This document shows, piece after piece, positions 1-64,000 of a stretch of DNA of 64,000 nt (its first letter is position 1; every line of letters begins with the position of its first letter). The notes under the pieces were generated by a model, which worked only from the letters and a program-made list of their open reading frames with translations, was not told the origin of the DNA and ran no database searches. The position numbers were made by a program, and so were the translations under genes. Origin of the DNA: Dioscorea cayenensis subsp. rotundata (Eukaryota > Streptophyta > Magnoliopsida > Dioscoreales > Dioscoreaceae); NCBI RefSeq assembly GCF_009730915.1, contig NC_052484.1, positions 1,054,001 to 1,118,000 of the forward strand, given 5' to 3'.

Positions 1-490
1 ACTGCCGTGCAGTACCTACATCGGAAAATCTCGCGTACCCATCAAGAAGCGATGTCTGCACAACGCCATGATCCTGGAAACCGGACTTCAAAATGTGCGA
101 ATGGACTGATTTCATGAAATCGAGATGAGACGAGTAGAAACACGATTTTAAGACGTGGGGATAGACGAAATGATTAGGGCGGGGACGGGGGCGGGAGAGC
201 ATGAGCCGGAAGAGGTGAAGGGCCGAAGAGGGATCAGGGCAGGAGGAGTAGGCAGTGATCATGCCGGTGTAGAGGTAGACATTGGGCGATGGAAGTGAAT
301 CAAAGATGAGGCGCGCATAGGCGAGGTCGGAGAGGGCAATGGCAGCGAAGCGGACGAGCTTGAAGGCAAAGAACTGGGTGTGGGCGTGGCCAACAGCGAT
401 GAGGTAGCCATGGATTTGCTTTAGATGGCGCAAGTGAGAGGATTTGGATAGCAAGGAGAGGACTTGCTCGTCCGGAGAGCCCGCCGCCAT
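1..490 (-). CDS. Pentatricopeptide repeat (PPR) protein, 5' part
   Basis: An open frame of 163 codons runs from an ATG at 490-488 leftwards off the window edge with no stop. The protein starts MAAGSPDEQVLSLLSK and continues with HLRHLKQIHGYLI, FDSLPSPNVYLYTGMITAYS, LHLFRLML and KSVHSHILKSGF, the degenerate 35-residue helical repeats of plant PLS-class PPR proteins. Family knowledge: these proteins bind organellar RNA and act in editing, splicing or stability in chloroplasts or mitochondria. The C-terminal E/DYW part that would indicate an editing role lies outside the window. The gene is GC-rich, has no intron in the visible part, and is divergent from RPL21 1.2 kb away. Family call is firm; the target RNA cannot be inferred. 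Confidence 0.88.
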   Translation of the reverse strand, partial: MAAGSPDEQVLSLLSKSSHLRHLKQIHGYLIAVGHAHTQFFAFKLVRFAAIALSDLAYARLIFDSLPSPNVYLYTGMITAYSSCPDPSSALHLFRLMLSRPRPRPNHFVYPHVLKSCFYSSHLDFMKSVHSHILKSGFQDHGVVQTSLLDGYARFSDVGTARQ

Positions 491-1522
491 GGATCTCCGG
501 AGAAGCTCAAGCTCTCAAGCTCGCGCGCGAGGACGAGGATCTTGCCTTCATATATATATATATATATATACAACGTTGTTAAACCACGGAATTTCACAAT
601 TACACCCCTGTTAAATTTATAATTATATGTAAACCTTTGTTTATTAAAAAAAATTAAGAATGATTTTTAACATGTGAGTCCCTCACATCACCCTCTAATG
701 CCCCGGCTCGCTATAGATATCTACAAGTTTATGAGCCTCCGCAGATGATGTTAAGTGTGTATATATATATAGAGAAAGCGTCGTGTATGAACTTCTGTAA
801 AAATCCAATTCTATGTTTATCTTTTAATTGTTGGATTTCAATTCAACGCTTGCAAATCATTCATTATTTTAAATAATATCTGCAACAGTGAATATATACA
901 TTTGTTATGAATAATATAAAGTGAGATGCACCGTAAAATTTCATATTATTATTATAACCGTAATTTAGACAATTTTAGCCATTCAAATTGATTTTTACTA
1001 GTCCCCCCACACCTATGCGGTTAAAAAAACTAATACACCCCAACTATTCATCGACTATAAAAAAATACATGGTTTTAACACTATTTATAGCATTATTTTA
1101 TATCCATAATTGTGCTTGTCTCTCTCTATCTTTATCTTTTTCCAACTTCAAACATTATGATAAAGTTTGTGGTTGACAAATTCTTATATATATACATATT
1201 TTTACTGTTAAAGCTATGGTCTATAAATTTGCGGTTCTTTAAACCATAAATTATTCATTACTATTTATATTTTAAGGATTAAAACAATTAATGGCTATAT
1301 ATATATATATATATATTCAACATACACTATGGATGTTTTTTAAATAAAAACTTTTGTATAAAAATTGATTTTTTTTGGCATATTATTTTTATAAAAACGA
1401 TTTAATTTTTTGGTTAAACATGAATATATTTTATTTTTATAATGTAAAAAAATTATTCTTTAAAATGCCAAAAAAAAAACTTCATAATTATTTTTTCACA
1501 CGGAAGGCTTCATTTAAAAGGA
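491..1522. other. AT-rich divergent intergenic region
   Basis: Spacer between the divergent PPR and RPL21 genes. It holds a (TA)n tract near 548-570, further AT tracts near 760-772 and 1301-1316, and long A/T runs. No coding sequence or structured RNA is recognisable. The short open frames here have no coding character. Confidence 0.6.
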
Positions 1523-1638
1523 AGCCCATTTCCTACGGCCCATTCAATTCAAGGCCCAAATGAGACCCATTAGGGGTATTATAGTCTTTTCAGTCACTTT
1601 CCAATCTTCTATAAAACGCAGAAGAAAACTAGGGTTTT
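1523..1638 (+). promoter_or_regulatory. RPL21 core promoter: site II elements, TATA box, telo-box
   Basis: Three site II-type GCCCA elements lie at 1523-1528 (AGCCCA), 1537-1542 and 1553-1558 (both GGCCCA). They are followed by TATAAAA at 1610-1616 and a telo-box TAGGGTTTT at 1630-1638, about 60 bases before the ATG. In plants, site II elements (bound by TCP factors) combined with a telo-box are the standard module of ribosomal-protein and other translation genes active in dividing cells. The motifs are read directly; factor binding is inferred. Confidence 0.75.
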
Positions 1639-1701
1639 GCTTCTTAGCCTCCATTTCTCTGCTCTTCTTCTCTCTCGAAGCGGCGGCGAGCGGCGGGAAC
1701 G

Positions 1702-3564
1702 ATGCCGGCGGGACACGGGGTTCGATCGAGGACGCGGGATCTCTTCGCGAGGCCGTTCAGGAAGAAGGGGTACATCCCCTTGACAACCTACCTCCGCACT
1801 TACAAGATCGGCGACTATGTCGACATCAAGGTGAACGGCGCGGTCCACAAGGGAATGCCGCATAAGTTCTACCATGGCCGCACTGGCAAGGTCTGGAATG
1901 TCACCAAGCGCGCCATTGGCGTCGAGGTTAACAAGCAGGTATTCATCTCCTCGCCATTCGATGATCTTATGGTTATGATGTTTTGGATCTTGGTTTTTTT
2001 GGTTTTATTGGCCTGCTTTTATGGTTAATTTCTTTATGATAATGATAAAGTTGAGAACTTGATCCAATGTTGGAAAAATGAATTGAGGTTGTCTCTTGTC
2101 ACTTTACTATTTTCATTGACTTCTCTGCGTATGATTTGTAGTTTATTGTGACGTAGTGTCTTGATTTATGGGTAATTCCTTTGTGATAGTGATTGTTTGT
2201 TAGAAAGTTGAAATCTTGATGCAAACTTGCAAGTTTATAGAATTTACAGTAAATGTTGTGAAATGTAATGAGATTTTTATTTGGGATCAATATGAGTTTG
2301 CCATTCTTATGGAATGCTCATTATCATTAGTGTTTGGGAGCAACTTGAGCTTGGCTAAAAATTTTGGGCTTTCAAATTGAGCTTGGCTTTGGTTTTTGAG
2401 CTCAAATTAATTTCAAGCAGTACTCAAGCTGACCTGAACTCTATCGATAGCATGAAATGTATAAATATATTATAATTTTGTATATATTGAAAACTTTAGA
2501 GATTTTGTATTGTTTGTTTATCTTTGAAACAACAATACGCTATAAATGAGTTTTTATCAGCTAATTAAATCTACTCTTAATTTGAATTCTCAGAAATAAA
2601 TATAATTAATTTTAATTTCGAGTTAAATTGAGCCAAACTTGAGCTTTTAAAATTAAAATCGAGCTGACCTCAGTTAGATTATGTTAAGCTAATTTGAGTT
2701 TGAGATATTCAATTTCAAGCCGAGCTCAAGTTGGTCCTGGTCTGATCCTGGCTGTTTACAGCCCTATATTTGCAAGGAAAGCTTGGGGTGTATCGTGGAT
2801 GTTGTGTGGCCAATAGTACTTGTGCTGTTATTAAAGTTTAAATCATATGATTGCATTATTGGTTATCTTATTATCTTCGGGACATGTAGCTGGTGGATAT
2901 TCATGTGTGAGTCATCAATCATACACACTAGACAAGAGGCATGATATAGCTACTACACATTAATGGATAATGCTTGAACTTCAAGTTGGTGTCATTTCGT
3001 TCATTCCGTCCCTAATGGTGTCGAATTTTATCCTTTTATTGTATTTTGTTAAAAGTTTATACAGTGATACATTTGAAATCGCTCATGAAAGATCACTGAC
3101 CTTGTGCTATTCTTCGTTGGCTAGTAATTGACAGTCAGGTTCTTAAGCATTTGTTAGAAAACTGGTGCATTTGAATATGCTTAAAGTGCAAATAATTGGC
3201 ATGTTTCTTGAGGGCAAGCATGTATTGTTGTATGAGGAAATGTAATGTTTAAGCTAACCTAAAAGCGATTAAATGTCTAATATTTACTATCGGCTACTGC
3301 ATTCAGGTAGGAAATAGGATCATAAGGAAGAGGATCCATGTCAGAGTGGAGCATGTAATACCTTCAAGATGCACTGAGGAGTTCCGCTTGAGGAAGAAAA
3401 AGAATGATGAGCTGAAGGCAGAGGCAAAGGCCCGCGGCGAGAAAATCAGCACCAAGAGACGGCCGGAGGGTCCCAAGCCAGGTTTCATGGTAGAAGGTGC
3501 TACACTGGAGACTGTCACTCCCATTCCTTACGACGTGGTTAATGATCTCAAGGGTGGATACTAA
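1702..3564 (+). CDS. RPL21: 60S ribosomal protein L21 (eL21)
   Basis: Two exons, 1702-1938 and 3307-3564, join in phase 0 to give 164 residues, the normal length for plant eL21. The N-terminus [19 protein letters not shown] is diagnostic, followed by [40 protein letters not shown] and a basic C-terminal half ending [10 protein letters not shown]. eL21 is a structural protein of the large cytosolic ribosomal subunit. The intron (1939-3306) has GT-AG ends and contains a GAGCT-rich repeat. No frameshift is present, unlike most genes in this window. The start is set by the family N-terminus and by the TATA/telo-box promoter just upstream. Confidence 0.97.
2340..2766. repeat. Dispersed GAGCT/GAGCTTG-rich repeat in RPL21 intron
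   Basis: A stretch dense in GAGCTTG, GAGCTCAA, CGAGCTGA and CAAGCTC words, ending at CTGTTTACAGCCCT. This composition and the GGCTGTTTACAGCCC-type terminus resemble the widespread plant repeats whose ends read like GGGCTGTAAACGAGCCGAGC, usually assigned to non-autonomous hAT-like elements. A second repeat of this kind is at 41985-42268. Exact ends and target duplication were not resolved. Confidence 0.45.
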
Positions 3565-4077
3565 GTTGGTTCATGTCATAATTTTCATCAAAATTCTTAG
3601 CTTTTCTTATACCCGAAACACTTGTTCTCAACTATTTGTGCTTTGTGGTGTTCTTGGAAGTATTTTGCTTTTTGTCCCAACTGAAAGACTTGTTTTCATG
3701 ATTATGATAATCAAATCTGTTTTTTTATATTGTCATAAGTTTTCTTGACAGGTTGAATCTAGAAGATATGAAATGTTCATGAGGTTCATGATCATAATCT
3801 AGCATATCTGAATCTTTTTAAAATTTTGTCATGTGTACCAATTATCTGACAATTTTTCAATGCGAGTTCAGTGTATGCATTTTCAAGTTTCAGAAGAAAA
3901 AAAATACAAAGTTTCATAAATTCCAATGTATCATTGTCTGTACATTATTAAGTTGCAGAAAAAATATGAAATATCGTTAAGTGCATGGTCAAGAGCTTTA
4001 GACAGATTCATGAACATTAATTGCACTTTTGTGGTTAATAGAAAGATACGTAAAAGAAAAACTCAGAAGGTCAGAAC
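3565..4077. other. 3' flank between convergent RPL21 and receptor kinase
   Basis: Non-coding AT-rich DNA that must hold the 3' UTR of RPL21 and that of the convergent kinase. No clear polyadenylation signal can be assigned, and no gene is seen. Confidence 0.5.
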
Positions 4078-6758
4078 TCAAAGCCAATATCCATTCCTGC
4101 CGATACGTCGGGAAAGGAACTGATGATCACTCATACTCCCTCTCAATCTATGAAATGCAGATCTCTTTCTTTTTGTTCTCAGAGGACCTGATTTGCTAAT
4201 CCTCTTTAAATCTCCGAACGAATTCGAACCATACTCCATCGACACAAATGAAAATGGAGTGAGTCCATGATTCAATTGAGATGCACTTTCATTCCATGAA
4301 TTACTCTCATATTCTGCAGCAATGCATGTCTCTTCATTGTTTTCATCCATGCTATTGCATATCAGCTTCAATGCTTGAACTACTTCTCCCATGAATGGCC
4401 TTTGAGATGGTTCCGAGTGAACACACATGGACGCAATTACAGCGACTTTGGCCAAGTTATCAAAGTCGAAATTTCCATGGAGCGAAGGGTCTACTAGTTT
4501 CTGTAATCCTTCTTGGCTGGTGAGCAGCGGGCGTGCCCATGTCACAAGGTTCTCCGAACCTTGAGGCTGTGACATGTCCACCGGCTTTCTACCTGTGAGA
4601 AGCTCGACCAACACTACACCATAACTATAGACATCACTCTTCACTAGTAAATGCCCCGTCATTGCGTATTCGGTGCCACATACCTGTTCACAAACAAAAA
4701 TTTTCTTCATTTTCAAAACCGAAACGTTCAGTTATGTTAGGAATTTCTAATGAATTACCCGAAAGTTCCCATGACTCTTGTGGAAATATGTTTGCTTCCT
4801 TCTGATGCTTCCTTTGCCAAGCCGAAGTCTGAAACCTTTGGAGTGAAATCATCCTTCAATAGAACATTACTCGCCTTTAAAAATCACGGTGAATGACACA
4901 AGGATTCGAGTCTTCATGCAGATATGCCAATGCTCTTGCGGCACCGAGTGCGATCTTCAACCGAGCATCCCAATCAAGAAGTCCCTTCCACTTGTCGACA
5001 CCTAAAAAAAACAGAAGAACATGCAGTTAAAAATAAATTATTTGGGTTGTATAGTTATAGTATCGGCATGATCAGTAAATGTACCATGTAAATGAGACTC
5101 CACACTTCCATTGCTAACAAGCTCAAACACGAGGCATCGAATGTTTCCTTCAATGCATATACCGATCAATTTGACAAGATTGCGATGGTGAAGTCGGCTG
5201 AGCATCTCAATCTCCGCAACAAACTCGCGTTGTCCATTATGGTCCTTTCTTGTAAGCAACTTCACGGCGACCTCACTTTCATCCTCCATGATCCCATGGT
5301 AAACACGGCCAAATCCACCTTCACCTAGAACTTTTTCAGAGCTAAATGTATCAGTTGCCTTCTCGAGCTCAGACAAGGAAAACGTCTTTACTGAAGCAGG
5401 AAGAGTAGCAACATTTGAAGCAAAAGACATCGATCTCGAACTTGTAACAGCACTAGGAGATTGGATAGACCTAATGCCTGCATAATATAATACAGATACA
5501 TAAGGTAACATCCAAATACACCGAACAACAAACAACAATCGAGCATGTCTTTACCGTCTGTCTTGCTTGTTGAAGTGGCAAATGTAGCAGCAATAGCAGA
5601 TTGTGATCTTCCTACACTCTTCAACTTCCATAGTACAAAAACTCACCCCCAAAAACACACCAAGGCAAAGGAACAAATAGTGAACACAATAATGGCGATA
5701 CTTGCGCTGTTCATACTATGCTTCTTTCTAGGCGGTACATTTGCCGATATAGGATCTTCATGACTTCCAATGGTGGACGGGATGCTACCTGATGATCCTC
5801 CTGGCATTGGTGGAGAAGGAGGAAGTCCTGAGATCATGTTACAAGAATTAACAACAAAATGAAATCGATGACACATGGATAACAAGATTAAAATTAATGG
5901 ATGCATAAGATTACCAGGATAAAGAACATATATCACATTGTAATCACCGAAAAGCGAGACATTTATCGGCACCTTCTTTTTGCCAAAATCTCTCATAAAT
6001 CAGAAATGCAGTCATGTTATCAAACTTTCCCTCAAGTGGCACCAAATCAATAGTAACTGCTGCTTTTTTCAGTATTTCGGGACACTAGCACCAGCACCCA
6101 TTATTCTGATTTGGCTTTTGTTTCAGATATGTTCCTGCTGCAATCTCAACTTCTAGCTCAGGAATCATGGTAAAGAGTTGATATGGAGCAACACCAAGAT
6201 CAATCTCAACTTGAACAGGGTACACACAAGCACATGGTGAACCAATTGGAGTTAGAGTGAGTGGATCAGAGCATGATATTCCTTCACAATCTACCAACAA
6301 AATTTTTTTTTTCCAAAATCACAAACAATGAACAATAACACAACACAAGCTGAGAAATTTTCCACATCAAACCTTGGATTTGAGGAGGAGCACTGTGGTG
6401 ATACTTTGACAAAGAAGAACCAACTATGAAAAATCAACAAAAATGAGTTAGATACAGCAGTTGGAAAACATCAAATTGAAGTCTTGCTTTGTCAAAGGAA
6501 AAATTCAATACCACTATGTCTTGGAGAATGAATTGGTCTCACTGCCAATGGTGGATAACTTGGAGGTATACCTCTTGCTACAAAGTACAAACTCATCAAA
6601 ATGCTAAATTTAGTTCTCAAGTTATCAAATTTCAACTCTCTGAGGAAAACAAACAAACATCTTGTGAACAATAATGAGAAAGAGAGACAGATATACATAC
6701 CAGGACAAGGAGAGACAAAGAACAAGACACAGAGTACAAAGACTATCAAAAGGGGCAT
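4078..6758 (-). CDS. ALE2: ALE2-like receptor-like serine/threonine kinase, interrupted frame
   Basis: Eight exons on the minus strand: 6758-6701, 6577-6512, 6423-6373, 6290-5915, 5827-5555, 5477-5085, 5001-4759, 4683-4078. In order: signal peptide ([14 protein letters not shown]), Pro/Ser linker, the cysteine-containing ALE2-type ectodomain ([46 protein letters not shown]), one membrane segment ([18 protein letters not shown]), then a kinase with GEGGFG loop, VAVK lysine, HRDF catalytic loop, DFGLAK and the subdomain VIII-XI region. Arabidopsis ALE2 acts in epidermal/cuticle differentiation. The frame is interrupted: extra bases near 4874 and 4879-4883, a missing base near 4669, compensating shifts in exon 4 (6070-6105 and 5985) and an in-frame stop after the membrane segment. 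Catalytic residues survive, so either consensus errors or a young pseudogene. Confidence 0.82.
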
Positions 6759-8940
6759 CACTGGAAGATGTTCCCCAGTTCTAACTTCCCATATTCATCA
6801 AGCCACCATTGCCAACATTCCTTAGCTGCAAGAAAAGGTGGCAGCCATGAAAAAGGTCAAATAAAGCTTCAAGATTCAAACTTTAAGCTTGAGATCTGTA
6901 AATCTCAATGAAAGAGCAAGAGAATTGCAAAGAAGATGGTAGGTTTGATGCTGATGTGGAGATTTGAAAGAGCAAAAAGTTAAGCTAAAAAGTAGTGCAA
7001 GGACTTCTACGTTCCAACTGTTTGACTCCTGACAAACAAACACACAATCTAAAAAAAACAACATCAACAAGACACCAGCTTTTTTTGTTTTTCTTTTTTT
7101 CTTTTTGTTTTTTTGTTTTTTTGTTTTTTTATCAATTAATTCTCGCAATAAAAATAGATATAAACTTTTTTAACTTTTTTTCTTTTTAAAAAAATGGTTT
7201 TTTAGCTATAATGGAAATTTGATGTATAGTGAGGGTTTCTATACAAATCAGGGATCTTTGTTTTGTTTTTTTATTTTTTTATTTTTTTATTTTTTTCAAG
7301 TAACTTTTCAACATACATTTTTCTAAAACAAATTTAAATGGTTGATTGATAATTTTGCATCTCAAAAACAAAAAAAAAGAACTTTAATTGATTTTTTTTA
7401 TTTTTTATTTATTGCAATAATTAAACAAAAGACTATAAGAATATTTTCAAATTTTTTTCTAAATTAATATTTTATTTATCATAATTATTAATAGTGATTT
7501 ATATTTTTTATTTTTTATAATGTAATTTATTATTTAATAACAATAATAAAAAAATTATGATTTTACTCCGGCCCTATTTTCACTAAGACCGTCTTCGTCG
7601 AAATATAGCTAAGAGTTTTCTCAAAAAAATAAAAATAATAAATAAATAAAAACTATGAGTTAGGTGAGAATTTTATTAGCTAAAAGCCAGGAAGTTTAAC
7701 TTTTGTTCATTGTTTACCTTTTTAGTTTTTTCTCCAATTAGACGTCAAATACGTAATATATTTATATATTGAAAAAAAAAATAGTTTTCAAATATAAATA
7801 AAAATTAGATAAGGGTTTGAATTGCAAAAAGACAGGGAGAGAATGGGTCCGGGTCCAGCAAACGATGAAAGAGACATCACGTCCGATGAACGATCTTTAT
7901 AATTAATGCTGATCTTGATGTATTTGGACGGCTGATATTGATATTTGCTCCTTAAGTTGTTTATCACCGTTCGTTTATAGATTTAAATGCATCGAGATTG
8001 GGAATTTGAATTCAATGAGCCCACGTGGGAAACGCGTGAGTTTACCGCGTCTAGTGGTCGGCCCAAGCCGCCCCCCAGCTTGCTCTGCATCGAGCGCCAG
8101 CTTCTGCCTCGAGATTCGTGCACGTTATCTTCCAAACATGTGAAAACATATTATAAATAAATAAATAAATAAAAACTTTTGGCTTTTATAATTCCGATCA
8201 TTTCATATAATCTTATTTTTATCAACCTTTAAATTTTTTTTAATAAGATCTATAAATCATGATTTTATTAAAAATAAATAAATATAAAGATCAAGTAGAA
8301 AATGAGTAAAAATAAAATAAATGATTCATTTGATGTGAAACGAAAGTGAAAAAAAAAACAGTTAATATCTAACATAGAAATAAAAACAATAATTAGACAA
8401 AAGTTGTTACCCGATAGAAGAGCACAATACAATAAGAAAAACGAGCTGGTCTAGATGATAGTAATTAGATTCTAAGTCATCAATGGTTAGTATCGTCGAT
8501 TTTGAATCGTCAAAAATCATATACCCCGAGTTAATATCTAAAAATAGAAAAAGTTTATTATCTGGACAAAACGATACAACACGACGTAAAAAAATTACGT
8601 GACAAAAGTCAGATCCTGAATGTCAAAAGTTACATATCAAATTTTTAAGTGTCAAAAATTGCACATCAAATTTAATTATCAGAATTCCACATCTCAAAAA
8701 TCAAAGCCGTTTTCTCAGATTTGGAGTACTTTTCAACAAATTCATGTATTATTTTTTTCTTAAATATCGGAGAATTAATTGTTTTTTTTCATGGGTAATT
8801 TTTTTATTAATTATTAAAAAATGTTATTTTAGTGATAACAAACTTATTCTTATGACAATGAAGTTGAATAAAAAGCATTACATACAACAAACAAATTCTT
8901 GTCCGATATCAAGTATCAAAATCCCTCCAAGACAAGCAAA
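6759..8940. other. AT-rich intergenic DNA between divergent kinase and BAM1
   Basis: Contains the kinase 5' flank, a T-rich low-complexity tract at 7078-7140 (runs of T broken by G), another at 7258-7300, and many poly-A/T stretches. A GC-richer island near 8020-8120 has no ORF of coding character. No gene, RNA or complete transposon was recognised. Confidence 0.5.
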
Positions 8941-8956
8941 CCACCCCATTTTACGC

Positions 8957-9296
8957 CACGTGTCACAATCATAACCACAATCAGCAACGAAACATCCAGC
9001 ACATCCCTCGTGATCACCAATCCATGATTCCCATCTCCATCACGACACGCGTCCTTTAATCGTGATACACGTGGGACATTCTCATTCGTCCACGACCACA
9101 ACAAACAGCAAAAGCACCTTCTCTGAATCTTCATCTCATCGAGATCGTTAAAAACACACATCTCAAAGCAACATCTACGGCAGATACCGCCTATTTAGAT
9201 CCACCCAATCCAAGCCGTTGATTCCCTTACACCGCAAACCAAAGTCCACGTGGCGATCAAAGAGAGGATCAAAAGCTTTTCGAGATTCTTATAAAA
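8957..9296 (+). promoter_or_regulatory. BAM1 promoter with ABRE/G-box cluster and TATA box
   Basis: Four ACGT- or CGCG-core motifs precede the gene: CACGTGTC at 8957-8964, ACACGCGTC (coupling-element-like) at 9045-9053, CACGTGG at 9068-9074 and the palindrome CCACGTGGC at 9246-9254. TATAAAA lies at 9290-9296, 76 bases before the ATG. Clustered ABREs are bound by AREB/ABF bZIP factors. In Arabidopsis, BAM1 is activated by ABA and osmotic stress through AREB/ABF-SnRK2 signalling. Motifs are seen directly; responsiveness is inferred. Confidence 0.7.
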
Positions 9297-9371
9297 CGCC
9301 GACCTTTTCTTTCTACATTTCAGAGTACCAAAATTAAAAAACAAAACTTCAGAGAAAAGATCGAGTTTTTC

Positions 9372-13311
<3,940 letters not shown>

Positions 13312-13652
13312 TTTTTTTATTCTTACTCATTAGATATATATATATATATACATATGAGTATTGTGTGTCTCATGATGTATATTTGTTAATGCACTGTTAT
13401 GATGGCATCCTTAGCAGTAAAAGAGAATTATAATAAAAATGGAGGGTTGGTTTGGAGGGTTTTTGTCTCCTCAACCCTGGAAAATTGCCATGGTTGTAAT
13501 ATGCTTACTGGTTCCTTGTGTATTCTATGGAAAGGTTTATTTGTTTGAAGTTGTTTATGTGTGAATTTGTTTATAGTTGGCCTCAAGGTAATGCTCAATT
13601 TGATATCATTTTGGAGGTAATGCTTAATTTGATATCATTTCGGATTTCTTGA

Positions 13653-13706
<54 letters not shown>

Positions 13707-14335
13707 ATTCGTAGAATGTTCGAATTTGAGCACAGTAATAATTATGGAGCTACAGTGAAGATTAATTAGGGTTAAGTTGGGCAAATTATTTTAAAATTTT
13801 TTTAAAATTACTGTAGATCTAGTAGAAAGAGGGTTAAATGTCGTATCTCACTTTTCACTTTGTTATTATTTATCAGCATAGTGACAGACGTTCGTAGTCT
13901 TAGATGATGGATATATATATATATATATGTATGTTTATATATTTATGTACCAAAGGGTTTAGTATTAATGATATAAAACAAATGAGTGTGAGATATTTAA
14001 TGTATAGTATTTTTATTTGAACCGTATATCATGATCGTAATAAATAATAATGAATAAATTAATCTTAGTTGTCCAATTTTATTTGTATTAGATCTATAAT
14101 TGAAACACAAAAAACTTAAACTAAACCAAAATCACAGCTGAACAATCAGGGTACTATGCTCAAACACTATTAAGAGTACTGTTTATGCACCCATCTATTC
14201 CTATCTTTTTTATCTTTATTCTCCCTCAAAATTTTTTAAATCTAGGGACAAACTCCCCAAGATGATCTTTCCTATGTATATATATATATATATATTTTAA
14301 AAAGAAAATAAAGTTTAGATAAAGAGATATGGCAA
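13312..14335. other. BAM1 3' flank with microsatellites
   Basis: No gene seen. It includes two copies of a roughly 30-bp unit (GGTAATGCTCAATTTGATAT and a close variant) at 13587-13645, a (TC)n tract followed by (TA)n at 13651-13706, and (AT)n near 13911-13928 and 14277-14295. The BAM1 3' UTR must lie in the first few hundred bases. Confidence 0.55.
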
Positions 14336-14344
14336 ATGAGTAGT

Positions 14345-15349
14345 GATCCCACGGACTCGAGTCCGTGGGATCTAAAGTGCAACCGAGACGTGGCTGCTAT
14401 TCTTTTGCTTTTTATAAAAAACTATTTTTGCCAGTCTCCATGAAGCTTAAACTATAAAAATAATAAATAAAGGGTATTCCGGACATTTGCTTTAACCACA
14501 CTAATAGCTTATTTCCCTTTCTCGTTGTTTTTTCCTTTTTGTTATGCAACTCGGTGAGGCCTGCGGAGAAAAATGGTGGCTGTCGTCGCTGTCGTGGATG
14601 TTGGATTGGTTGAAGCGAATGCCCGAACAGATAAAGCAGGCCAAACGCCGCATGGCCGAGGTCAGGCCATGTGACCCACCGCACGAGGAAGCCGGGATAG
14701 TCGGTGCAGTCCAAGGTGCAGGAGTCTGGCCGGTGATCGGAGTAATGTGTTCAACTCTTGGAATAAATGAATGAATGAATAGATAAATAAATAAGTTTCC
14801 TTTTTTAGACTTTTAGATGATGTGAGATTACTTGGAATGTAAATGGTGATTTTGTTCCTAGTTAACTTAAGTTGCAGAAAAGAAAAGAGTTGTAAAGAAT
14901 GATGAATGGTTTAATTAAGTTGAAGGAAAAGCAAAGAAAAATAAAGAATGATGAATTGCAAAACCAAGTGTAACGAATGAATCAAATATCTCCCACCATT
15001 CACCCTGATAAACAATAGATATAAAAGTGGACATCACAAGGAACAAATTTCTTATAAACATCAAGACTCAAAACTCACTCAGTTAATCAGGAAAATTCAT
15101 ACAAGGAGAGACTCAACAGAAAAGAAAAAAAAAACTCAGAAAAAAAGAAGAAAAAGAAGAAGACGAAAAGAAAGGGAAAGAAGCTGTTAATTTGGCAGTG
15201 TGGTTAAAGCAAATGTCCGGAATACCCTTTGTTTATTATTTTTATAATTTAAGCTTCATGGAGCCTGGCAAATATAGTTTTTTATAAAAAGCAAAAGCAG
15301 CCACGTCTCGGTTGCGCTTTAGATCCCACGGACTCGAGTCCGTGGGATC
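14345..15349 (+). mobile_element. Non-autonomous TIR element, copy A (1005 bp)
   Basis: Both ends are the same 28-bp perfect palindrome (half GATCCCACGGACTC, centre CTCGAG; 14345-14372 and 15322-15349). Inside that, terminal inverted repeats of about 165 bp run from TAAAGYGCAACCGAGA through ATGAAGCTTAAAYTATAAAA to GGACATTTGCTTTAACCACA. The interior has a GC-rich block (about 14540-14750), then AT-rich sequence and a purine-rich GAAGAAGAAG tract. No transposase is visible. Long TIRs and a foreign GC-rich core fit a MULE-like or foldback non-autonomous element, but no target duplication was found, so the superfamily is open. Confidence 0.75.
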
Positions 15350-15386
15350 ATTACTCGTGTTATTATTAGGGATGGCCATTTGTAGT

Positions 15387-16405
15387 GATCCCACGGACTC
15401 GAGTCCGTGGGATCTAAAGCGCAACCGAGATGTGGCTGCACAGCAGCCACGCCTTTTGCTTTTTATAAAAAACTATATTTGCCAGGCTCCATGAAGCTTA
15501 AATTATAAAAATAATAAACAAAGGGTATTCCGGACATTTGCTTTAACCACACTGCCAAATTAACAGCTTCTTTCCCTTTCTTTTCGTCTTCTTCTTTTTC
15601 TTCTTTTTTTCTGAGTTTTTTTTTTCTGTTGTGTCTCTCCTTGTATGAATTTTCCTGATTAACTGAGTGAGTTTTGAGTCTTGATGTTTATAAGAAATTT
15701 GTTCCTTGTGATGTCCACTTTATATCTATTGTTTATCAGGGTGAATGGTGGGAGATATTTGATTCATTCGTTACACTTGGTTTTGCAATTCATCATTCTT
15801 TATTTTTCTTTGCTTTTCCTTCAACTTAATTAAACCATTCATCATTCTTTGCAACTCTTTTCTTTTCTGCAACTTAAGTTAACTAGGAACAAAATCACCA
15901 TTTACATTCCAAGTAATCTCACATCATCTAAAAGTCTAAAAAAGGAAACTTATTTATTTATCTATTCATTCATTCATTTATTCCAAGAGTTGAACACATT
16001 ACTCCGATCACCGCCGGACTCCGCATCTTGACTCGCACCGATCGCCCGCTTCCTCGTGCGGTGGGATCGCATGGCTCGCAGCCTCGGCCATGCGGCGTTG
16101 ACTCGCTGATCTGTTTCGGGCATTCGCTTCAACCAATCCAACATCCACGGCGACGATGACTACGCATGCTCTCCGCGACGCCTCACCGAATTGCATAACA
16201 AAGAGGAAAAACAACGAGAAAGGGAAATAAGTTTATTAGTGTGGTTAAAAGCAAATGTCCGAAATACCCTTTATTTATTATTTTTATAGTTTAAGCTTCA
16301 TGGAGACTGGCAAAAATAGTTTTTTATAAAAAGCAAAAGATGTGGCTGCTATGCAGCCACGTCTCGGTTGCACTTTAGATCCCACGGACTCGAGTCCGTG
16401 GGATC
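15387..16405 (-). mobile_element. Non-autonomous TIR element, copy B (1019 bp), inverted relative to A
   Basis: Same structure as copy A in opposite orientation, with the 28-bp palindromes at 15387-15414 and 16378-16405 and the same long TIRs. Extra sub-palindromes GCTGCACAGCAGC (left) and GCTGCTATGCAGC (right) sit just inside the ends and are absent from copy A. The GC-rich core (about 15995-16205) differs from that of copy A by several indels, while the AT-rich parts are nearly identical. No transposase is visible. Confidence 0.75.
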
Positions 16406-16556
16406 ACTACTCATAATAACACTAATGCTAATTGTAAAAACATTTTTGATTTCATAATTTTTCAATAATAATGTAGTTGATCGTAACAAGTATTAAGGAG
16501 AAAGCTCTAAAGAGCCTTAACTTAAAAAGGACAGAGAAACTTTTAATTATTTTTTG

Positions 16557-16985
16557 GGAGAATTGGTTATAAACCCCTCGAAAAATTCTATAATTGCGAT
16601 ATTTACCCTTAGAAAAATCATAATCGTAGATATATACCCTGAAAAAAATATAGGTAATTGTGGATATGCCCCTACTGTTAGATTTCGGTAATCAAACTTG
16701 ATTAACAATAGTTATAACTTGGATTAAGATATACAAAAGGACCAAAATAACTCTGGTACAACTTAAAAAAAACTTTTCAGGGTATATATGCAATGAGTAT
16801 AATTGTAATTTTATATATTTGTTGTTTGTTAATGGATGGTTTTTTCAACTAAATTTGAACTCCAGGGTATATACGCAATTACGTATATTATTCAAGAGTA
16901 TGTATGTCAATAAAACTTTTTTCATGGGTAAATATCGCATTTCAAAAATTTTTTTAAAGGGTACACCAGCAAAAAGCCCCTTTTG
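16557..16985. mobile_element. MITE-like element with degenerate inverted ends
   Basis: The left end (ACCCCTCGAAAAATTC, then TTGCGATATTTACCC near 16595) is matched in reverse complement by the right end (GGGTAAATATCGCATT near 16927, then AAAGGGTACACC). Between them are repeated words such as CAGGGTATATAYGCAAT. Small size, AT-rich core and imperfect terminal symmetry indicate an old MITE. Family not assigned. Confidence 0.5.
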
Positions 16986-17874
16986 GGTATCCCTACAAGG
17001 TTATTTTTGTTTATTTAATTTTAAAAGAAAAAAATATTGTGAATGACAACCCTACATTCCCAATAAGTGAGCCTAGTGACCACAAATCTAGAGTCCACTT
17101 TTGAGAGTCCACTTTGTGGTTATTGGCATCCCACAAATATGCAAATTAATGTGAGATTAAGGTACATAATCACAGTGATTAATTGCATTACATTTATTTT
17201 TTTATATGATTTTATTAAAGAAAAAAACACAAGGCTAGTAATTTGATAAACATGTCTTCATGGACCATGGACTTTTTTTTTTGGTTCAACAGTTAACCCA
17301 CTATCACACCTTTGTTTAAACATTTTTATTTTTTTTTTATTTTTATTTTTTTAATTTTTATTATATTTCTCAGTTAGCCCAACTTGGATAAAATTTGAAG
17401 TTTTAATTACATAATTTATTCTTGTTTGATATTCAAATTATATTGGGTGTTTTTTTTAAGCATACAACACCAAATCTAATTAATTATCAAATATCATGCA
17501 ATAATACATGAACTATAGATGAAAATTTTTCTTTTTAACTCCTTCCATGCACCCCTTTGTAAACATTTAACATTTACATATATTTATATAGGTTATATAT
17601 TTTTCTATTTTACATTCATATTTATTAAATATAAAAAAATTAAATAGAGATAAAAAGTCTAACATTTAATCAGCTTCCACTCTAATTTTTTTTTAAAAAA
17701 AATAAATAAATAAACTACAAATTTATTGAAAAAAAACATAATAATAATTAAAAGCATATAAATAAAAATACAAAAAGCGAAATAAAACACACAAATAAAA
17801 AGTTAAACGCAATCACTGAAATGAAGCACGTCTCATCTCTAAAAATTCAATTTCTTAAGATTATATATTCAAAT

Positions 17875-17907
<33 letters not shown>

Positions 17908-18695
17908 GAAAGCAAATTAATCGTGTTAAACCTGACCCAATCCGACCAAGCCCATATATTTTTACAAGATTAGTACTAGAGTGGCTATGCCTACAAAGAA
18001 AGGTTGAAAGATACGTGTTTGGAGATCAATTAATCCGTACTAATTTATATATATAAAAATTCTAAGATTTGTGATTACCACTCGGTGTAGACTAACTTTC
18101 AAATATTTGATTCCAAAGTTAATGACACACTTAGCATGGCCCTTTTTCTATACTTTTAAATTTTCCTCCACATTATCAACCTAATTATAGTACAGTCCTT
18201 TCCATGCTTAATTATATAATAATAATTATACATCTTATGGTGCTTTTTTTTTTTTTGGTGTTCTATTATTATATTAAAAACAATTAAATCATTTAAAATA
18301 TGTAATTTAAAAAAAAAGAAAAAATAAGTAAGGAAAAAAGTGAATGGAAGAGATGTGGAATAACTTGATCATGAAGTACTAGTTAATACATTTGATAACA
18401 CTTAATTATATGATAAGCATATGATGAGGTGTTATATGGCATTGTCCTTTAACATTACTTAAAAATATGGTTTTATATAATATTTAAGATTAACACAAAT
18501 AACTTTCTAATGATCTCATAACACATCACTCTAACTTTCTAATCTAAACCAACTCTTAAATGTACCTCTAATTCCAACAAAAACTAGTGGAGTTTGCATA
18601 TAATATAAAAATACATCAACATCACATAAACATATATATATATATATATATATAGACTTGATATATAGCTAACAATATTATTTCAAGGAGACAAA
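16986..18695. other. AT-rich intergenic DNA upstream of MYB
   Basis: Poly-A/T runs and (AT)n tracts at 17876-17900 and 18631-18653. The MYB 5' UTR is likely within the last 100 bases. No gene or RNA was seen. Confidence 0.5.
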
Positions 18696-20196
18696 ATGGA
18701 TAGCCATTTTGGATGGGGAGGTGTAGTTGATGGATGGAGGAAAGGTCCTTGGACATCTCAAGAAGACAAGCTTCTTTGTGATTATGTTAACATTCATGGA
18801 GAAGGGAGATGGAACTGTGTGTCCAACATCACAGGTATATATATATATATCTATTTATATTTATATTTATATTTATATATATAGTTTAATTAATGAATAA
18901 AGTTATATATATATATATGTTGATGTTGATATTAATGTGAAGGATTGAGAAGGAGTGGGAAGAGTTGTAGATTGAGATGGGTGAACTATCTTAGGCCAGA
19001 CTTAAAGAGAGGAAAGATAACTCCTCAAGAGGAGAACATCATCTTAGAGTTGCATGCAAGATGGGGAAATAGGTAACTAATTAATTATCCATTACATCTC
19101 TCTTTCTCTTCTCTCTATATATATATATATAATATTTTGGGTTGGTGTCAAGAATTCAAGCTTTCCTTTCATATATATAAATATGCATGTTATTCTAATT
19201 AAAAAGATAATAATTTGTTTGGTTTCTAAACTAAATAGTTTTGTAAAGTTTTCATCTTTCTAATTGACATGGATCCACTGTAATTAATGTGACAATTTTT
19301 AGTATCTCAGTTGTCACCTTAATTTCAGGGATTAATAAACACAAACAAATTTATCAAGTTCATTCATTAAAATGAATTTATTTTTTTTTAGAGACCAAAA
19401 TGTTTATTGTTATTATTTTCATTAATTTAATCTCGTAAATTCATTATAAGCAAAGCTCTAAATACTTAATATATTTAGATATGGATGCAAGCTCATGCTT
19501 TATTATTATTATTATTATTATTATTATTGATATATATATATTTTATTATTTATCTAGAGTTCAATATTGTGAATACTTGGCACTCCAATGACTTCACCCT
19601 TTTTGTTAAAAGCTAGAGTCCAACCATATTATGTTCTTTTAACCTCTCTCATTGTGTATATATATATATATATATATGTTTTATGAAATGACTTCTTCCT
19701 TTATGTAATATGTATAACTACATGTATGTATAGTACATATATACATGTATAAAGTTGAAGCTCATGGATACATTGGAATTAAATATGTAAATAATGAATT
19801 AATGGTATGCATGAAGGTGGTCAACAATTGCAAGAAGTCTTCCTGGAAGAACAGACAATGAAATCAAGAACTATTGGAGAACACATTTCAAGAAAGCCAA
19901 GTCTTCATCATCAAAAATTAACCTTCAAAGATCAAAATTACCAAAGTCTCTAATCCAACAAGATCAAAATCATGAAAGAAGATGATGAAATGATGAAAGA
20001 AACAGTGATAAATCCACAACAAGTACTACTTGAACAAACAATGGCAACACAAGACATATTGGAAGATGATGATGATGAGATGATGAAATGCATATGCCCT
20101 TTTACTAGTTTTGTTCAAGTAAATGGTGGTTCTACTTCCATTAATGAAGATTGGAATGAGGATGAAAACTGGGCTAGATTGTGGAATTTAGAGTAA
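18696..20196 (+). CDS. R2R3-MYB transcription factor
   Basis: Three exons with the classic R2R3-MYB intron positions: 18696-18834, 18943-19072 and 19817-20196. R2 carries the spaced tryptophans ([40 protein letters not shown]). R3 has [39 protein letters not shown] and RTHFKK. These helix-turn-helix repeats bind MYB-core DNA. The [19 protein letters not shown] and THFKK signatures resemble the MYB27/48/59-like group. In the exon 3 frame a stop occurs at 19983-19985 after DQNHERR, but the +1 frame continues with an acidic tail ([11 protein letters not shown] to [10 protein letters not shown]). Allowing for one extra base near 19930-19970 gives 648 nt, a multiple of three, so the longer 215-residue protein is likely. 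Intron 1 begins directly with GTATATAT repeats. Confidence 0.9.
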
Positions 20197-20356
20197 CTAG
20201 AGTTCATGTGTTTATTTCTGTTTTAAGTTTTGTTATTTATTATCTTCTTTAATTTCATGTCTCTCTAGATTAAGTAGTGCTTTTCTTCTTAAAGAAAAGT
20301 TTCATAAGAAATTTTGATATTTCACTCCTTTTCATTAATCAGTTCATCTTCCTTGC

Positions 20357-20414
<58 letters not shown>
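20357..20414. repeat. (AAT)n microsatellite
   Basis: About 19 uninterrupted AAT units. Open frames reading poly-Ile or poly-Tyr across it are artefacts. Confidence 0.97.
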
Positions 20415-20415
<1 letters not shown>

Positions 20416-20552
20416 CGACAAGACTTAAAAAACCAAAAGGTGGCAGACATCAAGCGGTGCTCGGTGGAGTTCATGGGAAACATGATATATATCCATGCAG
20501 ACACGTATTACACCACTTGTAAGCTTACCACCTTCACACACTGCATCTTTTG

Positions 20553-20561
20553 CCACGTGTC
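20553..20561 (+). promoter_or_regulatory. ABRE upstream of PM19 gene
   Basis: CCACGTGTC, a strong ABA-response element, lies 135 bases before the PM19 ATG, next to a (TA)n tract at 20577-20595 that could serve as TATA region. A second ACGT core (GACACGTA) is near 20500. AWPM-19 genes are ABA-, cold- and drought-induced in cereals, which fits; the link here is inferred. Confidence 0.55.
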
Positions 20562-20695
20562 ACTCTTCTCTTCAAATATATATATATATATATAGTACAA
20601 AAGGGAAAGAAGAAGAAGAAGAAGAAGAGGAAGAAAAAGGAAGAAGGAGGTGAAGAATAATTTTTGGAGGATCAAAACATAAATTAATCATAAAG

Positions 20696-21306
20696 ATGGC
20701 AAGGACTGTTGTTGGAAAAAAAGCATGGTGACACCACTCTTGTTCTTGAACCTTGTGATGTATATAATTGTCTTGGGTTTTGCTAGTTGGTGCTTGAACC
20801 ACTTCATCAATGGACAATCTCACTATCCTGGTTCCTATTTAATTTACCTTCTTTTTATTTTTATTTATTTATGCCATTTTCTATGATAACATATATATAT
20901 ATATATATAATGATGAGTTATGGTGTGTATTAATTTAGATATTTTTCCTTCTTTTCTCTTGTGTTTGGATAACATTTTTCTTTTTATTTCCCTCTTGTGT
21001 TTGGTTTATGTTGAGAGTACAAATTAAGTATTAAAGCCTCTTTCTAGAATACTCTTTTTAATAATTTTAATATGTATGTGTACAAGTACCCTTGAATATT
21101 CTTCCCTATTTTTATTTTGATGGGATAACCTTGATATGTATATATGTGCACATAAGTTTAAAAAACTGTGTTTTATGACAACTATATATGTCTTATAATT
21201 ATGAAGGAAACTAAATCCATGTCTTGATTACTATTTTTTTTAATAGTAATTAACCCTGTATATTTTACAAGTAGAAACCCAAATCAAAAGGCAAAAGCAA
21301 TGCTCT

Positions 21307-21350
<44 letters not shown>

Positions 21351-22075
21351 CCTTGTTTGATTATGTTTTTAAGTTATTAGAAAACCAAAAGCAAAGCAAA
21401 GCAAAGGAGGGCTTGCTTTACATAATTAGAGAGATTAATTAGAACTACATAAACCATAATTTATTTATTTAATTAAACCAATCAAATGCATCATTTTCAT
21501 CCAACATAAAACATCAAAAAAGTTGTTTGATCTAATTAAGATTTCTTTCATTGTTTTTCAAATAGGGGTGGCCGGAAATGGAGCAACATTCTACTTCCTA
21601 GTCTTCGCAATCCTCGCCGGAGTTATCGGTGTGGTTTCAAAGCTCGCCAGTGCTTCTCATATTAGGGTTTGGAGGAATGACAGCCTTGCTGCAGCTTCTT
21701 CTTCTTCTCTCATTGCATGGGCCATCACTGCCCTTGCTTTTGGGTACGTACCTAATTACCTAAACACCCCTGCATGCATGCATGCATGCATGCATTAACA
21801 ATGATAATCACGTACGTTAATTATACGTAGTATAATAAAATGGTTGCATGGCATGCAGGTTGGCATGCAAGGAGATACATTTGGGAGGATATAGAGGATG
21901 GAGACTTAGGGTTTTGGAGGCTTTCATTATAATATTAACTTTGACTCAGTTGATTTACGTGGTGTTATTGCATGCAGGCATGTTTAGTGGCAAATATGGA
22001 CCTGGTTACACTGATCCAGATTATGGTCATGAACAAGTTCCAAAGGGCAGTACTGGTGTTGCCACCAGAGCTTAA
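20696..22075 (+). CDS. PM19L: AWPM-19-like plasma membrane protein (PM19 family)
   Basis: Three exons: 20696-20830, 21566-21743 and 21859-22075. The protein (about 176 residues) has four hydrophobic segments: LLFLNLVMYIIVLGFASWCL, FYFLVFAILAGVIGVVSKL, LIAWAITALAFGLACK and VLEAFIIILTLTQLIYVVLL. Family signatures are present: GNGATFYFLVF, HIRVWRNDSLAAA, HLGGYRGWRLRVLEAFII and HAGMFSGKYGPGY. AWPM-19 proteins are plant plasma membrane proteins induced by ABA during seed maturation and stress; some rice members are proposed to affect ABA transport. Exon 1 reads MARTVVGKK and then shifts: the A7 run at 20716-20722 appears one A short, and with that base exon 1 ends in the phase exon 2 needs. Intron 2 contains an (ATGC)n tract near 21771-21796. 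Confidence 0.93.
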
Positions 22076-22598
22076 TTAACTTGTTATATATTGTTAGGGT
22101 TTATGTATGTCTTGTTGTTTTGTGTTTGTGTGTTTGTTTGACACGTGTGCTGGTTTTTCTTGTTAAGTTGTTGGTGTGGTGTTATGTATGTTATGTATGT
22201 ATGTATATATGAAAAATAGTATGGTTTTATGGTTGTATATGTATTTATGTGAAAATATGGGATTAAACTTTTGGCGAAGATGAAGTCAAAGTTTTTTTTT
22301 TTTTTAATTATTTTTTGGAGTTCATTTGATGCTTCAACTTACCTTATTAAATAAATTTTATGTTTAAAACTTCCATAATGGTATATATGTATATGTATGT
22401 ATATATATCGATTGATGAAACAAATATAGTTTTGCTTTTATGGAATTCATTTGGTACCTCAAGTTGCAAGGATAGAGTCTAAGTAAATAAATAAATAAAT
22501 GTTATTCTTAAACTTTCATCAAAGTATATATATACATACATACATATAAAGGTATATTAAATGAACTCCAAATAATAAAAAAATGGACACACACACAC

Positions 22599-22660
<62 letters not shown>

Positions 22661-23299
22661 TAGTTTTTATAATGACGTAGTTCATAGTTTATACTTGCTT
22701 GGAAATAAAACTATTTATTGAAAAAAATGTAATATATTTACTAAACTGAAATCAACTTCATGTGTTACAAACATCCTTATTTTAATGTATAAATACTGTA
22801 TCATTATAATTGTAGTGATATTATAGAAATAATGTAAAAACAACGGTTTACCAATAAGATATCATTCTATATGGTAAAATTTCTAGGGGTCATTAAGCTA
22901 TTTGGTACAACATCATATCTGTTTGTCTCTTTGACATCATTATATAGAGAGGAGCTAGTTCTCTTCGTCAAAATAAATAAATAAATAAATAAATTACATA
23001 AATAACTTCATCTTATTAAATTGAATTACATTAAAATAAATTATTATTCGGACAAAGCATATGCCATGAATAATATGAAAAATATATTTTTTTTGTCCTT
23101 AAAATAAACATTAGATATAGTTCAGATGGCAATTTCAATAATATGAAGCCCTAAAGTGTAAATCTTGACCAAGCTTCAAGATTCGCAGTCTCTCTAATCC
23201 AACGGTTGTGATTATCTTATTAGAAAATAGAGCAATTTAAGAGAAAGATCGCACCTTTGGTTGAACCAAAGCTGAAGAATTTCGCCAGAGAGAGCTCCA
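22076..23299. other. Intergenic DNA with long (AT)n tract
   Basis: PM19 3' flank, then (CA)n-(AT)n at 22587-22655 and AT-rich spacer up to WDR70. No gene or RNA was recognised. No clear TATA box precedes WDR70, as is common for housekeeping genes. Confidence 0.55.
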
Positions 23300-24407
23300 A
23301 TGGAGGGCGCCGGCGGCGAGCTCGACGACGAGATCCGCGCCCAGTTCCCCCTCTCGTTCGGGAAGAAGTCCGGGCGGCCACCGCCCAACTCCTCCAGTGT
23401 CCACTCCTCCACTCGCCGCGCTGTTGGCCCCGTCTCCGTGGACCGGAACCCTAACCCTAGCTCTAGTGGATCCAAGAGTCGTGATGTTCAAGAGGAGGAG
23501 GAGGAGGATGCGATGATTGGGCCTCCGCCGCCACCACCGCAGCCGGAGGTATCACAGGATGAAGATGACCAGGTGATGATTGGACCTCCCCGGGCACCGC
23601 CGCCTTCTGAACAATTGGGATCGGATGATGAGGATGAGATGGACTCCGATGATGAAGATGGGCCGGAGGAGTTTCGTAGGATTCCACTCAGCAATGAGAT
23701 CGTTCTCAGAGGACATTCCAAGGTACTCATAAAAATCCCATTTTTTGTTTTATGATATAATTTTTTTTTTTAGTTCTGATGTGCTATGCATGATATTGTT
23801 CTAACAATTTCATCTTAATTTCTTGAATTGTTTTTTTTAATATCTGGCAAATAATCAATGAGATGGGTAGTATGCTTAGCAGTGAAGAATTTAGGAAATG
23901 GTTCTGTATTTTTGGTGAATGATTGTTTATATTGATTGAATTTTAGAACTTTTTGTTGATCGTTCTTAATTTTCTTATGAGTTCTTAATGAAGTCTTGTA
24001 TGTCTAGCAAATATCCAATGTGCTTTGCTTGGCAGTAGAGAATTTAGAAATGGCTCCTTTTTCTTTTCCGTGAGCAATTGTCTATTGGGTGTTAGCACTT
24101 TTTCTTTATCGTTTTCAATGTTTTATGTGAATTTATATGTTCAATTTGGCATCTTTCAGGTTGTCTCGGCTCTTGCAATTGATCATTCAGGGTCAAGAGT
24201 TCTTACTGGAAGCTATGATTACACTGTTCGGATGTATGACTTCCAAGGGATGAATTCCAAGTTGCAGTCATTCAGGCAGCTGGAACCATTTGAGGGTCAT
24301 CAAGTTCGTAGCTTGAGTTGGAGTCCAACAGCGGATCGATTTTTGTGTGTAACTGGCTCAGCTCAGGCCAAGGTCTCTTCTTTCATTTCATTTCAATTCA
24401 TATTGTA

Positions 24408-24448
<41 letters not shown>

Positions 24449-26700
24449 TGTTGCTTTAGTTTGACCAAGTATTTATATCTTCATTTCAGATTTATGACCG
24501 AGATGGCCTTACCTTAGGTGAGTTTATCAAGGGGGATATGTATATACGTGACTTAAAAAATACAAAGGGGCACATATCTGGCTTAAGCGGTGGAGAATGG
24601 AGTCCCAAGGCAAAGGATGAAATATTGACATCCTCTGAAGATGGATCCTTGCGGATATGGGATGTCAATGAATTCAATAGTCAAAAAGCAGGTCTGTGCC
24701 TGATTATTAATAAGATGCTTAGATGTTTGGTTATCTCAATTAAAGTAAAAGCAATTTGATTTATTAAAAAAATGTATGAACTGTTGCTTGATTTACTACC
24801 TGTTTTTTAAAGTTGTTTGTGAGAACAGTTAAAGAAGTGTTTATAATAACATGGCAGGAAGGAACCTCTGGACTCTAGAGATGCTCATGCAAATAACTAT
24901 TTTTAGTCTCTGTAATTGCTCTATGTATTCATGTCAAACTGATTCTTAACCTGTTTTTTTGTGCCTTATTTATTGAAAATACTTACATAGAGTTTCTGTC
25001 AGTTCTGATATTGTATGAGTTGGAGCTTTCATGAGAATACCATTACTTAGAAATTTATGGACTGTTACATGAACAGGTCATCAAGCCAAAAGCTTGCAAG
25101 GCCAGCAAGAGTTCCAGTCACTGCCTGTGCTTGGGATAATACCGGTAAACGCATTGTTGGTGGTATTGGGGATGGCTCTATTCAGGTAGCTTCATCATTC
25201 AACATGTGTTCTGTATCACATTTTGTGCCCGCTATCTATGGATATCAAAGTGATGACTTAGTACTTGCGTTGGTATATCTTTTTTATGATTCACTGTTTT
25301 TAACTCATAATGCTTACTTTGATTCCAATTTCGAGAAGGTTTAGTTAAACCTCATGTTTTTAATAGATTGTCATATTATAGGATATATAACCTACAATTT
25401 CTGGTTAGAGGTGGACAATGATAAAGGTCTTGCAAGTGGTAGGGTTGTGCTCAATGCATTGCTCATTTATTTATGTTCTTCTGTTGCGGCAGATGTGGAG
25501 CATCAAACCAGGATGGGGAAGCAGACCAGATATATACGTAGACAAAGGACATGCTGATGATATAACAGGACTCAAGTTTTCTGTCGATGGATTGCTCCTG
25601 CTGTCAAGAAGCCTTGATGGTACCTTGAAGGTAGTATGGTTTCCATTTCTTTAGTTTTCACATCTTCAAGCATAGCGCATCATGCAACTGATGCTCACTT
25701 TGAGGAAGTTGTTTACATGACCAATGAAACAAAAATGCAAGTTACTGTAAATGTTGAATTTTTCCCAGGTTTGGGATTTGCGACAAATGAAGAGTTCTCT
25801 CAAGGTCTTTGAGGATCTTCCCAATCATTATGCGCAGACAAATGCTGCTTTTAGCCCTGATGAGCAGTTAATTTTTACTGGGACCTCTATTGAGAAGGAA
25901 GGCACAAATGGAGGCATGCTCTGCTTTTTTGACCGAAGAAAACTCGAGCTTGTATCAAGGGTTGGAATATCCTCTAAATATAGTGTTGTTCGTTGTGCCT
26001 GGCATCCGAAGATTAATCAGGTATAGATTTAGCATTATAAGTTCATGTCTTTCTTGATGGTTAATGATAGCACATTCTTAGACTCTCAGCCAAACCTCTG
26101 TTTTTCCTGCAGGTCTTTGCAACAGTCGGGGACAAGAAGGAAGGAGGGAGTCACATACTGTATGATCCATCTATCAGTAAGAGAGGAGCACTTGTATGCA
26201 TTGGAAGAGCTCCTCGACAAAAATCAGTTGATGATTATGAAGTGCAACCAGTTGTTCACAATCCGCATGCATTACCTTTATTCAGAGACCAGCCCAGCCG
26301 TAAACGACAAAGAGAAAAAGCATTGAAAGATCCTCTTAAATCACACAAACCTGAAATACCTATGACAGGCCCTGGTCACGGTGGAAGAGTCGGTACTACC
26401 AAAGGCAGTTTATTGACTCAGTATCTTCTGAAGGTAAACATTTGTTTAAAATTATTTCCACTCAATTGATTCGGCTTTTCAACTTTGGAAGCTTTTATGT
26501 AACATTTTATTCTTTTATTTGTAATGCAGCAAGGTGGGTTAATTAAGGAGACCTGGATGGAAGAAGATCCTAGAGAAGCTATACTTAAATTTGCCGATGT
26601 AGCAGCTAAAGACCCGAAGTTCATTGCACCTGCATACGCGGAAACTCAACCAGAACCAGTTTTCGCAAAGTCGGATTCTGACGAAGAGAAGGAGAAATGA
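23300..26700 (+). CDS. WDR70: WD40-repeat protein WDR70 homologue
   Basis: Eight exons: 23300-23722, 24160-24372, 24490-24691, 25077-25185, 25493-25630, 25769-26020, 26113-26433 and 26530-26700, about 608 residues. An acidic, proline-rich N-terminus with two MIGPP motifs precedes the WD40 propeller (VLTGSYDYTVRMYDFQGM, SSEDGSLRIWDVNEF, GIGDGSIQMWSIKPGWGS, SRSLDGTLKVWDLRQ), then a basic C-terminal part (PMTGPGHGGRVGTTKGSLL, MEEDPREAILKFAD). In animals and fission yeast WDR70 is a CRL4-DDB1 substrate receptor promoting H2B ubiquitination at DNA breaks; the plant role is less known. Two A runs, 24683-24687 and 25088-25091, each appear one base too long; without them exons 3 and 4 are both in phase 0 and read SQKQVIKPKLARP. 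Likely consensus errors. Confidence 0.93.
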
Positions 26701-27425
26701 CTCGGTATGTGTATTTAGTTCTTGTATTATCATTAAAACCTGAGATATCAGAGTAACAAAACTCAGATGTTCCTAACTTTTCAACAATCATTTGAGAGAA
26801 CTGCCAATAATTTGAAGAGCATTTGCTTGTTTGTTTTCACTGGCATTTACAGATTTTATTTCTTGTCATTTCATGAATTAACTGGTTTGTTTGATCTAAT
26901 GCAGTTCATAAGACAAGCAAATTGCTTCAAATCAGTAAATTTGAAGAGCAAAAAGATGGGGATCTTTGATGATACAAATGGAATGAAAAAGAAATAAGAA
27001 CCATTTTACTTTCATGATCATGTACTGTTTTTCATTCAGGGAAATCCTCAGTACTGTAAAATCACTGTAATTTGTATGGAAAATTTGAGTTCAATGTGAG
27101 TGTATAAACTCAATTTCTAACAAAAGTTAAATAGAATTACTGATTTTGAGGCTTATGTGTTGTCATGATTCTTTGAAGTTCAATTTTGTGCATTTCATTT
27201 GCAATCACAAATAAAATTTCACAGGAACCTGAACATTTGGATTATTAACTATCAAACAGTGTACATGTATTAAAATACCAAGTCCAAATCACTTACTAAT
27301 CTTTTCAAGCAAATACTACAAGAATTTGGTACAAACAAACGTATATCAAACACTTTTCATTTCGACGAATAGAAATACAAGTGATTTGAATCATTTTTAC
27401 AGATTAAAAGAGAAGATAACTAGGC
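26701..27425. other. 3' flank between convergent WDR70 and VPS62-like genes
   Basis: Tail-to-tail spacer of 0.7 kb with both 3' UTRs. No gene was seen. Confidence 0.55.
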
Positions 27426-29626
27426 TTACCATCTTTCATCGCCTTCCCAATTATTCTTCTCCTTTGGCCCTGTCGGTCCTTCCTCCCCGTACAACTCCAT
27501 GGGGAGTTTATCGAAAATGGTCTCGACAGAGAACCGGAGATTAATTGGCAGAAAACCAATTATCTTGTCCAGATCTGATCTAGAATTATATGTAATCGTC
27601 GGACCCCATTCCCGCATGAATTGCAACCAACACGGTTCAGTCACAACATCAGCAAGATACTCAGCTGCGACAATTTGATACTTAACACTCGAATCTACTG
27701 AAAAATTGCTGCTAGCGGCGTCATTCCTCACACCGATTCCAAGCTTTTCAGAACCTTGAAGGTAGTTTCCTGGGTGTGGGAAACTCGCATGCCCGCTCTT
27801 TGATGAATACACAATTGCTTTGTTATCTTTGATAAATTCCAGGTCACAAACACTCACCCATTCTCCACCGCTGTGCTGCGAGAAATATATACCCCAAAGC
27901 TCGCCGGTAAAATTGCTAATACGTAGAGTGAAATGCTCCCAGTCGGAAACATGCTGCCCAATTTTGTGTAGTGCGAAATTGAGCAACCCGATCTTGATTG
28001 TTGCGGGGCCATTGAACGGGCAAAACACCCACATCGCAATGTCCGTGAAAGTTCCTCCGAGAGCTGGCTTTACATGAGCATACAGCTCAGCACTGTCCAT
28101 GTCTCCATGCTTAACATAACTGTTCCGATCATCATCAGGTAAATCTATCCAGTATTCTCCATCATTCACACCACCGCTAGGCAGGTTCGAACCTTCTATG
28201 TCAATAGGCTCCCCGAGAGTCTTGCCGTTCCTGTGTAATGTAGCCCCGTTCTTGAAAAACCATGAGACCGACGAGGGTAAATACACTTCCTTAGGATGGA
28301 AAAACACTGTCGGACCATAATGACTTATTAGAGCATTGATCTGCTCCAAATTTGGCATGGCATATAAAGAGGAATCAAGATTTTTTAAGCAAGAGACATC
28401 GACCATTTCTCCAGAGAAGTTATAACTGCTGCAGCAAAATGTTCCAACTGGCAGGCCTTTCGCCCACATTCCCCGACAGCAGGGTCGTGATTTCCATACC
28501 TGAAACTCAAAAAGCCCTGCTTCCGACTTAAATATCAAATCCTTAGTTTCACATGTTTCAGTAAGATCAGACTGAACACATCTGACTTCTTCAAGAGAAG
28601 GCTTGTCAGGACTTTTTAGTGACAACATAGCCAACAGCTTTATAACCTTCAGGTGGCAATGGAAGCCAGAAGTAACCACAAGAAACATCGAAATTGCCAT
28701 TCCCGTCATCTGAACACCAAACAAGTTCATAGTCAATAGGTTTCTCAAGAGCTCGAGCTCTTGTTCCACAGACTTCAATCTCCCTTGCCACAAGAACAAA
28801 ACCATGCAAAGGCTTGTCATTTGTTTGACCATAATGACCAAGACTGAAAAAGCCATCGGGTATATCAATCGGTCTATAAAATGTAGCCCCGTTACTATTT
28901 TCATCAAGCTGAACACAACTCCAAATTTTCTGAAACTTCTTAATCTGTACAACCTCAAGTTCACCTATGCAAATTGATCCCTCAGCAAATCCTCCACCTG
29001 CCACAACAGCATTGTAACAAAAACTAAAATACAATCAACAGAAAGTAAGAACCACAACCAAAAGGACAATGCCAAGCACAAAACAGAAAACAGATGTCAC
29101 TATAATTCACACTGCAGATAAGAGTCTGAATGATTTGTCATATAATAAAGCATCAATTTCATAGAACCAAATAATTATGTTTTTTTTCTAAATACCAACG
29201 CTTGAAGAATATGCTTACCAGATATCAACATATAAATAGTAATTTAAATGAATGAAAAAAAATCCAAACTTTAATCAACCATGAATGAATACAGTCCACC
29301 AAAAAGTTCAACTACCATCTGATCTCTTCAAACAATATAAACCTAAATACCTAAAAAAAAATTCCCAAGAAAAGGAGCCCCAAAAATTGAGTCTTTCAGC
29401 AATAATCAAAGATACAACAACCAAAAGAGAAGAACAAATTGAGAAAATAACTCATAAAATTGAAGGCAATCAGTAAACCCTAGCAAATAAACCATAAATC
29501 AGGAAAAAAGGTCTCACCTTTGGGCCACTGAGGCAAAGCACAAGGAAGAGAGAAGGGCTTCGGCTCATGAAATTCCTTCTGAGACGCAGCCCCACACCAC
29601 CATCGCAAGCAATCGGAGCAATCCAT
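27426..29626 (-). CDS. VPS62/DUF946 family protein
   Basis: Two exons on the minus strand, 29626-29518 and 28997-27426, about 559 residues. Exon 1 encodes [20 protein letters not shown] and [13 protein letters not shown]. Exon 2 has the DUF946/VPS62 pattern: [64 protein letters not shown], then [40 protein letters not shown] and [16 protein letters not shown]. Yeast VPS62 is linked to vacuolar sorting; the biochemical role of plant members is unknown. An A run in the coding strand (T5 at 28613-28617) appears one base long: the frame reads VGYVVTKKS-stop, while the alternative reads [13 protein letters not shown]; removing one base gives exactly 560 codons. Telo-box-like repeats lie upstream. 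Confidence 0.9.
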
Positions 29627-30294
29627 CTTAATTCTCCAGTCTCGAAAAAACCCTAGCTTTCAATCCGATTCCTCTACAAATTGTTGGAGTTACCCACAAG
29701 TTCCTTGAATTCCATGGAAGCGACAATGATTTGTGGCCCGTGAAGCAATAATGGAAAAATCAAGGTGGCCTCTTTTGACATTTTCAAGGATTAGGGTTGG
29801 GCATTAGCTTGATTAGGGTTAGGGTTAGGGTTAGAAATTTATAGTGGAGAAGTGGAGAGAAAGAGAAGAGGAAAAAGGCGGGGAAAGAGAAAGACGTTTA
29901 TTAACGGTTATTTTACATTTTAACCCCTATAAAAGTTTTTAATTTTATAAAATTTTGCTTGATTGTTTTTTAAGAAATTTTCTTTATCTACACTCAAAGA
30001 ATAATTAAACACTTTTCAGTATTTTGGACTTTTATTTTTATTTGCCTTTAATTTGTTCTTTTCTTCATGCCGAAAAATATAAATAATTATTAATACTACA
30101 TCTCTTTTAATTAAATAATACTAATAAAAAAAAGTCTTTGTACAATTACCTACTTTTCCAAGGGTATGCAAGCAATTGTCTCTTTCTTCATTGATGAGAT
30201 AGATTGACACTCAATCAACCATAAAAATATCAATAAATTAATTGCGAATTCTAATAAATCAAAAACTAAATAATAAAAATTCCACAAAATATCA
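29627..30294. other. Promoter region of VPS62-like gene and 3' flank of methyltransferase
   Basis: Contains AAACCCTAG near 29649-29657, TTAGGG repeats (separate entry), and AT-rich spacer. No gene was seen. Confidence 0.5.
29789..29834. repeat. Short TTAGGG repeat tract in promoter
   Basis: One TTAGGGTT near 29790 and three tandem TTAGGG units plus TTAG at 29813-29834, about 190 bases upstream of the VPS62-like ATG. The unit is six bases, not the seven-base TTTAGGG of most plant telomeres. Probably a telo-box cluster serving as a promoter element. Confidence 0.7.
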
Positions 30295-33200
30295 TCACAG
30301 AGAGAAATACAAAATGGTCAATGGTGCATTTTGGAGACCATTGTTACAAGTTGCAGCATCAATTGAGAACCAAGAACTTATAATTCCACCATTTGATTCA
30401 ATTCCATTAAACCACTTATCGATGAGCTTGAATCCATAGTTCGAAGCTGCGGAGAGTATCAAATTTTCATCGACTCTCCTTTGGATATGACATAGAATTA
30501 AAGCCGGTTTTCTTTCGCCCTGAAAATCTTCAGATATCATCTTCCCTCGCAGTTTCAAACAAAGGAGATATAGCTTCAGAGTTGTAGGTAACATCAGTGC
30601 CTATGATGACATCGAAGCCTCCGCGAGATCCTTGATGTCCTTTTATATCGTCGGTGTTTCCCCATAACAACTTCTTGACGACAAGTTTAGTGAGTAGGTT
30701 TGGTTCTACATTTGCGGCAATGTTCTCATTCAGGAGGTTTAATGATTCTTTGTCTCCATCGGTGGCAACCACGAGTTCTGCTGATCGAGCCGCTACCATG
30801 GAACAGATACCGGCAGAGCCACAGCCTAATTCCAAAACCTTTTTCCCCGAAACAATCGAAGGGTTGTCGGATAATACATTGCATATAAAGCGGGCGGATT
30901 CCCACAGCATAAGGCCGGTTGATTTGCATGTGTGTTGATGCTCTTTCCCGAGTATTTTTATTCTAAAGTTGCAGTTTTTTAGTTTGATCTCAGTAATCTG
31001 TGTGCAAACAAACTTCATATTATAAATCTGGATATCAAGAATTTCGGCTTCGTTAATGAGGGAGGAGAATTTAGTCTATTCAAGATGATTACAGAAAAAG
31101 AAAATATTACCTCATTGATGGATGGCACGGAGTCAAACATTGCGGTGATACTTTCAGACATGTCGATCTCAAGGTCACTTGCAGGATCCTTTGTGCACAA
31201 ATCCTTACCAGGTCTCTCTACTGATTCTTGCCCACCAGAAAAGTTCAGGGAGAATACAGCTTGAATCCAACGCCTGAAAAATACAAAGAACCGGCTCAAT
31301 CTAAGCGGAGAAAGAACATATTTTTCGGTGATTTGTAGCAGGAGATCGATTCCAATTTTTGCTACCGATTCATCACCAATTCTCGAGATCGGTTCTCCAT
31401 TTGCTTGTTGTAGACGCTAATTTCATCGGTCTCAAATCCATTTTGTTCGAATAAAGTTGTCAGGTGATCATTTGAAAAATAATATGCACGCTGTAGAAGC
31501 AAGTGTCTTATCAGGATCTTGAAAGAGCAGGATATATACTATAGTTCTAGAACAATCACTGGCTCGATTGAACTTACAGTACCATCACCTCTGACGTAAA
31601 AGTTTTCACTAATTTGCTGCTCCTTGGAAGTGAATCTTTCCTGTAAATTGTTGTCATAAAATAAAGTTACCCCTAGTAAGAAATAAACTAAATTATAACC
31701 CAACTAAATGTCACGGATTTTCCGTAAGTCCAAAGACTCCAAACAAACTACAATATGACCGAAATGTTTAAAAGTGTAAACATCCAAAATGTTTTAGTAA
31801 TCAAGAAGAAATATGATCGACTTGAAGATACGCCAAATACTGTGCTCAATAGAAACCCAAACCTGAGCAAGGTCGCCGGCAGCATAGTCCCGGAGAAGCA
31901 CATGGCCATTAGGCTGAAAGTCATTGTCAGCTTATAATGATAAAATAGTAAATACAAGACAAAGGAGTATTGATTTTTAATTTGATTCTCGTATAGCCAA
32001 CACAAAATATACCTTGAGAACCTTCCTGATATTCTGCAATACTAAAGGCATCTTTTCTGGAGATACTGCAGACAACACAAAAATCTACTTATTATGTCAA
32101 ATGGGGACCATCTCAATGAAGCTCTACCACCGAACAAATTGAAAAATAACAAACAAAAGAGTTAGTAGACTTTCACAATACCATAGTTGCCACATCAACT
32201 GATGATGGTGCTACAATTTCATTGAGATTGTGCTGAGTGAGATCACAAACAAATGCATTTACTCGATCTTCTGAAAAATCTTTATGTGCCTGCCACATTT
32301 AAGTTCTTCACTAAGAAATGACGAAAACAATTAATTCTAACAAGGTCTTCAAATAAGATACATAAACTGGAGATGATAAATTGTCCTAGATTCTGAAATC
32401 CATTATAAATTATCCAGACCTAACAAATTAAACTCCAAGGAGAAGAGTTCAGCAAGAATGAACAAGCATAAAGAGGTTTGTACCTTGACTAAGTCGATAG
32501 CACGTGGTGAAAAATCACAAGCATGGACAAAGATATTAGGATGGTTAGCAATTAAAGGGAATACAGTGTTCCCTGCTCCACAACCAACCTGCCGATAAAA
32601 ACTTACTGATTAAATACAACAAAGAGTGCAAATCAAAAATCATTTTTAATGAAAAAAACAATGCAAGTACTAATAAATTTAGCATTTAACAACAAAGATA
32701 ATAAGAACACCGTTAATGGTTCCCAAGAGAAAGCTATATATATATAGATAGGATTAAGAAACTGCTGAATTTATACACTAAAAATAATAAACAAAGAAAA
32801 AGCATAAACAGATGAACACATAATTTTTTTCAACTAAGTTTTTCTTGAAATCAATCAAAAACGATTATTTACCTCCAAAACTACAAGATTCTTGCCATCC
32901 GGAGCCTGAAAACACAGAAGCAGACAATCAAAAACCTGAAAAAAGAAGTCTTTCAAAGATTAAAATAAGTTTCTGTTTTAGTAAAAGGCCTTGAAATAGC
33001 TGCCCCATTCTTTTGTCCAAGTAATGCCGATCTTTGAAGAACTAAAAACCACTCAAAAATCAAACTTTTATTGATTTTCTTCAGAAACAAATAGAATTCC
33101 ACTAACTAGAACTCAAAAAAATCAAGAATAAAAAGAACCTTATCCTTGTGACGCCGATAGAAGAGATCCCAATACCTTCCAGCCTCCCTCTCATACTTCT

Positions 33201-33356
33201 CTGCGAAAAAAAACCAAAAGTTCGATCTTTTCTTTAAAAACCCAACTTCCAAGAGATCAAGATGAAGGAGAAGAATTGGCCACCTTTCCAGAAGGGCGTG
33301 ACTTGCCTCGCCGGCGACGGAGAAGCAGAATAGATGAGCATCTTCTTCGCCGCCAT
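30295..33356 (-). CDS. Two-domain SAM methyltransferase, METTL2/6/8-like fused to a METTL16-family-type domain
   Basis: Twelve exons: 33356-33284, 33200-33139, 33041-32990, 32905-32873, 32588-32484, 32289-32182, 32084-32013, 31913-31863, 31640-31578, 31490-31366, 31273-31111, 30997-30295; about 535 residues. N-terminal domain: EKYEREAGRYWDLFY, KDRHYLDKEWGSYF, SAM motif LEVGCGAGNTVFPLIA, CDFSPRAIDLVK, IFVLSAVSPEKM, LLRDYAAGDLAQERF, YVRGDGT, as in tRNA m3C methyltransferases of the TRM140/METTL2-6-8 group. C-terminal domain: HTCKSTGLMLWESARF, VLELGCGSAGICSMVAARSA, GFDVIIGTDVTYNSEAI, KPALILCHIQRRVDE. Order and sequence closely match Arabidopsis At2g26200. Extra bases appear at 33011-33014 and near 30539-30545; corrected lengths total 1608 nt. 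The exon 3 donor reads AAG-GC, a possible GC-AG intron. Confidence 0.9.
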
Positions 33357-33382
33357 TGCCGCCACCGCGAGAACCTTGAAGC

Positions 33383-33526
33383 TAGGGTTTTAGATTCCGC
33401 GCCATCGTGGAGGAATGATCTTGACCGTTCATTCAATTCGGGCATGATTCTCAGACCCGTTAAGGAAACATCCGAATCCGATTTCAGAAGTGGGCTAAGT
33501 GGGCTTGGGCTTCCCTTCCAAGCCCA
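33383..33526 (-). promoter_or_regulatory. Methyltransferase promoter: site II elements and telo-box
   Basis: A telo-box (TAGGGTTTTAG on the plus strand) at 33383-33393 lies about 27 bases before the ATG. Upstream are TGGGCT at 33491-33496, 33500-33505 and 33506-33511 and AGCCCA at 33521-33526. This is the same site II plus telo-box combination as at RPL21, fitting a gene of the translation machinery. Confidence 0.65.
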
Positions 33527-34046
33527 TTGCTCAAACTATTATATTATTGAATAAATTATTATTATTTATTAAATAAATGTTAACATGAATTTTGTCATTT
33601 TAAATTGCAAAGATTTATGTTTTAGAAATAAATTTATTTATATAATTAATATTTTTATACTTTTAAGAAGTATATACATGAAAGAATATAAGCCATGGTT
33701 ATTAACTATGAGCAAGGTGTGTACATACATGAAACGTAGTTATATAGAAATATATGAATAAATTTGAGATTTTACAAGGGATATTTGTAAATAAATAATT
33801 CATATTTTTAATTATAATAGTGTGTATATATATTTAATAAAAATGAACAAAATTATTTCAATAAATTAATATTTGAATTCATCCCTTTAGCACAATATGA
33901 ATACTCTAAATAAAAAATCGAGTGCCAATAAATTAAAAACTTTGGAAATATTACCTTGATAGAATATAAACACTCTATACAAAAGATTTAGTGTCAATAA
34001 ACCAAAAACTTTCATAAATATTTTCATAAAAAATAATCTCAAACTC

Positions 34047-34096
<50 letters not shown>

Positions 34097-34367
34097 AATG
34101 TATGTAAGTGGGACTCTGGGAGGATGTGGAAAAGGAAACAATGGTGAGGTGGTGGGCAATTGTTTTGCTTATATTATATTATAAATAATAAAATTAAAGC
34201 TTGCCACGTTGATGATCAGTTTACACTATTAAAAGTTAATGTTTATATATATTTTTTATATATAAAGTTAATGAATATGTATATGTGCACACATCATCTC
34301 CATTAATTAGTGGAGATATTTTGTTTAATCAAATTTTAACATGGATAATGGAAAAAAAAAAAAACTC

Positions 34368-34406
<39 letters not shown>

Positions 34407-34815
34407 GAAAAAAAATTCAAATATATATATAACATAACCAAATGACTTTTTAGTCCTTAGGTAAGGTGTCTATATTTTTACTGAGCATACAAGTTCAGGC
34501 CTTGGTTTATGCAAAGTAATAACATGTCCCATGCTTTACATACTTCTTATTTGGTTTTTCATATTTTTTAAATATATATAACATAAATTTTATAAAAAAA
34601 TTTTGCTCGTGTGCTTCTCAAATTGGTAAACTGTGTTTGTGTGTGTATATATATATTATTCGTACACAACCAAAAAAATAAAAAAATAAATAAAAGAGAA
34701 AATAATAACAGGGTTGAGAAAACAAAAAAGGAGAGAAGAGAGCAGTTAGATAGTGATCTAATGCACCGGGACATATACAGATTGAAAATCTGTTGACGTC
34801 CTGAGATGACGAGGA

Positions 34816-34892
<77 letters not shown>

Positions 34893-36559
34893 CAAAGAAG
34901 TGTGTGTTATTTGTAGATTTTAGAAGGGTGTCTATGTAATATAAAAGGTTTAATATATTTTTTTAATATAACATCCAAATCTATAATGTATTTAATTTAA
35001 GGTCCTCATTGGATTCCAAAGAGGAAAAACATAATGAAAAGGCCTAAGATTGACGGAGATTCCACAATTCACAAACCAAAATGTTTAATTTAATCAAATT
35101 TTATATTCTCTATGCAAAAAAGATACCAACATTGTTTTTTTATATTATCATGTATATACCCTAATGATTCCATTTGTCTTCTTCTTTCTATATATTAAAG
35201 TTAATGTTTATTTATTTATTTATTTAAGATGATGGCTATTTTTCATTTTTGTCCTTTACCTTATTAAAATTAAATTTCATCATCTATATTAATTAATAAA
35301 CTTATAAATATTTTTTCTTCTTTATTATTATTTTTATTTGGTTAAAACAAAGTGATCTCGTCTGGTTTCAAAACTAGATTATTCTTTAGTTCTCCCCTAA
35401 CTACGACACGCAGTATCCCTAACTACTAATATAAAAATTAGAACATCATATCATATGAGAATACTGTGTGAGACTGTGATAGGAAAGGATCAGGGAATAA
35501 CCTGATTCTGGAACCAGGTAAGATGACTTAGGACAAATAAATAATTAATAAAAGATATTTGTAAGAATATACCTACAAAAGTATTTATTTATTTGTTTAA
35601 TAAAAAAATGTTGGACTCATTAGGACTATAATCTCTAATTAAATAAGACTGAAAAACTCTTCAAAGAACTTGAATTTCTTTGTTAACAAGAGAATGTTCA
35701 TCAAAGGTTCAAGAATGGAGGAATGGGGACCAAAATGGAAGCTAAAGAAGACGAAGAATTGAAAACGACGACGACGACGAGATGATTATGAAGACTGTTG
35801 GAGCTCTATATCATGAAAGAGCTCTAGGCAAGTCTGTTGCTTGGCTTTTGATCCATTAATAATGCACTTGTTTTCATGTTTGTTTTTGTTTTTATGTTTT
35901 TATTTCATTTGGAGTGACCTTGTTTTAATGTATGAATGGAAAAAAAAAATAAATAATTAACTTTGATTTTCAATTCATGAGAGTCAATGTTTATATCTGC
36001 AGAAATTTATAGATTTCTAATTCCCGGGTTTTGAATAAATCTTAGTTACTTTTCGAGCATAATTAGCTTTTTAAATGATCAATAATATCTGCAGAAATTC
36101 ATTGAAGTCTAATACGAACATTCGGTATAAGGATTAATATGAGAATTTGTAACATGATTAATAGTTTTCAATGATTCTTAAGCAGTAATATTTTGAATCC
36201 TGTCGTAAAATTGAAAAATGATCGATACTGAAACTAATATGAGTTTTCGGTATCAGAGAACATTCAAACTGAAGAGATTACCACCAAGCATTGAAGACGA
36301 AGAAATTTTTACCAATCTATTTATTTTTATTTCACCAGCGGAAACAAACTTACATATGTCTTGAATTCAATAACAAAGACTAGTTTGACAGAGGAAGTGA
36401 CACAGAAACTTATTGTTCTAAAGACATCACCACATGCTAGAAATTGCAAGCATACAACATGAATAACTTTGACTACAAAAATGCAGACAAAATAAGAGAG
36501 AGATAATAAGTAGATATGAATGGAGTGGACCTGCCAAACTTTCAAGCATTGAATTGCTT
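33527..36559. other. AT-rich intergenic DNA with repeats
   Basis: No gene of clear coding character in 3 kb. Contains two copies of a roughly 68-bp unit (33890-34025, sharing GTGYCAATAAAYYAAAAACTTT), (AT)n tracts at about 34050-34093, 34370-34400 and 34819-34889, and poly-A runs. Near 35700-35865 a GC-richer patch with a (ACG)n tract encodes short open stretches (MEEWGPKWKLKKTKN; MKTVGALYHERALGKSVAWL) in different frames; a small unrecognised gene is possible but unsupported. Confidence 0.5.
34819..34889. repeat. (AT)n microsatellite
   Basis: About 35 uninterrupted AT units, the longest such tract in the window. Confidence 0.97.
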
Positions 36560-38093
36560 TTAAGTCCTTGCGTCCAGGGCGAGGATGGTGCTCAAATTCA
36601 TCGGGCTCATGTAGTCCGGGGAGCCAGTCAGGATTTGTCTCACAATGATCCGGTTAGCTCTTTCGGTCGGATGGAAAGCATCCCAAAATGCAAGATATTT
36701 CTATCGGGACATAAGTTGGATGCAATAGTACATAGGCCAATGCCATTGTACGGTCCTTGCCCACAGCATGCGATCTTTGAGGTGATAAATCCTGTGGAAT
36801 GAAAACAATTAAGATATGTGTGTATATGGAGATTCGTATCGAGTATTTTGAGAGTACTAACCGTAGGCTCGTGGGTTGGAAATGAAATCCATGTGCATTC
36901 TGAAAGCATTTGCTGCGATGAAGACATCAGAACCGAGTTGGGAGTTTAGATCATTTATCATTTGGACAAGTTGACCGTTGAACATGTCGCCAGCTCTCTG
37001 AAGCTCGACGTCGCACTGGCCATCCCTGCTTCTCATTGCAAGCTCTGCTGGTACACAGCCGAGGGGTCCAGTTCCGGTGACCAGAACTCTTCTAGCGCCC
37101 AATTCATATAGTTTCTGTAATTCAACAAAAACTTGACTCAGCTAGTAATCTTTACTTTGTTTACTGATCATTTGGATTCAAGCAATCAAATAATGTGTAA
37201 TTCAAATTAGAAGTAGGATGAAAAGAAGAGAAAGAATGAGGAGAGAAGATTTACGGCAAGAATTTTCTTGTATTCAGAGACAATGTAGCGGACGTAGTCA
37301 GGCAGTGAGAACTCGCGGGATCTCACAGAGTAAGGGATCAAGTAATAATTGTTGACAAAATCATTGCCTCCAAGAGTGATGAGAACCAGGGCCTGGTTCA
37401 CTAGCTGTTGTGTCTGTTCAGGGCCGACAAGAGAGCTAAGCCTCTGTTGGTACTGTTGGAAGTATTGCAGTTGCTTGGTGATACGAATTATATTCAACTA
37501 CACAACATCAGAATCAATCAAAGTTTTAGTTAACAGCAATTGTCATAATACTGAAAACAAGTAATCGAACTGAGTATATATATATATATATTTGCATGAA
37601 TTCAATGCTCACAAATTGAATTCCTGTATCATTGAGAATTCCAATTCCAGCTGATGCAAAGTTTGCGCCCACAAGCAGTCTCTCCCCGCGGAGCTCTGGG
37701 CTTAAGTATGGCAATGTTGGCTCAGCTCCGAGATATTCACCTGAGAAGAAACATCGAAGATTTCTAAACTTCATATAGATTGAGAAATGGTAGTGTTCTT
37801 CAAATTGGCTGCATGCTTGCGCCATGCATAGTAAAAAGAAAAAATTGACACTTACTGATAATGTCAGGAATGTTAAGGCCATTGGAAAAGCGGCCAGTTG
37901 CTCGGCGAGTCGGGAAGTCAATGCCGTAAGGAGGGGAATCGGCCCTTGCTGTTGTTGCCAAGAAGTTGTTATTGCCACTGTCAACCAGAGAATCACCAAA
38001 GACGAAGAATGCACGAGCCTCTGTAGAAGTTAAAGTTCCCAGAGTTACAAGGCCAACCAAGGAGATGATAAGAGTAATGAAGGAGGCCATCAT
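36560..38093 (-). CDS. LTL1: GDSL esterase/lipase, LTL1/cutin-synthase-like
   Basis: Five exons on the minus strand: 38093-37856, 37740-37613, 37497-37255, 37114-36862 and 36791-36560, about 364 residues, the usual GDSL length. A signal peptide ([18 protein letters not shown]) leads to block [16 protein letters not shown] with the catalytic Ser. Then [30 protein letters not shown], block [50 protein letters not shown] and block [13 protein letters not shown] with the catalytic Asp and His. The sequence is very close to Arabidopsis LTL1 and At5g33370, apoplastic enzymes linked to stress tolerance and cutin formation. One base appears missing near 36693-36694 (coding CTTGCA), shifting the frame just before block V; with it the frame continues to [11 protein letters not shown]-stop. 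Confidence 0.92.
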
Positions 38094-41000
38094 GATATAG
38101 ATCAAGTGTTTTGACCAGCTAGAGCCTTGTATTGGATTGCTGTGTACATGAAGTCCAAGATATAGTGGCTTTTATATAAGCTCACATGCATGCCTACAAT
38201 AATTCATCTTTCATCTTATGAGGTCAAGACGGCCATTAGAGGACCACCAAATTGATGGTTTGAAAGTTACAGATATGAAGATCTTAGCAAAGAATGCCAT
38301 GCAATTTTTACTGATGAAGTTGCTCAAAAGCACGAGTTGGTGGTTGGCTGCTTCCTTCATCTATCTCTTTACTAGCCCCTTAACTCCAACCAGGTCCATT
38401 GTTCTAAATGTTATTTCTTTGACAACAAGGCGGTAGATAAAACTATTTATTAGGTAACTAATTTTGGTAGCTCAATATCCACCACGCCAATGGTTGATTG
38501 GCTTTTCCAGCTTGAACTCATCAAATATTCAATGATGTTGTAGCAATAACAACAATGTTCATGACTAATTTATCTAGATTTGTAGGGGGGAAACAAAATT
38601 CAAACCATTTACTGAATTTTTACGAGCATAGTAAAAGAACTGAGACATATAGAAAGGTGAAGATAATAACACTATTTTATGCTAATATATTAAAGCAACA
38701 AACTATAGTCAATAGCAAGTAATGGCCAATAAGATCTCAGACAGTAAAAGTAGAACTTGTTTACTTGAGCTTTTGAAAGTATGTTCCATTCTATCCAAAG
38801 AAAAAGGCCATGGTTTTAGCTGTATTGGAATTAATATAAAGGAGAAGGGAAGTTTAAAAATGAAGGAAGTAAAAATTTACACTTCAATAATACTGTGTTT
38901 TCACAGATGATCAAACTCAACAAAACAATTCACATTGTTTTCTTTTTTATCTATTTCTTTTCAATCCAAACACATCCTTAAACAATTCACACCCTTAAAC
39001 TTGTTCTTTTCTTTTTCATTTTTTTGTTTCTTTGAATGAATTTCAGGAACTCTGTCCAAAGATTTTTCAGGAGGAATGACAGAGATACTGAATGGCTTTC
39101 CATTGTTTGTAACTAAATAAGGAGGATACATTGTTCTTTCAGTACACTGTTCTTGTTTTCTCAGTAAGACAGTTTTAATGGGGTCAAGGAAAAGCTGCTT
39201 CTAGGGCTGATATCTGACGACTCAACCAATGCCACCTTCAATTGATGATGAACAAAAAAAAAGAAAAAAAAGGAGAAGCCAGTATCTCCATCAATCTTTA
39301 CCATGAATATTTATGATGGTGTCAGAAAGGAGGTAGGGGTTCAACTCATGTCCATGTGAAATGCATAAATAGGTAGGGTCATTTTTTAAAGAAGAGTAGA
39401 TGAATCCACCTCCCTATGACACGTCCCCCTCCCACTACATTGTTAGAACTTAGAAGGCAGTAATGCAGCTTAACTAACATCAACTACTACACAGCTAGCA
39501 TTCTACTATTCACTCACTACCATGCCAAAGTTCTCTAAAAAACAATTGCAACCAGCCTGTTAGATTCTGCAGTTAATTAGAGTGCATTTATTTTTAACAC
39601 ATTTCATTATGTGAGATATTCTAAAAGCAGAATAATATAAGCATTCTTCACTGTTTGCTTGAGTGAATTAAGTACTGATTCTATTGAAGTTTACGTGGAG
39701 TAGTTTTTCCTTTATGCAATGCATGGATGACACAAGAACAATCAAAGTATAACTGATAAGTATCAAACTCATACCCTCAATTTCCGGCTATTGAATCTAT
39801 CTGTCTACCATCAGAAATAAAATCTTCAGCCTACCACCACCGGCTGATTTCCAGGGCCCCTAAGTATGTCCTCTAATGCCGGGTTTCACCAGTATCTTCC
39901 CATGACCAGAAAGTACAACCAGCACAGAACTTTCTTTTTCGCATCCACTGAAAGTGTTGTTTCTCACCTCCGACTTGATGGAACTTTCAATACAATATGA
40001 ACCGCATTTGTTGTTGAACCTGTGTGAATAAATTGCCCATTGTGGTGAATAAATATTATTCAGTCCATTTTATTGTTTTCATTATTATTTATAAAGGTCC
40101 AAGGTTTCTGCCATTCCTAAACAATAATTCAAGTCTTATTAGTGTATGGCCACTGACTTGTAATAGTGTTACAAAGTGTAATTTCAGCTGGAAGTTGATA
40201 AAGTCTTGCAAATGCTAATTTTTGACAACTAAAAATGATAAGGTTTGAAAGATACATAGAAAACATTCATTTATTGGTCATCAGGAAGAATGCATTTAAT
40301 CCATATCACATCCTTAAACCCTGCCGATTAAGGTATGCCCTTTGTTTATTAAAAATAAATTATAAATCACAAGACATCAACATTAATGTTTAATAAAATT
40401 GATTTGAAAGCTGACCTACAGTTTTAATGCCATTCCGCACATTTGATTTGAATACTATTAATATTTTAACACTCTAGTTGCTATCTGCAAAGCGGCTTTC
40501 AAGTAATGTGACAAACCCTTATTATTGTTTCTCTGTAGCGAAATTAGGTTTATGAAGGGTGTCAGTTAGGTTTCCAACATTTAATGGAGACTTATATCCA
40601 AAACACATGAATGCAGTGCTAGATTTGATTGGAAACAAGCTTTTTGATATTAAACAGTGAGAGTGATTGAATCATGCATGTCATAATCAAGACATTAAGG
40701 GAGAAAAGCTCGATCAATTCGACAATGTGGAAATAGCATTATTCTCTAACTAATCAAAAACCGATTCAATGTTAGCAGAATATCAATTTAGAATTTTTCA
40801 GTTAGATTTGTTCAGGAAAAAGTCGTTTTGTTTTTAATTGGTGAAAGTGATGGAATCATGCATGTCATAATCAAGACATTAAGGAGAATAACACAATAAA
40901 CCCTACATAAAAAAACTTATATATAAATAATATTGTTCTCTTTTTTTAATTAAAAGCCAATCCAATGTTATAAAAACCAATACATCTCCATAAAGAGAGG

Positions 41001-41984
41001 TACTTACAATTACTTGAAACTCATTTCATGGTAGATTTTAAGTGCAAAAAAGCAACCAGGCCTGATAACCAAGTGAAAATAAATAAATCTCAAAGAAATC
41101 ATTGCAATTTGAAAACATTACTAGAGTATGACATCTAACATGAATTATCTATCATTCATCATCAACCACACACAGAGTCTGGAACATTAAATCATCAAGA
41201 GTGTCTATGAATCACATCTAATATTTAGCGCAAAATAAACCGAATTTCTTCACCTATACAAACATATGAAAACCTTAACAAAATCCTGAATTCAAAAAGA
41301 AAATTACTGCATTACTGAATTCCAGTTCTGCATGTCATTTCCATAAAACCATTCATCTACAAATTGCTGCTATTTAAGTTAGTCATTAAAATATATATGG
41401 GTAGCTAAATCATAAAAACCCATATCCAGCTGCTGACTATGACTCTGCATCACCAAAATGTAATTTTTTTGAGGCTTAGTTTCAAGATAAACCACAAAAA
41501 TTATTCTTTAAAATACCAATTTTATCGGCAAAACAAGCTCATTTACATAAACTGCATTTATTAGAGCAAGTCTTCGATACAAGCAATAAGATCTACAGCT
41601 AAGGATTAGATATGGCTGCTATTTTTCATTATGAACATCCAACATCATTGGAAAACAAATTTGCAGCAATATAACCAAAAATTACCTGAAATCTCACCTC
41701 TAGACTGAAATCCCACCCAGCAGGCTGCAAAAAAAGCATTTTGATGATGAGAAATGTGATAAAATCACTGCCAATTAGTTGAAAATTAAGCAAAATCGTG
41801 AACCCTAACCAAATGGGGGAAAAATGCCATCTTTATAACAAAGAAAAACAAAAAAGAAAAAAAAAAAACAAAGAAAAGAAAACGAGGAATTGAGAACCCA
41901 GAGAACGTCTAATCATTCCCGGTTCAATGAGTGCACACGGGTTTAACTGAACCCATTAAAACCGAACCGAACCACGAAAACATT
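38094..41984. other. Intergenic DNA without recognised gene
   Basis: Upstream flank of the GDSL gene, then about 3.5 kb with no coding ORF above background. It contains a two-copy tandem repeat near 40656-40990 (separate entry). On the minus strand near 41690-41730, TTTTTTTGCAG and GTAATTTT flank a short non-coding exon-like segment, with an AACCCTAAC motif near 41803; this may be the 5' part of an untranslated transcript, but nothing else supports it. Confidence 0.45.
40656..40990. repeat. Two-copy tandem repeat, about 185 bp
   Basis: GAATCATGCATGTCATAATC with its following AAGACATTAAGG occurs near 40669 and 40853, 184 bases apart. The following sequences (TTCTC..AAAACCGATTCAATGTTA and a variant) also correspond, so whole units are duplicated. 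Moderately diverged. Confidence 0.75.
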
Positions 41985-42268
41985 TGGGTGGGTTTAATCG
42001 ATCGAGTTCGAGCCGAGCAGCAAGCTACTCGACCTCGAGCTCGATTGAATATCACTGCTCAATACTCAGCTCAAACTCGATCGAGTTTTATTTTTGTAGC
42101 TCGAGCTCGACTTGATGAATAAATCGAGCTACTCGAACCCGTTCGATTAAGTTCAATAAAAACTAATAAACTCGGTTTAATAATAGATAGTTTTATACTC
42201 GTACTTGAGCTAGAGCTCGAACTTGACTCGCTCGACTACTTGAGGTTGAGCTCGACTCAGCCCTAAAC
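41985..42268. repeat. GAGCTCGA-rich dispersed repeat
   Basis: Dense in TCGAGCTCGA, CTCGACTC and GAGTTCGAGC words on both strands, ending near CTCAGCCCTAAA. Same type as the repeat in the RPL21 intron but richer in CG. Likely a non-autonomous hAT-like or related dispersed repeat; ends not resolved. Confidence 0.5.
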
Positions 42269-42908
42269 CAATCGAATTCGAGCTTTCCCCAAATCGAACT
42301 CCAGTAGCTTACAAATAATTTTGTATCATTTACACCTGTTCAGTTTGGGCCTTTGCATCAAATTAAAACTAAACTTAATATTTAAAAAAAAAAAATTACA
42401 TTGATTAACATTTGTGCAAAAGTTTGAATTAATAACCACCTTTAAACTTAGCTTTTAAAATATAAATGCATTTTTTTAACTTAATAATGATACAAAACCA
42501 GTGATTTAAAATGGCAATTAATGAATTCCAGAAATAATTGATCAATTTGTTTCACCCAAAGAAACAGAGTGAAAGTTTGAGTTACTGAAAATTTCACAAT
42601 GTACCATCAGTTATCATACAACAAGCAACATGACAGAACTAACTTCTTTTTTTTCCTTAAAAAAAAGAAAAAAAAAAAGGGGAAAAAAAAGATATATTTG
42701 GAATAGAGCATGTGGAACACAAAGCCATCCTGTATTCATAAGAAACTTTTGAGCTGTTCTTCAATTCATGTTTCCAACATCATGCTCTGCTGGTCTGCTG
42801 ATGACGGCACGATGGACTGAAGCTCTTCACTTCTTGCTCATGTCGTTGAATGGCTGCGTGTTTTTTGTTTTCGATGTTGCTCAGCTTCGATCTTGAGTTT
42901 AGTATCAT
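42269..42908. other. 3' flank of ING1
   Basis: AT-rich spacer with a purine-rich A/G tract at 42655-42690. The ING1 3' UTR lies at its right end. No other feature was seen. Confidence 0.5.
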
Positions 42909-45900
42909 TCACTTCCCTTTTCGGCGTTTCTGCATTCCGGAACAATTGGAGCAGTACCATTTTCCCTTTGGATGTTCTTTCAGACCGACACAACCGAAGT
43001 GGAACCACTCTATCTTGCACTGTGGAATGAGAAAACAGAAAACAATCTTTACCGGATTGGCATAAAAACTGGAACAAAAAGACGGGAAATTGATAGATAA
43101 ACTGATTACATCTGGATTGTCACAAGCAACCATCTCTCCGAAGCTAACTTGGTTGCAGAAACAATATGTAGGTTCGTTTGGATCAACTGGCAGCTCTAAA
43201 TCCATGCTTATCGGTTCTACTGCTGCTGCCGCCGCTAACCGTGTTCTGAACCGCACAAAGAAATGTGAGGCAGTGTAAACTAATCAGTGACGAACTAGAG
43301 TAAAATCATCTTATGATGTGTGTCTCACTTTTTACGGCCTCCTCGGCTACTTTCGCTTATCCTTCCGGATCTGGTGGTATTTTTCAGTATTCAAGACGTT
43401 AGCTCCTGCACTTGCAGCAAGCTCTTTTTTCTGCATATCAACAGTAAATCATCAGAAGAATTAACCAGAGATTGATGGGAAATGGAACAAATTTCATAAA
43501 AAAATTCCGGAAGAAACTATGAAAGAGAAAACCTTTCCGAATCTCTTCAAGTTTCCTCATGTATTGGTCAAGTTGTTGGATGTGAGCATCAACCTGCATC
43601 ATTGATTTAGACACTCTGATTATGTGAATGATTGATTAACAACTTCCAGCAAAAGCTAACAAGTATCTGGCAACATGACACCATTTCAAAAAGTCCTCAA
43701 AAACATGGACCGACAAAGATAAGAGTAGAAGAATTAAATGAAATAAAATGAGACCAAACAAGATGAGAAAAACTTGTGGATCAAAACAAAATAAACTTGC
43801 GGCCAAAGGATGTTAAGGAAAAATGATCACAGAGTGTGTTCACAGAATCATTAGTTATGTTTAAAGGGAATAGCTGCCCCAAAGTTGCCCAAAAAGACAA
43901 ACATGTAATCCTTGCTCTATCATTCTAAATCCCAATGTCCTTGTGGTCAGGGTCACTTGAACCATGTTGAAATAGAAAATCATAACACAGGTGAAACATT
44001 TCAAGTACAATAATGATAGTCAAGAATCCAACTCTGGAAATGTAATAAAGATTCCAAGCTATTATTTGCTGATTCAGCAATATGCTTAGTTCGGGTTGAA
44101 GCTTGTAACCTCAATTCCAACTATTGGAGGGAGTCAATTCAACATGCAATTGACTATAAATGGTGGACTGGTATAGGAAGACAATATATTATCTGGTCAT
44201 GATTAACATTAACATCAGATTATTGCAACAATTGAGTGAATGAAAAGACCTGCCACTAGCAGTTCTGAGATGTAATCTATGTTTTTAAGCCATAACTGAG
44301 AAAACCCAGAACCCAAAATAAATTGGGAACTCAAGTTCCAATGTCAGACTACACTGCATGAAATAGACATGCAGGCAAATCATTGAGGACTTTTATTAAT
44401 TGAATGATCATATAGCAGAGCTCAGAGTCACCTACTATGTCATATGCTTGTACAGCCAATGCCACTTTTTCATCAGCAATTCTGATGCAGTGCTTTTGCT
44501 CCTCAAGAGCCTCATCAGAGAACCTGATGAGTGATGAATCAGGAGTAATGTTACCAGATTCAACTCCCCGCTTGATGTTCTCCATTTCTTGTTCACAACG
44601 CTGTTCATTTTGCCGTTGTACTCCTAAATGTATTACAAAGTAAAATAGATGTTCATGTAATATTGAGCCTTAAAATATGATTCAAAAGAACAAACAAAAT
44701 GAAGGAATATGTAATGAGATCCAATAAAAATATGCAACCTCACAGATTAATAAGCAACTAATTACGCAAACACATATGTAAATATCTTCAGTATTTTTGC
44801 ACTAAGCACCTTTTCTACCATGTTAACACCAAAGAATCAACCACCATATATCCTTTCATGGCCTTACTTCAATATAGTTTCGTTAAAAAGGTTTTAATTA
44901 GTGAATTTGCAATGGGTACCCAAGATGGAACATCATCCATCCTCAGTCCAACATATAAGAAAATGAACTGAAAAAGCGGTAAATGATCTAGAATATTCTC
45001 GGTGTTGCCAATAAGTCATACATGCGAAAAAGTACTTGTCACTACCTGATAACAACGCTGATAAAGTGGCATCTCTGCATGCAGAAAAAGAATTAAATAT
45101 ATTAGACTCTATATGGCACCTTGAAAACTTTTATCAAGATCCCGCATCATGCTGTAGTTACGTTGCAGCATCGCTGGGAGGGATTCTAAACCTAGGAAAA
45201 GAAATAATGATTAGACCGTCCTGTAAATTCTCATGAAACAAAAAAGAAACAAAAGCAAAACAAAAAGATTTTTTTGAGGGGAAGAAGAAGGAAAAAGTAG
45301 GTCATGGTAACTTTTCTATGTAACTGCATTAAATTCATGAGCTGCACATCATTGGCATGGTGAACAAATCATCCCTCAACCGCAAATCATCCCTCAACCG
45401 CTGATTTTTTTTTTTTTAAAACTTATCGTATAGATTGAAAAGCAATTAATATACACAGAGAAAGATGATGAAAACAATTTAAATTGTGCATGTCCACAAG
45501 AACTTTCGCAAGAATAATAACAGCTAAGCACTTCCATAGAACAATAGTAAGCACACTTGATCATCTGCCCACCAAAGAATTTTGGCTTCGAAATAAACAT
45601 CAGTGCAATGGATGAATATTTGAAAACAAATGAGTTCACGGTGTGGGTTATGTGGTCTTTGTCAAACAATGGATTTTTGTCAAAAACTAGAGACAGGAAA
45701 TGATAACCAACACAAATAACACAATCCCTTAGCAGCTGCTTCAGGACATTAGTCAATTATATACACAGTAAAAAGGTTTGAACTTTTTGAGAAATTTCAA
45801 AAATTGCGGAGAAGAATGTCTCATGTGAAGAGGACTGACTACAGTGATGTGACAAGTTTTTTTCACTTGACACAGAGTTTGATTTAACCAATCTGGAAAA

Positions 45901-46840
45901 AAATTGAATTTAAGCTATGCTGAAGCTTAGGATGTTCTTTGGATACTGGCAAGATCTTTCAATGATTTTCACAGCAGCAACTTGGATTCCAGCCACAAAT
46001 TTTATTTTAAATAAAATCATAAAAAAATTACAAATGAACTTGTAGAACTAGGCCAAAACTTTATCGAAATCCATGAGACAACACAGGGACAGATTTGAGC
46101 AACAATTCCATTACCCACAGTGCTGCTGATAAATCCTATTAATCTATGAATGGAACCCTAGCTGAGGATCCTTCAAGCATTTCCATTAATGGTAACTAAA
46201 TTCCAGCAAGAAAACTGATCCAGAAATAAAAATCAGCGATTTCCTTCAAAATAATACAATGAACAACTAAAAAACTCAAATAACATGCAAAACTTTAATC
46301 AGCAAACAGAATTCATTGCCAAATGAATTTCTATTTGAACAGTGATTATTTGGCCAAAGCTACCATCGATTGGTTCTGGAATGAAACCCCAACACAATTC
46401 CAGGAAACCAAACATGCATGAAAACCAGGAGGGAGGAGTCGGAGACAAAATTATTGAAGAGAGATACAGACAAAAAACGCTTACTGGTTTGAAATTACTC
46501 CATGAAGAATTCTATCAATAAACAAGCGGAACCCTAGCGGAGGATCTTTCAAGCATTTCCATGAAAACTAAATAAATACCAGCAAGAAAGCCGATTCAGA
46601 GATAAAAATCACTAATTTCCTCCAAATTTCATACAATAAACTACTCAAGAACTCAAATAACGCCCCAAAACTAAATCATCAAACAAAACTCATGAGCAAG
46701 TGAATTCAATTTGAAAACAATGGTTATTTCGCTAGGGCTACTTGTGCTTGGCTTGAAACGAAACCCTAACACCAGTTAAGGACACTAAACATGCGAGAGA
46801 GAGAGAGATTACTGGCTTGGAAGTCCTCCATGAATCCCAT
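42909..46840 (-). CDS. ING1: ING1-type PHD-finger chromatin protein
   Basis: Seven exons on the minus strand: 46840-46813, 45191-45120, 44623-44436, 43593-43533, 43430-43329, 43245-43110 and 43019-42909, about 231 residues. The N-terminal ING helices read [50 protein letters not shown] and [21 protein letters not shown] basic linker ([16 protein letters not shown]) leads to a complete C-terminal PHD finger: [51 protein letters not shown] fingers read H3K4me3 and tether NuA4-type or related acetyltransferase complexes. Two A runs in exon 5 (T runs 43425-43430 and 43380-43384) each appear one base long; without them all phases agree. A decayed copy of exon 1 lies in intron 1. Confidence 0.92.
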
Positions 46841-46850
46841 CTCGAAGCTC
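46140..46850 (-). repeat. Tandem duplication covering ING1 exon 1
   Basis: Copy 1 (about 46140-46510, inside intron 1) and copy 2 (about 46511-46850, containing the real exon 1) share GGAACCCTAGCKGAGGATC, TTCAAGCATTTCCAT, CCAGCAAGAAA, AAACATGC and, at the right end, TTACTGGYTTGRAA..CTCCATGAA. The exon 1 equivalent in copy 1 keeps the Met-Glu context but is closed by a stop directly after, so it is a relic. Offset is about 330-375 bases. Confidence 0.8.
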
Positions 46851-46919
46851 CGCGCTGTGGATTCGAGTTTCCCGCTGGGCAAAGGCGATGCCTTTATAGT
46901 TTATATAACCGCTAGGGAT

Positions 46920-47012
46920 TGGGAAACGAGCCACCCGGTTCAGGCCCGCCAAGTGAACCGGCCTTGAACCGGTCCGGTTAGGACAAAACCAGACCGGACC
47001 GGAAAGGATTGA
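46920..47012. repeat. CCGGTT-rich repeat at gap edge
   Basis: ACCCGGTTCAGG, GTGAACCGGCCTTGAACCGG and GACCGGACCGG words crowd 90 bases directly before the N gap, upstream of ING1. Probably the edge of a repeat that stopped the assembly. Confidence 0.6.
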
Positions 47013-47027
47013 TAAAATTTGTAATAT

Positions 47028-48027
47028 NNNNNNNNNNNNNNNNNNNNNNNNNNNNNNNNNNNNNNNNNNNNNNNNNNNNNNNNNNNNNNNNNNNNNNNNN
47101 NNNNNNNNNNNNNNNNNNNNNNNNNNNNNNNNNNNNNNNNNNNNNNNNNNNNNNNNNNNNNNNNNNNNNNNNNNNNNNNNNNNNNNNNNNNNNNNNNNNN
47201 NNNNNNNNNNNNNNNNNNNNNNNNNNNNNNNNNNNNNNNNNNNNNNNNNNNNNNNNNNNNNNNNNNNNNNNNNNNNNNNNNNNNNNNNNNNNNNNNNNNN
47301 NNNNNNNNNNNNNNNNNNNNNNNNNNNNNNNNNNNNNNNNNNNNNNNNNNNNNNNNNNNNNNNNNNNNNNNNNNNNNNNNNNNNNNNNNNNNNNNNNNNN
47401 NNNNNNNNNNNNNNNNNNNNNNNNNNNNNNNNNNNNNNNNNNNNNNNNNNNNNNNNNNNNNNNNNNNNNNNNNNNNNNNNNNNNNNNNNNNNNNNNNNNN
47501 NNNNNNNNNNNNNNNNNNNNNNNNNNNNNNNNNNNNNNNNNNNNNNNNNNNNNNNNNNNNNNNNNNNNNNNNNNNNNNNNNNNNNNNNNNNNNNNNNNNN
47601 NNNNNNNNNNNNNNNNNNNNNNNNNNNNNNNNNNNNNNNNNNNNNNNNNNNNNNNNNNNNNNNNNNNNNNNNNNNNNNNNNNNNNNNNNNNNNNNNNNNN
47701 NNNNNNNNNNNNNNNNNNNNNNNNNNNNNNNNNNNNNNNNNNNNNNNNNNNNNNNNNNNNNNNNNNNNNNNNNNNNNNNNNNNNNNNNNNNNNNNNNNNN
47801 NNNNNNNNNNNNNNNNNNNNNNNNNNNNNNNNNNNNNNNNNNNNNNNNNNNNNNNNNNNNNNNNNNNNNNNNNNNNNNNNNNNNNNNNNNNNNNNNNNNN
47901 NNNNNNNNNNNNNNNNNNNNNNNNNNNNNNNNNNNNNNNNNNNNNNNNNNNNNNNNNNNNNNNNNNNNNNNNNNNNNNNNNNNNNNNNNNNNNNNNNNNN
48001 NNNNNNNNNNNNNNNNNNNNNNNNNNN
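47028..48027. other. Assembly gap of exactly 1000 N
   Basis: A round-number placeholder, so the true distance is unknown. It separates the ING1 promoter from the 3' flank of the glutaredoxin gene. Open frames spanning it are meaningless. Confidence 0.98.
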
Positions 48028-48594
48028 ATATAAAAACACACAAATATATTTACTTAAATTTTAAATTAATCCATTAGAATTACTGAAGACTAGATTAATA
48101 TTTCAAGATTCATCAACCAAAATGCAACCAGGGAGAATAAACAGTTTTTTTTATTTTTTTAAATAAATTTATGATCCATCCATTTTATTCAAAAAAAATA
48201 AATAAATAAATAAATAAGCAATGTTTGCTTTGCATTTTAACATGATATTTGAACTTAATTAAATAATTCTTTTATTATATCACCATTACAAAAAAAACCT
48301 AACCATATAATCAATAATCTTGCATGCATTTGGTACATTTAACAACTTTCTTCCATATATCATAAGCAAAAATTCTGAGGGTTATTCCCAATCCAAACAT
48401 CAAAAGTTCAATAGTTCAAATATCGGATTCACGACTTGTTCATATTTATCCAAAAAAAGACTTACAAAGAAATATATATATATATATATATATTAAAGAG
48501 ACAAGCAAATATATATATATATATATATATCACCCACTGCATTACGAATGAAACAAGTTCAAATACGCCGAGATCATAACATCATAAAGGTGCG
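48028..48594. other. 3' flank of glutaredoxin gene
   Basis: AT-rich, with (AT)n tracts at 48474-48492 and 48511-48530. No gene was seen. Confidence 0.5.
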
Positions 48595-51234
48595 TCAAGG
48601 CTGGTCGGAGTTCTCATTGCTGAGGTTTAACTCCCCGAGTAGATTAGTGAGCTCTCCTTTCCGGTGGAGGTCAAAGGTATCTGCAAGAACGGAGATAAAC
48701 CGAAACAAATATTTGGTAGTTCCAGAGTTTAATTGCATGTTTGCAGTTGAATCTCATGGAAAACTAAATACATAATTTTTGTTCACTTGATGATATTCGA
48801 GTTTGTGCTAAATTTTCGAAAGTTCGGCCTCCAATGTTTTCTACAATCTCAAAGAAATTGTTCTATGCAGGTATAAAGCCACTATTAGTTCATAAACCAG
48901 GGGAAATTGTTCATTATAGTCCTACCACTGAAAAGTAATGTTTATTTATATTAACTCAACTAAAAGACTATCTTTGTTTTGGTTCTTCTGCCCATCACTG
49001 TGATACCGTCCAACAAACACAGCGGTATCTGCTTATGCCGATGTCAGTGCACACTATGTGGTATCTAACATGTACATTTATTTAAGATGCCACACTGGCA
49101 TAAACATGCACCTCAACAATTGTTGGGCAACGTCCGTCACAGCAATTTACAGAGTCACTAAAATGAACAGCGTAGTTTAGTTGCAGTATGAAACCAATGA
49201 GTTGAGGAGCTAATTGTGGAATTAATCTTTCTAGGTATCATATGAAGATGGAGGGAAGAAGGCTACCTGTACATCCACCGATATGCTTGCCACCTGTTTA
49301 GGAATCGGTAAAAATCAATCAGCAAAAGTTATCAACTAGATGGAAATTGTATTTCACATACAAGAAGCTGGTATCAGTTATAAACTGCTGCCAAGGAATA
49401 CAGCTATGATTTAAAAAATAATTAATTAAAAAAATTCAAGGAGATATAGATATTCTAAATGTGGTTGATGAGAACCTAACTATTTTAAGCCCACAGTCTT
49501 TCTATTAATGAAGCACTGCAATGGAGCCCTAGAGTTGGTAGTTGATCCACCATTATCATTTATTTTCATTACTTCAGTAACACATCTCATCATGAGACAG
49601 AAGATAGTCTTCCACCATGTATTTCCAGCTTTAAGTAACTTGAGCAAAGAAAGAGGACTTAAGTAGGCATCATGAAAATATGAGGTGCAACCACATCATG
49701 CAAAGAAGGAATAACAGGAATGGGGTAATCAATGGCAGCAAAATCTTACAATTCAACAGAGATCTCTAGACTTTCACAGTACATAATGATTGAACATTGG
49801 AGACATTTGCAAATTTATAATCTATTGAATGAAAGCTCAAAACCAATTGCTTTCAGAACTACAGCAGGAAAATATATCCAGAGGCATTTCTACTCCACCC
49901 TTTCCATTGCCATACATGTTCAAAATGGTCTTGAAATCATGACAGCAATAAAACTACAACCTAAATTTTGCTCAGGTGTGAAACAAAATATTGGGAGATA
50001 TTTGCAAACTGATGGTCCATCATCAAATGAAAGGTCAAAAGTCTGCTAATTTTCAACATGGACTTTCTTGATAATGCAAAGAAGCTTCTATTGGAACCAC
50101 AAACTAAATACATTTGGTGAAGAATGAAACACTACATCAGGATATACTTACATGTCAGAAATTAATGATCTATCATTTGAATGGAAGTTCAAAAACCCGA
50201 TAATTTTCAGACTCATAGCAGGAATGCATTTTCATAACATTGTATCCCCTCTACTCTTCCCATTGCCTAAGATGTTCCCTGTGGTCTTTGGATTATGACA
50301 GCATAGGAACTACAAACTAAATAAGGTTGCTGAAGAGTGAAACAACACATCATGAGACATCTGCAGGTCAATGATTTACTGTTGGAATGAAAGGTCAAAA
50401 GACCAATAATTTTCATAATTATAGCATTTATTCAGCATGGCCTTTGAATCTTGATAATAAAACATGCTCCTCTTGGAACTACTAACAAAATAAATTCGGT
50501 AAAGAGTGAAACACTAAAATCAGGAGGAATTTCAAAAATGACAATCTTTCATTTGAAATAAAACTAAAAAAGACCCACAATGCTCAAAACACGCACCAAA
50601 TGGAAACTTCAAACAAAACACACACGGAGGTGTTGCTTACCAATAAAAACATTTGGAACAGTGAATTGCCCTGTCACAGTTCCCAGAGCATCTTGCAGTT
50701 CGCTTCCTTGAGAACCTGAATCAAATTGAAAACCAAATAAAAAAAATTCAATCTTTACTAGTTCTTACAAAAAAATCTCAAGAAAATTACAAATTGAAGC
50801 AATTAATTCCCATAAATTCCACAAATGTATCATTCTCAAACAGCAAGCTATACCTAGCTCGTCCAATTCGATGACATGGGGTTCCACTCCAAGCCTATCA
50901 AGCAAAGCCTTGACTTCCATCGAATACCTAAATACTCAAAACCCCAGACTCTTCACAGACAATCAAATCACAAAAGAAAAGAACGAAACAAGAGAAAGGG
51001 TTCATCTAGGGCTCACGGGCACCAAGTCTTGGAGTAGACAACGACGGGGTGATCTTTCACTGTCTTCTTCACCGATTCCTCAAAACTGGCACCAGAGGAC
51101 AAGGAGGACATCGCGCGGATAACTGGGAACGCCACAGAGCGACGCGCAGGGCGGAGTAGATTAGGTGCCGCGCGCGCATTCGTCGGCGTTGGCCGGAGCA
51201 CCGCCGAGATCGCTCTGCCAATGCTCTCCGCCAT
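48595..51234 (-). CDS. GRXS12: Chloroplast class I glutaredoxin (GRXS12/GRXC5 type)
   Basis: Five exons on the minus strand: 51234-51017, 50927-50854, 50715-50641, 49293-49267 and 48680-48595, exactly 160 codons (159 residues). A transit peptide rich in Ala/Arg/Ser (MAESIGRAISAVLRPT) precedes the thioredoxin fold: VKKTVKDHPVVVYSKTWCPY, SMEVKALLDRLGVEPHVIEL, QFTVPNVFIGGKHIGGCTDT. The TVP motif and GG-C-D glutathione site are complete. Glutaredoxins reduce disulfides and glutathionylated proteins. The active site reads CPYS, whereas the Arabidopsis plastid forms I recall read CSYS (S12) or CSYC (C5). No frameshift. Intron 3 (49294-50640) holds a degenerate minisatellite. A broken copy of the 5' region lies upstream. 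Confidence 0.95.
49829..50600. repeat. Degenerate 150-210-bp tandem repeat in glutaredoxin intron 3
   Basis: The start word GAAAGGTCAAAA (with variants) recurs near 49831, 50029, 50183, 50389 and 50556. Each is followed by AATTTTCA, GCAGGAA, CCATTGCC, ATGACAGCA, AACTACAAACTAAAT and GAGTGAAACA words. At least four diverged units; an ageing minisatellite. Confidence 0.7.
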
Positions 51235-52377
51235 TGCTTTCCCTTCTTGCTTCGAGTTTTTCAAAAAAACAAAGCAACCAAAAAACACACTCTATAATGA
51301 TCTTGTTGAGGATTAGTCCATAATTTTACTTCTTCAAGGGGTGTTTTTTGTAAAAGCCACACAGATACAGGGACTAATAAATAATTACAAATCAAAAATA
51401 CTTTCCAAATTATTTTTATTTTTTTCTATTTAAAAATAGCTAAACTACTAATTTATTATAGGAAAAGAAGTAAATTTTTTAATAGAATTTTAGTGTTAAA
51501 TTTTCAAAAGGCTCTTTTATAAAAACCGTAATATATCATATATTAGTCTTAGAAAAATAGCATACATTGATGATTCTTGAATTATAAATATCGACCGTAT
51601 TTATAACACCTCCTATTTAGGGCATAGTAAATTAGGTGGCGACCGCTCATTTGTCTAAGTTGGGTGAAGCACGGACGAAATCACTTTGCCAAAACTCTCC
51701 GTTATTGCTTTTTCTTCTTGCTTCAGAGTTTTTCAAAAGACAAGCAACAAAAAAATACACGCTATAATGACCTTATCGAGGATTATTTCATAATTTTACT
51801 TCTTCGAGGGGTGTATTTTGTAAAAGGCACAGAGATACAGGGACTGATACAAATAATTAGATTCCCAAATTATCTATTATTCTTTTATACTAAAAACAGA
51901 TAAAACACTAATTTATTATAAATAAAAAAGGGGCACAAACCATGAAAAGAAAAAAGAAAAAAACTCAAGTGAACATTCAAACGGAAATCGCGTTAAATCT
52001 TCACAAAAACTCTTTTATAAAAGTCGTAAAGTATCATTAGTCGGAGAAAAATAACATACATTGATGATTTTTGAATTACAAAATATCGACTCTACAAATT
52101 TACAACACCTTCAGTTTAGTACACATTGGTCATACAAACTATAATTCTCGACTAGTATGCAACTATATAGCTCCGGTACTTCGCCGATGTCTCGTATCAG
52201 AGCTCCGGCTTCTTCAAGAACTTCGCATTTTATCCTTATGTTTCTCGTACCGAAATACGGTTTTGATCAGCTATGAAAAGACCAGGAAAAATATAATGAG
52301 ATGCAATGAAAGTATTGAATCAGATAAGTAAAAGATTCACCTTTGTTTTTCTTATATACACAGAAGAGAATGCATTC
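51235..52377. other. Spacer between LPA1-like and glutaredoxin genes, mostly duplicated promoter
   Basis: The glutaredoxin promoter (51235-51620) is followed by its tandem copy (separate entry) and then by about 270 bases of 3' flank of the LPA1-like gene. No other gene was seen. Confidence 0.6.
51621..52105 (-). pseudogene. Decayed tandem copy of glutaredoxin 5' region
   Basis: This block repeats 51150-51620 with an offset of about 471 bases: GTAAATTAGGTGGC against GTAGATTAGGTGCC, CTCTCCGTTATTGC against CTCTCCGCCATTGC, TTCATAATTTTACTTCTTC against TCCATAATTTTACTTCTTC, and GATACAGGGACT in both. It contains the promoter and the first 25-30 codons of exon 1, but the start codon is lost and nothing downstream is present. 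A partial, non-coding duplicate. Confidence 0.85.
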
Positions 52378-55042
52378 TTAAAGGACTCTTCCATCCATGC
52401 CATCAAGAAGACCTGACCACATTCCCTTCATTGGTGGCAATTGTGCGACGAAAGCATTCCATGGAGGATACCCGACGCCACTCCCACGAACACGACCATC
52501 GATTCGTAATGAGAGATACCTTCAACAATTAACGCAAATAAATATCTTATTCCAGCATGTCTTTCTTGAGCATTGATTAATTATCATCGTCAAATTGTTT
52601 AGATACTTGGAATCCAAAAGAATAAATACTGTGCTTACACCGGAGAATCAATTGGGACATTAGCAAGTTTCTTCTGCTCCTCCATCCACCTGCACATTAA
52701 AAAAAGCTTTAAGATATCGACGAAAAATGAGTGAGTGATCACGTTATCTACCTGGTCCATTCAGAAGTGTAAACTGGTGTAAGCTGCCACAATCGCTTCC
52801 TTTTCGGATCATCGTTCTCTTCAAATTCAAAATCAGGTTTTTCACCGTCAGTAGAAAATGGCACCACTAATACAGCTCGTTCAAGAAGTGCTTCAGTGAA
52901 AGGTTTGCTACGTGTGAAAGACTCAATGAGGTAAGACGAAGGACCAGCAAGGATAACAAGGCGAGCAACTCCTCTTAGAGCACTGACAGGAATGATCCTT
53001 TTCTCGTCCACACGCAATTTCAAAGTTGAGAGGTTTTCTTCCCTCGAGAGCTTCTCCAATTGTGCATTTTTCGCATTGCTCTCCCTTGAATAAAGAAAAG
53101 CAAAAAGTATAACTGCTGCTATATCTATGCCAAGTCCTTTTAGAATGTCTGGAACTCCAACTGCTTTTGCAGGATTTGATAGAGCTCCAATTAACTGTGT
53201 CAAGGCGATCAGACCTCCTAGAGAGCCACTCGCAATAAAAGCAAGATAGAAGAACATCCGAACTGAACGGAAAGGGGAAAGAACTTCACTTCTTATCTTG
53301 GTTGTTGAGCTGATGAAGAACAAATGAAATCGGTTGCATAAAGAAGTCCATATTGGTAGTACAACCTGATGCTATCGCTAATTAAGCAAAACAATGTAGA
53401 TGAAATGAATTTTGATGAAATGGCTCAAACATGGAGCACATCCTGAGACAATCTTAAACAATGTGTAGAGTAAGAGTTTGATGTAATCGTATCCCCAGAA
53501 GTGTGCCATCCACTTACAGGCTTCAATCTCTTCTCCACCTTTAATTTATGAGTTATGGCCAAGTCACTTATCTAATACAAATTTAAGTGTTTGCTAATGC
53601 AATTGCTAATGCAAAGTTTGCCGGCAATTCAAGTGATACAAGAAATTCAAGCTAAATAGCTACTTAGAGTCTATCATAATTGCATAGTCAAAATATAAAA
53701 AAAAAAAAAACAAAAGACTAGAACATTTTATCACCAATTCACAAGAACAGTCAAACATGAAACCAAGGCATTGATAGCACATGATTGTCAGAAGAACCTT
53801 TGTCATCAATAAGAAGAACACTTTACTCTGAATAACACACTTTACTCTGAATAACTCCTAAATATGCAAAACAACCAAAATTTACACTGAACTAAAACTA
53901 AGAGCCTTGCAATTGCAAGTGTGTAGTAATATAAAAGGAAATGCAAGTAAATCCATGCTAAAAATATTCAGCATAAACGCTTCATTTTTACAAACCCAAC
54001 AGGTCAATTACCTATTTTTTTGCAAATCATACACTTCAACAACAAACAGACATAGATTTAGATTTATATAATGCAAGCAAAAACATAATCATTGAACATT
54101 AGAATGAAACTAATGAAAACCAAGCATAAAATCCAAGAAACCACATTGAAATGAATGCCACACTGAGGAGGAGGACATCAATCCATGCTAACAAAATTCA
54201 TCAAAAACCCTTTATTTTAGCAAAACTAAACTAGAAATAGATTTAAATTCACCTTTACACGAACCAAATCAATGAACATTGTAATGAAAAATAATAAAAT
54301 CAACCATAATGGCGAGATAAATAAACAAACGTGTCATTGAAATGAATACCACACTAATTCCTTAAAAACAAATGCCACACATGGGAAAAGGATAACAATG
54401 CAACAATGCAAGTAATTCCATGCTTAACAAAATTCATGACAAATCCATTGTTCTTACAAAACCAACAGCTTAACAATGGGAATCACTTCAACAACAACTC
54501 GCCGTAGATTTAGATTTATCTTAACAACCAATAACAGAATCATTGAACGCTAAAGCGAAAACTAATGAAAAATCAGGCTTGGTAGCAGCGGCGCAACAAA
54601 TGCGAGGAAAAAGCTGCCTCCTTTGGATCTTTGCCGGAGATTAAGTTTTAGTTAGGGTTAGGAAATGAGGCTTAGAAGATGATTTGGATACCAATTTGTT
54701 ACAAAACATGCACTCGAGAACAACGATGACACAAAGAAGAACACAATCACTAAACACTGAAGTGAAAATTAAAGAAAAAATCAAGCATAGAAGCAGAAAA
54801 CCACACTGAAATGAATGACAATAAACTAAATAAAAGGAAAAAAAAAATCTTCAGATGTACCTGAAATCAGGCTTATTGGCAGTGGAGCAACAAATGCGAG
54901 AAAAAAGCTGTCGTCTTTGGAGCTTCGGGAGAGAAAGCATTGGATTCAGAGATCGTGGGAGGAGATTAGGTCTTAGAAGATGATGAGAAGTATGGGTAGG
55001 AAACGAGAATGAGGAGAAGGAGATGAACGCCATGGCGGGCAT
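52378..55042 (-). CDS. LPA1/Rep27-like (DUF3493) chloroplast membrane protein
   Basis: Four exons on the minus strand: 55042-54861, 53309-52752, 52689-52639 and 52519-52378, 310 residues with no frameshift. The Ser/Pro/Leu-rich transit peptide (MPAMAFISFSSFSFPTHTS) is followed by KIRSEVLSPFRSVRMFFYLA and two membrane segments (FIASGSLGGLIALTQLIGAL; IDIAAVILFAFLYSR), the LOW PSII ACCUMULATION 1/Rep27 (DUF3493) signature. A soluble C-terminal part includes RIIPVSALRGVARLVILAGP, VYTSEWTRWMEEQK and VGYPPWNAFVAQLPP. LPA1 and Rep27 assist photosystem II D1 assembly and repair; this member matches At4g28740-like proteins, whose precise role is less clear. Either of two ATGs (55042 or 55033) could start it. 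A relic of exon 1 lies in intron 1. Confidence 0.9.
54030..54830. repeat. Degenerate tandem units in intron 1 of LPA1-like gene
   Basis: Words AGATTTAGATTTAT, AATCATTGAACATTA, GAAAACTAATGAAAA, CATTGAAATGAATGCC and CCATGCTWAACAAAATTCAT recur in the same order near 54050, 54235, 54505 and 54720, giving about four diverged units. The series ends next to the real exon 1, and one unit carries the exon 1 relic. Confidence 0.65.
54570..54690 (-). pseudogene. Relic second copy of LPA1-like exon 1 inside intron 1
   Basis: On the minus strand this segment reads CAAAGGAGGCAGCTTTTTCC and continues with CTCGCATTTGTTGCGCCGCT, ending AAGCCTGATTT. It matches the end of the real exon 1 (CAAAGACGACAGCTTTTTTC; TCGCATTTGTTGCTCCACTG). 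Translated: QRRQLFPRICCAAATKPDF against QRRQLFSRICCSTANKPDF. The splice donor is lost and the upstream part has no open start, so it looks dead, though the peptide is well kept. Confidence 0.8.
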
Positions 55043-55279
55043 GGCCTCCTTCGCTTTGGTTTTTCTCCGCTCAATCTCTCGGTGATGAGAAGCAATGAAG
55101 ACGATGGATTAGCGCCACTAGGATTCGGGTCGGATCCTTGGAAGGATCCGAATCCGCTTCACATTTTCTTTTCTTTTTTTTTCATATTTCTTATTATTTA
55201 TTTTCAGATTTGTTTTTAGCCCTTCTCCTTATTTAAGCACTTTTTTTATAATATATTTTGGATAAAAACAGGAAACTAT
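55043..55279. other. Upstream flank of LPA1-like gene
   Basis: Short 5' region with an inverted GGATCCGAATCC / GGATCCTTGG..AAGGATCC motif near 55120-55155 and T-rich sequence. The promoter is presumably here; no TATA box is obvious. Confidence 0.4.
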
Positions 55280-55698
55280 TGTGAAATATATATATATTAT
55301 TGTATATGCAACTAGTAATTCATCTTCAATATATATATCCATGAATATTAAACAGGTAGAAAAAAAAACATAGATAGAAAAGAAAAGAAAAAGTACCGAA
55401 CACCGTCGATTATACGCAACTCCTCTACTTACTTCTTCTTATCTTTTTTTTTTCTCTATCTCTTAAAAATACATATGTAGGGGGTATTTATAGGTTTACA
55501 AGGGTTGAATGAACGGTTTGGATTGATTTGATCCGCTGATCCAAAATACCCTAATAGGTGAATAGTAATAGTGCTAGAGGGTGCTACAACCCACACATGG
55601 CGGCTACTACAATATCTAAGGTTTTATTATAGTGTTACGGCTGCTGCAGTATGGTCGCCTACTACAGTAGACGCCCACTATTTATAGTATTTATAACA
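55280..55698. mobile_element. Solo-LTR-like fragment related to the copia LTR
   Basis: Shares with the LTR at 57124-57514 the words GGGGGTATTTATAGG, TACAAGRGTTGAATGAACGG, GATCCG..GGTCCAAAA-like and ACCCT, a CT-rich tract before them and a TTATAACA end. No internal retroelement sequence adjoins it. It is a fossil: a diverged single LTR of a related copia family, clearly older than the full element to its right. Boundaries are approximate. Confidence 0.65.
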
Positions 55699-56775
55699 TA
55701 TATGAATATATGTATAGAAATGAATGTCATTATTGAGGTTGCAAACAGGGCAAGCAGTTTATAAGCTACTCGGAGTTTTCTTTTAGCTACATGGAGTTTT
55801 TTTTTAGAGAAAAAATGGTTAAATCAGATATAACTCATGCGAAGATAAAAACTAGCTCAAAAATTAAAACTATATAAAAACACAGCATGAAAAATAGAGA
55901 CAGGCTAAATAACACATCCACTCAAAATAAAATTGGAGAGAGCATAAACACGATTGAAAACAAAAACAAAAACTAAATTAAAAGACGAAAAGGTAGAGGA
56001 AAAAAGATCCAACAAACTCTATTTCAAGAATTTACAAAGTTTTGGTTAAGAGAGAGCCAACAAAGCTAAGGGTTCTTCTAAGCCTGTTCATTTGAAGGGA
56101 AGTGCTAGGGAAATGGGCTTATTACCCCACTTAATGTGTTCATTTGTTCTGAAGTGAAGAAAGTGACATTTCCCCCACTTCTGTCTAAAGTGGATTTTGA
56201 ATTAAACCCACTTTGATAGTTTTTTTACTGAAGTAAGGGGAAATGAACCAATCTATAAAAACTTACTTCCCCTACTTCCTCACTTCAGATCACTTTCCTC
56301 CAAATAAGATAGCTTTTCCCAATTCAATTCGAAGAAAACCTTAACCAAAAGAGTTAAGTTGGAGCTAACCTCAAGGGTGACTTTTGAATGTGCCGAGGTT
56401 GTGCCTTATATTATTCACTTTTGTAAGCCTTGTGCACCTGTTCTATAAGAGAATAAGGAGCTCATTTGTGAACAGGTTTGTTTAGGAAGCTTATTGGTCA
56501 TGAATATATTTATTTAGAAACCTCACAAGGATGCTAAATAATTTGGCTTATAATAAACAATTTTATTTTACCATTGTTTATTGTAGTAGAGTTGATTTTA
56601 TTTTGAGTTTGCTTGATGAGCCAAGCTAAACTCTGGTTCATTATAAACGAATATTTTTCAAGTAAAGGTCGAGCTTAATTTTAGAATCTACAATAAATTC
56701 TACCGACTAGAGCATGAATGCTTCCAAGTTTTATAGTATAATGCAACACACACACATATATATATTAGAAAACAT
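55699..56775. other. Intergenic DNA with a probable MITE
   Basis: Around 56089-56480 a segment opens with AGCCTGTTCATTTGAAGG and closes with the near reverse complement of AACCTGTTCACAAATGAG; inside are CACTTC/GAAGTG words in both orientations. This suggests a small TIR element, possibly hAT-like, but the ends are not secure. The rest is featureless AT-rich DNA. Confidence 0.4.
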
Positions 56776-57026
56776 CATCTGCGGACATTCATAGGTACGT
56801 TCGCAGTTGAGCACAGTGACCATTAGGGTATTACAATGAGATCTAATAATGGACGGTTCAGATTTGTTCAGATACTATGCACAAATTGATTGAAACGGTT
56901 TAAATCAAATTACTGTGTATCCCATATTTCACTGTGTTACTATTCATAAAAACAATAATACTATTTATAAAATAGTGTAAAAGCAATATTCGTAAATTTA
57001 AAATCTACGAACGTACACAGGAGATG
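56776..57026. mobile_element. MITE of about 250 bp
   Basis: The left end CATCTGCGGACATTCATAGG then TACGTTCGCAG is mirrored by the right end, whose reverse complement reads CATCTCCTGTGTACGTTCGT then AGATTT. The core is AT-rich and non-coding. Similar GGACATTCATA..ATCTATGAACG words occur in BAM1 intron 1 near 10532-10560, so a family is dispersed here. Confidence 0.6.
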
Positions 57027-57123
57027 CATGCTATATATATACACATAGATTTGAAAATTGTGAGGATATGTGTGTGTGAGTCTATATATATCAAAAATTT
57101 AAATGAATTAATATATAATATTA

Positions 57124-57514
57124 TGTTAAGAATATATATGTTATAAATGTAAAGATAGTAATAAGAATAGAGAACCAGAGTATTTACCAAAACCCAAAAA
57201 ACCTTGAAGAATTAACTTCTTCTTCTTTCTTCTTTTATTTCTCTCTTTTCTTTCTCTTCTCTTTTCTTTTATATCAAAGTATACAAAATGAGGGGGTATT
57301 TATAGGGTTACAAGAGTTGAATGAACGGCCAGGATCGATTCGATCCGACGGTCCAAAAATACCCTGGGTTGGTGGAATAGTACATGATCGGCCGCCATAC
57401 AAGCACTCATATGGGCGTACCGCTACAGTGATATCTAGAAGTTGCTATAGTAATGCCGGCTACTACAGTGAAATTGCTACAGTAGGCATCCATTAAAAAT
57501 ATTTGTTTATAACA
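57124..57514 (-). repeat. 3' LTR of the copia element
   Basis: About 391 bp with TG...CA ends (TGTTATAAAC at the start in element orientation, CTTAACA at the end). It contains a CT-rich tract and GGTATTTATAGGGTTACAAG. The matching LTR begins at 63168. Confidence 0.85.
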
Positions 57515-60500
57515 CTCCCCTGGATGCTCTACGACCAAAGGATATGCCTCGTTAAAACCTTGCTAGGAAAAACCCAAATGGGATAAAAACCCGACTAAGG
57601 AAAAAAAGAGTACACTATCTCTGGCACATTCTGAGGGTTATCGCTTCATTAAAAAAACCTTGCCTCTGAAAAACCCATTGGGACAAAAACCTCATGGCGA
57701 AGGGAAAAAGAGTACAGTCTCCCTCAAATAAATAACTTTTAACTCATATCGAAAGTACTTACATCCTTAAGTCTTCTCATCCCGATTTTGTATATAAGTC
57801 TCTGGTGAATGCACTTAGGAAGTGATTTTTGTGAATAGATCGACTTGATTCTCACCTGGATCGAATCTTTTGAACTTCTATAACGCCTTCTTTCCGGGAG
57901 ATCATGAGTGTAGAAAAATTTTTGGTGATATATGTTTCGCTCGTCACCTTTAATATAACCTCCTTGTATTTGAGAAATACAAGCATCTGTTGTCTTCATA
58001 AATTACTCTGAGCATTTGTTGTTACTCGATGGTAATTTGCGTGGATGATCAGATATGCCCAATCATAGATCGTAACCATTGGCATTCACGACTTGCTTCA
58101 TGGAGAGCTAGAATTTCAAAGATGATTTGATGAAGTAGTCAGTAAGAGTTTGTTTTTGTGGAACGCCATGAGATAGTTGTACTCATCAGTAAGAAAAATA
58201 TGTATCCGAGTCCCGAGATCGCCCTTTACGAGGATCGACTGATACCCAAAGATCGACAGAAACCCCGTGAGGTTGGATGAAGATTCTTGTCGATAGAATA
58301 AACCCGGATCCGTAGTTCCTCGTAAATAACGTAGCACATCTTTTACTCCTTTCCAGCTGTCTTCGTGTCGGTGTAGAACCGTATCTTGCTAGAAGATTTA
58401 CTCGCAAAAAGCTATATCTCGGTTTGGTATTATTTGCAAGGTACATTAATGCACCGATTGCACTTAAATATGGAGTTTCCGGACCAAGAATGATCTCTTT
58501 CTTCCCGGTGGGCGAAATGGATCTTCTCGAACATCAAGAGTTCTGACGACCATCATGCATCTCAGATGGATAAGCCTTCTCCATATTGAATCTCTTCAAA
58601 GACCTTTTCTCAGTATAGGGTTGATTGATCGCACAAATATTCCCCGAGGATAAGTGCTCGATTTGTATACCTCAGACGAATTTTGGTCTTTCCCAAATCT
58701 TTAATTTCAAATTCTTTTTCGAGATATGATCTGCAGTATGCAATTTCTGTAAGGAGTGCCTACAAGATTTAAATCATCCACATATATCGCTATCACAACA
58801 AAAACCGTTAGTATAACTTTTTAATAAACACACATGGACATATATTATCATTTTGTACCCTTTCTTTTTATAAGATATTCACCGAGACGGTTATACCACA
58901 TCCGTCCAGCATTGTTTTTAACCCATAAAGAGATCTCAGTAATTTAATAGAGTATAAATGATGATTATTTGTAATGTTTGTTTTTTTCTATATCCTTCAG
59001 TGATTTTCATATATATGTCATTTTCAAGTAATCCATACGATATGCTCGTGACAACATCCATCAACTCGCATATCTAATTTATTACTCTCGCCATGGCAAT
59101 TAAAAAAATCGAAAAAGTAATTCCATCCATTACTGAGAGTATGTCTCTTCATAATCAATACTGCATTTGAGAAAAAAACCTCGAGCAACCGGGGCCTTTG
59201 CTTTTGTATCTCATAATTTGATTATTTTTCATTTCTTTTTCTCACAAACACCCATTTATAACCGATCGGTTTTATCCTTCCGGTGTTGGCACTATCGGCC
59301 CAAACACCTCACGCTTTGATAGGGAATTTAGCTCGACTCGATAGCTTCTTTTTCCATTTTGGCCAATCATTTCTTTGTCGACATTCTTCAATGGATCGTG
59401 GCTCGGATCATTATCGGTGATTTATTTCTATATCTCGTAGCCACATCGAGATGAATATATCATTTATTTCGGGTCTCATGCCGATTCAATCTTTCGACCA
59501 TCATCTACATAGCAAATTGAATTTTCAACATTTTCGTAAATATCATCCCCTATCGATTCTTCATTAACTTGTTCCGAGGGTTTTATAATTTCCTCTTCCT
59601 CTTTACATGGGAGATCCTTTTTCTTTTATTTTTTTCTCGCTTCCCTTTTTCTAGGAGTCGAATCTTTGGCACCAATTGGTCTTCCACGCTTTTTGTCGTG
59701 GTTTATTTTCTATTTGATTTTCTTTCAATGGATTCTTAGGAATCTCACTTTCTTGCAGGGAGCATTAGCGACTGGTATATATGATTTGGTTACCATTTTA
59801 GTATCGTGAATGCATCGTGTATTTCATTTGCAATATTTTTGCAATTTAATGATCCTTTGAACTTCAAGTTCACATTCATTGGTACGAGGATCATATGTAT
59901 GTAATCGTGATGCATTCCAATCAATTTTTTTGGGCTCATTTTTGAGTAATCATTTCTCCCCTAATGCAGGGAAGACGATTCATCAAAATGACAATCTGCA
60001 AATCTTGCAGTAAATACATCCCCCAGTAATGGTTCTAAATATCGTATAATTGAAGGGGAATCATAACCAACATATATACCAAGTCTGGCTCAGGACCCAT
60101 TTTTGTACGATTTGGTGGTGGTATTGGCACATATACTCGCACAACCAAATATTCTTATATATGAAATATCGGGCTCTTTTACCCATAACAAGTTGGTGTG
60201 GTGAATATGAATTACATGCAGCTGGGTCGGATCCGCATGATAAAGTCGCAGATGCAAAAATAGTACGACACCCTCACGCACTTGTAGAGCGCTTCGCTCT
60301 TAATAACATTTGGATCGAGCAATAATCGGAGTCTTTTAATTAATGACTCCAGCTAACCCATTTTGGGTACGTACACTGAGTTACTCGGATGCTCAACATG
60401 TATTCTAACTCGCCATGTACAATAATCATAAAATGATTTTGATGAAAAATTCACCAAAGATTATCAAGACGAATCGTCTTTTATGGGATAATCTGGAAAT

Positions 60501-63167
60501 TGTGCTTTTAAGCCCCGATAATTTGTGCCAATAACCTTGCAAAATGCTACATTCCTCTGTAGATGTAGTGAAACATGGGACCATCTAGTCGATGCATCGA
60601 TTAAAACCATAAAAATACCTAAATGGTCCACATGACTGGATGTATTGGTCCACAAATGTCTCCTCAGTATTCTTTCTAAAAAATTTAGGAGATTCACCAG
60701 TCACTTTTTGTTATAGAAGGTCCGGTTATTAGCTTTCCCATCGAATATGCCGAACATGCATATTCATTATGTGTTAGGATTTTATAATCCTTCAAAGTAG
60801 TGTCCATGAGAACTAGTAATAATCCGGCAAGAACATAATAGCACTCTGGATGTCCCAAGTCTTTCATGCCATATTTTAAATATCTCGGGTCATTAACCTT
60901 CCGGGTTATCACCGTATGTGATTCCATCACTTTAATACGTGTAAAAATATAATCCCCGAGGATATACAGGAAAGCTTTCAGTACACGTTGGCATGAAACG
61001 ACTTGTGTAATATAAAGATATTCTTTTTCCTTCCTTATCAACCGGGCTCTAAATGATATCCATTGAGACGTATATCTTTAAAAGCTTTAAAAAGGTTCCT
61101 CCTAGACTTAGGGGAATAGAGAGCATTTTTCATCCGCAAGGGATGTTCCATTTGGCAACATCAACGTCGCTTCTCGAAACCTTCAACTGTGTCCGATGAC
61201 CTTGCTATTGTGGCTATATATGCCTTTCTCATTGATAAGGATATAAAATATATTTTTCTTGTCAAAATAGTATGCGTTGTCCCATGAATCAATAATGCAT
61301 TCATCATCGACCATATTCTAACAAAACAAAAAGAAAAACATAATTTAATAAAACATAAAAGACATATTACAAACTAGTCTATATGAAATCGACATATCTA
61401 AATATGTATTTTTCGGTTACATTTAAATTATTTATGGAATTATCCTCAATTGGATCAACTATGGGGTTGTCAAGAAAATTTGTCTCAATATCTTTACCTT
61501 TCTTGTTTTTAAGTGATTCTTTGGTAAAAGATAGACAAAATGTTTTGGGGTCCCTCGAATTTCGACCAACGACCTTCCGAGCCACAACGATAGCATGTAT
61601 CTTTCTTTGTCTCTAACCCCATCTTGTGGGTTTGTTGCCTCGCTGATGCACATCATTCTCATTATCGCGTGGTCCGACATTATTTCGCCCCACCACGTAC
61701 CGCGTAGTCCTCGACCACCATAATTTCCTCGTCCACCGCTGGGTTTTTAAAACTAGCAATCAGCGACCACGCCCATCTTCTTTGCCCAAAAATTACTGGC
61801 AGCGTGCCGATCCGTATCGGTCGAGATCGATGATTCCGCGATCAACACTCATTGTTTTGTCTCCGCCACAAGGAGACAAGAAATTAATTCGTAGAATTTT
61901 GTAAAATTCTTTCTCTATATCGTTGTTGTAATATAACATTTCGCAGCGTGAAATGTTGTAAATGTTTTCTTCTCGCATCATTCCTTCTCACAACGCTTTC
62001 TCCACAGAGACGAGCATCGAACAATTTTAAACAGATTTCTGAATTATATTCTTGCACGCTTTTAAAATCTTGAAACCCCGAGGCTCGACCTAATCATTGC
62101 GTGCTTTGGGCAAGTAGACCATTCTCGAGATGTTCAAAACTCTCTTTTCACGGATAACCACAATTCTGCGGATCCCTCAATGGTCAAGTATTCATTCTTC
62201 GTGCCATCATCAATATGACGCCTTTATAAATATTAAGGCCTTCGCCTTTATTATCACTAGGCTCATTGTTATTAGCCTCAATAGTTTTACTCGTGTTTCT
62301 TGCTTTCGATGAAGCTTGATATCAAGGCTCCATGATATATAATCGCTCCCCGAGATTCAAGGGCCTCGAATTCTCTTTTGCAATATTTGCCATTTTTCTT
62401 CAAAAATAATAATATAGCATGTAATTAGAATAGAGAGTATAGAATAAAATATAAATCATCTATACTGTTCATATATATGGTATTGTTTATGTATAACACT
62501 ATTCATATATACAGAACTGTTCATGTATGACACTATTCATGCATATGGCACTATTCATGTATAATCGGTATCGTTTACATACCGCAATTATCAAGTAAAG
62601 ATTGGGAATTAAAATTTGTTTGAAAGTGATTATAAGTTAAAAGGGAAGAAGAAGTAAAAAAATAACGGAGAGAAGAAAATAAGAGTCGACGGAGAAAAAG
62701 CCCGCCCGAGTCGCCCGACGGAGAAACTCGAAGGGGCCAGCGAAGTCATGAGAAGGGCTTCGGGAGAAGAGAAAAAGGGCCCACAGATTTCTACCGAGTT
62801 TTGTCAACGATCACGGAGAGAGGGTCGCAGTGAAAAACTTAGAAGATGATGCTCGATAATTTGATTTGATGGAAAACCCTCATTGTAATAATAATATTAT
62901 TGTTTTTTTCTTGTTTATTTTAAAAAGTATCGCAATATTAGCCTTTACCGGGCTTTTAGTCATCTAGATGTTTTTATGATGCTTCTAAGAAAATCTTATG
63001 TATTGTCGATCGAATAAAAATGTATGGCTTGCTAGTATTATATTACCCGCTCGATCCTTCCCGCGATTCAAAGTATAGAAATGGATTCCACATATATATA
63101 TATATATATTAGATGAGTCAAAAAGAAAAATTAAAAATCATATGAGCAAATTCGGTCGGCAGTAGCG

Positions 63168-63325
63168 TGTTAAGAATATATATGTTATAAATGTAAAGAT
63201 AGTAATAAGAATAGTAGAACCGAGTATTTACCAAAACCCAAAAACTCAAGAATTAACTTCTTCTTCTTTCTTCTTTATTTCTCTTTCTTTCTCTCTCTTT
63301 TCTTTTATATCAAAAGTATACAAAA
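63168..63325 (-). repeat. 5' LTR of the copia element, partly hidden by the gap
   Basis: About 158 bp matching the terminal part of the LTR at 57124 (GTTAAGAATATATATGTTAT, then ATAAGAATAG and the CT-rich tract) before the N run begins. The rest of the LTR and the flanking target duplication are not visible. Confidence 0.85.
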
Positions 63326-64000
63326 NNNNNNNNNNNNNNNNNNNNNNNNNNNNNNNNNNNNNNNNNNNNNNNNNNNNNNNNNNNNNNNNNNNNNNNNNNN
63401 NNNNNNNNNNNNNNNNNNNNNNNNNNNNNNNNNNNNNNNNNNNNNNNNNNNNNNNNNNNNNNNNNNNNNNNNNNNNNNNNNNNNNNNNNNNNNNNNNNNN
63501 NNNNNNNNNNNNNNNNNNNNNNNNNNNNNNNNNNNNNNNNNNNNNNNNNNNNNNNNNNNNNNNNNNNNNNNNNNNNNNNNNNNNNNNNNNNNNNNNNNNN
63601 NNNNNNNNNNNNNNNNNNNNNNNNNNNNNNNNNNNNNNNNNNNNNNNNNNNNNNNNNNNNNNNNNNNNNNNNNNNNNNNNNNNNNNNNNNNNNNNNNNNN
63701 NNNNNNNNNNNNNNNNNNNNNNNNNNNNNNNNNNNNNNNNNNNNNNNNNNNNNNNNNNNNNNNNNNNNNNNNNNNNNNNNNNNNNNNNNNNNNNNNNNNN
63801 NNNNNNNNNNNNNNNNNNNNNNNNNNNNNNNNNNNNNNNNNNNNNNNNNNNNNNNNNNNNNNNNNNNNNNNNNNNNNNNNNNNNNNNNNNNNNNNNNNNN
63901 NNNNNNNNNNNNNNNNNNNNNNNNNNNNNNNNNNNNNNNNNNNNNNNNNNNNNNNNNNNNNNNNNNNNNNNNNNNNNNNNNNNNNNNNNNNNNNNNNNNN
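63326..64000. other. Assembly gap (N run to window end)
   Basis: 675 N in the window, probably part of another fixed-size placeholder. The assembly broke inside an LTR, as repeats often cause. Confidence 0.98.

Follow-up and report, generated by a model that had tools for sequence, protein, structure and literature searches.

A head-to-head pair of non-autonomous Mutator-like elements with an exchanged target site duplication in yam: a possible product of sister-chromatid transposition

Pairs of transposons in inverted orientation are potential triggers of heritable silencing and of chromosome instability, and their origin can seldom be read from sequence. The nearest known system to the locus described here is the head-to-head VANDAL21 pair V21_4/V21_5 of Arabidopsis Tsu-0, for which alternative transposition was proposed, with spacer inversions among the reported events; that study described its reads as not long enough to resolve every event, target site duplications (TSDs) included (PMC12312487). 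For P and Ac/Ds elements, hybrid element insertion or sister chromatid transposition has been reported (PMC3744419, PMC8225341, PMC2775673), and the reports on P, Ac/Ds and Galileo name ectopic recombination, which leaves chimeric copies, as the main rival (PMC2775673, PMC3744419, PMC8225341). In the account of maize Mu killer, effective silencing goes with short antisense transcripts and failure with read-through transcripts, and a role for minor longer transcripts is left open (PMC3440606).

Here we describe a palindrome from yam (Dioscorea cayenensis subsp. rotundata) within a 64-kb window, the whole stretch of DNA that was analysed, which corresponds to C14:1054001-1118000 in a genome search covering 584 Mb in 2249 contigs. 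The palindrome consists of two 1.0-kb non-autonomous elements, u1 and u2, in opposite orientation about a 25-nt spacer (Table 1). The two units belong to one family of Mutator-like elements (MULEs) and have an exchanged TSD, and the junctions are equal in both assembled copies of the locus. We put at roughly one in two the probability that the palindrome is a non-autonomous MULE doubled by an aberrant hybrid-element, or sister-chromatid, transposition.

Architecture and assembled copies of the palindrome

The original prediction had placed the same element twice in opposite orientation, at 14345-15349 and 15387-16405, with 37 bases between. Alignment bears this out, with the full tips 7 nt further out; the 37 bases are the correct distance between the 28-bp tip palindromes, and 25 nt lie between the true tips. 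The word "near-perfect" suits part of the palindrome better than the whole: the longest gap-free arm stretch is 295 nt with one mismatch inside, but the arms align overall at 92.4% identity across 1050 columns with 48 gaps, and substitutions crowd into a GC-rich block that holds 47 of the 57 (60% GC, against 34% for the window). RIP-like decay of this block by cytosine deamination is not supported (C>T plus G>A changes numbered 18, and those in the opposite direction 15), nor is a captured gene within it (no Pfam match on three ORFs).

The palindrome is far beyond chance. An inverted-repeat search of the window at E<=1e-10, with the low-complexity filter on, returned five rows, among which the palindrome was the only one longer than 250 bp; the remaining four were the terminal inverted repeats (TIRs) of u1 and u2 themselves. 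Within-unit TIR alignments span 214 bp in u1 and 201 bp in u2, above the 100 bp taken to mark the long TIRs of TIR-MULEs, at the identities given in Table 1. Element breakpoints fall exactly at the tips in three of four cases, the fourth, on the left of u2, being 2 nt short. No structured RNA was matched in the window by Rfam at gathering cut-offs, and the 28-bp palindrome had no exact match in genome_contigs or viral_contigs.

Table 1. Coordinates of the palindrome, its junctions and the adjacent genes, in window positions
Feature	Position	Strand	Remarks
BAM1-like beta-amylase, 3' coding part	12550..13311	+	8j5d_A 2.4e-91, PF01373, ORF and stop
CAAATG, outer half of putative second (inverted) target duplication	14333..14338	+	k=6, null P 0.0104
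u1, first MULE unit	14338..15356	- (reverse relative to u2)	tips GAG/CTC, as in TSD-bearing relatives
u1 left TIR, ~200 bp	14338..14543	+	87% to u1 right TIR
28-bp perfect palindrome, u1 left TIR	14345..14372	.	
GC-rich u1 block	14541..14740	.	~60% GC, greatest arm divergence; u2 counterpart ~16001-16200
u1 right TIR	15148..15356	-	
28-bp perfect palindrome, u1 right TIR	15322..15349	.	
GTGTTATTAT, reverse complement of 10-bp TSD	15357..15366	-	abuts u1 right tip; identical in second copy
Spacer, 25 nt	15357..15381	.	reverse complement equals left-flank continuation plus TSD
CATTTG, inner half of putative inverted target duplication	15377..15382	-	
u2, second MULE unit	15382..16412	+	tips GTAG...CTC, left tip 2 nt short
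u2 left TIR	15382..15581	+	90% to u2 right TIR
28-bp perfect palindrome, u2 left TIR	15387..15414	.	
u2 right TIR	16217..16412	-	
28-bp perfect palindrome, u2 right TIR	16378..16405	.	
10-bp TSD copy ATAATAACAC	16413..16422	+	abuts u2 right tip; identical in second copy
R2R3-MYB DNA-binding exons	18696..19982	+	within 18696-18836, 18936-19073, 19815-19982

As had been predicted, the palindrome lies between a BAM1 and a MYB gene, both on the plus strand: the BAM1-like beta-amylase ends at 13311, ~1 kb upstream, and the R2R3-MYB gene starts at ~18696, ~2.3 kb downstream. Three other features of the window were observed. To the right of the palindrome, at 16581-16953, is another inverted repeat, unrelated to it and MITE-like, with 37-nt arms at 81% that lie 299 nt apart; at 58119-58533 on the minus strand, ORFs resemble by eye a copia-type polyprotein remnant, with no Pfam match on either. 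Within the unit, the region ~15005-15145 has at least 13 genome matches outside the element family among the matches listed, including five same-strand pairs ~5 kb apart that are LTR-like (for example C10:21444493 and C10:21449468) and three singles, and this region may be a captured LTR fragment.

The whole palindrome is repeated at C14:987622-989696, with no difference from the window copy at the left tip, in the spacer or at the right tip. C14 contains two contig pieces, 948687-1020280 and 1021281-1101027, both with 1000-N gaps on either side. They can be aligned in five blocks of at least 1500 columns that total ~68.8 kb at 94-98% identity. The alignment extends to both ends of the first piece and to the right end of the second, leaving ~6.8 kb at the left of the second unaligned. 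To judge from this alignment, the pieces are probably two haplotypes scaffolded in tandem, with the window in one of them; a true 80-kb tandem duplication may instead be present. We consider it very improbable that the palindrome is a misassembly of a single real unit. The noise among the mismatches is unevenly spread and confined to individual assembled units, as expected where reads align badly, and to that extent fits such an error, but an assembly slip is unlikely because the second assembled copy has identical junctions, three of them, on pieces with a gap between. Moreover, the sites that split u1 from u2 in both copies outnumber the conflicting ones (23 versus 4), and the flanks are without palindromy outside the element tips.

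These site counts come from a five-way alignment of u1 and u2 of both assembled copies plus the solo element L010. Private mismatches, of which 34 lie outside the GC block in the u1 of one assembled copy (copy A) and 29 inside it in the window u2, look like consensus noise. The 23 u1/u2-splitting sites common to both assembled copies comprise seven outside the GC block and 16 inside it, 11 of the latter within 33 bp; three of the seven are next to a hairpin deletion, where the alignment itself may have produced them. The shared differences are probably real. Conflicting sites are those with an abab or abba pattern; each of another 13 sites either had three states or set a single unit apart. 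L010 has the u1 base at 15 of the shared sites and the u2 base at eight, and a second subterminal hairpin is absent from both u1 ends in both copies while being present in u2 and L010. The TIRs provide 181 columns without gaps, of which 11 distinguish left from right ends, none distinguish u1 from u2 and none are crossed; 12/181 differ within a copy and 2/181 between copies. Because this division by end is clean and the internal parts keep the direction of the TIRs, u1 and u2 are collinear, not chimeric.

The element family and its relatives

On the evidence of their termini and relatives, u1 and u2 are members of a MULE family marked by ~200-bp TIRs, GAG/CTC tips, 9-bp TSDs, and a putative FAR1 plus SWIM transposase remnant in one 5.2-kb relative. 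Of the six relatives with both ends read, five carry 9-bp TSDs directly next to their tips, which are GAG/CTC or nearly so. The TSDs are perfect in L010 (1049 bp) and in two elements of L011 (365 bp and 42 bp), and carry one mismatch in L014 (391 bp) and L015 (1300 bp). In the sixth, L036 (5194 bp), a TSD is absent, and the tips are similar with TIRs at ~76-79%. L036 encodes FAR1 (3.4e-26) and SWIM (4.1e-8) matches in separate ORFs on one strand, which is the make-up of FAR1-type MULE transposases; no match to a MULE catalytic domain was found in the five ORFs tested. One further locus, L012, was left out of the relatives, its match being internal only and a TIR match being absent. The Prunus FaSt element (349 bp, 82-bp TIRs) was considered as a counterpart and, as described, is set apart by size (PMC12071656).

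A search for family copies with the unit, suggested along with the original prediction, was run. The tip palindrome GATCCCACGGACTCGAGTCCGTGGGATC has 45 genome sites at up to two mismatches, and a reversed-pattern control has none. Paired at <8 kb, with a 42-bp site set apart by hand, the 45 sites resolve into 18 element-like spans of 0.37-5.2 kb plus nine singles. The only abutting spans genome-wide among the 18 are those at the two copies of the palindrome locus.

The 42-bp element, at L011:8209-8250 (C4:3774208-3774249), is an observation in its own right. It consists of a tip, one 28-bp palindrome and a tip, flanked by the perfect 9-bp TSD ATATTCAAA. The tip palindrome is its own reverse complement, and the palindromes at both ends of an element are therefore also direct repeats. 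The 42-bp element was probably formed by deletion through recombination between the end palindromes of a larger MULE, in the manner of a solo LTR. Genome-wide, a 38-base pattern at up to three mismatches matched the 42-bp site and one three-mismatch site at the end of a 4.9-kb span.

The exchanged target duplication and the origin of the pair

Junctions were compared as six flank pairs in two orientations. Ordinary TSDs were rejected for u1, for u2 and for the composite, the left (L) and right (R) flanks of the units agreeing at 2/10 (L1=R1), 3/10 (L2=R2) and 2/10 (L1=R2) positions. The two right flanks, both abutting CTC tips, are reverse complements of one another at 10/10 positions. Such a crosswise match arose in 7 of 200,000 random pairs of anchored 10-mers drawn from elsewhere in the first 47 kb, and a looser null, from 12 kb of local sequence in either orientation, gave 2.1e-4 per pair. 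The TSD 10-mer occurs three times in the 64-kb window on either strand, and two of these occurrences are the two junctions.

The left flanks of u1 and u2 have CAAATG in common, inverted (null P 0.0104, allowing edge shifts of up to 4 nt), and when the spacer is reversed the left flank runs on, with the TSD at its end. The CAAATG/CATTTG inversion at these other two junctions suggests that the spacer and left flank form one continuous empty site, predicted to read ...GATATGGCAAATGGCCATCCCTAATAATAACACTAATGC.... Whatever target-duplication length is assumed between 5 and 11 bp, one deletion of 3-9 bp turns the predicted inner junction into the observed one; a second cut 9 bp wide would require a 7-bp deletion there, and the reconstruction includes this small loss at a single inner junction.

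The structure can be derived in one step, and this derivation is our own. The starting point would be a single intergenic element with the 10-bp TSD ATAATAACAC. After replication, transposase would bring together two ends from different sister chromatids, the right end of one copy and the left end of the other, and the hybrid end pair would insert ~11 bp to the left. The product would read left flank, new target, inverted element, reverse complement of the TSD, inverted bit of left flank, inverted new target, element, TSD and right flank, and this predicted order is the observed order.

An original TSD divided between two copies and inverted is an exchange that both hybrid-insertion and ectopic-recombination models predict, and the main rival is nested insertion plus inversion. 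It is possible that two separate insertions of family members, in opposite orientation and ~11 bp from each other, came first, and that the short spacer was later inverted, either when the arms recombined or when transposase acted on the two inner ends. The same exchanged TSDs would be predicted (following the logic set out in PMC2775673 and PMC8225341), and in Arabidopsis, inversion of the spacer has been reported for VANDAL21 elements lying head to head (PMC12312487). The 23 shared u1/u2 sites and the hairpin loss confined to u1 fit distinct parents, and they also count against one-step doubling, in which the sister copies would be identical at birth and later change or conversion must be invoked. 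This alternative requires two insertions within ~11 bp followed by an inversion, however, and ectopic recombination would be expected to leave copies chimeric with respect to the internal segment, whereas no TIR site was crossed and 11 split the ends. That test has little power if the parents had the same left/right differences. Collinearity of u1 and u2 favours the one-step origin but is not decisive, because two members of one subfamily look alike and because Galileo copies, too, differ between ends within a copy and match between copies; indeed, the raw TIR pattern here is that of Galileo copies judged chimeric.

Further points weigh against doubling in one step. The putative second, inverted duplication is 6 bp, not the family norm of 9 bp, and the exchanged TSD is 10 bp, not 9 bp (a range of 9-11 bp is given for MULE TSDs; PMC4334395). 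Neither of the two assembled copies is an empty allele; both are filled.

Template switching is another route, in which fold-back repair of a break at the first element would have produced a reversed copy of it and of some flank, with no second transposase reaction. Such repair would account for an inner junction that needs a single small deletion, with an overlap of very few bases. Copying need not halt at element tips, however, yet three of the four ends are exact and the fourth is only 2 nt short, and the two left-flank breaks overlap by 6 bp, as in a staggered cut. We consider fold-back repair improbable.

Sister-chromatid transposition would, if correct, provide a one-step origin for loci of the Mu killer type that can be read from an exchanged TSD, and would mean that a single aberrant transposition is enough for a MULE to create a potential trigger of its own silencing. 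The fuller reading, that a single MULE was doubled head to head in one step from sister-chromatid ends, with the product a hairpin and potential siRNA locus at birth, is one that we hold to be less likely than not. Each unit visibly has one of the two TSD copies of the first insertion beside it, so this history is testable from one empty allele, and inverted neighbours with crosswise-matching TSDs provide a rule for a genome-wide search for such events.

Hairpin capacity and comparison with known systems

A hairpin of ~1 kb had been predicted from read-through transcription, and folding supports the capacity for it: the RNA of the whole palindrome has a predicted MFE of -1714 kcal/mol, with 992 of 994 pairs spanning the spacer, and eight dinucleotide shuffles gave -499 to -519 kcal/mol. 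RNA from either direction could form this ~1-kb hairpin, which would be a possible substrate for Dicer-like enzymes and could silence closely related non-autonomous elements. Among those relatives, 21-mers in common with the arms number 400/1029 in L010 (the C1277 element), 181/345 in the 365-bp element of L011, 45/371 in L014 and 52/1280 in L015, compared with 6/5174 in L036; the BAM1 region (9338-13311) and the MYB region (18696-20200) have none. The further proposal, that the locus could silence its family or affect its neighbours, therefore stands in part. Some relatives, the 1-kb sister among them, share many 21-mers, so that silencing of non-autonomous sisters is conceivable and that of L036, in contrast to what is proposed for Mu killer, hardly so. 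The absence of shared 21-mers gives no support to homology-based silencing of the two genes, to which methylation may spread.

Whether the locus is a working hairpin of the Mu killer kind that silences its family seems to us doubtful. Fold energy, arm pairing and relatives rich in arm 21-mers (400/1029) are consistent with such a role, but the three unit ORFs tested had no Pfam match, and the one relative fetched that bears a putative transposase has 6/5174 21-mers in common with the arms. The effective silencing by Mu killer is, in addition, linked in its description to short antisense transcripts, and the read-through model is itself disputed on that account (PMC3440606). The two loci are alike in being inverted MULE duplications beside a host gene with the potential for a long hairpin RNA; Mu killer, as reported, has ~1.3 kb of mudrA on each side, and the yam arms have no transposase that we found (PMC3440606).

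MULEs with multiple TIRs, like this locus, have more than one TIR pair per locus, but they are described with recognisable outer TSDs, and some were amplified as units (PMC3310237). The outer flanks of the yam palindrome match at 2/10 positions, and no other abutting spans occur among the 18. The P and Ac/Ds events resemble it in their expected product, an inversion or inverted duplication that has an element copy on each side, exchanged TSDs and breakpoints at the tips (PMC3744419, PMC8225341, PMC2775673). Those accounts concern P and hAT (Ac/Ds) elements, whereas the present case would involve a MULE, a distance of ~11 bp and one incomplete junction.

Inversion 2z3 of Drosophila buzzatii likewise has two opposite Galileo copies with exchanged TSDs, and its TIRs are reported as ~6% apart within a copy and >99% alike between copies, figures to be compared with 12/181 and 2/181 here (PMC2775673). 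The Galileo copies were found to be chimeric in relation to known relatives, with middle segments in opposite orientation, which supports ectopic recombination in that case (PMC2775673); u1 and u2 are collinear, and no parental elements were found for them.

In titles and abstract openings, a scope lying mostly outside the subscription literature, we found no description of a MULE pair with exchanged TSDs among the matches listed. The VANDAL21 pair is closest in form, with two MULEs in opposite orientation about a short spacer, and differs in its spacer of ~200 bp, in its activity in met1 plants and in the somatic nature of its events, as far as these are described (PMC12312487). The yam palindrome, by comparison, has a spacer of 25 nt, is present in both assembled copies, and retains a readable, exchanged 10-bp TSD.
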